Positions 1 through 64,000 of a DNA stretch of 64,000 nt are shown in pieces; the first letter of the stretch is position 1; each line of letters starts with the position of its first letter. The stretch is from Kappaphycus alvarezii (taxonomy: Eukaryota; Rhodophyta; Florideophyceae; Gigartinales; Solieriaceae). Under the pieces are notes generated by a model that was not told where the DNA came from, ran no database searches, and worked only from the letters and a program-made list of their open reading frames with translations. The DNA lies in NCBI GenBank assembly GCA_002205965.3, contig NADL03000513.1, forward strand, positions 1,116,001-1,180,000, read 5' to 3'. The translations under genes and the position numbers were made by a program.

Positions 1-840
1 TGAATGATTTCCTTTTTTGAAAAAAAACAAATCTTCAAACACAAAATATAAAGTTGAGCCTTATGGTGAATTTTGATAATTTTGAAGAAAAAGTGTCTAG
101 GATTTTTTTGTTGAAAGAAAAGGGAGGATGGTGGTTTGAAAAAAGAGGGCTCAATAACGGACCTCGGTACAGAGGGAACAGGAATTTGCTGAAAGGACCA
201 GTTTCGTAGTGAGACCCATCGTCACCTTCCCCGCTCCGTCGTGTCTCTCGGACCCTTTGCACGAGCTACAGTCTTCCTTTCCTTCCCACTCTTGTTCTCA
301 ATTATCTATGGATTCCCTCCTACGTATTGTACAGTCTAACCCATCTCATCACATCGCTTGTCTGCAAGGCTTCATCATGGGAGGAATTTTCGAGAGACAA
401 CTCTCGTTACTCACCGATGATTCGCTCCACTCATCCGGTGCTGAGCTTAATCAACACCTTCGACTTCTCCGCTCCACCTCTACGTCCTCATCAAGCCTTT
501 CCTTCGCAATCCTCCTCTCCCAGATAATGGTGCTCGCGCCCGGCTCGAGGTTTGGATCATTATGTTCTGCTTCCGTCTCGGTGTACCACTTTTCTCTGGA
601 ACAATCCCTGTAAAGTTTGTACCCGTTCTGGCGCTTTGTTGGATGCATACAGTCACCAAGCGTCTGTGTGCCACAGTGGTCCAGGCAGCGTGAGCCATCA
701 CAACGCGCTACAGGGCCAGCTTATTGCCACCTTCCGCAGAGTTGCTCGAAACTAAGGTGTTTAACTGTTTCGAAAATACCGTTTCCGGATCCACGGATTT
801 CCGAACCCGGCTTTCCGACGCCGGCTCTGTCCGTTCCCTA
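1..840. other. Non-coding, no feature recognised
   Basis: I see no supported gene here. Short open frames are present on both strands, but none shows a recognisable motif, and the codon pattern is not convincing. The block lies outside the solo LTR that begins at 946. Confidence 0.5.
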
Positions 841-849
841 CCTCCCTCG

Positions 850-898
850 GGATAGATCAGATATATCTTCCAAGGATAAAACACCCAAGCCTTTTCCT
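850..898 (+). repeat. R1-type retroposed tail fragment
   Basis: This is a diverged copy of the R1 repeat, read on the plus strand as GATAGATCAGATATATCTTC followed by a tail ACACCCAAGCCTTTTCC. It has the same order of blocks as the copy at 42319-42405. I could not find a direct repeat flanking it. Confidence 0.7.
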
Positions 899-940
899 AG
901 CCCCTCTGAGCGCCTCCGACACGCCGTCCACCTTCGCAGG

Positions 941-945
941 CAGGG
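941..945. repeat. Target site duplication CAGGG of the solo LTR (one side)
   Basis: CAGGG directly abuts the CA end of the solo LTR and recurs at 2464-2468 directly outside its TG end. Confidence 0.85.
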
Positions 946-1252
946 TGATAGGGTAAATCGTCGGGAGAAGAGATACTCAGAACCAACTACCCCATAAAGG
1001 AGGTTTCGCAAGCGACAAAAGTGCTACCGCGGTATAGTTGAACCAACAAAATGGTGTGGATAAGGAATACAGTTGAGAGGGCTACAAGCAAGTATGGAAG
1101 AGGCAGGGTCTACCACTGATACTCTGTGACCAGCGTAGGAAAAATTTTTCTTGGGTCTCAAGTTGACTCTCAAACTTCCTACTACTCGGGACTTGACTTC
1201 AAGTTGTCTGCCACCTTGCTTGACCTCCACAAGAGGAAGTATTTTACTCAGC

Positions 1253-1259
1253 TTATATA
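1253..1259 (-). promoter_or_regulatory. LTR TATA box (genomic RNA promoter)
   Basis: TATATAA lies about 300 bp before the LTR end on the minus strand. The gypsy LTR has TATATAA at 34625-34631, about 370 bp before its own end, followed by related R-U5 sequence. This is therefore the likely promoter for element RNA, and it lies downstream of the U3 reading frame. Confidence 0.6.
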
Positions 1260-1392
1260 AACTTTTTGACTAACCGTTAAGTCTCAAAGAAACATACTAA
1301 GAACCATAAAATTCATCAAATGGAATCGTGCGAACGAGAAAGACTCGCAGCAGATACTATCAGAAAAATATCTAGATTTCTTTCTCAATATC

Positions 1393-2002
1393 TTAGTTCT
1401 CTAGATCAGAGCCAAACAGTTCCCCCAAAATATCCGTTTTACCCAAGCAGTCCCCACAAATATCCGCGAACGGCTTAGAATTCTCCATTGCCTCCTGCGA
1501 AATATCTAGACGACTGAAGATGCCCCCATCCGGTTCCAGAGTCGGGACCACCTGGTACATATTTTCCAGCCCCTTCCCCACTATTCGAGCACTTTCCAGG
1601 TCTCCATCCCCCTCATCCTCCTCATCCTCCTCTTAACCCTTCTCTCATCTTCGTCAGAAGAGTTAGATATCACGCTTATTCCCTCAGTCTCCCTTCGTTC
1701 TCCATGGGAGCTCCCCCACCGTTGTACACTAATGGCTCCAACGGTTCCACCCAGTTCTCCTCTTCCTCCTCTCCTCTTCCTCTTCTCTTCCTCCTCTTCT
1801 CCTCCTCCTCCTCCTCCTCCTCTGCCTCTTCTGCCTGCTCGAAGCAGTTACGGCGCACCCACTCCCGAACGCGTTCCCGGTCCGACCTTCCACAGTAATC
1901 ATCGTATTTGATTGGACCATGTGCCATCAGGGCCAGAGCGTTTAGGGGATGGCGGCCTCGGGATGACTTGCCGATGATGAGGAATGGGTGGAGGTTGGTC
2001 AT
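1393..2002 (-). pseudogene. LTR U3-encoded acidic protein with SUMO-interaction-like motif, copy 1
   Basis: The first 108 codons (2002-1676) are open. Two frameshifts, both in low-complexity GAG/GAT-rich DNA, separate this part from a 3' part that ends at 1393. The N-terminus begins MTNLHP and has a basic segment with the block RERVREWVRR. A long Glu-rich run follows, then the block EPLVYNGGGA. In the next frame comes VISNSSDEDE, a hydrophobic patch followed by Ser/acidic residues as in SUMO-interacting motifs. The third part has MYQVVPTL, GIFSRLDISQE, ADICGDCLG and ELFGSDLEN at the C-terminus. The same blocks occur in the same order at 20488-21100 and, more eroded, at 33248-33748. The intact ancestor would have been roughly 200-220 residues. 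I do not recognise the family. The indels may be decay or errors in the repeat tract. Confidence 0.65.
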
Positions 2003-2077
2003 GTTGAAGGGGGAAAAAAGGGGTGAGCCGATGGGTAGTTGATGGCGGGGGGTTTCCTTAACGACGTCGATTTCGGA

Positions 2078-2086
2078 CTTTATATA
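2078..2086 (-). promoter_or_regulatory. TATA box of the U3 reading frame
   Basis: TATATAAAG on the minus strand lies 76 nt upstream of the ATG at 2002-2000. The second copy of the unit has a decayed form at the equivalent place (AATGTAAAG before the ATG at 20488). This suggests the U3 gene had its own promoter, separate from the LTR promoter at 1253-1259. Confidence 0.55.
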
Positions 2087-2463
2087 GGGAAACGTATTCG
2101 AAAAGTTTCACGTCCTTGGGCGAAATAAAAATTGTGAAGCAATGCCACAGCTTTGAATTTGCTTGCGATTAGGACAGTAACTAAAAATCTGGTTGATAAA
2201 ATATCGGAACTGAATTTGGAGGACGAAGCGGATCATGAGTTGAAATATTCCTATTCTGAAAAAGGAGGACCAAAATGCTTAAAGAAAAAATAGACATGGA
2301 GTTGCACAGTGAATTTGGATTCATGGGAAAAATCCGTTCCATGATTTTGATCCTTAAAGAAAATTGATGGAAGAGTTGTTTTTTGAGAATCATGGGGCGG
2401 GAGAAGACAGAATGTTGTGGAGAGGACCACTCTCCTACAGAAAGGGCCGTTTCCGTACCAACA

Positions 2464-2468
2464 CAGGG
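2464..2468. repeat. Target site duplication CAGGG of the solo LTR (other side)
   Basis: Second copy of CAGGG, immediately outside the TG end at 2463. It pairs with 941-945. Confidence 0.85.
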
Positions 2469-2469
2469 G

Positions 2470-2830
2470 GAACGTTTGGGTTAGTTACTCCGAGTGGAAC
2501 ATAGGGTGAAATTACCGTTAATCTGCAATGTGGCAACGGCGGAGAAAGCTCAATGCAGGTGTCTGGTGATGCCAAACCCTCCAACACGAGACTGCGTCTA
2601 GACATGTACATAGCCGACTCCTAGTTTTCTGCTTCCCCGCATGGATTCGATATCTCTGTCATCAGCTCGCGTTCCTCCTCCTACGCTCATGCTGGTCCTT
2701 TATCTCACCTGATCCAGGAGGAAACTTAAAAACGACGTCATTATACAGGCCTTTGCACCTACTACGGCGTTTAGTTCCACCCCGTGGTTAGTGATGCTTA
2801 TGGTTCCATTGGGCCTGGTTTCGAAATAGG
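2470..2830 (-). repeat. Possible decayed 3' end of a non-LTR element
   Basis: The segment 2469-2560 resembles 19140-19320, which is the 3' end of non-LTR copy C. Shared blocks include CATAGGGTGAA and the tail AACCCAAACGTTCC on the minus strand. At 19168-19260 the same place is split by a small insert, so this copy serves as the uninterrupted site. No coding motif survives. Confidence 0.4.
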
Positions 2831-2874
2831 GGGAAATTTGGGGTGTTTTTAATGCATGAAAAATATGGTCAGCT
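2831..2874 (-). mobile_element. 44-bp retroposed insert, R2 type, 8-bp target duplication
   Basis: The insert is flanked by GAAATAGG at 2823-2830 and 2875-2882. On the minus strand it ends with the shared tail ACACCCCAAATTTCCC. It matches the first part of the insert at 5594-5681 almost base for base. A common tail end with a variable far end is what 5' truncation during target-primed reverse transcription would give. Confidence 0.8.
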
Positions 2875-3069
2875 GAAATAGGTGCCAAGCAGGTAGCGAA
2901 TTTCATCGCTGCAAAGAATGGCACTTCGCCAGCGTCCGAAGAAGCGAGGGTTCTAACCAGCCTCCTTTTCCTCGTCGTTCACTACACCGCTGTGTCCGTA
3001 AATCGCCGTCGCTTTCAACAGGGGCCCTGCTACGATGTAGGCTCTCCTCCATCTTTATCCTCCAAGTAA

Positions 3070-3170
3070 AGTGATGTGTTTTGTCTTTATAAAAGTTTTC
3101 CAGGCAACCATAACAGACTTACAAAGGTATGCGAACACATTAATGGTGGAGGAACTACGCTCCTTAAAAA
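3070..3170 (-). repeat. Diverged R1-type repeat
   Basis: On the minus strand this carries the R1 blocks GGAGCGTAGTTCCT, GCATACCTTT and GCCTGGAAAAC in the same order as the copy at 5866-6030. The tail is degraded to AAAACACATCAC. No flanking duplication was found. Confidence 0.55.
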
Positions 3171-3205
3171 TCCACTTATTCAAATTGGACTACTAGCCGT
3201 TCTTG

Positions 3206-3211
3206 TTTATT
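3206..3211 (-). terminator. Polyadenylation signal AATAAA for the vWA gene
   Basis: AATAAA on the minus strand lies about 34 nt after the TAA stop at 3245-3247. It is the only canonical signal that I see just downstream of that gene. Confidence 0.5.
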
Positions 3212-3244
3212 CAAAATAAGGATGAAATAAGTGCTTACTGCAGC

Positions 3245-4515
3245 TTAACTGGGACAGCCCCGAATCCGTTTGAACCTGATATTGATCACACTGTCCCCAT
3301 ATTTATACCTGCACTGAAAATTCCTCAATCCCATGCGATCAGTTGCGCAAACTCTCCTCTTCAGCCGTAAGAAATTCGTAACAGTTAATGTGCCGTCAGA
3401 ACCAACCTCAGCTGGCAACTGGGGATCGTGTCGTGATAATATTGCTGTCTGGCACTCTGACTCATCTACTGTCACTTGCGGGCGTGATATTTCCCTCAGC
3501 GCCCTCTGAATTGAGAAAATCACACGATCTTGATCACCAGCTTGCACCAATGCTCCTCCAGTGAGCCTCGTAATGACTGTAGCCTGGCCTGGCCCGGCTC
3601 TAGGTCTACTACCACAACGAAATACGGTTGGCGCATTGGAATCCAATCCTGGCGGCGGAAAGCTGACCGCTACAACTGTCACACCTCTCCTTACCAAAGC
3701 ATCCGCAACGATATTGCGAGTGAGCTCCGGTAAACCCCTGACACAGGTAGGTTCATGCCCGGGCCAATCCCCGAAATATGCAAGGATTTTTGTTGATTCA
3801 TCTCTCCATCCAATTCGATCTAAAGTGGCCACACGATATAGAGCAACTAAATTCGCCTCGGGTCCGTCACCGCCACCCATTGCTCGAAGCCTACTGATGG
3901 CAACACGAATGGAGGTCAGGTTGCGGGTAATCGTGCGTACGTTCTCAAAGCCATCTCCACCGAGTTCGGTTTCATCGCGATAAAAACCCAGTCCAAAGCG
4001 AGTATCCGGATTAGTTCTTGAGAACAGATCAACGAGGCTAAGAAAGCCAGAACGCACGGCAGCAATTGCATTCGTCATAGAACCAGTAACATCACTCAAC
4101 AAGTAGAAGTCAACAGGACCGGAAGTTGGAATACCAGGTCCCTGGGAGGTAATACTCCCGAAGCTGAAAGGGTGATATTGTACCTGAAGCGAAATCGGTC
4201 AGTAACACTCACCTCATCAAAAACCAGAGTATCGCCAGAGCATACCTCCTGTCGGGGAGAAAAACGTTGGTTGGTTGCACAGGAGAAGGAACTCAGGGGA
4301 TCATCTTCAGGGCCGCATGGTTTCATGATGCACCCCATGTCGACCCTGTTACGACAGCGGAGAAAAGCAGGACCAAACTGACGGCGTGTGAGTTGACGAC
4401 ATGTGTTGGGGCAGCCACCAAATGTGAAGGTGCGAGGATTTTCATCGCAGACCCGCTTTTGGGCTAGAGCAGATACTACAAGGAGAAGGGCGTAAACGAG
4501 TGCGAAGCGACTCAT
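3245..4515 (-). CDS. Secreted vWA-domain protein, integrin-beta-like I domain
   Basis: Two exons, 4515-4213 and 4183-3245, join in frame across a 29-nt intron into 413 residues. The start is the ATG at 4515, because it opens directly into a signal peptide: a few polar residues, then ALVYALLLVVSALA. A 40-residue extension to 4635 is open but has no such feature. Residues about 18-100 are rich in Cys. The vWA domain follows with MIDAS motif DVTGS. It then has GGGDGPEANL, IGWR and FGDWPGHEP, which match the style and order of integrin beta I-like domains, where the later Asp and the Pro-Glu pair help bind metal. The C-terminal 60 residues again carry several Cys. A role as an extracellular matrix or adhesion protein is inferred. 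I see no transmembrane segment, so it is probably secreted rather than a receptor. AATAAA follows at 3206-3211. Confidence 0.85.
4184..4212 (-). other. 29-nt GT-AG intron in the vWA gene
   Basis: On the minus strand the segment starts GTGAGT and ends CTTCAG, with TTACTGAC as a possible branch site. Removing it joins codon GAG (4215-4213) to GTA (4183-4181) in phase 0. The signal-peptide exon then runs straight into the residues that precede the MIDAS motif. Without removal the first frame stops just before the MIDAS. The alternative is a frameshift mutation, but canonical splice sites at both edges make an intron more likely. Confidence 0.75.
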
Positions 4516-4635
4516 AGTTGATGATACAGCAGGAGAGAGTGCCAGAAGGGAGTCGGGGAGCGGCAGAAGTAGGTTTGGTTTTAAGTAGCGGCAGTCACCA
4601 CTTACAGCTATGGACAGAATGGGAAAGTATCTCAA

Positions 4636-5525
4636 TAAGGAATCCCATCATTAAGCCATTGCGCATGACCTATTTCAAAGTATCAGATGACGAAGTAAAC
4701 TACCCCATCATCCCCCCCCTACTTCGATATTGAGGGACGTTTTCACCAAACATTGTATCGCATGTTTTATTGATAAAATTGTTAAGGAATAATTACGGAA
4801 GAAGGCAACTTTAACTATGTATGCAAAATTGTACCTTGTTCAGTTGGTACTGAGCCGAGGGGAAAAAAAAGAACCGAGTGAAACCTATAACTTATGACAA
4901 CCATAATTGCATGCGAAATTATTGATCGGTTAGTCGCCAGTGGGTCGAGTGAAACCTACAACTCAGGTATCACTTACCACAGTTCCTTAGTTCAAGTTGG
5001 TGATTTCTAATATCGCTCATTTCAAGCATTTAATTTCAATCTCAATTACTCGGGACCAACCAGATGAGCAGATATTTCATCATGGGAATGAAGGATGAGC
5101 TGTGTACCAAAGCTATTCATGACGAAAGATTGTCGATGTGTGTTGGCAAAACTGGTGAAATCTAGGTATAACAGTTCCCGCCGAAATCCTGTGTTAAGGA
5201 AGAACTACGGTACACATTCCAAATCATTACCGAAATTTGATGTACGGTACTCAAACTTAAATGATATTGCAGAGTAGAAGTGATGCAAACAGGAAGGATC
5301 TTTTCGAGGATTAGAGCTGGGGTTTGTGGGATACGAGAAGTTTCATGGGTTATGGCCGTTTCGAGTAAAGAGATTGACTTGGACTTGGTCCATATCCTTA
5401 CTGTCTCGTCAATAGGGGGAAGCAATGGGTGAGTTTACTGTTGGAGCTCGTCTGACTGAGAACCAGAGGAGCTTGTGGGGAAGGCGTTGTGTAACAGTGA
5501 AGATAGCAGACGAATAAGGAGGAAA
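4636..5525. other. Intergenic, no gene recognised
   Basis: This is the upstream region of the vWA gene and beyond. Open frames are short (under 90 codons) and lack motifs. No clear TATA box was found before 4515; CTTAAAA on the minus strand near 4580 is a weak candidate. Confidence 0.5.
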
Positions 5526-5529
5526 TTTT

Positions 5530-5575
5530 TTGGTTATTTATCGAAGATGTGGTCGGTTGTATCCACGCCGCCGGA
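5530..5575 (-). repeat. R2-type repeat fragment
   Basis: The plus strand shows a tail-first copy with TTTTTTGGTTATTT and GAAGATGTGGTCGGTTGTAT. These match the reverse complement of the inserts at 6580-6625 and 7703-7748. Confidence 0.6.
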
Positions 5576-5593
5576 AGTGCGTTGACGTCGTAA

Positions 5594-5681
5594 GGGGAAA
5601 TTTGGGGTGTTTTTAATGCATGAAAAATATGGTCAGCTGTTCCCTAAGGGATGTCGTGATGGTAAAGGCTTACAATGTAAA
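5594..5681 (-). mobile_element. 88-bp retroposed insert, R2 type, 9-bp target duplication
   Basis: It is bounded by ACGTCGTAA at 5585-5593 and 5682-5690. On the minus strand it starts TTTACATTGTAAGCC and ends in the tail CCCCAAATTTCCCC. It is a longer version of the 44-bp insert at 2831-2874. A related, unbounded copy lies near 18970-19060. Confidence 0.8.
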
Positions 5682-5865
5682 ACGTCGTAAGTGCAATGCA
5701 AATGATTCCGAGAAGAAACGTCTTAAAATGATTAGGGACACCTATTCAGTTTGTGTCACATCAAATTTGAATAATTGTAGCTACATTAGGCAAGGCAGTA
5801 ACCTCCAACGCGGCTTGTCTGCTGTTTTCTGACATCCTATCGACATTCTACGGCCTGCTAGATGG

Positions 5866-6030
5866 CTGGCCTGGAGGTAGCCTTTTAGGGAGCGTAGTTC
5901 CTTCCCCACTACTGTATCGGCATACCTTTTTGAGTCGATTGTTGTTGTCTGGATAACCATGAGATAGCTCGGATACACCGTACGTGCAGTATCATCCAAG
6001 AGTAAACCACCCAAACGTTCTATGATACTC
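5866..6030 (+). repeat. Longest R1-type repeat copy
   Basis: Blocks in order are GGCCTGGAGGTAGCC, GGGAGCGTAGTTCCTTCC, CATACCTTTTTGAGTCGATT, TTGTCTGGATAACC and CATCCAAGAGTAAACC, ending ACCCAAACG. This copy shows that the R1 source extends at least 165 bp upstream of the tail. No flanking duplication was seen. Confidence 0.65.
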
Positions 6031-6053
6031 AGTAAAGTACAAAGTTTCTTCTC

Positions 6054-6108
6054 ACTGTACACTGTACTGTACTGTAGTATACTGTACATGTTACTGTATT
6101 ATACAGTA
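6054..6108. repeat. Self-complementary (TACTG)n/(CAGTA)n cluster
   Basis: Repeated overlapping ACTGTAC units make this stretch locally palindromic. Similar clusters occur at 7676-7697, 49447-49500, 50691-50714 and 51267-51288. Confidence 0.6.
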
Positions 6109-6247
6109 GGCCTCTCTACAGTATCATAAATTGAACAAATCCTCAAATTCTGTCGAAATCACAATACAGGGATCACGCAAAAAAAATTCTGCAATGAAAC
6201 TTTAATGATACTGTAATTAGAATCTGTAAGCAAAAAAATTCTTTTAG

Positions 6248-6300
6248 TGAAGAGGGAAATGTTTGGGTGCTTTAATGTTTGAAAGATGTGGCCGGTTGCA
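6248..6300 (-). repeat. R2-type repeat fragment
   Basis: The plus strand reads GGGAAATGTTTGGGTGCTTT, then GAAAGATGTGGCCGGTTGCA, a tail-first diverged R2 copy. The flanks show no clear duplication. Confidence 0.6.
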
Positions 6301-6579
6301 GCCCGGAATATCTTAGAGGGTTACTGGTGATGGAAAGTCCTATTTGTCGGCAAATTTACCTGGAGCATACCACAAGGTATGCCCGCCTCTTACTCATCCT
6401 TCTCCCTACAAGCTTCTAACCCCTCCAGATCGGCAGCGACATCACCGACATCGTCGCCTTCCGAAGAGTTGAGATCAGACCAGTCCGTCCAGCGAAGTGA
6501 ATTGCAGAAATAGGATTACGCATGCGCAGTTATGTTTCACACGTGAATACATTACCAAACACTTTTACACTTCTACACA

Positions 6580-6625
6580 TAACCGACCACATCTTCCATG
6601 CATTAAAATAACCCAAAAATTCCCC
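6580..6625 (+). mobile_element. 46-bp retroposed insert, R2 type, 10-bp target duplication
   Basis: It is flanked by CTTCTACACA at 6570-6579 and 6626-6635. It starts TAACCGACCACATC and ends with the tail AACCCAAAAATTCCCC. The insert has the same start, end and sequence as 7703-7748. Confidence 0.85.
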
Positions 6626-6689
6626 CTTCTACACAGGGCACAGCATGAGGCCAGGGCCAAGGAGTTCTGAGAAGACGACGTTTGGAGGA

Positions 6690-7590
6690 TGTACCTTGCC
6701 CGAGACATCACCATGCCTACAACACCCGTCGCCAGATACTAGGCCACGCCGTCCGGCACAGTGGTGCCGCTGCTTTCCTCGGAGCGCACCCAACGACTGC
6801 CACTAAAGTTTCCACCGCCCATTGGAGCATTATGTTACGCCGCCACCTCGGTCTCCCAGACTTCGCAGACTCGATACCGCTAAACTTTCACCACTGCCAG
6901 CAACCGCTGGATGTCTACGGTGATCATGCCGCTGACATCTGCCCCTCTCAGTTTGGACGTCGACACCAGCATGACGCCATTGGTAACGCCATTGCTTATC
7001 AACTTTTCCACACCGCTGGTTTGGACAACCGGCTCGAGGTTCCTGACCTCATCCCTGATTCCGAACTTCGGCCGGGAGACACCCTTTTACATCCTCCTGC
7101 TCCCCCGCAGACAACCGTGAGAAAGCCTTCAAATGTGACGTTGTCATTACATTGCCGTTTACGTTGTCCGCCGCTGCAAGTGCGACGCTAGTCGCAGCCG
7201 GCGCCGCTGCCCAAGGATATCGCCGGAAGATTCAGAAATTGTAACACGAGCTGTCCAGGCGAATTGTCCCCCCTTCCCTGGACCGTCCCGCCATACACGC
7301 GACCTTGGTTTCCAGTTTCAGCCCCTGGCTTTTGACTCGCTAGGGGATGCATGCCTGGATACCATCAGTTTCCTTGAACTTTTTATCGACCGAGTTGCGA
7401 ACAAATGTGACGTCTCTCCCACCAGCTTCCTGTGACTAGTCGTGTGGTTGTTCGGTGGCGATAATCGATGACCTTGAGGGGGAAGTCCGTCAGTGTGTCC
7501 GTCGGCGACTTTATTACAAAGTTACCTGCGATATGAAGCGGTCCGAATCACTGGCCCTATCGGCTCAGCTGGGGCCATACTGCGTTACTC
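6690..7590 (+). pseudogene. 3' end of a non-LTR retrotransposon with restriction-like endonuclease, copy A
   Basis: A 169-codon open frame (6682-7191) has the zinc-binding block CQQPLDVYGDH, then RRHQHDAIGNA. The endonuclease region follows with ELRPGDTLL. Continuing in another frame, KCDVVITLP provides the Asp of the restriction-like endonuclease. After a stop, QPLAFDSLG, FIDRVANKCDV and AIIDDLEGEVRQ appear in further frames. This order (CCHC-like, Arg-Pro-x-Asp, Asp-x-x-x-Thr, PLAFDSLG) is that of the C-terminus of R2/NeSL-type non-LTR retrotransposons, where it cuts the target DNA. Frameshifts and stops make it dead. Copies B, C and D share parts of it. Confidence 0.65.
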
Positions 7591-7702
7591 GCCGCTACTG
7601 TAATCGACGTTGGGTTGCAGTCCCATCAGCGCCAGACGTGTTACTGTATACTTTTGCATTTAGCAATGCCGCAGTACAGTACTTTACATACTGTACTGGA
7701 TA

Positions 7703-7748
7703 TAACCGACCACATCTTCCATGCATTAAAATAACCCAAAAATTCCCC
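7703..7748 (+). mobile_element. 46-bp retroposed insert, R2 type, probable decayed duplication
   Basis: Its 46 bp equal those of the insert at 6580-6625. The flanks are TGTACTGGATA and TGTGCTGCGTA, which agree at 8 of 11 bases and may be an aged target duplication. Confidence 0.65.
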
Positions 7749-7845
7749 TGTGCTGCGTAAAGTACAATTGATACATTAGGCAGACTGCAGACGGCTTGCA
7801 GCGTCCTGTTCCACTTCCGCACACGCCAATATCAACGTTTAAGCT

Positions 7846-7950
7846 GCATCATATGGTCGTCGATAATGATGGCCATCATCTCGTGCGCTCCACTGCACGT
7901 GACCGCTGTGGACCATCCGATTAGATCTTAATCTTAGTAGGCGGTCAGGC
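7846..7950 (+). repeat. Dispersed CACGTGACCG repeat
   Basis: The segment has the blocks TGGTCGTCG, ATGGCCATCAT, CACTGCACGTGACCG and GTGGACCATCCG. Relatives lie at 29875-30005 (minus) and several times between 52255 and 53800. Confidence 0.6.
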
Positions 7951-8044
7951 AGTAGGTCCCTCTCCCAGAGACTGGGTGCTTCTTCAACAAATTCGTACCT
8001 GAAAAATACCTAAGAAAAAAGGCATGTTAGTCAGGCACAGTATA

Positions 8045-8100
8045 CGAAGAAGAGACAATAGAAAATTAGCTCAGCGAAATTTTCTATTGTCTCTTCTTCG
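8045..8100. repeat. Perfect 23-bp inverted repeat (hairpin)
   Basis: Arms 8045-8067 and 8078-8100 are exact reverse complements (starting CGAAGAAGAGACAATAG) around a 10-nt loop AGCTCAGCGA. The surrounding sequence is not palindromic. It could be a miniature element or a structured RNA. No U-run follows, so a bacterial-style terminator is not intended. Confidence 0.85.
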
Positions 8101-8276
8101 TTTCCTAAATGACTAGGTCAGTTTTCCAAGAACAAAATCAATTACTTTTATTCAAATAATTACTCAGATTCGACCTCTCGGTCATTAAACTCAACATTAC
8201 GGAACATAAATTCAATTATTCTACGACATTTCGTGCGGTATGGCTCCTCTACTCGGCGGCGCTTGTGGCAGATTTC

Positions 8277-9454
8277 CTAACCGATCGAATGCAACTTCTT
8301 TTTCACCCGCTTGTGGTGCGTCGCATCCTCTGACCACAGAGGATGCATTTGAATGTGGATATTAGTCAGCGCAGTACAAAGCTTAAAAACGAAATCGTAT
8401 CGATCCTCCTTCCAGCGCCACTTACTCCCAATCACACCCACAAGATACAAATCCTCCCAAAAACATTTTCACCAATGATCCTATCTGATGCAATTTTAAC
8501 GTTCCCAACCTCCTCTTTCCGAGACAATGAACTATTCCTCGGCTTTTTCTTGAGCTTAATAGCCCTCGTAATCCTCGCAGCCCCTTGATATCCTTTGTTC
8601 ATCATCACAGCCCACAGCCTCGGATACTCACCAGAAAGCGATCCGATATCTTGAATACTACGCTCTGCGGAGGTCTTTCTCAAAGCAGATCTATGAAATT
8701 CTACGTTGCGCTGGAATATTTCGAGATCCGAATCAGATCCTGCGTAGAGCTTGGTATAATTAACAGCAAGCCCATTAGAAAGCACGCTACCCTCCACTTT
8801 GTAGCCGTACAACTTGTGCTTCCCGCTGAAGTACACTTTGCCTTCCTCTTGCCGCGCTTGTTGAAAAGTTACATCCGTCACGTTATCTTGCTGCTGGAAT
8901 GTGCTTGAACTGCTTCCTATCCCTGAGCAAATCTCCAAGATGAAATAGGGACACATTGCGTTCCACCAGGCCTTCATACAGGGGCCAACTCAGCATGTCA
9001 ATAAGCTTCGTCACCATTTTGCAAATGTTGGGACATTCAAGCTGAAAACCTTTGCAATAATTTCCCGTGTTCCTCCATACTCGAGGGTATTAAGCGTCAT
9101 GAGAAGCATGTCCTTTCCACTGTACTTCGATTTTCGACCCGGCGAGACGTTGTAGTTTTCACTGACTATATCAGAGATGGTGCCCAAACTGTTCCGACTT
9201 CCGATGCATCAAACTTTGTCAAGTCTTACATTTCTTTAGACCTCCTGCTTCATAAAAGACGTCAAAAATTGGGCAAGAGGAGGTAGATTCGTCATTTGTG
9301 GGAGGGTTGCCAGAGTTACTGAAGTATTGGAGTTGAGCGTTGCGCTCAACAGCCACATCGGCGAGGATTTGAAGGGCACTTGTGACATGCTTTTGGCTAG
9401 GCACTGGGTCAGGGCGTTATATAAAGGGGAAATGGACTGGGATTGTGTTGACAT
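8277..9454 (-). pseudogene. Harbinger-like DDE transposase, copy 1
   Basis: The best part (8977-8432) reads DVTFQQARQ, YFSGKHKLYGYK and NKGYQGAA, with the GENVFGR block at its end. These are the typical blocks of DDE_Tnp_4-type (PIF/Harbinger, IS5-related) transposases, including a DxTFQQ segment and a GYQG step. After a frameshift near 8431 the C-terminus continues SKWRWKEDRYDFVF, LCTALTNIHIQMHPL and ends KKLHSIG at 8277. Upstream, frames with GRKSKYSGKD and FDVFYEAGG align to copy 2 at 15949-17161. At least four frame breaks or stops show that it is dead. No terminal inverted repeats were found. Confidence 0.75.
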
Positions 9455-9459
9455 GATGC

Positions 9460-10190
9460 CTGCCGGTGTTGCAGGCGATAATGAAGGGTCATTGTGATAC
9501 TACTGCATTTTAACCGGTTTTACCTATGGATAGGATAATCTCTTTGCACTGACTACCTTATTCCAAATTTACCGCGCTTTTCTGTATGAAATTTACTAAT
9601 TTTGTATTCATTTGGGTGTCGGTATCCCTTGAATTGTGTGAGTAACCGATTTATCATATTTCGTCTTAATTATCTTTTTTTGAAGTTGACTAACTTATGA
9701 CTAAATTTTTTTCTCGAGAGGACCTTGTGACGCAGAAACTATTGGCTCTTTCAGATTGTCCCCACTCATTGATAGAGGGTTCTAGTGCACACTCGAAATG
9801 ACAGATGAGTAAAAATTATATTATTATTGCTTACCCCCCTCCAACACAATAGAGAGTTTCTCAGAGATATGATGGGATGGATGCAGGTTCATAAACGAAC
9901 CATGTGTAAGATAAGCGCCAAATTTAGGAAACAGTTATACATGGATTACGGAATAATTGCAGTTTTCACTTCACTAAAAGGTTACAATTATCGATGTAGC
10001 TCACGCCACATTGCAGATTTCTGAAACAATTTTTTCCTACTGTAATTCAATTAAGGTTTCTTTGCAGTTTTTCGTTGCGTAATCTCTCTAATATCACTGC
10101 AGTGCAATCTTACACTACCAAGCAATTTTCCAAATGAAAAATTTTAAAAAAAAGTATAGTATTTCCATAAATAATCGGCCTCGAGATTGA
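9460..10190. other. Non-coding, no feature recognised
   Basis: Between the Harbinger-like and gypsy remains I see only short frames and AT-rich stretches. No LTR of the following gypsy element could be identified here. Confidence 0.45.
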
Positions 10191-10206
10191 AGACATACCG
10201 AACTCC

Positions 10207-10754
10207 TTGAAGAAATCGGAGCGGTTGTACGAGAACGCGGGTTTCGATAGTATTGAAAGATTCGGAATACTAAGGACTGCTGCATGTCGACATGAGAAGT
10301 TGCAGCAGTTCCTGTCGTTCCGAGGCTCGGATAATTACGCCGATCTAGTGAAAGATTTGAAGGACCTTCAGGCGAATCGAATTGAGTTTTCCGGATCCTC
10401 GCCTCAAGTCGTGGAAGTACCGCCGGAAAGGCTCTTTTTTCGTCCCGATGCTCACTCAAGTAACATCGAGGATAAGGTGGATGCACTTTCTGAAGACCTC
10501 TATCGCCTTACACTTCTCGTCAAGCAGAAGAAGGAAAATTCCGATACAGCCGCAGTACAGTCTTCTTCAGGTTAGAGGGAAATGCTCCTACATTGTGCTT
10601 TTACTGTCGCCAACCCGGCCACAGAGCATCTAGATGCGAGAATAATCCTCACTCGGATAATCGTTGCACCCTTTGCGGCCGATTTGGGCATTCTGAGGCT
10701 ACATGCTGGACTGCGGCGAGAATTAAGGCATCTGGTGCTTCGGAAGATTACTAG
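10207..10754 (+). pseudogene. gag: gag remnant with two CCHC zinc knuckles
   Basis: The open frame 10207-10575 (122 codons) is rich in charged residues and has no clear motif. In another frame, 10596-10706 encodes CFYCRQPGHRASRC and then CTLCGRFGHSEATC, two perfect C-x2-C-x4-H-x4-C knuckles of a nucleocapsid, followed by a stop at 10752-10754. The knuckles bind packaged RNA in active elements. A frameshift separates the two parts. Confidence 0.75.
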
Positions 10755-10808
10755 AGGAAAGAAGAACCTCGAGTAGCAGATCAGGTCAACGTTTTCCGTA
10801 AAATTCAT

Positions 10809-11144
10809 TTGGATACAGATGAAAACATCGAAGATATCGTTAAAGAAACGAAGAAAACTGCTGAAGGAGAAGCTTTGCCGAAACAACGTCGTCAAGAAGA
10901 TCACGGGGGAATTCCGGTATTCCGTCTAGTGCACAATCCGCAAAAAGTACGAATAATTCCTCCTGTTCCGCAGGCAGAAGAATTCCGTGTTTCGGGCCAA
11001 AGGAGGAATCGAGGGAAGAACAAAAAAGGAACGAAGGGTTCGAACAAGCTCCAAGAATACGTCGGAAAGTATGACGTTGTCGCTGAGCTTGCAAATGACA
11101 ACTACGGGCTTTCGTTCGGTCAGCTGCTTCGAGGGATGCTATAG
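10809..11144 (+). pseudogene. gag-pol linker fragment
   Basis: An open frame of 111 codons between the knuckles and the protease is rich in Lys, Arg and Glu, with a basic patch RRNRGKNKKGTK. No catalytic motif is seen. Its position suggests the spacer between nucleocapsid and protease. Confidence 0.4.
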
Positions 11145-11269
11145 GAGCAGTTAATGTAATGCGAGGGCTGTTATGAAAGAAGAATATACCCAGAACTGCC
11201 GTCGCTGCTGATAAAGGGCCATGCTTGCTGCTGGTAGTGCAGCTTAAGGTTTATGGCATGTAAGTATGG

Positions 11270-11638
11270 GGGCTTTTGGACTCTGGAGCTGTACCGGGCG
11301 TAATGTCTGCGGAGTTATATCGACGCCTCTACCTGTCGCTAAACTGCACGTCCAAGAAAATTACCGTGGCGGACGGAAATAGCGCTTCCTGTGTCGGGTC
11401 GTTGCTCAAGGTTCCCACCACTTTTTGGGACCAAGCCGTCAAGCTGGACTACCTGGTTGTGGAGAAGTCGCCATTTGATTTAATTGTTGGTCTCCCAACT
11501 CTCTCGGCTATGATGGAAAATTTGGTCCCCGGGACCCAAAGCGTTCATCTACACATTGGCTCGGAAGAATATGTACTGCCTTTGGAGCCGGATAAAAAAG
11601 CCGCTGAGAAGCAGCTGATGAGGGTAAAGAGATCGTAA
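11270..11638 (+). pseudogene. Retropepsin (aspartic protease) of gypsy element 1
   Basis: The frame carries the catalytic motif LLDSGA, then ITVADGNSAS (flap region) and DLIVGLPTL, the hydrophobic-Gly block near the C-terminus of retropepsins. This part is intact for about 120 codons. In an active element it would cut the Gag-Pol polyprotein. Confidence 0.75.
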
Positions 11639-11985
11639 CGCCTAGTGAAGACATTACCTCCGACTCTGACGCTGGCCCAGACTCCGCCTACACTTCAGAA
11701 GAAGAATTGATCCTGGCGATCCTGGAAAACATTTACGAGGGCCCCGGAAACTCTGATAAGGAACTAGCCGATAAATATGCAGCCGCCGCCGAAGAATGGG
11801 GCGTAGAAAACGAGAAGGAGGAGATGAAAGGGACACTTCGAGCCCGTCTTGCTCATCTTCCTGAAGAAACAAAAGAAAGCATAAATAGCTCACTCCGTGA
11901 CAGTAAGACAGTCCCATGGACGATCTAGGAGCTCCGTTCTGCATCAGCATCAACGAAACATGGATTAAACCTGAAGTATTATACC

Positions 11986-12830
11986 TCTATCTACCGCAAG
12001 GCTCGCCGAATGTCTCTGCGCCACGACGAAATCGCTTACAAGGAGATCGAAAACATGCTTGGTGCAGGTATTGTCCCTCCAGATTCTTCAGCCTGGTCAT
12101 TTCCTGTCGTAATTGTGACAAAGAAGGGCGGCAAGCCCCGCTTCCATGTGGACTAACGTGCTCTGAACGGAAGAATGAAGGCTGACCGCTGGCTTTTCCC
12201 AAGATCGTAGAAATATTCGATTATTTGAAGGGAACCTCCGTCTTTACAACCCTGTACCTCTTCGCAGAGTATTGGCAGATCCGCATGAGCGAATACCGCA
12301 AAGAGAAAACTACCTTTGTATGACGCTTTGGCACATTCAAGTTCGCGGTGAAGCCCAATGGCCTGATAAACGTGCAGTCTACATTCCAGCGAATGATGGA
12401 TTTCATCTCGAGAGATATACCATTCGCTCGAGTATATCCGGACGACATTGTTGTGTTGTCCAACACGATCGACGAGCATGTTATACACCTTCGCATCGTC
12501 TTCGAAGCTATTGGAAAGGCCGGACTCAAGTTACAAATCACGAAATGTGCGTTGGAGAGGCCTAATGTCAAGCTTCGCGGCCATTCAGTTGACAAAGAAG
12601 GATTTCACGACAATCAAGAGAAAATCAGTGCCATAAAAGAGGCACCACTACCAACAAACAGGACGTAGCTGCGGAGTTTCCTCGGCTTAGCCGGTTATTA
12701 TCGCCGCTTTATCAAGTATTTCGCGGGCACCTCCGCCGCTCTTCAAGCTGAAACTTCCAGGAATAAGAATTTCAGCTGGACAGAAGAAATGAAGGAAGCT
12801 TTCGGGGTTCTAAAATAGAAACTCACATCC
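11986..12830 (+). pseudogene. Reverse transcriptase of gypsy element 1
   Basis: Blocks in order: EIENMLGAGIVPP, PVVIVTKKGGKPRFHVD then a stop, EYWQIRMSE, FQRMMD, the catalytic box VYPDDIVV (usually Y-x-DD), and the thumb blocks LKLQITKC and LRSFLGLAGYYRRF. The fingers, palm and thumb are all present. Stops interrupt the frame near 12153, 12318, 12665 and 12817, and the region is spread over at least two frames. Confidence 0.75.
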
Positions 12831-12839
12831 CTGCCAGTG

Positions 12840-13325
12840 CTGTCCTTCCCCGACTTCGACGCGCCGTTCATAGTGGAAACGAACACCTCAAGTGTCGCCG
12901 TGGGAGCAGTTCTCGCTCAGAAGAAAAACGATGGAAAAGTACACCCCGTGCAATGTGCCTGTCGCACCATGAGCTCCGCCTAGCGGAACTATTCCGCGTG
13001 CGAAACGGAATTTCTTGCAGTCATCTTCGCACTTAGGAAGTTCCGGGTGTATTTGCTTTCAAAGGGACCCTTCAAACTCATAACTGACCGTAAGGCACTT
13101 CAGTACTCCTTTAAGAAGAGCGACGTCAACAGAAGGTTGTCAAGATGGCTAGACTTTCTAGCTGAATACGAGTCTGAGGTGGAATATCGTCCGGGCACAA
13201 GGAATGGAGCTGCCGACTATCTTTCACGCGTATTGCACGAAGGGCTCGGAGCCGCCCCAATTGTCGACGAAGGGGACCTTTTGGTACGGCGAACTCTGTA
13301 TGTTCGTCCAGAACTCCTGTTATAG
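12840..13325 (+). pseudogene. RNase H of gypsy element 1
   Basis: FIVETNTSSVAVGAVL stands where gypsy RNase H normally has T/N-D-A-S, so the first catalytic Asp is replaced by Asn. It continues with ACETEFLAVIFALRKFR, then LITDRKALQ and YRPGTRNGAADYLSR, the usual end of this domain. A stop in front of RNYSACETE adds to the damage. Confidence 0.7.
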
Positions 13326-13499
13326 AACCATATTTGGTTGATGTCGATCGCTACATCGAAGAAAAAAATATTCCAGAACAAAATGCGTCTAAGCGCCACT
13401 CGATAAAACGCACCGCAAAAAACTTCATGGTGTGGAATGGAAAACTGCTGAGGTGTACGATGAATTTCCTTCGTGCGGTCGCAAAAAGCAAGGACAGGC

Positions 13500-14520
13500 C
13501 CGGGATTCTGAAGGAATTCCACAACCAAGTGGGACACTAACATAGGGAGACAACAAAAAAATTCGTTATCGACCAATATTGGTGGCCTCAAGTCCACCAG
13601 GACGTTCAAGACTAAGTCAATAGCTGTGAAGGATGTCAAAAGGCCAAGTATTTGATCCCTTATCGAACTATGCTGAGCATTCCGCTTACGAATATCTTCG
13701 GAACCTACTCTATAGACTTCGCAGGACCCTTCCCCAGGTCGAAAGTTGGAAACAAATTTCTTCTTATCGCCGTCAATCATCTAACGGGCTGGCCAATTGC
13801 CACCGCAACGGAGACAGTATCCACAGAAATCGTGAAATCATTTATGGAAAAGGAGATCATTTCTTTTTTTGGCCCCCCGAAGACCGTCGTATCTGACAAT
13901 GCTGGATGTGTTACTGCAGCTACACTCTTCGACTTTATGAAGATGAATGGAGTCGAGTAGAGCACCGTCCTGGCCTATGCCCCGATGTGAAACGGCTGAG
14001 CCGAAAGGATGGTGCGCACTATAAAGAACGCAATAAAGACGATGGTGATCGGACAAAGATCCAACTGGGAACAGTGGCTTCCCCAAATTCTTTATGGCTA
14101 CCGCTGCCGACGACTTGCAACCGGTGCCTCCCCGTTCGAGCTCATGCTCGGAGTAGTGCTGCGCATGGATCCATCTGAACCCGCTTCGTTAATACCAAAA
14201 CCTTCAGAGGAGCATAGCCGGCTAGAAATGTTGGCTAGCTTAGCACTTAGCGCAACGAGGGTCGATATCCAGATGCAACGGCTTGATAGGGATGTTGGGA
14301 TGGTACAAACCCGAAAGTTTAATCCTTGAGACTAGTTTTTGGTCGCACATGGAAAATTACTAACATTCAACGCTAATTGGCCGGCTTTCAAGTCGCTTTT
14401 CTTCGGACCGTGTCTAATTCGGAAAGCAGCTCAGCCTGGTTACTGGCTTTGCTCTTACGGAGGTAGGCATTCCCGACGAGCTATCCATGCGAGGCGCCTG
14501 GTGCCCTACTCTTTGCCCCA
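13500..14520 (+). pseudogene. Integrase of gypsy element 1
   Basis: The zinc-binding N-terminus has EFHNQVGH and CEGCQ. The core has SIDFAGPF (first Asp), VVSDNAG (second Asp) and AERMVRTIKNA (Glu), so the D,D,E triad survives, but stops precede the Glu part. The C-terminal part WPAFKSLFFGPCLIRK with SRRAIHARRLVPY matches the gypsy element 2 C-terminus near 39360-39500. Confidence 0.75.
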
Positions 14521-14639
14521 TTTTTCCTACAGGATTAATTCGTGAAGCTGTCCTATACAAGACGGCCCGTAGTGGTCTTATGTTTGTTTTGTGTGTTCTT
14601 ATTTGTTCTTCTGTCAATTCTTTATCATGTGAGTACAAT

Positions 14640-15900
14640 TTGAATTAACCATGTTTTCCAAACCCCATAAAACTTATGCTGCAATGCGAAGGTTGCTTGA
14701 AACCAAACCAAAAGGTGTTCGATCAACAGAAACGGTCAAAGAATGGAAGAATACGACTAAAGCGCTTGTCTACAGAAGAAGAAACATCGCCATCACAATT
14801 TAATGGAAAAGGGCCTCATCTGCCAAATAATTCCGGTATTTTGTCGTTGAGTAGTTGAATTGCATTTGGCAACATTTCATTTCCTTGTTGTTGGATTGTG
14901 TCGTCATCAATATCTTGGCAACGGATACCGTGTGTGATGACGTTTGCCCACCCGTATCGGAGCTGCCTTCCCCGTCAGCTCACGACGTGACTCTCTTCTT
15001 CCTGTCGACTTTTTCGCGGTTTACTTGGTCTTCGCCATCGTAGTGGTCCACTTAGGGATTTTTGGATGGGTCCAAAGCCGTATGAAACCCCGCTCGTACT
15101 AACACGGATGGAGCAATCCCGAGAGATTTGGCTGCCCTGAATCGGCGTGCGTTCAGAGCAGGTACGGCACCTAGTACGGGGGAAGCTGTGATGGTTGAAC
15201 GTGGCAGTTGGCAGTGCTGGGTTCGAGATGATGCGTTGGACGTATTTGGAGGCGAGGGTATGGAGCTAGAACGTGATGGTAGAGGGGGGCATTGAGTACC
15301 TGTATCAGCCCCAAGTCAATGCTATATGGTGCGCCGGGCTTCTATCTGGGGCCGGGGTGGTGTTGGTTGCTCCTGAAGGGTCACCAAAAATCTGCCCTTT
15401 TTGACTACTTGTATGACACTTTTTTCCTTATTTTTCAATTTTTCAGCTACTGTACTCTAGAGTTATCTTTAATTATTTTCTACAGAATTTTATTTGTTTT
15501 TTAATTATTTTCGGCCTCGCGCCGTGTGGTTCTGGAACGGTCGGCCATACCTGCGATTGTCATACAGCATATATGCTGGCTGTTGGTGGCGGGGGGGAAC
15601 GGGGAGAGACAAAAAGAAAAGAAACCCCCCCTTCTAGTGTCGCCAACACACGCTTTTTAAATTTTATATATTCCCGACCCTATCATGCACAACTGTGCTT
15701 TTGAAAAAACACACAAAATCAAAAAATGTGAAAGTACCGTTTCCAAAATCGCACAGGATTTGAAAAATTAGCATGCCATTTCCAACTGGATAGTACAGTG
15801 CTGAGAATGAGCTTCAAACGGCGTTGAATGCTATCACAAAATACCCTATTAAAGGGATTTTCATTGCACACAGCCATCCCCGGTCACAACTCTCGAACCT
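14640..15900. other. Non-coding or decayed DNA
   Basis: Frames at 14676-14858 and 14855-15043 are short and not recognisable. This could be the decayed 3' part of gypsy element 1. No polypurine tract or LTR could be picked out. Confidence 0.4.
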
Positions 15901-15948
15901 CGTAGTCCTGCTCTAGAGCCCCGTCCTGCGCATAAATCTACTCCCTCT

Positions 15949-17161
15949 TTGCTTTCCACTCCCACGACCCTGCCGGCCTACCAGCAATTAGGACCTAAAA
16001 TACCAACTGACGTACTTTCCAGAATCCTTTGGGTGGTTTCGCCTACCTTCCTTATTACAATTATGAGCTCCTGCCAACCAGCACCCGGCGAAATAAATGT
16101 TCCTTCCCCCTCAGCAGCTACTGATGCTCTCCATTTGCTAGCCTTGGCAGTGGTAACTAGAGAGCAGAAGTTTCGCAATCGCTCAACTATGAGACCGGAA
16201 CACGACAGTGATGATGAGAATGACAGCGCATTTCCGGTCTCCGATGCGTTTTATGAACCTGCCGGCAACAAAAGGAATCACGCAATGTGCAAATTCGATG
16301 CTCCGCAGTTCAGACAGGTTTGTAATGGATTTTTAACCACAGTTTGTGACACTCATGAGTTTGAGCCGGGACGCAAATGCGTCTATAATGGCATGGATTT
16401 TTAGTTCATGTTTCTAGCCGTACTTAAGTGCGGGACACAGCGGGACATCGCAGCTCATGGTTTTAATTTAAACGGCCCTATATTCGAAAAAAGGCTACTA
16501 AGTTTATCGATGGAATATGGAAGTTTTCCGTACGACGGTTTAATTAAGGAGACGGATTGCCTTTATCTATGTGGTTAGTTGCTTGAGAACCACATTCAGT
16601 TCAGATATTTTCCTTGTGAGGGTTACGCTACAGACGTCACATTTCAGCAACGCAACAGGCCTTCAGGGAACATGCAGGAGGGGAAAAATATTTCTCGGGA
16701 AATCACAAGCTATACGTCTTTAAAGTGGAAGCGTGACAGACCTGGAGATGTTCCAACGAAATGTGCGTTTTCACACAAAAGCTTTAAAAAAAACGCCGTC
16801 TGAAGTGAAAATAGCGGATGTATGAGAACTGTCCGGAAAGTATCCTCAAAACTGGCTGGTGTTGATGGATTAGGGATATCAGGGTGCTGGGTAGCTAGTT
16901 CGGGCAATCATTCCAGAAAAGAAACCCAAAAATGGGTATGTAGCAGCTGAGGATGTGGAAAGGAATAGAAAAATTTCTTCCGATCGCATAATCGTGGAGA
17001 ACTGGTTTGGCCGACTTTGTACCCTCTGGGGAGTAATGGGAGAAAAGTAGAGGTGGAGGGAGGCCTTCTATGATGCAGTATTTATGCTTTGTGCATCTGG
17101 CACGAATTTTCACATAAGCTACCATCAGTTGAGGGCGGACGATGGCTACACTTACAGTTAG
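15949..17161 (+). pseudogene. Harbinger-like DDE transposase, copy 2
   Basis: The N-terminal frame (15949-16404) has FPVSDAFYEPAGN and FEPGRKCVYNGMDF. A second part reads FMFLAVLKCGTQRDIAAHGF, a third (16579 on) YATDVTFQQRNRPSGNMQEG. The C-terminal part in another frame has GYQGA, ISSDRIIVENWFGRLCTLWG, FYDAVFMLCASGTNFH and LRADDGYTYS, with the stop at 17159-17161. Order and blocks match copy 1 (8277-9454) and DDE_Tnp_4-type transposases. At least three stops and several frameshifts make it inactive. In active relatives this enzyme cuts and joins DNA at the element ends. Confidence 0.8.
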
Positions 17162-17519
17162 GTGAGAATACGGTTGTACTCAATCGGAACCGAGGAGCAC
17201 AATTAGTGACGTGCTACACAGGCGGCCTACCGCGAGAGAAGAAGGGGTTTGGGTGATTTTAATTTTAGAGCGTCCTAAATTCAAAATGGACAGCCCTCTG
17301 AATCGCAGTATTATTTATGAAGTATTTAAATAAGTAAAATGCAGTTAAATTTCAGAAGCGAGGCCGAGGGGATGGGCTACAGTACCATTCAAGGCTAAGT
17401 CGATGTGATCGAGACCGTATGCCTCTTAATTGTAAACGTCAGCACGAAGGTTAGAAGGCGAAGTTTCAGAGGTGGAACTAGGAGTGGGAGGGATGTTCCA
17501 TTAGAGCGGTAATATCGAC

Positions 17520-18428
17520 TTACTTGCAGAAGCGGTGCGGAGCATTGCGAAGGAGATTATGAGGGCGAGCCTGACCTTCTTCGTACTTGCAAGTAGGAGC
17601 ATGCTTATCATTGGAATCTAGAACCGAGACGATCTCATTAGAGTGCCTTGAACAGGCAGCACAGCGCTTTCCACGGGAAAAAGAGGTATACTGAGACGGA
17701 GGGATACAGCAACACCACGACTGGGGGAAGAGGCACGCGCCGCGGTGAGGTTGGGGGAGACGTACGTGCTGCGCTGAGCTTGAAGGAAAGTTAAGAACAC
17801 AGAACAAGGAGATGGTTCGCAGGAAGACAGCAAGCGAGCCCGGTTGGTTTCAGATACAGACTGGAAACGGAGATCAAACTTCGAAGAAAGCATTTTAGAC
17901 GTTATAGTAGATTGGAGGCGTTCACCGGGTAGCGGGGAGTTGCAAAGTTCGAAAAGCGTACTGTTGGTCAGGCTACAGGAAAGTGATGGATGGCGAGCTA
18001 TGAGCAGGGAAATAGCGAACCGGGGCACTTCCTGGAGGTGAACCTCATCGAAAATCGCGGTAAGAGCAGAGGAAAGTCGAAAGAATTCGATCATAGAGGC
18101 ACCGCATGTAGTTTCTTTTTACCAGTGACCAGAAGTAAACCAAGGCCGCCTTCGGAGATCGGCAGGAAAGCTTGGTCCCAGACTCGTTCAGAGCAATGGC
18201 CGCGAATCTGAAGAACACTTCCCGCTGCTTCCTATCGAAGCTGACGGCCTCGACGAGAGGCAAAAAAGTCCTAGATGAAAGCATTAGAACCAACTGAGGA
18301 GCCCAGAACTGTAAATCCCTGAGGGGTAGAGTGAGGACACGGTAGGGTAAGGGCCGGGAGAGTAGCAAATAGAGGAAATGAGCAGGGGAGACGGGGCAGG
18401 TTAGGGGCATTGGTGGCTTGTCCGGCAT
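17520..18428 (-). pseudogene. Non-LTR retrotransposon C-terminal part, copy B
   Basis: The frame 17807-17520 has the zinc-finger-like block GKRCAACSRHSNE, LDSNDKHAPTCKY and RPHNLLRNA, matching in order the CCHC region of copies A and C. The overlapping frame 18094-17618 has SLRLSIPLFP just before it, and the frame 18428-18045 contains RSPKAALVYFWS, which resembles the segment between reverse transcriptase and zinc finger in such elements. The endonuclease itself is not seen. Frameshifts separate the parts. Confidence 0.5.
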
Positions 18429-18969
18429 TTTGAGTCTTGTAATGTGATTGCGTTTTTATTTGGATAAAATCAGTGCCTTTGTTTCAATTCTTGTCTGATT
18501 TTGTGTCATTTTGATACATTATACCTAATTACAAACAATAGCATCAATACTCAGTTTATTTTTGTTTTTTTTGAGACCTAGTAAATTGTTTATCGCGTTA
18601 GTTTCCTACAGCAATGAATCTTACATCGCCCTAACAGCCTCTCGGCTACTTTTAGCAAACATCTCCATTACGGCAAATTTACTCCCCCCTCATTCAAAAA
18701 TTCGAGTAAAGCTACTTAACTTTTTTGTTGAGAATCCTCTTGAAACTGAGAAGAGATTTTTTGGATCCACCCGTACTCTGCAAGGTCAAGGCCTCGGTTG
18801 TAATTACAGTATCGGAAAGGAAGGTCTGATCTGCACACTGGTTTGCAAGATCTGCGTCTCGATGAATGAAATGAAGGAATATAAGAACTGCCGAACTTCT
18901 CAATTTGGTTCCAGGTGGGATGTTTGGGTTATTTTTCTAGCTTTTTGACGGCTTCCCGCCACTATCTTA

Positions 18970-19060
18970 CATTGTAGGATTTTATCCATATCACAACATC
19001 CCTCAGGGAACAGCTGCCTCATTTTTCATGGACTGAAACACCCCAAATTTCCCCCCGTTT
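18970..19060 (+). repeat. R2-type repeat copy
   Basis: It carries TACATTGTAGGATTTTATCC, AACATCCCTCAGGGAACAGC and the tail CACCCCAAATTTCCCC, matching the insert at 5594-5681 in order. No flanking duplication is clear. A second diverged tail-first copy starts near 18914. Confidence 0.65.
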
Positions 19061-19177
19061 TGGTGAAAGAGGGCGTTTTACTTGATTGGGTTGGTATGGG
19101 TTGGTGCATCGGAAAAGAACTCATCCAACACCACCGAAACAGAACTTTTGGGTAAGTTTACTGCGAGTGTAGCATAG

Positions 19178-19250
19178 TTGAAGGTTTGGTTGTTTTACTC
19201 TTGGAAGATATATCCGATCTATCCCATAACATAGGTATATCCGATCAATA
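19178..19250 (-). mobile_element. 73-bp retroposed insert, R1 type, 10-bp target duplication
   Basis: It is bounded by TGTAGCATAG at 19168-19177 and 19251-19260. On the minus strand it reads GGATAGATCGGATATATCTT to the tail AACAACCAAACCTTCAA. The related unsplit sequence at 2490-2510 (TGGAACATAGGGTGAA) shows the site without the insert. Confidence 0.8.
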
Positions 19251-19273
19251 TGTAGCATAGGGTGAAGTTCTCA

Positions 19274-19990
19274 TTAGCCTGTGCAGTTTGGCGGCGGCGG
19301 GGAAAACAATATGGTGAAAATGGGCGTGGTATAGAACGGCAACAAGAAATATTCTACGAGCCCTGTCAGAAGACATGAGCCGTTCGAAGCAGCCATTAAC
19401 GCGGAATACCGCTGTAGAAGTGTGTCCCTGACCTTGTGAAATTGGTCCTTCGCACGATTAGCGACTGAGCGTATCACCTCCGTCACAAGGGAAAAGTCGT
19501 CTGGATGCCAGTCACCGACGGTGGAGATTGAGACCGGAAGTGGCCGATTCCTGCCCAGTAATACAGCAACCAACTCCTGGTATTTCCGGAGCTTTTACAG
19601 GTAGGCGACGTTCAAGCTGGTGAGTGGGTTGAAGGTCCTCGTCCTCTAATGAGAAGGTGCCAAGGGGTCGACAAATGTGACTCCAAAGTAATCAGTGCCG
19701 CCGGTAGCACCAGTCGCCCTGATGTCTGGTATGGCTTTGTGTTCCTCTGGCTGTCTTCGCTCGAGGGTTGGATGCCTTGTGGATAGGGCGAGGTCGCTGC
19801 CCAGTAACGATACTTGATCATGGTTGCGGGCAATTCTTTTGCTGCCATACTTGCAATCGAACAGGTGGTCTCCATTAACCTCCATTGTTTCTGGGCAGGA
19901 AGCTTTCGGGCAGGGGGTTCCTTGTGCGAACAGGGGCGTACCTCCCAGAAGTACTTGGGCCAATTTTCGCACCAGGGACCACCTGCCCGA
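19274..19990 (-). pseudogene. Non-LTR retrotransposon 3' end with restriction-like endonuclease, copy C
   Basis: The frame 19972-19646 has CPETMEVNGDHLFDCKYGSK (zinc finger), RIARNHDQV, HKAIPDIRA (the Pro-Asp pair of the endonuclease) and YFGVTFVDPLAP. After a stop and frameshift, 19573-19274 reads KLRKYQELVAVLLG upstream of the next start, then STVGDWHPDD and TLLQRYSALM. Blocks agree with the C-terminus of R2/NeSL-type elements. Such proteins nick the target and prime reverse transcription there. The 5' side is cut by a hairpin at 19888-20008. Confidence 0.65.
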
Positions 19991-20008
19991 GAGCTTCTTG
20001 CCCAGAAA
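19888..20008. repeat. Imperfect inverted repeat with 44-nt arms
   Basis: Arms 19888-19931 and 19965-20008 both read TTTCTGGGCA at the outer end on their own strands and match with few differences around a 33-nt loop. The structure interrupts the zinc-finger end of non-LTR copy C. Confidence 0.75.
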
Positions 20009-20033
20009 AAATGTAAATTCATGTTCCTAGCGT

Positions 20034-21215
20034 TGTTATAAGAACAGTCCTTTCCGTAGAAGAGCGGTCCTCTCCACAAACTTCTGTCTTCTCCTTCCCT
20101 GTGAGTTTTCAAAAAAAATTCTTTCCACTAATTTTATTTTACGAACAAAATCATGAAACAAATTTTCCCCTATGAATCCAAACTCACTGTACAACTCCAT
20201 TTCCGTTTTATCTCCCACGATTTTGGTCCTGTTTTCCAAAAAAGAAATCTTTCGACTCGTGATCCGCTTCGTTCTCCAAATTCAGTTCCGATATTTAACA
20301 AGCATATTTTTAGTTATTGCCCTGATTGAATCCAAATTCAAAACTGCGGCATTGCCTCACATTTTTTTCGTCCAAGGTCGTGAAACTTTCCGAAGACTTT
20401 GCCCAATGTAAAGCTCTAAATCGACTTCGTTGAGGCAAACCACCCGCCGTCAACTACCACATCGTTTCACCCCGTCTTTTCATCGGCATGACCAACTTCC
20501 ACCCATCACTCACCATCGCCAACTCATTCCGAGGCCGCCGCCGCCTCAACGTTCTGGCTCTGATGGCCAATGGACCAAGAAAATATGATGGTTATTGTAG
20601 GAGAATGGATCTGTAACGCGTTCCGGAGTGGGTCCGCCGGCACTTCTTCGAGGAGGCAGAAGAGGTAGAAGAAGGGGAGGCAGAAGAAGATGAAGAGGAG
20701 GATGAAGAAGAGGATGAAGAAGAGGACTGATTGGACCCATGGGAGCCACTATTGTACAACGGTGGGGGAGCTGCTGTGGAGAACGGAGGGGAGATTGAGG
20801 AAGTAATAGTTATTTCTGACTCTTCTGACAAGGATGAAGAGGATGAAGAGGATGAGGAGGAGGATGAGGAGGAGGAGGATGAGGAGGAAGGAGACATAGA
20901 GAGTGTTGGAAAGATGGGAAGGGGCGTAACAGTATGTACCAGGTGGTCCCGACGCTGTAGCTGGATAGGGCATCTTTAGTGGTTTAGGTATCTCCCAGGA
21001 GGAAATAGAGAATTATAAGCCGGTCGCGGATATTTGTGGGGACTGTTTAGGTGGAATGGATTTTGTGGAGGAATTTTTTGGCTCCAATCTCAGGGAATAA
21101 GATTTTAAGGAATAAATCTAGATATTTATCATGATAATATCTACTGTTAGTCTTTCTCGTTCACAAAATTCCATTTCATGCATTTTGTGGTACTTTGTAT
21201 GTTTGTTTGAGTCTT
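20034..21215 (+). mobile_element. LTR/acidic-ORF unit, copy 2 (truncated)
   Basis: It starts TGTTATAAGAACAGTCC, like the TG end of the solo LTR at 946-2463, and stays similar through the ORF upstream region and past the ORF end. Similarity fades near 21215, where AT-rich DNA begins. The R-U5 part is missing, so no target duplication can be tested. Confidence 0.65.
20488..21100 (+). pseudogene. LTR U3-encoded acidic protein with SUMO-interaction-like motif, copy 2
   Basis: Starting MTNFHPSL, it runs through RGRRRLNVLALMANGPRKYD, meets a stop, then EWVRRHFFEEAEE, a Glu/Asp run and a second stop. It continues LDPWEPLLYNGGGA, EEVIVISDSSDKDEEDEE and a long acidic tail. In another frame the C-terminus GIFSGLGISQEE, ADICGDCLGG and FFGSNLRE ends at 21100. 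VIVISDSSD followed by acidic residues fits the SUMO-interacting motif pattern. Two stops and one or more frameshifts break it. Agreement with copy 1 is protein-like: conserved residues lie scattered between variable ones. Confidence 0.65.
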
Positions 21216-21239
21216 TCGGGTTATGTAAGTCAAATAATC

Positions 21240-24200
21240 CTATATGGACTTTCAGACAGCTTTGGAGGTTTCCTACTGCTTTAGATGCACTGACTTTAGA
21301 AGATAAGTTTATTTCACCGACAATACTCTGAAAATAATTTTTGTAATACGAAAGTACTTTCAGTTGAGCTAAATGTCTTACTTGATCAAATTTGTATCAT
21401 TATGATTCAACCGGCACTAAAATATCTAATTTTTGTACCACGAATATGCTACAAACACGTAAATTTTTCTTTATTCTTTTGGAATTATACTTTACACGTT
21501 ACCTCGCTTTCAATTTATTTATTTCGTAAGCAGTTTTGCTACGATCTAATATTGAGAACAGTATAGGACATAGTTATAATTTTTCCCAATCGCAATTTAC
21601 GTTGGTTGAAAAAAAAAATAACTCCGCTGATGAATTACAAGCAAACTTTTGACTGCTTTTCCATGAAAATTCATCTTTTCCCTGATGATAATAAAGTGCA
21701 TTTCAGTGAATATTTTTCGCTCTTCTGTCTTCCAGTTGATATTCAGTACATAGTGAAGTCTAAACGTCGTGTTCCGTAAAATATTTTTGAGTTCTTCTTA
21801 TTCTTACAGATCAAATTTCCCATCGCAATCTCCTGAAAGTTGAAAAAGTTCCTTCATTAGTTGGTCAGCTTTTCAATACCTTCAAGATTTTTTGGTTTTT
21901 ATTTTTCCAGGTCGCCACTAACACTAAAAACAAATTGATATCGACAAGTTTTATGTCTTCGAGAACAAGAAGTCTCGTGAACGCATAAATGCGTTAAAAT
22001 TATTAGTTGGATTTGATTTAATAGCAATTCCAATGAAATATGTCAGAATTAGTTTTTGGTGAGCATAATGGCTTATTTCCTGTCCATTACTATTTCCTAA
22101 GTATTTATTAACACTAGGAGTGTTTTCCTAGTAGTATCACCAGAAAATATTCTTCATTATTCTCAACATTTTGGGTGTTAAAACTACACTGCACACAAAA
22201 CAAGATATTAGTAGATTTGGTTCCTGTAAAACTCTCGCAAACAGGATCATTCAATGCTTATTCGCATGCTTACGAATAAATATTTGGAAAAGTTGTAAAA
22301 ATATTTGGGTTTACTAGATATTTTTTTTAATTTCTGTTTCCAGTATTGTAGTCTGAAATGGAAATATTTATTGCTCTTAAAATCCTCTCCATTTTTATGC
22401 ATTCATATATTTTCAAGCAAAATTATTAATTTATTCAATATCAGATAAAACTTTACGCTCGCAATTTTAAAATTAAGTATGTCACAAGAAAGAAATTTTA
22501 TATTTTAAATATTACATTATACTTTTCAATTTCTTGCATTAAATTGATACACAAATACCAAACATGCATGCATTTTTGTCGGTAGATGTATTCATATTGT
22601 AGACCCAAATTAAAATAACTACATTTATCATCGACATATACTAGTAAAGATAACTTTGAATTTTTTGCAACGACAGTTTTTCTACTAATATATTTATTGG
22701 TAAAAGTATTTGGAAGCTCTGCCGTCCTAACGTGAACTTTTGTTTATCTTGTCTCATTTTATAAGTTATCTGCATTAAATGAAACTTTTGGGATTTTTTT
22801 CAAGTCTTTCCTAGTTTCTGATGCCTCCGAGCGATTTTTAGGGACTTTGACTATTTTTTTAATAATATATCATTCTTATAGAACAAGTAAAAACGTCAAA
22901 ATGCCCCAAACTTTTATTTTTTATCCTATCCTTACTGCTAGAACAAATGATACCCACCATTTCGCGTATGACAATTGAAGCACAGTATTTGCGAGCTTTA
23001 TTTGTTTAAAAATGCAGACCAGGGCGAAATTTTTGCGCTTAAACACAGTTTCAGGGAGCAATGTCGGGAAAAAAACCACATAGAATTTAAAAAATGACAT
23101 TGTTGCAGAAGAAGTCCGTCCTGAGATTTAATCGTTAAATATTAAAACCAACTAAACTTTGGAGCTGGAATGAGGGTATATTGGTTTCTACTCCAGATGG
23201 TCTCTGCTTTCAACTCGTCACTTCTAATATTCCACTGTTATTGTCAATACATATATCAGAGCTTATAAAATTATCAATAGGTTGCGCACTATTTGCAGAT
23301 AAGCTGAAAAGCCATTTGAGTCGGTCCGAACTTCTGAATGGACTAGATTTTGGGAACTTTGGGGAGGAAATCAGATGGACCAGTGTTAACTCGGAATGAA
23401 AATTAAGTAGAGCATTCTTTGTACTATTGATCGAACTTTATTTCCGATATAAATGGAGTCAGGACCGTAGCCAGAGGTAACAGCACTTATTTCGGAGAGC
23501 ACGTGTGATGCAAGAATGTCTTTATGAATTCTGTTCTGCAATGCTGCGTTTGAATAACCGTAGCAAAAAATTGAGGAGATGTAAACCTCGAAAGAACGAA
23601 AATGAAAATTGTCATTTTTCGTAACGCTTTGGCGCTAACATTTAATTTCCAAAATGTTTTTAGTTTTGGTTATCGATAAAAATCAAATAATACATTGACA
23701 GATTTTCAATATTTTTAGTGAAGTGAGGAGAATAACAATAACTATTTGTACTCGTTTCATTATCAAAGATGTTAAATTTTTGTATTCATGGTATTGGATA
23801 ATGGCAATTGATCCTCAGAGAAAATATCATCACTAAAGCGCCGTAAATAATCTATAAAGATCGACTCAGCTGTATCAGATTCATATAGATGCAAAAACGC
23901 GAAAATATTTTCCTCGAGCCGTATGAGGTTCATTTCACCAGTAACCGTAAATATTTACATTTTACAGTATTAATCCAGCTGCAAAGTACAATATGTACAT
24001 CAATCTCATATTACGCAGCCTGTATTTAACCATATGGTATGGGAGCGAAAGCTTAAGAGAGCCTTGGTGTATGTATAACATCTCAGATATAGTACTATAT
24101 GAGATAAGATAATTTTTACCTTTTCGTCATTCTTGCAGAACCTCAATTACAGTGGTAGTTTTCGAATGTACTCAACTAGTACCATTTATATGACTTTCTT

Positions 24201-27200
24201 CTTCATTTAATACAGACCAAATATTTAAGGATCAAATACATGGTGAAAACGACAAATCTTGCCAATCTTATTGCATGTATCTTTTTCGACAAGACATGAT
24301 TACATACCTAATTTCTATTACAAATCAGGATTTTGATGAAATTTTCAGGATATATGCGGCTAAAATTATCAGATGTAACTGTTTCTCCGTCCATTCCAAA
24401 TGATTCCAGGGAGATACGCTTGTGAAAGACCCGATGATGACATGTGAGACTTATCCTATATTTACTAGGCATACTGTAATCAGCAACGGGTAGCGAAGTT
24501 CGGATTAACTAAAGTAGACTAATAAGATACGAGTGGACTTCAACAGTAATTTTTGCAATCACCAGAATCCATTTTTTCGGAGGATGATAAGATATTTGCC
24601 ACGAAGTTAAATGTCATAGTATTCAGGATTAAAAAACTTTAAATTTTTTATCTTATTAGGAGATAAAAAACTTTGAAACGAAAAACAGTTCTAAATGGCG
24701 GTAAGCACCCATCAGAAGAATCATCCTGCAGAAATTTTGAAAACAATGACTATTCATAATAATCCTGCAGAAGTTTTGAAAATGATAACTATTCTCTCGA
24801 GAGGGTTAGCGTTTCATGAAGCTTCGTTCTTTCCCGTTCAAGGAGTATTGTAGATGATTGAATAGGTTTTTCTGTAAATCAACGGCTCTGCTTGAGATTT
24901 GCACCTTTGACTCCAAATTATATTTTTGAGTAAAATTTCTATTTTTATTGTTTTGTCTTCCCCTTCAACATTAAAGTTAGAAGAAAATGCTTCCCGCGAT
25001 GCTTCATTTCAAAATTTTCGCTCTAAAAATCAGACCATTGTTTTACGAAGGTATATTTGATACTCAGTTGTTCTTCTTCTCCAGTGTGCTTCCCCTTCAT
25101 CCTAGTTCTACAATAACATCTCCAGACTAAATATCTTAAGTTTCATTACAGCTACCATTGTTTCTTTGATATAATTTGTAAGTCCCTCTGTAGTCAAATA
25201 TGCGGCCCTTCTCTTAATTTCAGCGCAATTAATTCTTCAATTCCAGAAACACCTGCTTAGTGCTGTTATATAGGAAAACTGCGAAGTTTAAGAGTAGGAA
25301 TTTTTTTCGTATATTTCCGATAGGTTTCGAAAATAGGGTTATATTTCAAGATTGGAAACAGATGGCGGAAAAATTTTAATTTTCACTAACAAGAGATTCA
25401 AAAATAGTTCTGAAGGTTCCACTGCTGACGGGGTACTCTCTAAATTATATTGGAAGAAACGAAAATCGTTTCACAAAAAAATTATGTATTCAATAAACCA
25501 ATCTGTCGATGGCTGTTCAATAAACAGTTTGTAAATATCAAATCTTTTCTTTCCGATTTCCTGAAAAAAAGATGTCAAATTCCCCAACTAGTCATCAATT
25601 GCAACAAACATGACAGAATAGAAAACTATTTATTTTATTTCATCTCTTGATTGAAGATTTCAGAGTTTGGTGAACAAGCTCAAGACAAGCTGCCAAATAT
25701 AAAAAATTCTATAAAAGTATATGTATTCCAGCTACGAAAGACAATGGTGCTACGGTTGTCAATATTCCATTTAACTCTAATCAAAGAGCTCATATGTTCC
25801 AGTATCGCCGTATTAAAACTTTCTGAGGGCTGGTAGATCACCATCCAAACAATTTAAGGCGAATGCCTTCTTCTTTGATAATTATGTGCAGACATTTTGG
25901 AGATGCTTTGTATCTTTTTGTACGATATGGCTTATTTTGAATAAAGTAGGGACCCGTATCCTTTCGAGTTGTTGACCAGATCCATTACCATCTATTTCGG
26001 TTTTGAGCCAGTGCTAAAAGCTGAAAAAGATAATAACGCAAGTGGAAACATCTTGACAGAATTTTTTTCATACTATGGAATCACTTTACAGCTCTTCACT
26101 TTAGTTCATCATTTTTTTCCATAATCAAAATTATTTCCAGATCCACAATCGGATGCACGAAAGATGCAGAAATAACCAAGTTCATATTCAAAAATTTTCC
26201 TGTAATTTTTACATAAAGTCATTAAAACGGTAAGCATAGTCTGAAAATCTACAATTCTGTTATAGAATTGAAGATTGATGACTTTTTCAAAACTCTATTG
26301 CAGTTAAAACAGATATAGAATACAGTACAAACTCTTCTCGGCTGCCAAATTTTGGTGCGGAGATAATGAATTCTTTCGCGTGATCGGGAAGAAATTTTCT
26401 GACCAAAATAAGGATATAGCAAATGTTTCCGGACTCTAGGAATAAGCCTTTTTTTCGGGACAAATTTGAATCATCTCTTTCTATTTGAGCGTTATACCCT
26501 TAAAAAGATCATAAATTATATAAAATTTATTGTCACGAGTAGTTCCCTTGCCCAAGCGATTTGGAAAATGTTCATTAATTCGTGATTTTGGCACGCCATT
26601 ATGTCTTTGCAACGTTCCAATAGCAATTTTTGATCGCCATGCATGACAATGATTCAGTTGGTTTGCGTAACATACTTAACATACCTTTTCCCTACTAAAT
26701 AATCTTATGGCTCTCTAAATTACCCGCAAAAACCGTTATGCATCTTCAAAATAGCTGAATGTTTTCAGTTTCGCAACTCATAGTATTCGCATCACAATTA
26801 CTTGACCATTTCATTAATCGCACGAGAGTTCTGGACCTGAAATTTTACTCAGTATAATTGTATCATTCATTTTAATTACTTCAAACACAAATATTAACTT
26901 CATTCCTCTGCTTTCTAGTTCGTGCAAACCTACCATCACTTATTTCAAAATAAACATACATTAATATGTATATATTAATACCATTTACTGCCAGAAATAT
27001 TGCGGGGAGCTTTATATGGTTTAGTTCCAGAGATCTTGGGTAAGTTCCAATCAATACATTCTCTGGCCACCAAATAACTCCAATATTCTAGCTTCTGGAA
27101 TGATTTACACATTCATTGCATTGTTAGTTTACAATTTTCCTCGCAACTCCTTTTGCATCTCTAGGACTATTTGAAGAATGGCGCCCACGATATTATGCGC

Positions 27201-29870
27201 TGCTCTTTCGAGTAGACCTCTTATTTTCAAATTTATCAATCATTCGTTAAATATTAAGGGGTAGCTTCGGAGGGAAATGGAAGGAAAACTGGAATTATAA
27301 ATTGTAAAAAATGTATGTAGCTAGGTAAAATTCTAAAGATAAAGAGTACAGTCGGATTAATATGCAACGGGAAAAGGATACGGAGAAGTGAAACTGATAA
27401 TAGGGAATCCAACTGTCTGAAGTTAATCTAGAGTTGAAGTACTTTGAGGAGTGGAAATAGAGTTGCTGTAGGTATGTCACATCAGTTTCAACTGTAAAAA
27501 AGTTTCATTTTCATATCTACGGGGCATTTTGTGGCATACTACAGGACAGCTCGCAACACCCATGTAATAGTAATAATCCAGCTTCATTTATCTATCAATT
27601 TGTTTCTTGAAATTGACTCATTTTTAATAGTCATGAGTACGGTGAAAGTTGGGGCACAGTAGACGTTCATTTGTATTCCTGACTGGTTCTCAGCAGAAAA
27701 TCTCGCGGAATTATCAGAGCTGCGGTATTGAAAGCTCGAATAATATCTGGGACAAGGTTAAAACCTATGGCTGCTTAGTATACCCTGGAAACATTTTTGG
27801 AACTATCTAAAATAAGAATTATTTTCATCTCAACTTAACTTATGAAACGTAATATTTTCTTTCGTATCATCTAAGATCCAAATTCAAAGTAATTTTAAAG
27901 TCTCATTTTATCTTCTTGTTACCTTTACTCTGTATCAGATAGTTCTAAACTTTAATTTTGAGGTCCGCTCATGTAAAAGTTCAAAATATGAGTTGAAAAG
28001 AGCTACGCTACATTACTAAGGCCCCTGAGTGGGGGGCCGTGTCATCAAGGCAGGACTCGTTGCTTCAACAGGTCAAATGTTATACATATAAATCTTATTT
28101 GTAATTTCTTGGAAGCGAATTCCTTCTCATAAAGATCGTAACTCTGGTTCCATTCTACGCTATTTCGATAATTAGAGCCCTACAATAAATTGACGAAAAC
28201 TAGAACGAAACTTAGAAACCCGAATTTCAAATACTGAATCTGGAATTCATTCTATTTTACTTCCGGTGTGGCTTTTCGATACATGCATCTGAATCACTTT
28301 TTCATACGGCTAGCCCGCTGAAAAGGCCCACAGTTTATTTATCTGCGTCCTGGATTATCGTAAAATATTTAAATATCTCCATGTTTGAATCTTAATCAGT
28401 CAACCACCAAATGCTTACTTTATAATATTGGAACAGAATTGGTATCTATGACCTCTCGATCCCTGAACTGCCCCTCGATGAGATTATGTTGGTGAGGAGA
28501 GAGCTATAACGTTAGGACCCTTTTCTATAATCCATTTTCCTATATAATCGATTAGATTAGTGCACCGGTCCATTAAATTGTCCAAACTGCTTGGTAGTAG
28601 GCTTTTCGCATATATATATGTCCTGTTTACGTCCGTCAAGGTATCATTGAAGGCTACTCATCCCCTATAGCAAAATTTTGGAGGGCATGAATTTCACTTG
28701 GACTGCTTGGAGGGAACGTTTTAGTGTCTATATCCTGTACGCGATTATCAATGCTTTTCATCTTTGTTCCGTCGATATATCGGCAGTGAAATACAGCGAC
28801 AAAATTATGCCATTATTTGATGTTCGTGAGCTTTAATTACTGTTCTTGCAGAGGCTCATCCCGGAGCGTATCCTGCATTAACCTGACTTTCTGTTATTCA
28901 CTTGAGCTCTGTAACCCTGAAATGTTTTTATTGAGTGAGAGAACGTTCTTATTCCTCTTCTGTAATGAACTCACATTTTTCAGCTTTATTTTCTGGATAG
29001 CGGAGTTTAGCGAAGAAGGGTCGTATATATGCCAAGGGTGTCTTCACGATTGCTTTATTGCAGCTTTCTTGGTGTTACAGATTCTTTTTTGGGTGATAAA
29101 GTTCCAAATCTCTGTACCAAGTCTCGTTCCATCGCTACGTAGTCCCCTTATTGAAATTTATCTCTGCACAAGATTTCCGCAATTACACGGATAATAGTTA
29201 AGTTTAGTCTTTGATATAATGGTAGAAGCTGAGTTATAAGGTCCTTAAGAAAATGTCGGAATTGTTTCTAAGTAGTCGATTCAGGTAGGCTCAACACATA
29301 AGAACCTCTTTATAATGATTTTAGCCTTAAAATTTAGTGCATTTCATCTCCTTCAATATTCGGATAATAGTTATCAAACTTTCAAAAACTATTGACCAAT
29401 AAAAACTGTTCCATTTTCTCATAAACAGTATCGTTCAGTTGATCTTGCAATAGATGGACTGCTTCCCACCCGCAGCTCTTTCCACTATTTTTATGATTAG
29501 TTATTATGCACAGTAAAACGCAAAGACTAAATTTTGTTATATTTGAAATAACTGTAACCTGGGACCTAACTTACTGACTTAGAATGAGGGCCGTCACTCG
29601 TGTTCATAGAAGTTTAAGGCAGTGTATTGAAGTAGAGCTCTGTATAATGACTTGTAATACTGGATGTATCTCTCGCTATTGTTAAACAATGTGCAAAAGT
29701 AGTAAGTGAGAACATGGTCCATCTCACTACCAGATCTATTTCCTGTTTAGAGTAAAAATGAATGAGTAACAATAAGGAAGCGAAACGGATGGTCTACAAG
29801 CCTGGCCGGGAAGCAATAGATTCCATATTTACTGAGAGAGCGAGAGAGAGAGAATCTTTACTCTTTACTT
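21240..29870. other. AT-rich block without recognisable genes
   Basis: Base composition turns sharply AT-rich. The longest open frame is 125 codons (28817-29194, plus), Cys- and Phe-rich with no motif. A short direct repeat with CATCCTGCAGAAATTTTGAA occurs twice at about 24720-24790. I see no tRNA, rRNA, transposase or LTR. Confidence 0.55.
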
Positions 29871-29874
29871 ATCT

Positions 29875-30005
29875 TGAGTGTACACTGACTGACCGACTAT
29901 TCAGTTAAGAGCTAACTGGATGGACCACATCAGTCACGACCAGTGCGGCCCGCAAAATGATGGCCATAGCCACTGACGACCACAAGGTGCAACTGATACG
30001 CTGGT
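29875..30005 (-). repeat. Dispersed CACGTGACCG repeat
   Basis: On the minus strand it carries CCTTGTGGTCGTC, ATGGCCATCAT, GGTCCATCCAGTTAGCTCTT and CTGAATAGTCGGTCAGTCAG. These are the same blocks as at 7846-7950 and 52255-52590. It marks the end of the large AT-rich block. Confidence 0.65.
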
Positions 30006-30209
30006 AGATGCGTGTGCGAAACTTAGCGTCCGAGGTGTGGCATTTACTGGTTACACGTGGTACAAACTCTTCGATGAATAATGTGGTATCCGGAGAAGAG
30101 ACACCGAAGGAGTCGAAAACCAGAGGCTGGAATCGGAAACCTGGGTCGCGGGAGGGCAGAGAGGGGTGGACCGGGCGCTTTCGGCCTGGTTTTTTACTTC
30201 CGATTTAGA

Positions 30210-32550
30210 TAATTTACAGACTTCAATTTGAATTCTTCTCCAGACTTATTGGATTCTCTTTGAAGAAACTGGCTTACAGTTTTATTATAAATACTTTAGC
30301 AAAACCTGAAGTCTAAGGCAAACATACTAAGATTAGTAAAATCCAAACAATCAAATCCTCTTGATTATATCAATTAGAGCGGAACTTATTTCAATTTCAA
30401 TATCTTAACAAATCCCAAGTCATATTTCTTGATAAAAATCAATCAATAACTCCAACGTATCTACTAAAGTAATAGATTTTCTACAAAACTAGAAAAATTA
30501 ATATTGAGAACAGCAATCTTCAGACATATCAGTTTCCTCTAATTTCTCCTTCAGGACCTCAAAAATAGGCTATCTCCAGCAAAAGAGTCTCAGTTCACGG
30601 AAATATTTGTTATTCTAATTTTCAACCACTTTTAGGTTCTAGAATTTACCATAACTTCATCCATTACCTATCTACAGCTATCTTTCGACGTTTTCTATAG
30701 TTAAAACCAGTACTTCGTCCAAGTTATCATCTGCAGTCATTCTATTTACGTACATATATAGGTTCTCCTAATTTTTCGCTCTATTTTTTCTTTTTTTTTA
30801 GGCGATGAGATTTTTGTTTCTTCTGGCTGTTTTCTTTTTCTTTTTTTCTATTTTACGTATAACTAACTTCTTCAGTTCCAGTAGTTTTTCCATTCTTCTC
30901 AGGTTATTTTGATTTTCTTGAATCCTGAATATCTTAATTCATAGTCACGTGCACTAGGTATAAATTTAGCCGAATATTATCCCCTTAGAGGGGATTACCG
31001 CCATTGCCTCCCGTAAAACCCATCTCCGCGTATCTTTTTGATTCTGCAAACCTGTCAATCTGAAGATGTTGGAAGAACAAGTTGGGACTCACCTTAGACT
31101 CAAAAACGATTGATCAGAGCTCTAGCCTCTAAGCGAGGTGGAACAGTCTGCTCCACTAGAGCATAATACGAGGGCAATGAACCTTCTTTTACCCCTACTT
31201 CTATTTATTGTCAGTTGACATCTACTATATCACTTTATGAGCTTGTAAAAAATCTCATCTCGGGTCTTTGATGGTTCTTTTTTCTCCTGATGCCAGCTTT
31301 ACCCCATCATCTTCCTCAACCTCCTCAAATTCATCTCTCTTAACAGAAAAATTGGAAAAAGCCGATGTTTCTTACATGTTCCTTTCTTTAGTCATTTCAT
31401 AATCTTCGCAGGCTGTTCTTACAATGTTAAAAAAAGTCAGAGCTCTCGAAACGATCTTTTGTCATGGTCGATTTCACTATGGTGATGAAGGAGTGGTAAT
31501 TGTAGGAAGTTAGTCTTTTATTTTTTTCGCCCGCCCACTATGCCTACAGTAAGGACAGATTGTCCTGTCCTGGACCATTTAGGCCACGTGTAATTGCCAG
31601 GTTAATTACTTTAATTCCAATGATTCCTTATATTTATAAATTACTGTACGGCTCGTATGGCTGGCAGAGCCACACCTGGTGGCGCCGTCGCACACTACAC
31701 TTAAGGTCTCACCACATTGGGCCGTCTACAGTAATTCATCGAGCAACAGATTAAGATCCAAACCCCCAATTCCGTGACCGACGCCGCTAAGCCGGAGTAG
31801 TCCTGTGTAGTTGTCTCGGTCCTGCCTAACTAAGTGACCGGTAAGCCTAGCGCTGATCGGTATCAATACAGGTAGACACATTAGCGTCGTTGAGAATAGG
31901 AATCGCTACTTGTGTTCGCAGTAGACACAGTGACCGTAGTACTCACTCTTTACAAACCCTTTCGGCCCTTTTTAGGAGTAGATTGCCCACCCTAGGTGAC
32001 CATCCGTCTTCTTCTTTCCTCCTCCGATTTTCTTCTTTCTAGTACCACTCAATCATAACTAAGAGGACCTTAGGGCATCCTTCTAAGCCTATAAACGCGA
32101 CCCACGGTCGTTCTGTCTAGTAAAGCCGTTATCTGTCTAGCATAGATGGACTGGTCTGCCGAGGAAGCCTAGCCTCCAAAATCATACCATCCAGTTTTTG
32201 GTCCTTCTGATTCCATATAAGTACAGTAACCTGCCATTTTGATTGAAAAATTACAGGATCAGCTAGTTGAGAGTTAGAATTCCTAGCCGTCTGGACTAAG
32301 ATTAAGAAAACTGGTTAAATGTTTCAGTAGGTGCTTGTTCGCAAACTTCTCTTTTAAGTTTGCGTCACTATGGTGGGTATTGAAAAGTTCAAAGTACTGC
32401 TACATAAAATTTCAGAACTAAAAATGAGATCGAAGATAGCGACTATATGATGAGAAGATGAGTTGAAATTATTTTTCTAAAAAGCTATGGAGAACAAGAA
32501 TCTTCACAGGAAAATTGAATGTTGTCAATCTGTTCTTTCCTCACTCGCTA
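30210..32550. other. Non-coding, mostly AT-rich
   Basis: I see poly-T and poly-pyrimidine stretches (30780-30860) and a less AT-rich part at 31550-32200, but no gene. The open frame 31560-31754 is short and without a motif. Confidence 0.45.
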
Positions 32551-32555
32551 GTTGA

Positions 32556-32700
32556 AAGGGAGAGGTTTGTGTGTTTTACTGTGCGATATATATATATGAG
32601 TCTATCTTAGAGTGCTACGGACAACCAAAGTCACCTCAAAGATTCATTCCGGCGCAGTGATAGGGAAGGAACCACGCTCTCTATATAAAAACCTCAAGGG
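32556..32700 (-). repeat. R1-type repeat with TA-repeat expansion
   Basis: On the minus strand it has AGAGAGCGTGGTTCCTTCCC near the start, TTTGGTTGTCCG in the middle, an ATATATATATAT stretch, and the tail AGTAAAACACACAAACCTCT. Order matches the copy at 5866-6030. No target duplication was found. Confidence 0.6.
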
Positions 32701-32899
32701 CACACAAATCACACCGAAGAGTTATTTGAGTTCCATTTGCGCTTGCCGAAAATTTTTTTGTGTCGCATATCCAAAATGTCGTACACGTGGTTGGAACTAA
32801 AGTAGTCCGTCCCGCAAATTTCTGTTACCATAACCCTGAAAGCTATCTTCGGACTCTTCTTTGAACTAATCGTCCTTCCTTTTCTTTCAAGAAAGGAAA

Positions 32900-34179
32900 T
32901 CCTGAAGGTCCTTTTTCTTTATGAATCTTAAGATAACTACATAACTAAGTTTTTTATTTGATTTTTCAATATCTTTTCCTCTTTTTTCGAATCGAAACCT
33001 TTCAATTCGTGATCCTCTTTGTCTTCAAAATTCAGTTCCGATATTTTGTAGAGCAGATTTTTTGCTTTGCCACTAAATCAGTCAAATTCAAACCTGAAGC
33101 CTAGTCTCTCATTTTTTCCGAAGGGGGCCTGAAATTTATGGAAGAAATGCCCCATTTTAAATTACTACAGCAATTTAGTTGAAGCAAAATTTCTACCATT
33201 AACCATTCCACCAGCTCACCCACACACTCCATTAGTTTTCCAACAACATGACCAAATTTCCCCGATCTTCATCACGGAAAAGTCAACAGGATATCCACAT
33301 CTCATCTACGGCATTGCTTTAGTGTTCAAATGGCTAAGTGACTATGAGTAATATCTCAGGATGGTGGACCGGGAGGGCGTTCGGGAGCGGATTCATCGTC
33401 AATTTGTGAAGGAGACTGAGGATTCTGAGGATTCTGAGGCGAATGAGAGGGGATCTGAAAATGAAGAGGACTGGTTAGATCCGTGAGAGCCATTGGTGCA
33501 CAACTTTTTTCTCGTTATTATGGGGTACAGAGAGAAGATTGATGGTTTTATCGTAATCCCAGACTCTTTAGTTGGGTACGGAGCGTAAATTGAGGGTATT
33601 AAAGAGGTCTTTTAGATCATGGTATGTCAAAGGAGCCTATTTATCTTTGTAAGCCGTTCAAAAGAACTAGTTTAGACTTCCCTGGAGGTATGGATATTTG
33701 CAAGAGATGTTTGGCTCTGAATTCGAGGATAGAAATTGTGAGGATTAGATCTAGATAAATATTGGTAGAGTGTCTACTGCCATTCTTTCTGGGCCACGAG
33801 ACTCCCTTGAATGCATTTCAAGGTATTTAAGATATTCATTTGAGACTTAAGGGCTATGTGAAAATCCATGTAAGCCGAGTATTTCGCCTTCTCTAGGAGA
33901 AATCGAGCAATTTGGCAAAAAGCTTCAAGTGTACTCCCATAAAATCGAGAAGTTGAAAGTCAATTTCTCATCTAATTAGCGTTTCTTTTACGTTAGTCAC
34001 TGAGAATAGCTTTAGACCCTGCCCTTTCTTCATTTATTTGTAGCCTCTTGACCCGCAGTTCTTATCCACCTGTTCTTATTCCCACAGCTATACTTCGGTA
34101 GCCTTTTTGTCGCTTGCAACACCTGCGGTTAAGGATAATTGGTTCTGGGAATCCCATCCTTGCCGATCTATTCCTATAA
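32900..34179 (+). mobile_element. LTR/acidic-ORF unit, copy 3 (eroded)
   Basis: Upstream similarity to copies 1 and 2 includes AATTCAGTTCCGATATTTTG. After the ORF remnant, 34000-34179 follows the R-U5 of the solo LTR: TAGACCCTGCC, TTATCCACCTGTT, CTTTTTGTCGCTTGC and an end CCTATAA where the solo LTR has CCTATCA. The 5' limit is uncertain, and I found no duplication. The complete gypsy element inserted about 200 bp downstream. Confidence 0.6.
33248..33748 (+). pseudogene. LTR U3-encoded acidic protein, copy 3 (strongly eroded)
   Basis: ATG ACC at 33248 keeps the MT start. Later blocks are DREGVRERIHRQFVKE, an acidic stretch, EEDWLDP, EPLVHN after a stop, GFIVIPDSL at the place of the SUMO-interaction-like motif, and QEMFGSEFED at the C-terminus (stop 33746-33748). 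Several stops and frameshifts occur. It is the most diverged of the three copies but keeps the same order. Confidence 0.55.
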
Positions 34180-34383
34180 AATACCTTGCACGTTCGAAAC
34201 CCTTTCCATCGCAGAACTGGCGGTGAAGGGAAGCCAGTTGTTCTATTGATGGTGAACCACAATGGATGCAAGCTTTCGAACCAAAAGATCAGCAACCGGC
34301 CCTGAATACGATCCTTTCCGGATAGTAGCCATCAGACATGCATCATTGTACACTGATTTCCATCGGCATGCCTTTAAGTGGAA

Positions 34384-34388
34384 ACATC
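34384..34388. repeat. Target site duplication ACATC, left
   Basis: ACATC immediately precedes the 5' LTR and recurs at 41304-41308 immediately after the 3' LTR. Confidence 0.9.
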
Positions 34389-34998
34389 TGTTGTAATGAA
34401 ATTTATCTGAACACGTTTTTGGCATGCTGCGCTGGCTGAGTTGGATGAGCTGGCACTCTTCGCTGGCCGGATACTATTTTTGCATTCCGGGCTGGCTGTG
34501 CTGGCACTGGAATGCAAGTTTTATTTTCTATTATTTTTAGAGGGATGCTTTGCATTGTGCTGTAGCGGCGCAAAGCTGGCAAATGTACTGCGCAGGTGCT
34601 ACAAATTTCCGTAGCTCGGAACTGTATATAAGGAGGGGTACAAGGGAAATTTTAGGAGTATTTACTGACCAGCAAGCCCTAGTGGGACGCTCACCAAACT
34701 AAGTCACACAGAACATAGGGTATGAAGGAAGTTGGCAGACAACTTCAGATCCAGTCCCGAATAGTTGGGAAGTTGAGATTCAACTTCAGACCCATGAATC
34801 TTTTCTTCGCCAGTGCTGGAGCATAGGTGGTATAGCCTGTCCCTTTAGAGTCGGCTACTAGAGCAGTCACTCAGCTTTCACGCCCACTCTTCCCCACCAC
34901 CCGTTAACGTCTACCGTGGCACTTTAGTCGCTCGCAACGACTCTCACCGTGGGTAGATAGTGATTCCCTCTTCCTTCGGCGCCATTTTCAGTCTATCA
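34389..34998 (+). repeat. 5' LTR of gypsy element 2
   Basis: It begins TGTTGTAATG and ends CTATCA, with TATATAA at 34625-34631. The last 470 bp match the 3' LTR with about six differences by eye. The U3 part (34420-34520) differs more, because the GCTGGC-rich repeats are arranged differently. Confidence 0.9.
34625..34631 (+). promoter_or_regulatory. TATA box in the 5' LTR
   Basis: TATATAA followed by GGAGGGG sits about 235 bp into the LTR and is repeated in the 3' LTR. It is the probable start signal for element RNA. Confidence 0.6.
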
Positions 34999-35000
34999 TT

Positions 35001-35016
35001 TGGTACTTCTGTCGAG
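35001..35016 (+). other. Primer binding site
   Basis: TGGTACTTCTGTCGAG lies 2 nt after the 5' LTR. TGG pairs with the CCA end of a tRNA, so the primer tRNA should end ...AAGTACCA. I cannot name the tRNA. Confidence 0.6.
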
Positions 35017-35124
35017 TTTTTATGCAACTGTAGCACGATACTTTGCGGTTTGTTTTTAAAGTCCGGGGCGTGTTTAGTCACGATAATAGCTTTCGAATGA
35101 CGGACCCACCACGCTTACTTCCTG

Positions 35125-35450
35125 TTCAAGGGTTGCAGGGGTGAAGAAGTGGAAGAGTTCTTTTATACGTATGTCAATGTTTTGATGATAGGTAAGAACG
35201 ACGAGGAGAAGGCTTCAATTGTTTTTGCCTATTTGTTGGGCGACTTGCGGGTGAAGTACAAGGCAAATTCTATAACTGGATGGCCCTTAAATGAAAATGG
35301 CCGTGGCTTTAACAAAGATTGTGCTTGGCTAGTCAAAGAATACGTAAATTCGATAGAGTACGATTAGATTATTCGTAGGGCTATCGAAGCTCGTTTAGAT
35401 TTCAAGGATTCGTTGGGTTCATTCGTTAGGGTGTGCAGTCTCTAAGAGAA
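35125..35450 (+). pseudogene. gag: gag capsid remnant of gypsy element 2
   Basis: The frame reads FKGCRGEEVEEFFYTYVNVL, GKNDEEKASIVFAYLLGD and WLVKEYV before a stop near 35366, then IEARLDFKDSLGSFVRV. This is the pattern of Ty3-type capsid N-terminal parts (F-x-G ... F ... EKA ... L-x-G). No CCHC knuckle was found between here and the protease. Confidence 0.6.
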
Positions 35451-36082
35451 ATAAGGTTTTAACGACGAAGCAAAGTACGGGATACTCCGCAATTCAGGGA
35501 CGGCGACAAACGCCAGGCGAACTTCCTTCTTATCAAAGGACCTCGTGCGTTCAGCAATCTGGAATCTAGACCCAAGCTGAAGCTGTTAAAAATGGACAAG
35601 AGAGGGGTCCCGTTAACACGGGGACGGTTTCAGTCGCTCGGGAATCCGAACAAGTTAGCGTTACAAAACGAGACGCTGAGGGGAACATGCTATCGTAAAA
35701 ACCAAGGCTAAAGCAAGACCCGCTAGAATATATCCCAGAGCCCTTGTTACCATGAACAACAAGAATGAATATATTAGCCCCAGAGGTGCCTCCAGCTACG
35801 AAGGCGAAGAAAACAGGGAAAATACGAAAGCCACGGTTTACGACTAGGTATGTGTTAGGATACGTTGAAAAATAAGACCTACTATCCGAGCTCGCTACGG
35901 CTCCATCCTGTATGACTTTCGGACTGCTACTGAGGTGGGATGCCGAAAATGCGAGGAAAGAGTTGAAGAAGATCCTGAGGCCCGAGAAGACTAAAAAGGG
36001 GAAGGAGGCTGCAGTTACCTCGGTGGCTACCGCCAGACGTCTTAAGTTAGTTCCTGTTAAGGTACTATGAAGGGAGTCGCAG

Positions 36083-36327
36083 GTTTTATTTGACTCCGGA
36101 GCATTCCCAAATCTTATTTCATGGGATCTTGTCGAGAAAATGGGCCTTGACATGCTTACGACCACCAGGAGGATAACTGTCGCAGACGCAACCGTATCTG
36201 ACTGCCTCAGCATTATCGAAAAGGTTTCAGTATTCTTTTCAGGAATGAAAGTGAGTTTGGACTTCCTCGCCATTCAAGTCCTTCCTTTTGACACAATTAT
36301 AGGGTGCCCAACAATGGAGCAACTGTA
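36083..36327 (+). pseudogene. Retropepsin of gypsy element 2
   Basis: It opens VLFDSGAFPNLISW with the catalytic DSG, then TVADATVSD (flap) and FDTIIGCPTM (conserved end), and a stop follows. The layout equals the protease of element 1 at 11270-11638. The domain alone is uninterrupted, but it is cut off from the reverse transcriptase. Confidence 0.75.
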
Positions 36328-37063
36328 AGCTTGTATCCACGTAGGGAATCAAAAAGATGTCAGTCCAAATTGACGGAAAACAAGTGAGTCTGCCATTGAA
36401 AGGCGACAGGGGAACGAGTTTAGAGCAATGGAGTGGGACAAATAGCGATGATTTCACATCCAGTTATAATAGCGATGGCTCCGAAGTCACGGTCGAGAAA
36501 GATATAGCAGAATTGGAAGAATAGAAAATTCTGAGTTTCGCCTGCGGCGATGCCAATCCCGGCTACCATACGGTTTGCAATAATACGACGCGACCCGAAA
36601 AAATCTACGAATACGTAGCCTTATGCGAATATCGCACACGAGACATCAAAAGACGCCACATAATAGCAAGAGAAGGCCGCGGGTGCTGCCCACCGGCGCA
36701 CAATGGCTGCTTAAGTACAGATGGCTCAAGAAAAAACACTATGGCGGCAGTTGAGCATATTCTACCCGCAGTTACCAAAAAATCCAAGACAGGACCCATT
36801 GATAGGACCATAGAGGTGATGAGCAAATCGGAAAAATTGGAGGTCATTGATGACGAACTGAAGCACCTTTCTCTCCCTGAAGCAGAGAAAAATTCCTCAA
36901 TACTTACCTTGAACGAACTGATCGCTTGGAGCGCTTGGGACTTATGATTGGACCAAGTCCCTGTCACGCACTCATTTGAGCTGACTAATACCGACCTGGT
37001 TTATCCTAGAAAAAGGCGTCAACCACTGAAATGGGAAGTAATTATAAAAAAAACTCACTAATA

Positions 37064-37740
37064 TGCTACGAAATGGAATTATTAAGCCGACTTCGTCTGC
37101 TTAGTCTTTCCCAGTTGTCATCGTTCCTAAAAGGGATGGTAAGTCGAGGTTTTGTGTAAACTATCGCTTAGTCTACCAACAAATGATCCCTGATCGATTT
37201 CCTTTCCCAGACATGGAAGATATTCTAGAAGAATTAGAAGGAGGGCGCTACTTTACGTCAATAAATTTGTACCCAGGATACTGGCAGATACCCGTCTCTG
37301 AAGATTGCAAATCTATGACGACATTTACCCGCAAACTGGGGGCGTTCAGGGTCGAAGTGATGCCATTTGGTCTTATGAACGCAGCGGCGACATTTCAAAG
37401 GATGATGAATGCAGTATTGAAGGGGTCGCTTTTGTAAGAGTGTATATAGACGACGTGGTGATATTTTCGGAAACTCTGTAATCCCATCTCGACCACATTA
37501 GGGTAGTGATAGAAAGGATCTCGAGGAGTCATTTGAATATCAAACTGAGCAAGTGCTTCTTTGAAAAACCCCTATGAAATTACTTGGTCATGTGGTGGAC
37601 GATAGCGGTATTGAGTTTGATCCAGAAAAGGCCTCTAGAACCAAAAACGCTCCCAGGTCGACTTCCAAAACATAGATGCGTAACTTTCTTGGCCTAGTGT
37701 CGTACTACAGACTTTTTATCCAATATTTCGCTAGGATAGC
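37064..37740 (+). pseudogene. Reverse transcriptase of gypsy element 2
   Basis: Blocks in order: NGIIKPTSSA then a stop, FPVVIVPKRDGKSRFCVNYR, RFPFPDMEDILEEL, INLYPGYWQIPVSE, MPFGLMNAAATFQRMM. After a frameshift at about 37435 come VRVYIDDVVIFS with the intact YIDD box (37443-37454), and then KLSKCFFEK and FLGLVSYYRLFI in further frames. All catalytic boxes are readable but the frame is broken. Confidence 0.8.
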
Positions 37741-37794
37741 CCCCCTTGACACAAATTAACTGTAAAGAACCGAAACTTTGTCTGGGACTCAGAA

Positions 37795-38345
37795 ATGGAA
37801 AACGCTTTAGTCGAGCTAAAACGGAAATTGTGCGAACCACCCGTACTCACATATCCGGACTTCGAAAAACCATTCGTCGTCGAAAATGATGCTTCGGAGC
37901 ATTCATTCAGCGCCGCGTTGTCCCATAGAGATGAAGACGGCAAATTAAACCCATTGCAGTTTGTGAGTCATACAATGAATGATGCCGAAAGAAGGTATAC
38001 AGTTTGCTAGAAAGAGGCCCTGGCTGTAGTGTTCGCGCTAAAAAATTTCCGAGTCTACCTTCTCTCACTAGAGAAATTTGAGTTGATAACAAACCACCCG
38101 GCCCTCAAAACTGCGTTTAAGAAGAAAGATGTCCATAACTGTTTGGCGCGATGGCTGACTTATTCGCAGAATACCGATTCAAAATCATTTATCGGCCGGG
38201 AAAAATCAACCAGCCAGCAGACTTCCTTTCAAGATCCAAGGATCCAAAAGGAAACGTCGCAGAAGCAGGAAAACATAATGCTGAAGTACCCATCGTTGAT
38301 ACGGCTGGATCGGCTGACCTCGAAGCCAAATTAAACCCCATTTAA
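37795..38345 (+). pseudogene. RNase H of gypsy element 2
   Basis: PDFEKPFVVENDASEHSFSA keeps the catalytic Asp in NDAS. FVSHTMNDAERRY follows, then a stop, EALAVVFALKNFRVYL, and LITNHPALK, where the normal T-D-H reads T-N-H. The end YRPGKINQPADFLSR is in another frame (38151-38345). Confidence 0.75.
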
Positions 38346-38499
38346 TTTCGATTTCTGACGGGTTTCGAGATCAAGAAAATTGGTGTGGATCACAGGGACT
38401 GGATGAGACGAAACCAAAAAGTATTTTCGGTATGGGAATGAATGCTATTTCGGTTGACAAAAGAAGGTCCCCGGCTGGTGGCTCCAATAGGAAAAAGAA

Positions 38500-39500
38500 G
38501 CCAGATTCTGTGAACCTTCCATGATGAATTAGGCCATTGGGGCCTTAGCACAACGAAAAAATCCATCGCGGAAAGATTTTGGTGGCCGGAAGTGCACAGA
38601 CACATCTATAACTTCGTGAAAAGTTGCAATAGTTGTCGATAGTTCATACTAGTCCAAAAATACAAACCACTATCAGTATTCCTATTACCGGACCATTTGA
38701 GACATTCTCTCTGGATTTCGCCGGCCCATTCAAGAAAACCCCTTCTGCGAACAAATACTCTCTCATTGTAGTTGAACACCGGACGGGATGGCCATCTGCA
38801 ATGCCGGGTAAGGACGCCACCGCCAACGCAGTCATTGAATTTATAAGAAAGGAAATAATCGAGGCTTTTGGGCTGCCCACGAGAATCATTTTGGACAACG
38901 CGCTTTGCTTTACGGCCACATCTCTTCCCAAATTTATGAGGAAAAACTGAATTAATTGCAAAACGGTTCTGGCCTATTCCCTTATGTCTAACGAGAATGA
39001 AGAGAGGATGGTAAGAGCAGTCAAACCGGGCATATCAAGGATCATCTCGGGAAACGACGCCTCCTGGGAGGACTCTGTGACAAAGGTTTTGTACAGTTAC
39101 AGGGGTAGAACAGGCAGCTACGGTTGCTCTCCGTTCGAGTTAATGTATGGAAAGGCCCCTGGAATGGTACAAAAGGATGTTGAAGTTGCTAATATGGAAT
39201 CTAAGGGAAGAGAGACGGAGCTCCTAGCCTCCGAAAACTGGAGTTGCAACCGGGCCAGAAAGGGGAAACAAAAATGGGTCCCCTGAACTACCACGGACAT
39301 TTTCTGTCGGGTCGAAGTTTCTGTTCATTCATGTTAATGGCTTAGAACATACTGTGAAGTGGCCCGCATTCCTTACGAAGTATTCCAATCCCTTCTTAAT
39401 AACGAAAGCGAGGCACCCATATTACAAGCTCTGCTCAAGTTCTGAGAAGAGGTCGAGGAGGGCTATTCATGCACGACGACTCATCCTGTATCATGAGAGA
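38500..39500 (+). pseudogene. Integrase of gypsy element 2
   Basis: The zinc finger has FHDELGHWGLSTTKKSI and CNSCR. The core has FSLDFAGPF (Asp), RIILDNALC (Asp) and ENEERMVRAVK (Glu). A stop near 38948 separates the second Asp from the Glu. The C-terminus (39354 on) reads WPAFLTKYSNPFLITKA and SRRAIHARRLILY, the same ending as element 1. The D,D,E residues are present though the frame is broken. Confidence 0.8.
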
Positions 39501-39608
39501 ATCGAATATCTTTGCATGATTAGCACCTACAATGTCCCAAGGAATTTACTGGTTCATAAAAACATGATGCTCAGAATTGGCGGAAGTCGAGCAGGGGAAT
39601 TGATTGGT

Positions 39609-39998
39609 TTATTGACGAGAGAAGATGCCGAGACTCAAGTGATTCTACATTTCTTCATCAACATAGCACTTACTTACAGGGCTCTGATGGGTCCATTTCT
39701 TTCTGGGCACGACCACAGTTTACTGTTAAGGGTCTTTTTTTCGTTTCAAAACGGAAAGTTTGCGGATGCTGAACCAGAATTTGGAGAAGCTATATAGAAC
39801 TATGCTATGGGGTGTTATGGCGCAGTTGCGCTTGGGGAACCGTCGCAGAATTACTTCAACGTAATTCGAAACGCATTTTGGTTTCTGGATCGCACTTTCA
39901 CGTCAAAAATTTGGGGCTATAAACTAGCCCCAGATGTGGAGCATAGGCTGGTCTCTTACCCGCTATTGGATTCATACGTTCCGCTCCATCAGAATGGG
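39609..39998 (+). pseudogene. Extra region after integrase, module A
   Basis: This continues the integrase C-terminal frame. It reads LTREDAETQVIL, GPFLSGHDHSLLLRVFFSF and EPEFGEAI, then one stop at about 39795, NYAMGCYG, YFNVIRNAFWFLDRTF and ends SYVPLHQNG. It aligns with module B at 40241-40621: 22 of the first 45 residues are identical by hand count, and spacing is kept to the end. The region lies where envelope genes sit in some gypsy elements, but I see no signal peptide or fusion motif. Function unknown. Confidence 0.55.
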
Positions 39999-40240
39999 AA
40001 CGCAAAAGAGGTCAAAGAACCCCCTGAGGAAGTAATGATGGCCCGAGGCGGGTCTTCGGAAGGGTCCGGGCACCAGGGAAGGTGCCCGCTCTGAGGGAGC
40101 CACGGAACGGTCTGGACACCACCAGAGGTGCAAGTGAACCTCTCTCAGGCGAAGCTTCTAGCCCCGCATCCATAATCCCACTCTACAACTATACACAACA
40201 CAAAGTCGCTAAGAAGAGGGTTTCTGCATAGCTTCGCGAC

Positions 40241-40621
40241 CTTACACATGACGATAACGATGCTCAAGTCATTTTTTATTTCACGGTGAGTATTTTTCTC
40301 TGTTTCCGGTCGCTCAACGGAGCGCATCTGTCATACAACGATGCATTATTGTTGATGCGTATATTCTTCTCCTTTATGCACCTGTTCCTACGGGATCTTC
40401 CGGACGAGTTTTCATATCACATTTATTATTTCACTGTGGAAAAGTTAGGTTCTTTTAAAGAGGAATAATGTACTCGACTCTACCTTGCCATCATCAAGCC
40501 GATATATGAGGCCATGAAAAGAATTGAATTAACCTTAACGAGAACGTACTTCTTGGAGCACCATATTGGTAATATTCTACTCCTTTATCCACCTGACAGG
40601 CTTCACATTCCCGAAAAAGGC
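40241..40621 (+). pseudogene. Extra region after integrase, module B
   Basis: In a different frame from module A, it reads LTHDDNDAQVIF, GAHLSYNDALLLMRIFFSF and LPDEFSYHIYY, a stop near 40466, then LYLAIIKPIYEAMKR and ends PPDRLHIPEKG. The stop is at a different place from that in module A, so the two modules decayed independently after an old tandem duplication. Confidence 0.55.
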
Positions 40622-40676
40622 TGAGGGCATCGGAAGAAGAAACGGAAGATCAATGACGAGCTGGGAGGTTCGTCTT

Positions 40677-40687
40677 GAGAAAGGGGG
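40677..40687 (+). other. Polypurine tract
   Basis: GAGAAAGGGGG lies two bases before the TG of the 3' LTR, the standard position for priming of plus-strand DNA. Confidence 0.75.
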
Positions 40688-40689
40688 CA

Positions 40690-41303
40690 TGTTGTAATGA
40701 AATTTAACTGAACAATGTTTTGGCATGCTACGCTGGCTGTGCTGTCGGCGCTAGCACTGGAATGCACGTTTTATTTATTTATTTTGGCATGCTGCGCTGG
40801 CTGTGCTGGCACTGGAATGCAAGTTTTATTTTCTATTATTTTTAGAGGGATGCTTTGCATTGTGCTGTAGCGGCGCAAAGCTGGCAAATGTACTGCGCAG
40901 GTGCTACAAATTTCCGTAGCTCGGAACTGTATATAAGGAGGGGTACAAGGGAAATTTTAGGAGTATTTACTGACCAGCAAGCCCTAGTGGGACGCTCACC
41001 AAACTAAGTCACACAGAACATAGGGTATGAAGGAAGTTGGCAGACAACTTCAGATCCAGTCCCGAATAGTTGGGAAGTTGAGATTCAACTTCAGACCCAT
41101 GAATCTTTTCTTCGCCAGTGCTGGAGCATAGGTGGTATAGCCTGTCCCTTTAGAGTCGGCTACTAGAGCAGTCACTCAGTTTTCACGCCCACTCTTCCCC
41201 ACCACCCGTTAACGTCTACCATGGCACTTTAGTCGCTCGCAACGACTCTCACCGCGGGTAGATAGTGATTTCCTCTTCCTTCGGCGCCATTTTCACCCTA
41301 TCA
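40690..41303 (+). repeat. 3' LTR of gypsy element 2
   Basis: It begins TGTTGTAATG and ends CTATCA. Its U3 holds two tandem copies of a block with GGCATGCT, CGCTGGCTGTGCTG and GCACTGGAATGCA. The 5' LTR has a different arrangement in the same place. Confidence 0.9.
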
Positions 41304-41308
41304 ACATC
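41304..41308. repeat. Target site duplication ACATC, right
   Basis: It directly follows the 3' LTR and equals 34384-34388. Confidence 0.9.
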
Positions 41309-41377
41309 TTTTGCCTTTCTTTCGTCTACGTTTCCTACACTGCTACCGTGCATACGTTTTCATTCAGCATCGCGTAA

Positions 41378-41866
41378 AAGTCAGGATGCCAATCTTCGAA
41401 GGGTGGAGATAGGGACGAAAACAAGTCTACTTCCCACAGAATTCGCGATGAAGTAATCCTTCCTTCTCGTTGTTGCGCTTTTCGCTACGTTAAGAGTGGT
41501 CAGCTGTTTGCATGCGAGGCTTCTGTGGAAGGGCGCCACTGGTTTGTCGAAAAAGACGTTAATGAGGTCCGTGTTGACGGTATGTCCTACTGCACGAATG
41601 TCCGTTCTGGTGCTGTGCAGCCTTTCTCTCGGTTCAACGACTGGATGTCAACTTTGACATTGTCAAGCCGCTATTTCCAATAAGTCAGCCAGTCGAATGA
41701 CCGGACCGTTGTAGCGCTGATCTCTTTGGCTTCCGTCCAAACTATGCAAGAGATGTTTCCCGAAATAGTCGAGCGTTTCGGGGACAATTCCGTCTTGGGC
41801 ATGGTGTTTGCAGAGGGAACAGTGGACCTTGACGATAGGACAGGAGTCATAACTTTAAGTCGCTGA
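41378..41866 (+). pseudogene. Unknown coding-like frame with one stop
   Basis: The frame runs from 41378 to the TGA at 41864-41866, interrupted only by TAA at 41681-41683. It contains CCAFRYVKSGQLFACEASVE, GRHWFVEKDVNEVRVDG and EIVERFGDNSVLGMVFAEGT. The mix of hydrophobic and charged residues looks like a folded protein. I do not recognise it. It is genomic flank of the gypsy insertion, so it may belong to the element into which gypsy 2 jumped. Confidence 0.35.
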
Positions 41867-42318
41867 GTTCAGTACTTGTTTTGAATATTGGAGATGGGCC
41901 GCAGAACATCCAATCTTTCCCACAGGGGAGAGCCAAATCGGCCCGAACCACCTGACTCCTGATGCTTCCGAAGGTGATACCTTGGAAGTGAGTAGGGTGG
42001 CTTATTAAGTCGATTTAAGATCATGTATCCGCTACAGTTTTCCCATCCATTACATAATAACATGATCGATCCGAGTCCAAAAAAAATGAACCGACGGTGG
42101 ACGTGCTACTCATGGAGTTTTGGGTGGAGTATTTTATTTGTCAACATGAATTAGTAAAAAATTCTTCTTAACGATATTCTACGTGATAGCAAGGTGTCGA
42201 TCCAAATCTAGAACCGTTTGTTTGAAATGGGAAACGATGTTGTTCGGTACTTCCTGGGTCTAAAGAGCAAGGGATTTTATTGCCGAATCAAAATTATGGG
42301 TCATCACTTCTGGGTGGA

Positions 42319-42405
42319 CCCTTTTTGAGTCGATTGTGGTTGTCTGGAAAACCATGGGATAGATCGGATGTATCTTCCAAGAGTAAAACACCCAAACCTT
42401 TTCCC
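42319..42405 (+). mobile_element. 87-bp retroposed insert, R1 type, 11-bp target duplication
   Basis: TTCTGGGTGGA at 42308-42318 and 42406-42416 flanks an insert that starts CCCTTTTTGAGTCGATTG and ends with the tail ACACCCAAACCTTTTCCC. It is the clearest R1 copy. Confidence 0.9.
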
Positions 42406-42419
42406 TTCTGGGTGGAGTA

Positions 42420-43530
42420 GTGCTGTCTAAGATAGGGATTTAACGAATTGACGATCGCATACGCGGCTCCTTATCATCATTTACGGTGGTCAAATCATCT
42501 TGACTATGAAGTTCTATTGCGTCTTCCACCGCGTTCAACTGCAGAAGTAGAGTTTCACATTCTGGAACACTCCGGAGAGGATTTATTGGCTTCAAATCTT
42601 TCCACAGGAATTGAAATACAGTGACTACAGGCCAACCAAATTACTCGAGGGCAATCAAGGGACGATATCGTGGACTTGGGACGTAGACATACGGTTGTAG
42701 TAAGTGCGGTGATAAATCTTTACGAGTTCTAAGGAAAGAAAGTGTGCGGAGAGTATTCAGAGATCAATTCGCAGGCAGGCGGCAGGTGGCATCCTGTCGA
42801 GCCTGCATCGCTCGGAGGCTAAACGCAAAGCGGGTAACATAGTCGCGAAGTTCCTGCTGAGGGGAGGAACCGCGACGGGGTACAGCGAAGGAAGCCAGGC
42901 GTCAGAAGAACCTCTGAACCTCGTCGCCTGAGGCGCCTGGTACCCACGAAAGCGGGAAATGGGGTTAGTTTACTGCTAGCTGTGTGAAGGTTGGGACTAT
43001 TACGAATCTTGTATTCAGACCATGTTGCTAGACCTGTGATTTACCTAACTGAGCATTTCAGCCAACTACGAAGTAGCTGATTCCCAAGTCAACAAGCACG
43101 CCGCGTTGGAAGTCACATCAACGTCAAAATAAATGTTCACCACACCATCAATGCGGCATGTCGCCGAGGTAAGATAGCTCTCACCTAGGAAAGGTAATCA
43201 TTTCGTCATCAAAATGACCTACATGAGCAGCTCTCGAATTGAAAATCTGTATGGTTCAGCACACCCGGTCAGCGGGAATCGATCTGACAGTTCAGCAAAG
43301 GTTCTCATTGGCGCAGAATTTATAAAACTCTGAACTTGGATTTGGGGATTGTGTTCAATTGTAATTGTGTCGAGGAGGTATGTCAGAAATATTCTAATGT
43401 AATTACATTAGGATAGTAGCCTACTCTTGTCGAGTCAAAATAATGACCTTGAATGGACCAAGATGGACCTAAGTTTAAATTAATGCGTTCAATTATCATC
43501 AGGAATACGAAATCAACAAGATGTTGCGGC
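42420..43530. other. Non-coding, no feature recognised
   Basis: Short frames only. No motif, tRNA or repeat of the named families was found. Confidence 0.45.
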
Positions 43531-43542
43531 ATTAGAGGACGA

Positions 43543-43580
43543 TATCTTTCGAGAGTAAAACACCCAAACCTTTCACCCTC
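43543..43580 (+). mobile_element. 38-bp retroposed insert, R1 type, 8-bp target duplication
   Basis: GAGGACGA at 43535-43542 and 43581-43588 flanks TATCTTTCGAGAGTAAAACA and the tail CCCAAACCTTTCACCCTC. It is the smallest insert of the set. Confidence 0.8.
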
Positions 43581-43599
43581 GAGGACGACGCAATTGAAA

Positions 43600-44640
43600 C
43601 TTGCTTGGTTACTATTGTACAATCTAGTTGAAAGGGGCCAATGCCCAGCTTGGTGTATGTAGACTAAACTTCTCTAGCCTCGGTGTTAATACAACAAAGA
43701 AGCAAGCCTTCCAGCTAACAAAAGAATTCTGGGCGATTCCTGTTTTCATTTGACTGCGGTAACGGAGCGGATAGCAAATGTCTTCATTCTATCTAGAGAA
43801 ATGTGGGGAGACTAGGCAACAGAAAAGTCGAGAGCATTATTTTACACTAGTGGGGTATTGAAAAACGGGGGTATTGAAATATTCTACAACAAAGGATTCT
43901 GCTTTGCTTCCATGACCGAAAATGGATAACTGTCTTACAAATTCAGTTGACGGGAAATCGTATGAGAACAAGATAAAATCTGAAGAGATTCATCAGCAAT
44001 TTAGATTTTTCAGTATGTTCGGTCTCATATTCACAAGACTACTGACCATCCTGCACTGCACTGGGCATCAACTACGTACTTTATAGTTGGCTAAAATGAT
44101 CAGTCATCCGCACTGTCGAACCTGCAACATGGTTGGAACGAAAATTCTTAGGACACCCAACTTTTTCATAACTCGGAGTGAAGAAACCCCATTTATAACC
44201 CTGGGCATCTGGTCATGAATGTTGGAGCTCTTCCAGAAGACTACTTGTGTTGCATTTCATTACTGTACAGAATGATTTGCTATGTATATACCTCACCTGC
44301 CTTTAGAAATAAAAATTGATCAAACTCAAAAGGCTCACGATTCCCTTTGGTTTATTTTCTAGTAATAGAGGAAATTCTGGTACAATCACACTGTTTCTTC
44401 CTCATGATATACTAGTTTCAAATCCAAAAATCCCAAAATGCCAACGCTTGCACTGAACTAGGTAGGGACTCCGAGTATGGAAGCCCTGGAAACTTAAAAG
44501 ACAGGAGATGAAAAGAAAAGTTTTTGCGGGTTTTCCTCAGATCTACTCTCTGCGAAGTTTCGGTGGATAAGATTGAATTAAGGGGAAAATCTAGGACAAT
44601 TTGCCTAGATTGTCATCTATGATGGGGATGAACGAAGCAT
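43600..44640. other. Non-coding, no feature recognised
   Basis: I found no gene between the small insert and the bZIP stop codon. No clear polyadenylation signal for the bZIP gene is present just downstream of 44661. Confidence 0.45.
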
Positions 44641-44660
44641 ACAGGTGTTATATGAGGAGA

Positions 44661-45640
44661 CTAGCTCTGAATGAATGCTCTTCGGAGTTCAAGATTTTCT
44701 CGCCGAAGCATCGTTTCTCGGCTTCTCAACTGAACAATTCTATCTCTTGCAACGATCAGCTCATTCTCAAGAGCCTCTTTCACAGCCTTGTTACGCATGT
44801 TGCTTCGATGTGCAGATGCTCGATTCCTTATTTTTCTCTCCTCAGCCTTCATTCTCTTCACAATTAGAGCTACGTCTTCAGCTTCCGACGTCGGATCAAT
44901 GGCGATATATGATTGCGGTGGCAGTTGCGCAATAGTTGAGTCATCACTGCTGAGATGGGCAGGGAATTCCCTTGGAAATAAATTTGTACCGCTAACGTCC
45001 TTCTGTCGTGGAGTTGTCACAAAGCCAGTGCCTGGTCTCCCAAAGTTTTTGAGCGACCCCAATGTACTTTGTCTTACATCTTGTTGCACACCTTGATGCA
45101 TATGGTTTCCGTTGGCAAAAGGAAGAGTTACTGTGCCTGCCTGGTCTCTTTGCACTGAGTCCCACACCGCAGCAATGAGATCTATCCCTTGGGGAAACTC
45201 GTTTTGAAGACCCTGCTGGTTTCTGGGCCGTTTCTTTTTTGTTGCGTTATTTGCCGTGATTCCGAGGGGTTGGGTGTATCTGAGAAGATGGCAAGAAGCT
45301 CCGCGAGAGGACCATTTACATCCCCAGCGGAGCTATTACTCTCATCAATCATCTGCACTGGAGATCCCATAACCTCGTCACGTCCATACCATTCCGCATG
45401 TGTGGATGGCTCACAATAACGTCCGCAAATGACTGAATCTCGAGGGTCCAGCTTCTTATCATTGAGATGCCCCCTAGCTGCCCACATACAAAGTCGTTCC
45501 ATCAGCTCTAGATCCTTGGTGCTCTTGCCGGACACTCGAGTGCCTCGATTTATATGCGATGACTGCGACGCTGTGTCGCCTTTGGGGTCGGGGTTTAAAA
45601 TTTTCGGAGCACCACCTTCCAAGGTACCGACACACTGCAT
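44661..45640 (-). CDS. bZIP transcription factor, one frameshift
   Basis: Two frames join if one base is gained at the A6 run near 45240 (minus strand CAACAAAAAAG). 45640 down to there gives an acidic, Ser-rich N-terminal part with LAELLAIFSDTPN. The second frame continues KKKRPRNQQG, a likely nuclear signal, and DLIAAVWDSV. The C-terminus has the basic region RKIRNRASAHRSNMRNK and a zipper with Leu, Ala, Leu, Leu, Leu at seven-residue spacing, ending at 44661. About 325 residues in total. The zipper register places Asn where the invariant Arg (-10) of the DNA-binding N-x7-R motif should be. The start is the first ATG in frame and not proven. It is either a gene with a sequencing error or a young pseudogene. 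Confidence 0.7.
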
Positions 45641-46488
45641 GAAGGGTTCACAACAGTATTGGAATCAAAGTAATCGCGTGCTTGAAGAAACGGAAAAACA
45701 CAGCGGTATTTTGGATGCCAATGGGCGTTGCTAATAAAACAGGCACGGCGGAGCTGGTCCTCAATACTGTATCGAGGAGAAAGTAGGATGGAGTCGAGGT
45801 GTTTGACACTGTTTTTCGCAATGGCAGCAGGCAGTATTGAACAAGAAAGGCGATGACGGAGCCGTTCAGTTATGTGGCTGGGCAACGCTTGGAGTAGTAG
45901 ATGAGGATGCAGTCCTGATGCGGAAGTGGGCGATGGAAAGAAGCTTTCGGTCGGCAGAGTCGCAAGCAAAGCAAAAGCCTAAACAGAGGAAGTACGTGTA
46001 GAAGAAGAGTGGGGTTGGAGGCGAAAGAATTCCAAGACTTGCTTGGCATTCACAGACACTGATGTGGAGAGTAAATTGAGTGAGAATGAAAACAGAGGTG
46101 AGATGCGGGAGCGAATGTATTTAAAGGGAGTAGTTAGGGAGCGGAGGAGGATAATGGAATCAGGATGAAGAGTGAGCGCTTTGACGCGAGTGGCTGTGAG
46201 ATCAAGGGTAAGTGATGTGCCAGGTGAGGAAAGGTCCGTAAGGTGAGATATGTGGACAAGATGTTGAGTGAAGAGAAAGTCCAAGATTTACTTGGTGTGG
46301 CACAAGTTAGGAAAAGCTTTGAAGGAATTTACGGGTGTGGGCAGTTCTTGTAGGGGAGTGAGGTGGGGAGGTGGGGATTCGAGGAGGTCGGAGGAAAAGC
46401 ATGGTGCTTTATCGTGAAAAGAGCAGAGCGGAGGGATGGGTGATGGCAAGGCTAGATAAGGATGTGAGAGTTGCGTTGTTTTCGCCAC
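45595..46488 (-). pseudogene. Long frame with two stops, unknown
   Basis: One minus-strand frame stays open for 298 codons except for stops at 46288-46290 and 45979-45981. It has segments such as SLTLDLTATRVKALTLHPDS, ITERLRHRLSCSILPAAIAK and RRACFISNAHWHPKYRCVFP. The length with so few stops suggests a former gene. It overlaps the start of the bZIP frame by about 45 bp in a different frame. No family recognised. Confidence 0.35.
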
Positions 46489-46559
46489 GGGCTACCGGCG
46501 GAAAGCGGGTGGTTTGTGGCGTCGGGGATGGCTGGGTGATGTGGGAAGGTTAGAAAAAT

Positions 46560-48470
46560 GTTGGCATCGCATGATAAACCAAATGTTCAAAAAAGGAATG
46601 ATCCCAGTCAATTAGCGAGACCGCTGCCTGCATAGAATGCACAAGGTCCAGTGATTGTTGGCTTTTTTTAGAAAAAATGCCGCATATGCATTGGTATGAT
46701 CAATTGGAAGAGATTTACTTTTAAAGCTTCTGTCTGTGTTCTGAATCAATTAAACTATTGAATATTGTCCGTGACGTGGTGCAAAATCCCTACACGCGTT
46801 TGCAATGCTATTTCTTAATGTCTCTGTCCAATGTGAGGGGATCAAGGCAAGGCGTATCAGCAGTCAAGAGTGACGACAAGTGTATTTCAGAGTACGCTGC
46901 GTGGATTTTGTAATTTCAAAGAGATTGTTTAAAATCTTTCCCTCGAGAAAGAGCAGGCTCCGAATTAGGTACTTTAATTTAATAATTACAGTACTTGTCA
47001 GGTACCTGTGCTGTATTTCGGAAACTGTGGAACAGCGACAGCACCATATTCCAGAGGCTCTTCTGCTATTGAACACAGCCTAATCTGAACTGGATGATTA
47101 ACGGGTGCTGCACCAAGATAAGGATACTTGCGTTGCGCCCCTAAACACCATTTCTCCGCTTTGGACAAGTTTAATGCGCTGTACAGTACATATATTTGTA
47201 TTACTATGGATACTTTCGAGGCAGCGTTTTTGTCGAACAAGACAAAATACTATTCTTTTGACTCTTTCTCAACCTTCACAGTCCCGTCTCTGGTAAACAC
47301 AAGTGTGATGGAATTCCGTTATTATTGAACTTCATAGTGCTGCAGCAGGGGTAAAAATTGCGGGGTTACCCTTAAGGTTAAAGGAGCAATGACCATGGTC
47401 AAGTCTCCTGCAGTCCACAACATAGTATGCTTGAATCCACCTTGGACAGTGAATATTCCCTCTTTGGATGGATCTGCTTTGCGTACAGCACCATGCCGAA
47501 CGGCAAGAGGCAGCGCAAAGTTCTTGACAATTCAGTACTGTGTAATATATTGTAAACATATTGAAGAACAACCTCCATTCAGTAAGGAACTCCATAAGCC
47601 GTCAGCAGTCTTTCAAAAAACTCCAAAAATAGTTGGTTTCTCAGACTGCAGTGAATTACCGTGAAAACTTGAAATAAAACTTCATGTTTTGCGTGCTAGA
47701 CTTTCACGTACAGCTCTCATTTCACTGTATCTCTTTTTCAAAGTACTTTCTGGCAGCTTAACTCATGGACAATTTCAAAGAAAAATATTCCAGAATCGCC
47801 AACAAGCCACATTTCCTAATTTATCATTATGCATTGCTATCCTTTGAGATTCTGAAACATGAGAAAGTAAACTGTAGAATAAAGGTCAAAAACTGACTTG
47901 ATTTTTATATGTTAGAGCACTCAGAATGGCAATCCGGGCATTTTTATGTGTCAAGCATTCTCTTTCAAAGATCAAAATGAATTCTCAGAACCCTACCCTC
48001 CTCGCTACATGGAGTTGTATAAATTTTCTATCATTTTGATACTGGTAGTGGCCTGGCGGCGGGTGGCTTCTTTTTACGAGTTTAATTCATTCAACACCTA
48101 TTTTGACACTTGTCCGTTACGCTGTACATACCATTCGCCACACCTGCCTTCATTCGAAAACTGAGTACTGAGTAAAGTTTACTCAGATATGGCACGGCAC
48201 TGTAGCTAATCGGTATGTACCACCATGATAATTCATTCCTCCGGGAAGCAATGTTTGGATTCTGATGAATGCAAATAACTCACTGTATGTTCTCTCACGA
48301 CAACCCACAGGAAACCGGCCTCTGCCTCCTCCTCAGGTGTCCCGAAAGTTCCAATAGTAACTCTACAAATCCCTGATTTTATTACAGTTGAGTCATAACT
48401 CAAAATTGAAATTCTTTTGTGCCTCTGGAGGCGGTTCAATCTCGAGACAAATCGCGGCCATTCCATACAT
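46560..48470. other. Non-coding, no feature recognised
   Basis: Only short frames occur. TACAG-rich words appear near 46990 and 47180. I can support no gene here. Confidence 0.4.
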
Positions 48471-48478
48471 AGAAATGT

Positions 48479-48790
48479 GTGGTATTTTTGTGCCCATTGA
48501 ATCGGCACACTCTTCAAGATTTCAGCAAAAAAGTATTCTGCGGCATAGAATATGACGAAGAATACTATTTACGGAAGATCCGCACGTTGAGCAAGTTTTA
48601 CGAGACGTTTTACGATTTCGCTTCATCAGGTTACACTCGTATAATTCATTTGCTGTTAGAAACCCATGGCTTACAATCCAAAAAGGATAATTCTTGCCTC
48701 TATGCAAAGCGGTCCATGTGCTCTTTAGGTATTGATTTTTCATCAACACTCCAACTCAATCTCAGCAGGCAGATTCATAAGAAGAAGTAA
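48479..48790 (+). pseudogene. Possible fragment of a YqaJ-type exonuclease-like protein
   Basis: The 103-codon frame has CGIEYDEEYYLRKIRTLSKF followed by YETFYDF. A run of the type (Y/F)DEE ... L..FY occurs in YqaJ/lambda-exonuclease domains, but no catalytic residues are visible, so this is a weak suggestion. Confidence 0.2.
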
Positions 48791-49446
48791 ACGTTCCTCG
48801 ACAAACTTGCTGGGCAACACGTATTATTGACGAACCGTTGAAGTCATGATGTTATCTCGAATTTCAAAAGTCGGGTCCACTGCAGGAATGAGTGGTTCTG
48901 GACCGCACAGGCGTATTCGGTACACAAGCTAGAAATGACGCGCATTTCTCGTGCCTTTCTACGTTTACATCCTTGTAACTACTGAAAAGGGCATCTTGTT
49001 TTAATGGCTGTTACCGTGCGTCTTGATGCAATGTCACACAAGATTATAAAAGTGGGAGGGAGGTTTCAGATCATGGATGTTCGTGCGGTGCTGGATTCGG
49101 GAGGTATTCCGATTTGCTTTCTGAGATCACACTTTTGAATTGAGGCATGAGTTTCAAGTTAGTTGCAGAGGACACAATGGCAGATAACGGTAGGAGCAGG
49201 TTTAAAAGCAAATGCGTCTCCTGGTCGTTGTCCGTTGCACGATTGTTGAAAGCATTGAAAGCTGTTTTGTACTCGGTTCCTCAGTATCGGCAAAAGGAAT
49301 ACATGCTTGAAAAAAACGTAAGTAATGTCTGCCCGCCCTGCTGCAGAGGGCCACTATAATTTTTGAATTGAATGATTCTTCAGCCGCAAAGGAAATCGTT
49401 ATGATTTCAGCTCACGTGCCAAAACCGTGCTTTGCTGTCACTTTAC

Positions 49447-49500
49447 GGTACTATACTGTACAGCAGGGCACATTCTATACAGTACGGTACAGTACAGTAT
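49447..49500. repeat. Self-complementary TACAGTAC cluster
   Basis: Repeated TACTGTAC and ACAGTACGGTACAGTACAGT words form a palindromic stretch, like 6054-6108. Confidence 0.6.
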
Positions 49501-49560
49501 TGCCCTTAGATGAGCATACACGTGTATAAACCAGGAATAATCCTGGCAAACTTTGCTATG

Positions 49561-50283
49561 CTATGTTCCCTTTTCTTGTTGATTTTTCGATAACGCCCTC
49601 GCATCAGCGTCCCATACCCTATACCCTTTCATAAACTTTTTTGGAATGGCGAGGTCCATGCAGTGATTACAATCATGGAAGGAATTCCGTACGAGAGCCT
49701 GCGGCAAACACGACTGCCACATCAACTGCAAAGCAATCAACGTGTATTTTGTGCAGGGTTGGTCAAATGTGCGGTTTAGGATCAGCCTCGTGCCACTTTC
49801 ATCGAAAGCAGCGAGTAATAAGACTGCATGATCCGCCAAAATGGCGCTCGGCATTTCCTTGTTTTCCCTTGTCGCCTTTGTGTCTTTGTTATCCAGAATC
49901 TCTCTTGCACAGGTCGCGTGCACTAGAAAGTTGTAATTGCTCTTTCTAGGTACATGACGTTTGGACACAGGTGCCAACGTGGAGAGGACCTAACGGTGAT
50001 GGCATAAAAGGACGGGGCGGGGTGGTTCGTAAAAAATGTCGCTTGGGTAGTGTAAGGATTGTTGCGTGCCATATGTACGGAAAATGGTAGATGATTTGGA
50101 AATGGATTTTTGTGGGGAAGGGTGTTTGCCATATAGTATTATTGTTTCTTGTTCCTCGTGGCCGTCTTGTGGTGACATATCTTGGGATAACGTTATGCCT
50201 ATCAATTTGTGTTGGAGGCAAGGCAGATGACAATGTAGGCGGGGTGTTGCTAGTCGGGTAGCAATGCCCTTCAGTTTGAGCAT
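49561..50283 (-). pseudogene. Unknown frame of 240 codons with one stop
   Basis: Two stretches in the same frame, 50283-49990 and 49977-49561, are separated by a single TAG. The second part includes SNYNFLVHATCAREILDNKD, LADHAVLLLAAFDESGTRLI and NSFHDCNHCMDLA. The composition looks like a folded domain with Cys/His. No family recognised. Confidence 0.35.
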
Positions 50284-50407
50284 TTGAGCATTCTCTACCC
50301 ATATTATCTGATTTTTCAGATTATATTGTTAAAATTGTTCTATTCGTTGGCTCAAAATGTCTAGTCGGGTTGCAAGGATCTGAACGCTACACTGGCTCTA
50401 CTAAACC

Positions 50408-50446
50408 GGGTTAAGTTTTGGGTGCTTTTACTGTTGGAAGATATAT
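50408..50446 (-). mobile_element. 39-bp retroposed insert, R1 type, 11-bp target duplication
   Basis: TCTACTAAACC at 50397-50407 and 50447-50457 flanks it. On the minus strand it reads ATATATCTTCCAACAGTAAA to the tail GCACCCAAAACTTAACCC. Confidence 0.85.
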
Positions 50447-50450
50447 TCTA

Positions 50451-50966
50451 CTAAACCCGAATCGATAAAGTGACGCAGGATAGGAAACCAGTGAATACAT
50501 GCTTTGCTTCGATTCTCCTCATCAGATCGAATACAGTTTGATCTGCCACGTTGGAAGCGCTGGTCCGCAGACTGGTAGCAGTTGACAGTTTAGAAACTAA
50601 ACCCAAAGTGCTGAGTAAAGAAAAATGGAAGCAAATTTTCAAAAAGTGACATGATGCAGTTCCAAAAAAGCGCAGCATCACATACTCAGCATACTGTACA
50701 GTACAGTACAGTACCTCAATCTGAAATCTGTACTTTGTAAACCATATTGAAATGTTGAGATACTTTGTAGATGCGGGGAATCTTAGACTCGATGTGCAGT
50801 TAGATGATTGGGCAGAAAATGGAGAAAATCTAACACGACCCACTCTGCAGGCGATGTAAACACAGCGTCTGATTTTCAGCTGAGGTTCTCTTCTGGACCC
50901 ATAGAAGTCTTGTCGACAAATTTTTCGTAAGGCGGGCAACTCGGATAACATATTGAAATTTAACAT
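50451..50966 (-). CDS. Hypothetical 171-codon open frame
   Basis: It is one of the longer uninterrupted frames, but it runs through the palindromic CAGTA cluster at 50691-50714 (giving LYCTVQYAEY) and overlaps the insert target copy at its 3' end. No motif. Probably not a gene. Confidence 0.15.
   Translation of the reverse strand: MLNFNMLSELPALRKICRQDFYGSRREPQLKIRRCVYIACRVGRVRFSPFSAQSSNCTSSLRFPASTKYLNISIWFTKYRFQIEVLYCTVQYAEYVMLRFFGTASCHFLKICFHFSLLSTLGLVSKLSTATSLRTSASNVADQTVFDLMRRIEAKHVFTGFLSCVTLSIRV
50691..50714. repeat. Self-complementary TACAGTAC cluster
   Basis: ATACTGTACAGTACAGTACA is almost fully self-complementary. Confidence 0.65.
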
Positions 50967-51266
50967 AGTGTTTGATGAATACCGTCATACTGCATTTCCA
51001 TGCGGCAAACAGAGGAGCCAACGTTTTGGAAAGATATCTTGGAACATGCAGAACAATTGCTATGCCGCATATGTTCATACGCAGTCATAAACTAAAGGTG
51101 GAACTGTTGCAGAGTTGAAAACTGGAAAAAGTTGGAAACTTGGCAGTATAATGTACTCTTTGGTCGCCGACAGCTCTAATATCTCTGATGGTCTGTAAGC
51201 ATTGATAGTATGGGATTGGGACTCTATGGAAAGATTTGAGCCCTGTGTCATACAGTTGTAAACAAG

Positions 51267-51288
51267 GTACTGTACTGTACAGTACAGT
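51267..51288. repeat. Self-complementary TACAGTAC cluster
   Basis: GTACTGTACTGTACAGTACA forms a palindrome centred on TGTACA. Confidence 0.65.
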
Positions 51289-51299
51289 GGATGCGCAGG

Positions 51300-52120
51300 G
51301 ACCGCAGCTCTGTTGTACGAGGCAATATAGTGTTACTGAAAATTACAGTTGGAATGAGTGCAAACTTTTAATATTTGTTCGGATTTGGGAACAGTTTCCA
51401 TATCAGTCGGTGAGTTTATTGGCGAGATTCCACTGTCGATCATAACAGGAGGTACTTGTTCCATTTTTAGGTCCTTTTTTGATAATCACATGCTACACAC
51501 TCGGAATTCAAACGGTAATCTGTAAAGATTTACTGTTTCTCGATTTTTTACTCAGCGTTACAGCGCGGTATAGCAGAGGGAAATAGGTTTGTTTACTTGA
51601 GAGGCGTTGTGTAACAGCAGAGTGGTTCAGGTTCCCCTCAAGTTTTCCATTTATGCAATTTTTATTTCTACTCATGATATCGACAAATGAGTTTACTTGT
51701 TGAAAAGAATGGTCTGCTTTTTAATCCCGGATGCGAGGTGTTTGTAAGTAATTTGTTTTGAAACGGTTTAATTGAAATAGTTTCTAATTTAGGTGCTTCA
51801 GCTTGGTGACGTTGATCTGAAATTCTGTTCTACTCTCCTCAAGAAGAAAGAAGGTTAGGCGGCAACAAGAGATTGAACAGGGGAATCGGAATCCCTGCAC
51901 ATCTTCACGAGCTATTACGGAAACCGAGCGTCCCGAAATTGGGGAAATTAGGGGATGTGTATAATGTGCGAGCTCGGAGGCCTGGGAACCAGGGGGTTTT
52001 GTGAGGAAGGCGTTGTACTGCAACTGATCAAGATTTAGCGGGGCCAAAAGGTTCCGTCATCAATGAGAATAGAGAGGAGCCAATATTTCAGCAAATTCCA
52101 AAAATGATGAACAAAATTGT
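51300..52120. other. Non-coding, no feature recognised
   Basis: Short frames only (longest 87 codons, 52047-51784 minus). No motif was found. Confidence 0.4.
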
Positions 52121-52127
52121 CGCCACG

Positions 52128-52201
52128 TACTCTTGTGGAGGGTCGAACTCCAGACCTCCAGCATGTTAGGCTGGCGCTCTAACCAACTGAGCTACAAGAG
52201 C
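52128..52201 (-). tRNA. tRNA-Val (anticodon AAC)
   Basis: The minus strand folds into a full cloverleaf. The acceptor GCTCTTG pairs with CAAGAGT, the D stem is GCTC/GAGC, and the anticodon stem is CCAGC/GCTGG around loop CTAACAT with anticodon AAC. The T stem TGGAG/CTCCA surrounds TTCGACC. The discriminator is A73, as usual for valine. CCA is not encoded and there is no intron, as in eukaryotic nuclear genes. A TTTTT and a TTTT lie within 35 nt downstream, fitting RNA polymerase III termination. The first pair would be G1:U72, which is unusual. Confidence 0.93.
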
Positions 52202-52254
52202 TGCTTCATGGAAAACCCAAGTTCCTTAGAGTTATTTATTTGATATCACGGAGC

Positions 52255-52590
52255 AATATTACACGTGGCCTACGTGGACATACTGGTGAGCTCTTAGCTA
52301 ACAATATAGTCGGATCCTGCGGCGGACACCTGTAATACTAATGCCGTAAAGTTTGACGGCCTCTTTCACTGAATAGTCGGCCAGTCGGTGCACACTCGTA
52401 GATACTCAATGCATTAAACTTCTTTCTCACTCGTATCGTATAGAAGTGTAACACAACCACAGGAGTGATCTGCAGACGTCTGTATCAGCGCATAAGTTGC
52501 ACACTGTGGTCATCTATCGCAATGTCGATTCTGTCGCAAGCCCCACTGCACGTGACCGACGTGGAACATCCGGTTAGTTCTTAGCCTTAC
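52255..52590 (+). repeat. Cluster of dispersed CACGTGACCG repeats
   Basis: Partial copies follow each other: CACGTGGCCTACGTGGACAT with GAGCTCTTAGCTAAC at 52262-52300, CTGAATAGTCGGCCAGTCGG at 52371-52390, and CACTGCACGTGACCGACGTG with ATCCGGTTAGTTCTTAG at 52545-52585. They match the copies at 7846-7950 and 29875-30005. Confidence 0.65.
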
Positions 52591-52653
52591 AATTGGATCT
52601 GCAGTGAAAACGATATTTACTTATTCAAGTAAATTTCTCTCTTCCTTCCCTCC

Positions 52654-53054
52654 TTTGACATCACGGTTCGATCCCCCTTCTTCCGCAGTTCTATGCGCCA
52701 CGCAACAAGGCAGTGTGCTGGTGCTGCCAAACTCGCCAACGGCGCCAAACTTCCGTCAAATGGCCCGATGGTCCGTGACGTGCTCCTGTTGTCCACCGAC
52801 ACGGATCTGGGGCCACATGTCCAATGGCATTTTGTCCCCTAATGGCGTTTGATACACTCGGTGCCCTGTCCACCCGTTCACGACAAGTTGTTGAAGATTG
52901 CGCAAAGCATGTCGCGTTACGGTGTGCGCCCCGGTTCAATCATGTCAAGGGACAATTCCTGCAGCGCCTAAGCTATGCCATCTGGTTCAGAGTTGCTACC
53001 GCCCTACTCGCTCGCATACCGTGTCACGGCGAGGATCCCTCTCGACCTGTGTAA
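52654..53054 (+). pseudogene. Non-LTR retrotransposon endonuclease end, copy D
   Basis: The first frame reads FDITVRSPFFRSSMRHATRQ and GAAKLANGAKLPS. The Asp of FDIT corresponds to the second acidic residue of the restriction-like endonuclease (DVVIT in copy A). The next frame (52824-53054) reads CPLMAFDTLGALSTRSRQVV, matching PLAFDSLG in copy A, and RLSYAIWFRVATALLARIP, the typical C-terminal helix. The zinc finger is missing, as expected of 5' truncation, or was lost. Confidence 0.6.
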
Positions 53055-53249
53055 CCTGTAATCCCTCGTATGACTTAGTCTGACATGACATGCACCCCCA
53101 CTAAAAATAAAATGAATCACCGAGGCTGTCCTTTCTCGTGCTCCACTGTATGCGTCTCATATGACTTGACCGGTTAGCTCGTAGCATCAAGTACAGTCCC
53201 GTCAGTGTATCCCCCGGAAATAATATGAGGTAAATAATCTATCACCACC

Positions 53250-53800
53250 ACGGCACGTGGCCGACGTTGTCCATCCAGTTAGCCCTTTATTGAATATGCT
53301 GAATATGTGTAATCATCTTTACTTCAAGTATTATAAAAGGCGTACAAACCTAGCTGAATGAGTACATATTATCTTCTCACGTGTCATACATTGGCAACTT
53401 GGCTTGATAGATACTCCTAAAAAAAAACGACAAGCAGCACCTTTTCACTTTCTCCATGAAAAAAATCAGATTGCTGGCAAGTTTAAGTTCAACGTTCCGC
53501 TCCGGATCAACCCCGCCTTTTATTCCCCACCGTATTCGTCAAAAGAAAACTTCCGTCATTTTTTCTCGCTAATGGCCGTTGCTACTTTAGCTCGAATCAC
53601 CCGGACCAGAAAAGTCTCATACAATATGACTGATATTCATATTGGCGATTCCGTAAGGTAGTGTGCAGGTAATGGTCGAGGTCGTCAAACGCAATGGCTC
53701 GCATATCCCTCGCCGCGCTGCACGTGACAGACATCGATTAACCAGTCAGGGCATCACTGTATGAGCAGTTCTCGCAGTGTACGTGACTGAAACCTAATGA
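53250..53800 (+). repeat. Further dispersed CACGTGACCG repeats
   Basis: GGCACGTGGCCGACGTTGTC with ATCCAGTTAGCCC at about 53253-53286, and CTGCACGTGACAGACATCGA near 53719-53738. Between them lies an 85-codon frame (53404-53661) with no motif. Confidence 0.5.
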
Positions 53801-55120
53801 ATAATATAAGGCAATCCTATGTTGACCAATTAAAGTTCCTTTGTCATAGTGGGACACTCGTTCTCAGATGTATCATCGGATAAATCAGTGTACGATCCTC
53901 TACACATACCCATTAGAATGAGTAACTTACCGTATTGAGGCCGATGTTGCACCGACTGGAAGCTATGACCGCTTCCGCTCGACACGTTCGGCGCTGAATC
54001 GCGTAAAACATCACAGTTTATCTTATTCCAATATCAAACTCAACCGCCTGACATGCCCCCACAGCCGCAGCCAACACCCCTGTCCCCGTGGCCACCGTGA
54101 TGTAATAACCCGAGCTGCTACTTCATCACCTGATTTTGCTATATCCACCAAAGGCATCAATTTCCGAAAACCGTCTCTCGGTCTGGACTATCCCTTGCCA
54201 ACCCCTACGAAAATTTCTACCCGTTCGGCTTGGCACCTCACAAACGTCCTAAACTACATAGCCGCCCGCATTTGATCCATTTTGTCAACGTGTGATACTC
54301 GATTCGCGGTTGGCTGAATGGTAGGCTCAGTAATTGCACATCGCAGACATCTACTGATCCTTGCCTTCTTTCCTGGGAAAACCTAGTATTACCCTATCCC
54401 GTTACCTACCACCACTCGCTGTGAACCAGCCCCATCTTCCCCCTTCCCCTGTCGTACCTCTCTCGGCCAAACTTGCTTGCTATCCTCTTTCTTATCCGAG
54501 TAACAGTTTTATGGTTTGAAATGGCCGCCGCCATCTTGGCTCGCATTCTCTTACAGTCGATGATGATTCTGAACGGCACAGTCGTTTGCGGCTTTCTCTT
54601 GTAGACTGAGATGCGGCGACATTCTCTGAGAGACATGTGTATTGGTTTCCAACTTTGACTGTATACAACAAGCTGCAAGTGAGCAGCCTGTTTCCCTTTA
54701 ACATGGAATTATGGCCCCACTCCTTGGTTGCAGTCTCACGACCGGGGCTCCTTAAAATCGCTCCAAGCTTACACATCCAAAACCTCGTATGCTTCATAAA
54801 AGCGACAACTCGGAAGCAATGAAAACATAGATTTACAGGCGCCTAATGGCACACCGAAACCCGCACCCTCGACCAACCTTTCTGCGCACTGTTAAGACCA
54901 CGCTGCCAAAACTGCATTCATCCACATGGTGACCACTGACTACCATGCAAACATCACTGCCCTGCCCAACAAGCATTGCAATGCCATCACATGATACGCC
55001 ATCGAACCTAATGCTACCAGAACTTCTTTATGTACAAATCTGGGTCTTGATCCGCTCGACCTTCACCATCTTCGACCTCATGGGCCGCTACGACTTTCAG
55101 TGCCCCGTACCCGTAAATCG
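53800..55120. other. Non-coding, no feature recognised
   Basis: Several short frames overlap on both strands. None has a motif that I can name. Confidence 0.4.
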
Positions 55121-55127
55121 CGATGAT

Positions 55128-55185
55128 AGGGAAAAGGCTTGGGTGTTTTACCCTTGGAAGATATATTCGATCGCAGTGTTAGAAC
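55128..55185 (-). repeat. R1-type repeat
   Basis: The plus strand shows the tail first: GGGAAAAGGCTTGGGTGTTT, then CCCTTGGAAGATATATTCGA. No clear flanking duplication. Confidence 0.7.
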
Positions 55186-55424
55186 TTTCTACCAGTTCTA
55201 TCTGACTGTCAATTGCGTTATAAACGCCAGATCTCGAGTCACGCACCAGTCAATTGCCATACATGAGACTTTTGCAAATCTAGGCTTGTCCCACTTCTTT
55301 TTTCAAAATTGGAAGCTTGCACCCAGACGCATATGCCGTGGTAACGGACGTTGCTCGGAACGTATCTCTTAGAGATCGCTCTGATGGAAACGTTCGGAAA
55401 AGTTCATTTGGTCCTTATGCAAAA

Positions 55425-55590
55425 GGGGGAAAGGCTCGGATTTTTTATTCTTGGAAGATATATTCGACTCTACCCCAAAATACTCCAGACAACTACAATC
55501 GACTCAAAAGGGCATTTCGAAACGGTAACACGGGAGGAACTAAGATGCATACAAGGCTACCTTGAGGCCAGGCATCAAGCAGTCCACATT
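55425..55590 (-). repeat. Long R1-type repeat
   Basis: Tail first on the plus strand: GGGGGAAAGGCTCGG, CTTGGAAGATATATTCGACT, CCAGACAACTACAATCGACT, GGAGGAACTAAGATGCATAC, GGCTACCTTGAGGCCAGGCA. Same length and order as 5866-6030, in the other orientation. Confidence 0.7.
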
Positions 55591-55879
55591 GGACGGGATG
55601 GGTATTGCAGCGTGCCTTCGCATCAAAACCTCCCTCACCCTTCCATACGTGTCCTTTGCAGTCACGGCCACGGCCCTTGTCCCGTCATTTAGCACCGCGC
55701 TTGCGCCCGAGTACCAACCTCTAAGGATCTAGATTGGCGCAGACACGCTGCAGCAGTTGTAACGTCAAATGCTGCGTGCCTCATGACCAGTCTTCATCCG
55801 GTTTTGGAGGAATATTGTGAGCGTCCCTTGTGACCTTCCCTCAGTTATGGTCCTCTGGATATTAAACGTCGGATAACAG

Positions 55880-55923
55880 CCACGATATCTCTCAGAGTTA
55901 AACCACCCCACACTTTTCCCACT
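55880..55923 (+). repeat. R1-type repeat
   Basis: ATATCTCTCAGAGTTAAACC followed by the tail ACCCCACACTTTTCCC. No clear flanking duplication. Confidence 0.6.
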
Positions 55924-55929
55924 TGAACG

Positions 55930-58900
55930 CCTTTTGCATCGTAGCTTAGACCATCGTTCAAGCTGCTACGTGGGATCATTTTTAAAACGGAAATTATTTT
56001 CTCCAGTGTTGTGAGCATTTAAAATAGTATGCACTGGAAATCCAGACGCTTCGTAAGGCAGTAATTCCTTCGATCCAAATCTTTTATAGTAGAGCTCCAA
56101 ATCTTTTTGGTCGTAGGATTTCAATACAGTCTAAAACAGCAGCTCAATTTCAAGAGCACCATATTATTGTCCCTACAAGAAGTCTTGTTTAAAGTTTCAG
56201 GCTGAATATAATTGTTTTCGCACTTGACAGGAATATGTTTGGGAGATTATATGTTTTCTATTTTACATGCACGTACGTAAAATATTCGAAGCTTCAATTT
56301 CAGACGCATTTTTGTTTGTAGTGACATCATCAGGGGTTTCTTCAGTTATTTTCGGATTAAATTTTTCATTTCATAAATATTCAAGCAATCATATTTTTCT
56401 GATTTTTCATCCACAGAATTATCCATAGATTCATCCATTACATTATTTTCTTTTTGAACTTAATATGCGGGTTCATTCTATTACACTGAATGGCGATATC
56501 TTCAACTGCTGTATTTATAAATTTTCCATAGAATCCAGATACTGTCACGATAAGAGATTTTACGTCGAATTTCAAAACAATTCTAGAGATGATCATTTTC
56601 GTCTTTTGATTTCTAATAATCCCGCAAACTCACTAAAATTAATAGCAATATCGGTCACAGATTTCGATTTCAGGATGAAATAAAATTTACTCTTAGGGAT
56701 GAGTACATTATGAGCATAAAGTTACTTGGAAAGAGATAGGGGACCAAAATTATTGATAGGACGAATGTGATATATTGCTTTTTAATATGAAGATACAATA
56801 TACTTCCTATATAATCTTTTTATATTTGAAAATTCCGAGCAAAAAGAATAGCGTTCTTAGCAGAGGGATCATAAATTTTCAGTCGTATGCAAATCTCTCC
56901 AATTTTTGTATTTCAGTTCAATTGAATTTTTTATGAAGGCGAGAACCAGTAGCGCAAAAAATTTCTCATTTTTTCAGAGATGGTGTTTTAAAGCTTCGTT
57001 CTTGAACGCCCGATCTTCAATTATATTATAGATTGCCAAAGTACTGTTAACCAGATAGCCTCAAAAGAATTACCAAAAGGTTCCATTTTAAGAGAGCACT
57101 TCTGCACATTGTGCACTTTCTGAGTCCGTAATGTGAGACATATAAAACTATCCACAAAGAAGTGATCCACACCACAAAACGTTCAATCCGCGAGATCAAT
57201 TTACGATATGTATAACTTTTGGATACAGCATGAAGGTTGGATGTATTTTTGAAATCGAAAGATTTGCATGTGTCAGTAATAGTCGATAAATATTTCTTGC
57301 GGTCCTCTTTCCTTGTAAAGTTTCGGTTATTAAACATTTTCATCATAATTTGAGTTACAGCGTACATTTTTGTGGAAATTAACAACAGTTTTCTATTTCT
57401 CCTCCAAGACTTATTTTCAATTGTATTGATAAAGCTGGAGCAATTCGTAGATAGAAATGATTTTCGACAGGGGATGAGGATTGTATAAATTTATTCCCAT
57501 GTATGCAACAATGATGACTATGGTCCATAACCGAATAAATAATTTGAATACTTTAAATTCAATCGATTTTCGACAGGGGATGAGGATTGTATAAATTTAT
57601 TCCCATGTATGCAACAATGATGACTATGGTCCATAACCGAATAAATAATTTGAATACTTTAAATTCAATCGTCCGCCATAGGAATAATATGCGCTTTTCT
57701 TAAGAAATTTCTTCCAATCACCAACTGTGATGATCAATTAACCACAAGATGTTTTATTTTGATTTCATTTCTATTATCTGAAATATCGGATAAGAATATT
57801 GAACCGATCATTTTTCGTTTCTATCTTGAGAGGTCTCCATTTACATGTTTCCATGGAAGATAAGTCTTTATGGACCCAAGAAGATTATTTTGAGATTCAT
57901 TCCTGTTCGGTAGAATAAATAATGTTTGTTTAAAAATGAGTTTTACTCTATGCCGTGCCTTATACTCAATTACCGGACATGAATGAAGTTATTTCGGTGA
58001 AAAATCAAGTATAATTTTAGCCATATGATATATTATGGGGTTCTTTTTCTCTGATATTTTCTATGTTTTCATTATAGACGAAAACCCTTTAGATAGTTTT
58101 TACCGCCCTTGCACTTTCATTTTGCATAAGAATAATATTCATATTATCAACATCTATCGCATATTAGTTTGGCGTTAACAGCTGCGTATTATTCATAGGG
58201 CAATGATTGCAGTGTCTTATTCTCTAATACCTTGTTTTCTCCATATGTAATACCTGCTTGATTTGAGAATTCATATTTGATCAATATCATTCGTTTTTGT
58301 TTTATGTTTTGAATTATCACATGCGAGAATAATAGATGATATTCCGAATATTTGATTAATTGCAGATAATTGCAGAACTTTTACTTTTTATAAATCAGGT
58401 TCCTGATCATTCTTCAAGGAAGGAACAGCAAAAAGTGTACTCGCCGATTTGTATCCACTTTAGACTTATCCAAGAGTGAAAAAGATACTAGTGCTACTGG
58501 TAAATTTGAAGAACCAATAGAAGCACGTAATTAGGGTATTTGAGCATCAAAAGGGGATTAAAAGTTTTGAAGGACTCATTACAGCTGCGTGTTTTGAGAA
58601 GATTACGAAAAAAGTTTTAACTTACTCGATGTTGATTATGAAGGATTTAATCTTCGAACACCGTTAGAAATAGCTAGTGTACCATTTAAGACCAAATTTT
58701 GTCGTGTAAATTTTTACGCAAATATGAATAGGTCATCAATATAATTGCGATCGTAATACAAAAATTTGTTCAGCCCTACTAATCTCATTATAATTAGATC
58801 CTTGTAATTCATAATGGACATATTTGCATTTTTTTACGGTATCTAAATATTTTCTTGAAGCCTTTTACCATTGATCCAGTGAGCCGCTCGGAAATATCAC

Positions 58901-61900
58901 GAAAAGTTTAGCCTCGAAGGAATATTGAGTCGATTAGGATCGACAAAATATTTAGATCCAAAATACCCTAATTAATTCCAATTTTTTACCTATAAATAAA
59001 TATAAATGCCTGAAATTGGGCATTAAAAATTGATTAATAGAATAATAATTTTAATATAAGCTGTTTATTGAAATATTTCGATGGCTTGAGGCTTGTAAAG
59101 TAATTTCATCATCCTGAGGCTATTCACACTTCATTCCATGGAAGATATGCTACCAAAAATTCACCTAAACAGTTTATCTTTTTCAAAACAATAATTTAAA
59201 TCATTAAGAATTACTTTATTTTACAAGTAAGAATTAAAACGGATAATTATTTGATGACAGTATAACTATAACAATTGGAATGCTAAATTTTAACTGAAAG
59301 ACAAAATCTGTTTCACATAGAGTACAGTAGGGAAAGAGCCTGAGGGAAATAGGTAAAATTACCTTTCAATGATTTACAATAAAAATAAAATGTGGGCCCC
59401 AATTAAAGAAATTTTTTCCCAGTATAGCATCATTATAGGAAAACAGGATGGATATTTAATCATTTTCCCAATTTTTTTTCAGATAGCTGTCAAAAAATAA
59501 GCGTTTCAACATTCTTTGGACTCCTCAGTCGCTACTTTGAAGTCCTGCACAGAAACAAAAATGGTGCACCTGTGAGGGAAACCTCTTTTCCGGAGTTCAA
59601 GCAATCGAAATAGAGATGAAATTATATAATTTATGTCCCATGTAACAATAGCCTCAAAATAAAGGGATGCAAAAACAAAGAGGCCTCTGACTCTCAATTA
59701 GTTTTGTCTGGCATGTAAACTTTAGGTATCATTAATTTGCTGATTGAGCTTATTTTTACTGCGATGCAGGTTGATTATCCACCCAGACTCCATTTTGCCG
59801 CACTGATCTATCATGTATTGTTGTCCCAATCTTTTGCTCTGCAGAATGGTACTATTACAGCTAGATTTCCCGACAAAGTACCATGGGTAGAACTGTACCG
59901 CTCTGAATCTTCTAAAAAAGGATTTGTGGAGGCAAATAGTGAAATAATACGCTTCATTTGCTTCGTAAAACTACCTTTTCCTGAAAAAAGCCGTAACTTG
60001 CATATTCATCCCAAAAATTTCCACATGTTTTGTGCTAAATAGCACTTTCTACTCCATAAAGTCTCATTGGTCACCTACATTTGAGAAGTATTGTCTTTTT
60101 TCCTTATTGGACCATGATTTTTTGCGAAACTAAGCTTGAAAACTTCATAGTACAAGAGAACACTGTAAAGACCCAAATTCTCTTTCTGTAGTCGGTTCTA
60201 TAGATGAAGTGGTAATCGAAAGTTGATTTTAAACTCATTTTGAAACCTATAGTCTCAAAATGTTTTAACTATGTGCATATATAGCCAAAATGTACGTAGC
60301 ATTGCTTTGTAAGCAGTGATAGTACTACAATCCAAAAACGGAAGATTGAAATCTGTTTGTCGGTCGTAGTCAATTTAGTTGATATACAGAAAAACGCTGT
60401 TTTGGATGTTAAGGTTGAATCAAGCAATCGATTTGGTAGTACGGTTGACCCTGGACTGTTCCAGGTGGCATTATTTTTAGTTCAAATCACCTAGTTTGTA
60501 AATAATGAAACACTGGGTAGTGAAGTATTGAAAGCAAAGACTTGATTACAAGTAAGCCTTGACATGACCTCCTCATGACTATTCAGCTGCCGTAAAATCC
60601 AAGTAGGATAGTAAAAAGCGCGAGAATAATATTTTTGCAGTAAAATAATGCAAAGAATACCTTTTCTGATCAACAGTCCCTAACCAAGACTCTTTTTACT
60701 GAAATTCTCAGATTTCATCATCATCACATGCCAGATGCTTTTGTATTCCACTGGTTCACCTTCCTGTGTAACGTGTAATTTCACAGGCCTGAGAGCTTGA
60801 CACGAACTTATTGTATGTACTGCAGATTCAAACCACCATTAATCTCATAGCCAGGGGTAGTAGACATTTTGACCTCATTTTACTGTTTCTTAAAGCTCTT
60901 TCCACAAAGTTTGGCCCCATCGGTACACTTAGAATAGTTAAGATCGAGTTTTATATTCTGATATTTTATCACTGCTTTGCCAATCAAAAGTAACCTTGCT
61001 ATATAATGTCACTTGGAATGTTCATCTTACATGTTGTCAGAGTGTGTCACCTGTGGCGACTACAAGTTCCGAAAGCACTACTTACAATACTGTCAGAGCT
61101 TTTTTAAGGGAAAAATTCGCATATACTATAACTCGACTACATTTCAATTTTGACAATTAGCTATCCATAGTTCTACATAAACCCTGGTTTGGAACGTTTG
61201 GCCTAGACCAGCCAGGATCAACCTAAGTTTAAACCAAAGTTCAACCCGGATCTGGTCGCGTGCCCTTAACATTCTACATATGCATGTCAGGGATGCATGT
61301 AAGTAATTTACCATAACCGTGATGCTGCTACAAGTGCGGGTAATGAACGTAATTATCCCACAGTGCAGCTATTGCTTCTACCAGAAGTTCTTCAAAAATC
61401 AGAGCGGTCTTTGCAGTTATCATTGGCACTCACTTCTGACGTTTGGGTAGGTAAGAAATAAATCTTAATTATACCTGAAATTATGTTATCATTTGGATAT
61501 GTCATTTTTCTGCGGTGTTTCCAGCAGCTCCCGTGATACTTATTGATGAACAATACGTAATAAACTTCTCTTTCGCTATGGACTCCTTTGACTCTTTTAA
61601 TTCGGAGTGAGAAGATTCTGAATATGTTATGCGTCGACTTTCAATTAGACCATAAACTCTCGAAATGCAATCTAACACTTCCCAATACATCAGGACCTAG
61701 ATCGAGAACCATTGAGAAAGCAAATTCTCCTATTATGTTTCTGTTTTCATGGATAAATGTATTCTGAATTTTTCACTTCTCTGAGAAGCGAGATGAATCA
61801 CAAAATAGCGATGAATCATAAAAATAAGCCTTGAAAAAGTATCAAGAAACATCAAATCTAGGGCTCTGCTATTTATGTAGATCGAATTCAGCTTTTGCAA

Positions 61901-64000
61901 TATGAAGGTTTCGTTAATACTTAGTCTCCGAGTAGAGTTCTAGAAGCCTACCACTTTTATCATCTTTTGCGGACTTCATTGTTTTCTTACTTCTTTTATT
62001 TAACCTCATAACACAAACAATTAAAATTAGTATTTTAATTGCTTTCCGAGATATTGGAAACAAGGTGGACGGACCCTTTTCTTTTTCCTAAAAGATTTTT
62101 AGTTCTCTTCTCATGAACATATTGATTGCAATGTATTTCGATAAGATCACCTTTGATGGAAAAAATTAGGCAATAATTCATCCGAAAATACTTTGTGCAA
62201 CGTCACCGCGTTTGAACTTGTTTTCCTGTGCTGATAGCTCTTAAGTTTTCTGCCTACATACCACTGAAAAAAACTTTTTTTCAGTTATTGATAGCTGCTC
62301 ATAAAAACCCCTAAAAAACCCTTACTGCCTTCGCTGATATATTATATACTAATCCCCAAATTTTCATGTCCAGTACCCCTTCTTTGGAAAACGAAGACTT
62401 CGTATGAAGCTAAGTTTTACCCTTGTACTGGGTGTTGTTGGATCTATTCGGTGAGACAGATCATTGATGCGACAGTTGCAGGCAAAAAATATATAATCAA
62501 TATTATTCAGAGCCGCATTGCAGTTATTATGGCAGCTGGTATAGTTCAAGTGCTGCGTTATTCTATATTTTAGTGAAATAATAGTTAAATATGTAATTGT
62601 AATGTTTTATTTCTTGATGATTCTAGACTAATCTAAGCTGTTTGAGAGGAATTAATTGCTAATTTTCTGAAATTTTATAGATTTCAATAAGTTTTCGGAT
62701 ACTTGGAACTGGAAAAATGCAGTTTGGCTTGACCCTAGCCATAATAGTCTACATAGTACAAAATCATCTAGTCGGGAAACTAGAATACGAGAAAAAGAAG
62801 CTACAATGCTTGCCTCCGAACAAAAATATTATAAAATATGATGTAAAACTAAACTAAAACAATACGAAGTCTTACTTGAGGGCACAGACTGGTACTAATA
62901 CGCCTATTTATGTGAAAAGTGGGATATAAGAACTGACTGATATATTCAGTGGCGCATTATATCACTACTCTTCATAACGGATAAGGAATTACTGAAGACT
63001 GCAACTGGTTTCTTGTGTCCATTCGACAATTTCGCGACCCGAATGGGTACTGTAACTATTAAAAAACTTGATACTACATAAAAAAATATATATTTATTCT
63101 TGAAAAAATTAAAAAAGTTGCCTGAAATCTACATCCGTAACAACTCTGCAGCAAACTAAATAAAATATTCCTTTATTACTATGTATCCTTAGCCGCTCAA
63201 AATCTTAGCACATCTCGCATCGCCCGAGTAGTATAGTAGTTACAGCCATTCCAAAGCTGAGTCTTGGACTTTTGTACTACAAAGGATTACACTTCGGTTC
63301 TTAACTGAATTTAATTTCCGCTTGGAATCCAGAACCGTATTAATCATATGTAGGCTTACAAATAACAATCTTCTATCTAAATCAAAGAGAATTTCGGTGC
63401 CCACTTGAGTATGAGACAGTACAAAGTTATATTTTATAAGGATATATTCTATCAAGAGGGAGTATCTTTTTAAAAAGCGTAAGGACGCATATATAATTGC
63501 TAGAGAGCAAGAGAAAGGAAAAAATTCCTTCCTTTTAGTCCAATGAACAAGGAAGAAACTGTTAGAATCAAATACTTTTTGTTTGTGTCAATAAAAGCTT
63601 CAAATTGAGTGAGTCCTAAATCAGTGCGTTGTAAAGCAACTGATCCAATTTCAGGGACCCAGATAGAAACCGAAGTCTACACAGAAAAATATTCAAGGTT
63701 TTTTTGTGAGAGCAAGTTTATCTCCAGAGGAATAATTCAGCGCTGCTGACCCTCTTTTACGTAGCGTGTTGTCCAGTCTTGCACCACAGGTTTCATCAGT
63801 TCTCTTGATCCGATTCTTCGCAAAGTTCTAGCATTCCGCGGGCCACAGTCCTGCCTTACAGCCATAGGAACAATTATATCTTACATAAATATAAGGAGCC
63901 ACTCCTGCTCCACCAGAAACTTCTCCTAACCAGTGAGCTGTGCTGCTGCGCCACAGCGTGCTTTAAGAGAAAAATAGACAGAAAAAGCAATTTATTAATT
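55930..64000. other. AT-rich block without recognisable genes
   Basis: Composition turns AT-rich just after the last R1 repeat and stays so to the window end. Open frames reach at most about 112 codons (57385-57047 minus; 59737-60042 plus) and show no motifs. The words GAGTAGTATAGTAGTTA near 63225 resemble a tRNA D arm, but no cloverleaf follows. Confidence 0.55.
57459..57670. repeat. Exact 106-bp tandem duplication
   Basis: 57459-57564 and 57565-57670 are identical, both beginning GATTTTCGACAGGGGATGAG. Exactness means a recent event or an assembly artefact. Confidence 0.9.

Follow-up and report, generated by a model that had tools for sequence, protein, structure and literature searches.

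Positions 946–2463 of the analyzed window, a 64,000-nucleotide stretch of the genome of the red alga Kappaphycus alvarezii (C509:1116001-1180000; 336,021,096 bases in 884 contigs), very probably represent a solo LTR of a Ty3/gypsy-type family that carries a genuine gene inside its U3. The anatomy, a gene placed in U3, is well supported; the action of its protein we infer. On the minus strand the unit reads TGTTGG...CCCTATCA, flanked on both sides by CAGGG. The copy of the gene present in the window is itself frameshifted and dead, its C-terminal part (VPTLEPDGG...GSDLEN) lying in a different frame from the N-terminal part. The window contains the following features:

946..2463, minus strand: solo LTR of type A, 1518 bp, with TG...CA ends and a CAGGG duplication
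941..945: left target-site duplication CAGGG, directly outside the unit
2464..2468: right target-site duplication CAGGG, directly outside the unit
1393..2002, minus strand: remnant of the LTR gene, frameshifted, with the N-terminal part from 2002 and the C-terminal part in another frame
1676..2002, minus strand: 108-aa frame, the N-terminal part of the gene
1393..1560, minus strand: 55-aa frame with the conserved C-terminal domain
2079..2086, minus strand: TATA-like box 5' of the gene, TATATAAA, starting 84 nt before the ATG
1252..1259, minus strand: main LTR TATA box, 3' of the gene, TATATAAG
1098..1221, minus strand: R/U5 stretch also present in both LTRs of the element at 34389-41303
20034..21223, plus strand: second copy with 78% identity, lacking its 3' part, with a gene remnant from 20488
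32900..34179, plus strand: third copy, much older, with a broken frame
34389..41303, plus strand: related full element without the gene, with LTRs at 34389-34998 and 40690-41303 and the duplication ACATC on both sides

The TG...CA ends and the CAGGG duplication given in the original prediction are seen as claimed, at 941-945 and 2464-2468. The recurrence of the same ends and of 5-bp duplications at other loci places the unit far beyond chance. The acidic frame predicted within the unit is present at 1676-2002 on the minus strand, preceded by the expected TATA-like box at 2079-2086, but it is not a complete gene: its 108 residues are the N-terminal part of a frameshifted one. Two further copies had been proposed in the window, and homology holds for both. 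In the first, it continues to 21223, equivalent to position 1271 of the unit and immediately ahead of R and U5; therefore, the proposed boundary at 21215 is not an LTR end. The second aligns in two pieces with 66-75% identity, is much older, and has a broken frame.

To place the unit among its relatives, we searched the source genome with it. This returned at least 43 matches with 40 of 5895 candidates scored, so that copy numbers are lower bounds. Window aside, eight loci among the matches listed cover nearly the whole unit at 85-88% identity, and most of the remaining matches extend from the LTR 3' end to unit position ~1177 and then continue into a different 5' end, TGATGTGCGC. The LTRs are divided here into type A (~1.5 kb), type B (~1.37 kb) and type C (~1.57 kb), the last reading TGTTAGGCGC...CCCTATCA. 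Exact 5-bp duplications flank 13 of 30 loci in a first set, for which TG and CA ends were required, and 15 of 30 loci at unshifted ends in a second set obtained with a type-B query, where five more differ by one mismatch. Both sets minus nine repeats give 51 distinct A/B loci, 23 of which have an exact 5-bp duplication at the TG/CA ends. Solo LTRs of type C are found as well, with CAGTC (L067) or CAGGC (L072) on both sides. Two pairs of loci (L004 and L005, L053 and L054) display an identical insertion with identical flanks on two contigs, as if haplotypes had been kept separate in the assembly.

The reading of the A/B units as LTRs draws on homology and on the gag found behind five B LTRs, and is probable on these sequence grounds. 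Four loci (L035, L046, L051 and L059) have a common 3' flank, 90-96% identical over ~1.5 kb. This flank starts with TTTGGTACTCTTG, and the protein it encodes is Gag-like, with two zinc knuckles; a fifth locus, L030, is alike. A primer-site-like stretch and gag thus lie behind 5 of the 51 A/B LTRs, all five of type B, and gag is never found behind the eight distinct type A loci. With as many as two mismatches allowed, the combined pattern of LTR end and primer site is found 1155 + 1089 times, versus 0 + 1 for the control; being common to several LTR families, it gives no count of gene-bearing elements. The related element at 34389-41303 has LTRs of 610-614 bp that lack the frame, each of which is 73% identical to the R/U5 stretch of the unit over 124 columns. 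Its 5' LTR is followed by tttggtacttctg, resembling the TTTGGTACTCTTG found behind gag-bearing B LTRs, and its body encodes protease, RT and integrase in that order, with protease and RT above the Pfam cut-off and integrase below it.

A complete gene-bearing element with the frame in both LTRs, which the original prediction called for, was found for type C. Five same-strand pairs of frames lie 7536-7592 bp apart (C496, C519, C681, C792 and C492; the four besides C519 at 7536-7586 bp), and four of the five have no stop in either frame. At the C519 pair the outer end of one LTR reads CAATG directly followed by TGTTAGGCGC (51 bases read), while the other LTR ends in CCCTATCA directly followed by CAATG. 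This delimits a full element of ~9.16 kb (about 64755-73916), with a body of ~6.0 kb and the gene open in both LTRs. Four loci (L068, L069, L070 and L071) have a common internal region that ends in CCTAAGTCCGGGGGG before the LTR. In L071, gag is found behind the LTR as well; its alignment with the gag of L035, over 1055 columns, gives 98.6% identity. Gag and a primer-site-like stretch behind the 5' LTR and a purine run before the 3' LTR are all present. Full relatives with LTRs that begin only after the frame, the case named in advance as contrary, are absent from the gene-bearing family, whereas the LTR of the element at 34389-41303 does lack the frame.

These observations bear on the alternative that the unit is a short, independent transposon carrying a gene of its own rather than an LTR. 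Most A/B copies are indeed single units with duplications or unrelated flanks, as such a transposon would be. However, gag directly follows five units, the R/U5 stretch is common with paired LTRs, and type C has a unit at each end of the element with one duplication outside both, as well as a G-run that precedes the unit in the internal region. The paired units with CAATG outside rule out the short transposon for type C, and overall we regard it as extremely improbable.

For the LTR reading of type B, the second LTR of a full element was sought in several ways. The mate of L035 was not found among 40 scored matches, and the B-protein matches listed include no pair of frames at ~7.5 kb. B partner LTRs are absent from the downstream stretches examined for L035 (L061), L046 (L062 and L064) and L051 (L063), which hold a copia-like fragment (by eye), an integrase-like stretch and distant LTRs 71-79% identical to B. 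Among 62 listed hits (97 in total) to a G-run ahead of the B LTR start, 16 have AGGGCG, counted by eye; this greatly exceeds what an equal share among the permitted variants would give and hints at the 3' ends of B elements.

The gene-bearing elements also contain a third internal frame after integrase (L068:1-984; 328 aa, start cut), which has no Pfam match and consists of two related halves, 33% identical over 115 aa. Similar frames are present in the window element 34389-41303, at about 39228-40468.

In related copies of the LTR gene the frames are ~200-224 aa long and share a conserved C-terminal domain. When copies are aligned at the ATG, four of type B (L016, L017, L025 and L026) remain open for 200-205 codons; many other B copies, including most of those listed, are broken by small indels or stops. 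The B protein as a query gives 151 matches, many with at least one stop, as expected of an older family. A longer acidic frame is found in a distant C-like LTR downstream of L051 (L063), and its protein as a query gives at least 207 genome matches (150 candidates scored of 10681). No stop interrupts 69 of the 93 listed near-full-length matches, a hand-compiled sample biased towards good matches.

A Ka/Ks-type comparison of the frame across copies, suggested at the outset, reveals purifying selection. Between C (L072) and B (L017), over 122 codons with the acidic tract left out, pN/pS is 0.33 in frame (bootstrap 95% interval 0.23-0.45), but 1.04 and 1.04 when read one or two bases off; between L072 and L026 it is 0.37 in frame versus 0.95 and 1.08 shifted. 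The Nei–Gojobori dN/dS of L072 and L017 is 0.15 (0.10 in the C-terminal part), and six C-B or C-like-B pairs range over 0.13-0.24, values that are rough because synonymous sites are near saturation between B and C. Closer pairs give 0.22 (L072-L065), 0.26 (L072-L066) and 0.63 (L065-L066, with only 13 differences), and two B copies, L017 and L025, give 0.44. Purifying selection between the types, specific to the reading frame, argues for a real gene in U3.

Mutations segregating among the copies show the same tendency. In 43 B copies, mutations seen once amount to 283 nonsynonymous and 85 synonymous, versus 50 and 31 for those in at least three copies (p = 0.007). The contrast is weaker when eight A copies are added (310:102 seen once versus 82:41 in at least three copies, p = 0.064), and for A and B mutations in at least four copies the ratio is 42:30 (p = 0.004). 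By region, the A and B contrast is found in the C-terminal part (p = 0.021) and is missing from the N-terminal 58 codons (p = 0.81). Eight off-frame or non-coding controls for A and B mutations in at least three copies give p values of 0.31-1.0.

The same data speak to the possibility of a chance frame, in which the open state of some copies would be a coincidence of a long U3 containing GA-rich and CT-rich stretches, and no protein would be made. In its central part the frame is an acidic tract of low complexity, and many copies are broken, as a chance frame would have it. This does not account for the frame-specific conservation outside the acidic tract, the synonymous excess among shared mutations, or the proportion of listed relatives that lack stops. 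The shifted-frame controls largely refute the chance frame, and we consider it very improbable.

A genuine gene in U3 leaves the question of its promoter. The TATATAAG box, which all 10 of the copies examined have 313-315 nt ahead of the LTR end and which is exact in 39 of the 51 A/B copies, is the usual LTR promoter and is placed after the gene. Upstream of the gene, 41 of 51 A/B copies have a TATWTAAA box at a distance of 60-110 nt from the ATG, and in the other 10 it is not found; the window's TATATAAA is one version, and four B copies examined read TATTTAAA. The TATTTAAA box is also present 108-117 nt before the ATG at seven of eight C-type or C-like loci. The U3 is ordered as a variable 5' part, the TATA-like box, a gene of ~200-225 codons and the main LTR TATA box, followed by R and U5. 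In a full element each of the two LTRs carries the gene, which solo LTRs retain. Transcription of the gene may start from the upstream TATA-like box and end in R, in which case the product could perhaps be made from solo LTRs too. The alternative route, as for the sag gene of mouse mammary tumor virus (MMTV), would be from the 3' LTR of the element RNA. Expression by this route only, with silent solo LTRs, is a possibility that we hold tentatively: the main TATA box lies after the gene, so its RNA carries the gene near the 3' end, but the retention of the upstream TATA-like box in most A/B and C-type or C-like copies speaks against it.

The encoded protein is strongly acidic, with 60-96 acidic versus 12-18 basic residues in 11 frames of 198-224 aa (two incomplete). 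An N-terminal part, which judged by eye probably holds an amphipathic helix, is followed by the low-complexity acidic tract and then by the C-terminal domain MDQVVPTLEPDGDIFSSLDISQE...PFADICGDCLDSMDILEELFGSDLEN, where acidic residues alternate with bulky hydrophobic ones, an arrangement that presumably resembles acidic activation domains. An extra motif in A and B, EGVIVISDSSDED, resembles a SUMO-interacting motif; a pattern of this kind occurs in one of the three frames of 40 of 51 A/B copies, and is absent from the C frames aligned. No Pfam family scores above the cut-off for the frame proteins, and a PDB sequence search gives nothing below E 0.03, most hits falling within the acidic tract; the C-type query in part of these searches was L072:1465-2121, which starts four codons before the ATG and misses the final residues. 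A single scan of viral contigs found no relatives of the C-type protein.

The composition would allow the acidic protein to act on its own LTR or on host chromatin. Regulation of the element's own LTR transcription in the nucleus is the role we favor, yet one that we put at somewhat less than an even chance. About evenly balanced is the alternative that the protein serves some other step, such as copy number, the choice of integration site or chromatin, or the evasion of host silencing; the long acidic tract and the SUMO-interaction-like motif fit contacts with chromatin or the SUMO pathway too.

The gene-bearing U3 has a history that differs from that of the adjoining sequence. A comparison per 100 nt of L035 (B with gag) and L071 (C with gag) gives 42-62% identity in the first 700 nt, 75-76% in the C-terminal part of the gene and 52% just 3' of it, versus 78-92% in R, 97% at the LTR end and 97-100% in gag. 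Five gag-bearing and two solo B LTRs are ~77-98% similar to C-type or C-like LTRs within 320 nt of the LTR end; beyond that point, at the TATA box, the similarity falls to 55-70%. Since the solo B LTRs show the same drop, the common R/U5 is general. One B LTR with gag, L051, lies 6035 bp from the C-like LTR of L065 (C488, about 1701800-1710792), a normal body length. The two LTRs are of different types and their outer bases differ (GCTAC and ATCTG), so L051 may be a recombinant, and the pair is perhaps a single recombinant element with two different LTRs.

An old and diverse U3 with its gene, joined to R/U5 and gag that are nearly identical between types, suggests that U3 modules move from one element body to another through template switching or DNA recombination. 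It is conceivable, if on present evidence rather unlikely, that these elements maintain under selection a regulatory gene whose U3 can be exchanged as a module. Owing to the place of the gene in U3, solo LTRs would then be scattered promoter-plus-gene units that may still produce an element regulator once the body is lost.

The closest parallel is MMTV, where PMC3026287 describes the accessory gene sag inside an exceptionally long LTR of about 1.3 kb. Both systems have an accessory gene in U3, and the LTRs of the Kappaphycus family are of ~1.37-1.57 kb; unlike the red-algal element, MMTV is a vertebrate retrovirus, so that host and element type differ, and the red-algal protein is acidic. Pfam includes a superantigen model, and the red-algal LTR protein has no Pfam or PDB match that would relate it to known superantigens. 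The gene thus occupies a place similar to that of sag, but is not a member of the superantigen family.

The family resembles Ty3/gypsy elements in its 5-bp duplication, TG...CA LTRs and Gag with two zinc knuckles. The Ty3/gypsy order is protease, RT, RNase H and integrase; the related element in the window has frames for protease, RT and integrase in succession, with the integrase below the Pfam cut-off. The gene in the LTR sets the family apart, as does an additional frame located 3'-most in the body. Foamy virus and Tax/Tat-type regulators are small regulators of their own promoter, with genes that are not known to be similarly confined to U3. The foamy virus internal promoter and transactivator and the Tax/Tat-type proteins are like the red-algal LTR gene only in its suggested action on its own promoter. 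In Podospora, according to the abstract of PMC10787394, variants of the element crapaud are distinguished by the 5' half of their two LTRs, comparable to the U3 differences among types A, B and C; the opening of that abstract mentions no LTR gene.

Open frames have been reported in some plant retrotransposon LTRs. With these and with most subscription papers outside its scope, a search of titles and abstract beginnings in the open literature, which found no gene in a Ty3/gypsy LTR, is weak evidence of absence. LTRs are usually viewed as regulatory DNA. With a selected gene in U3 of this family, loss of the body by LTR-LTR recombination spares the gene, and solo LTRs may code for protein. Outside retroviruses, the family provides a case for testing why accessory genes come to lie in LTRs; it is also a reminder that LTR masking in annotation can hide genes.

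Three minor features of the window lie apart from the LTR family. On the minus strand, frames for a protein whose von Willebrand A domain is integrin-beta-like (Pfam Integrin_beta, E 1.7e-9) are found at 3245-4647, a DDE_Tnp_4 transposase fragment at 8432-8989 on the same strand, and at 57459-57671 a segment of 107 bp is duplicated in exact tandem.
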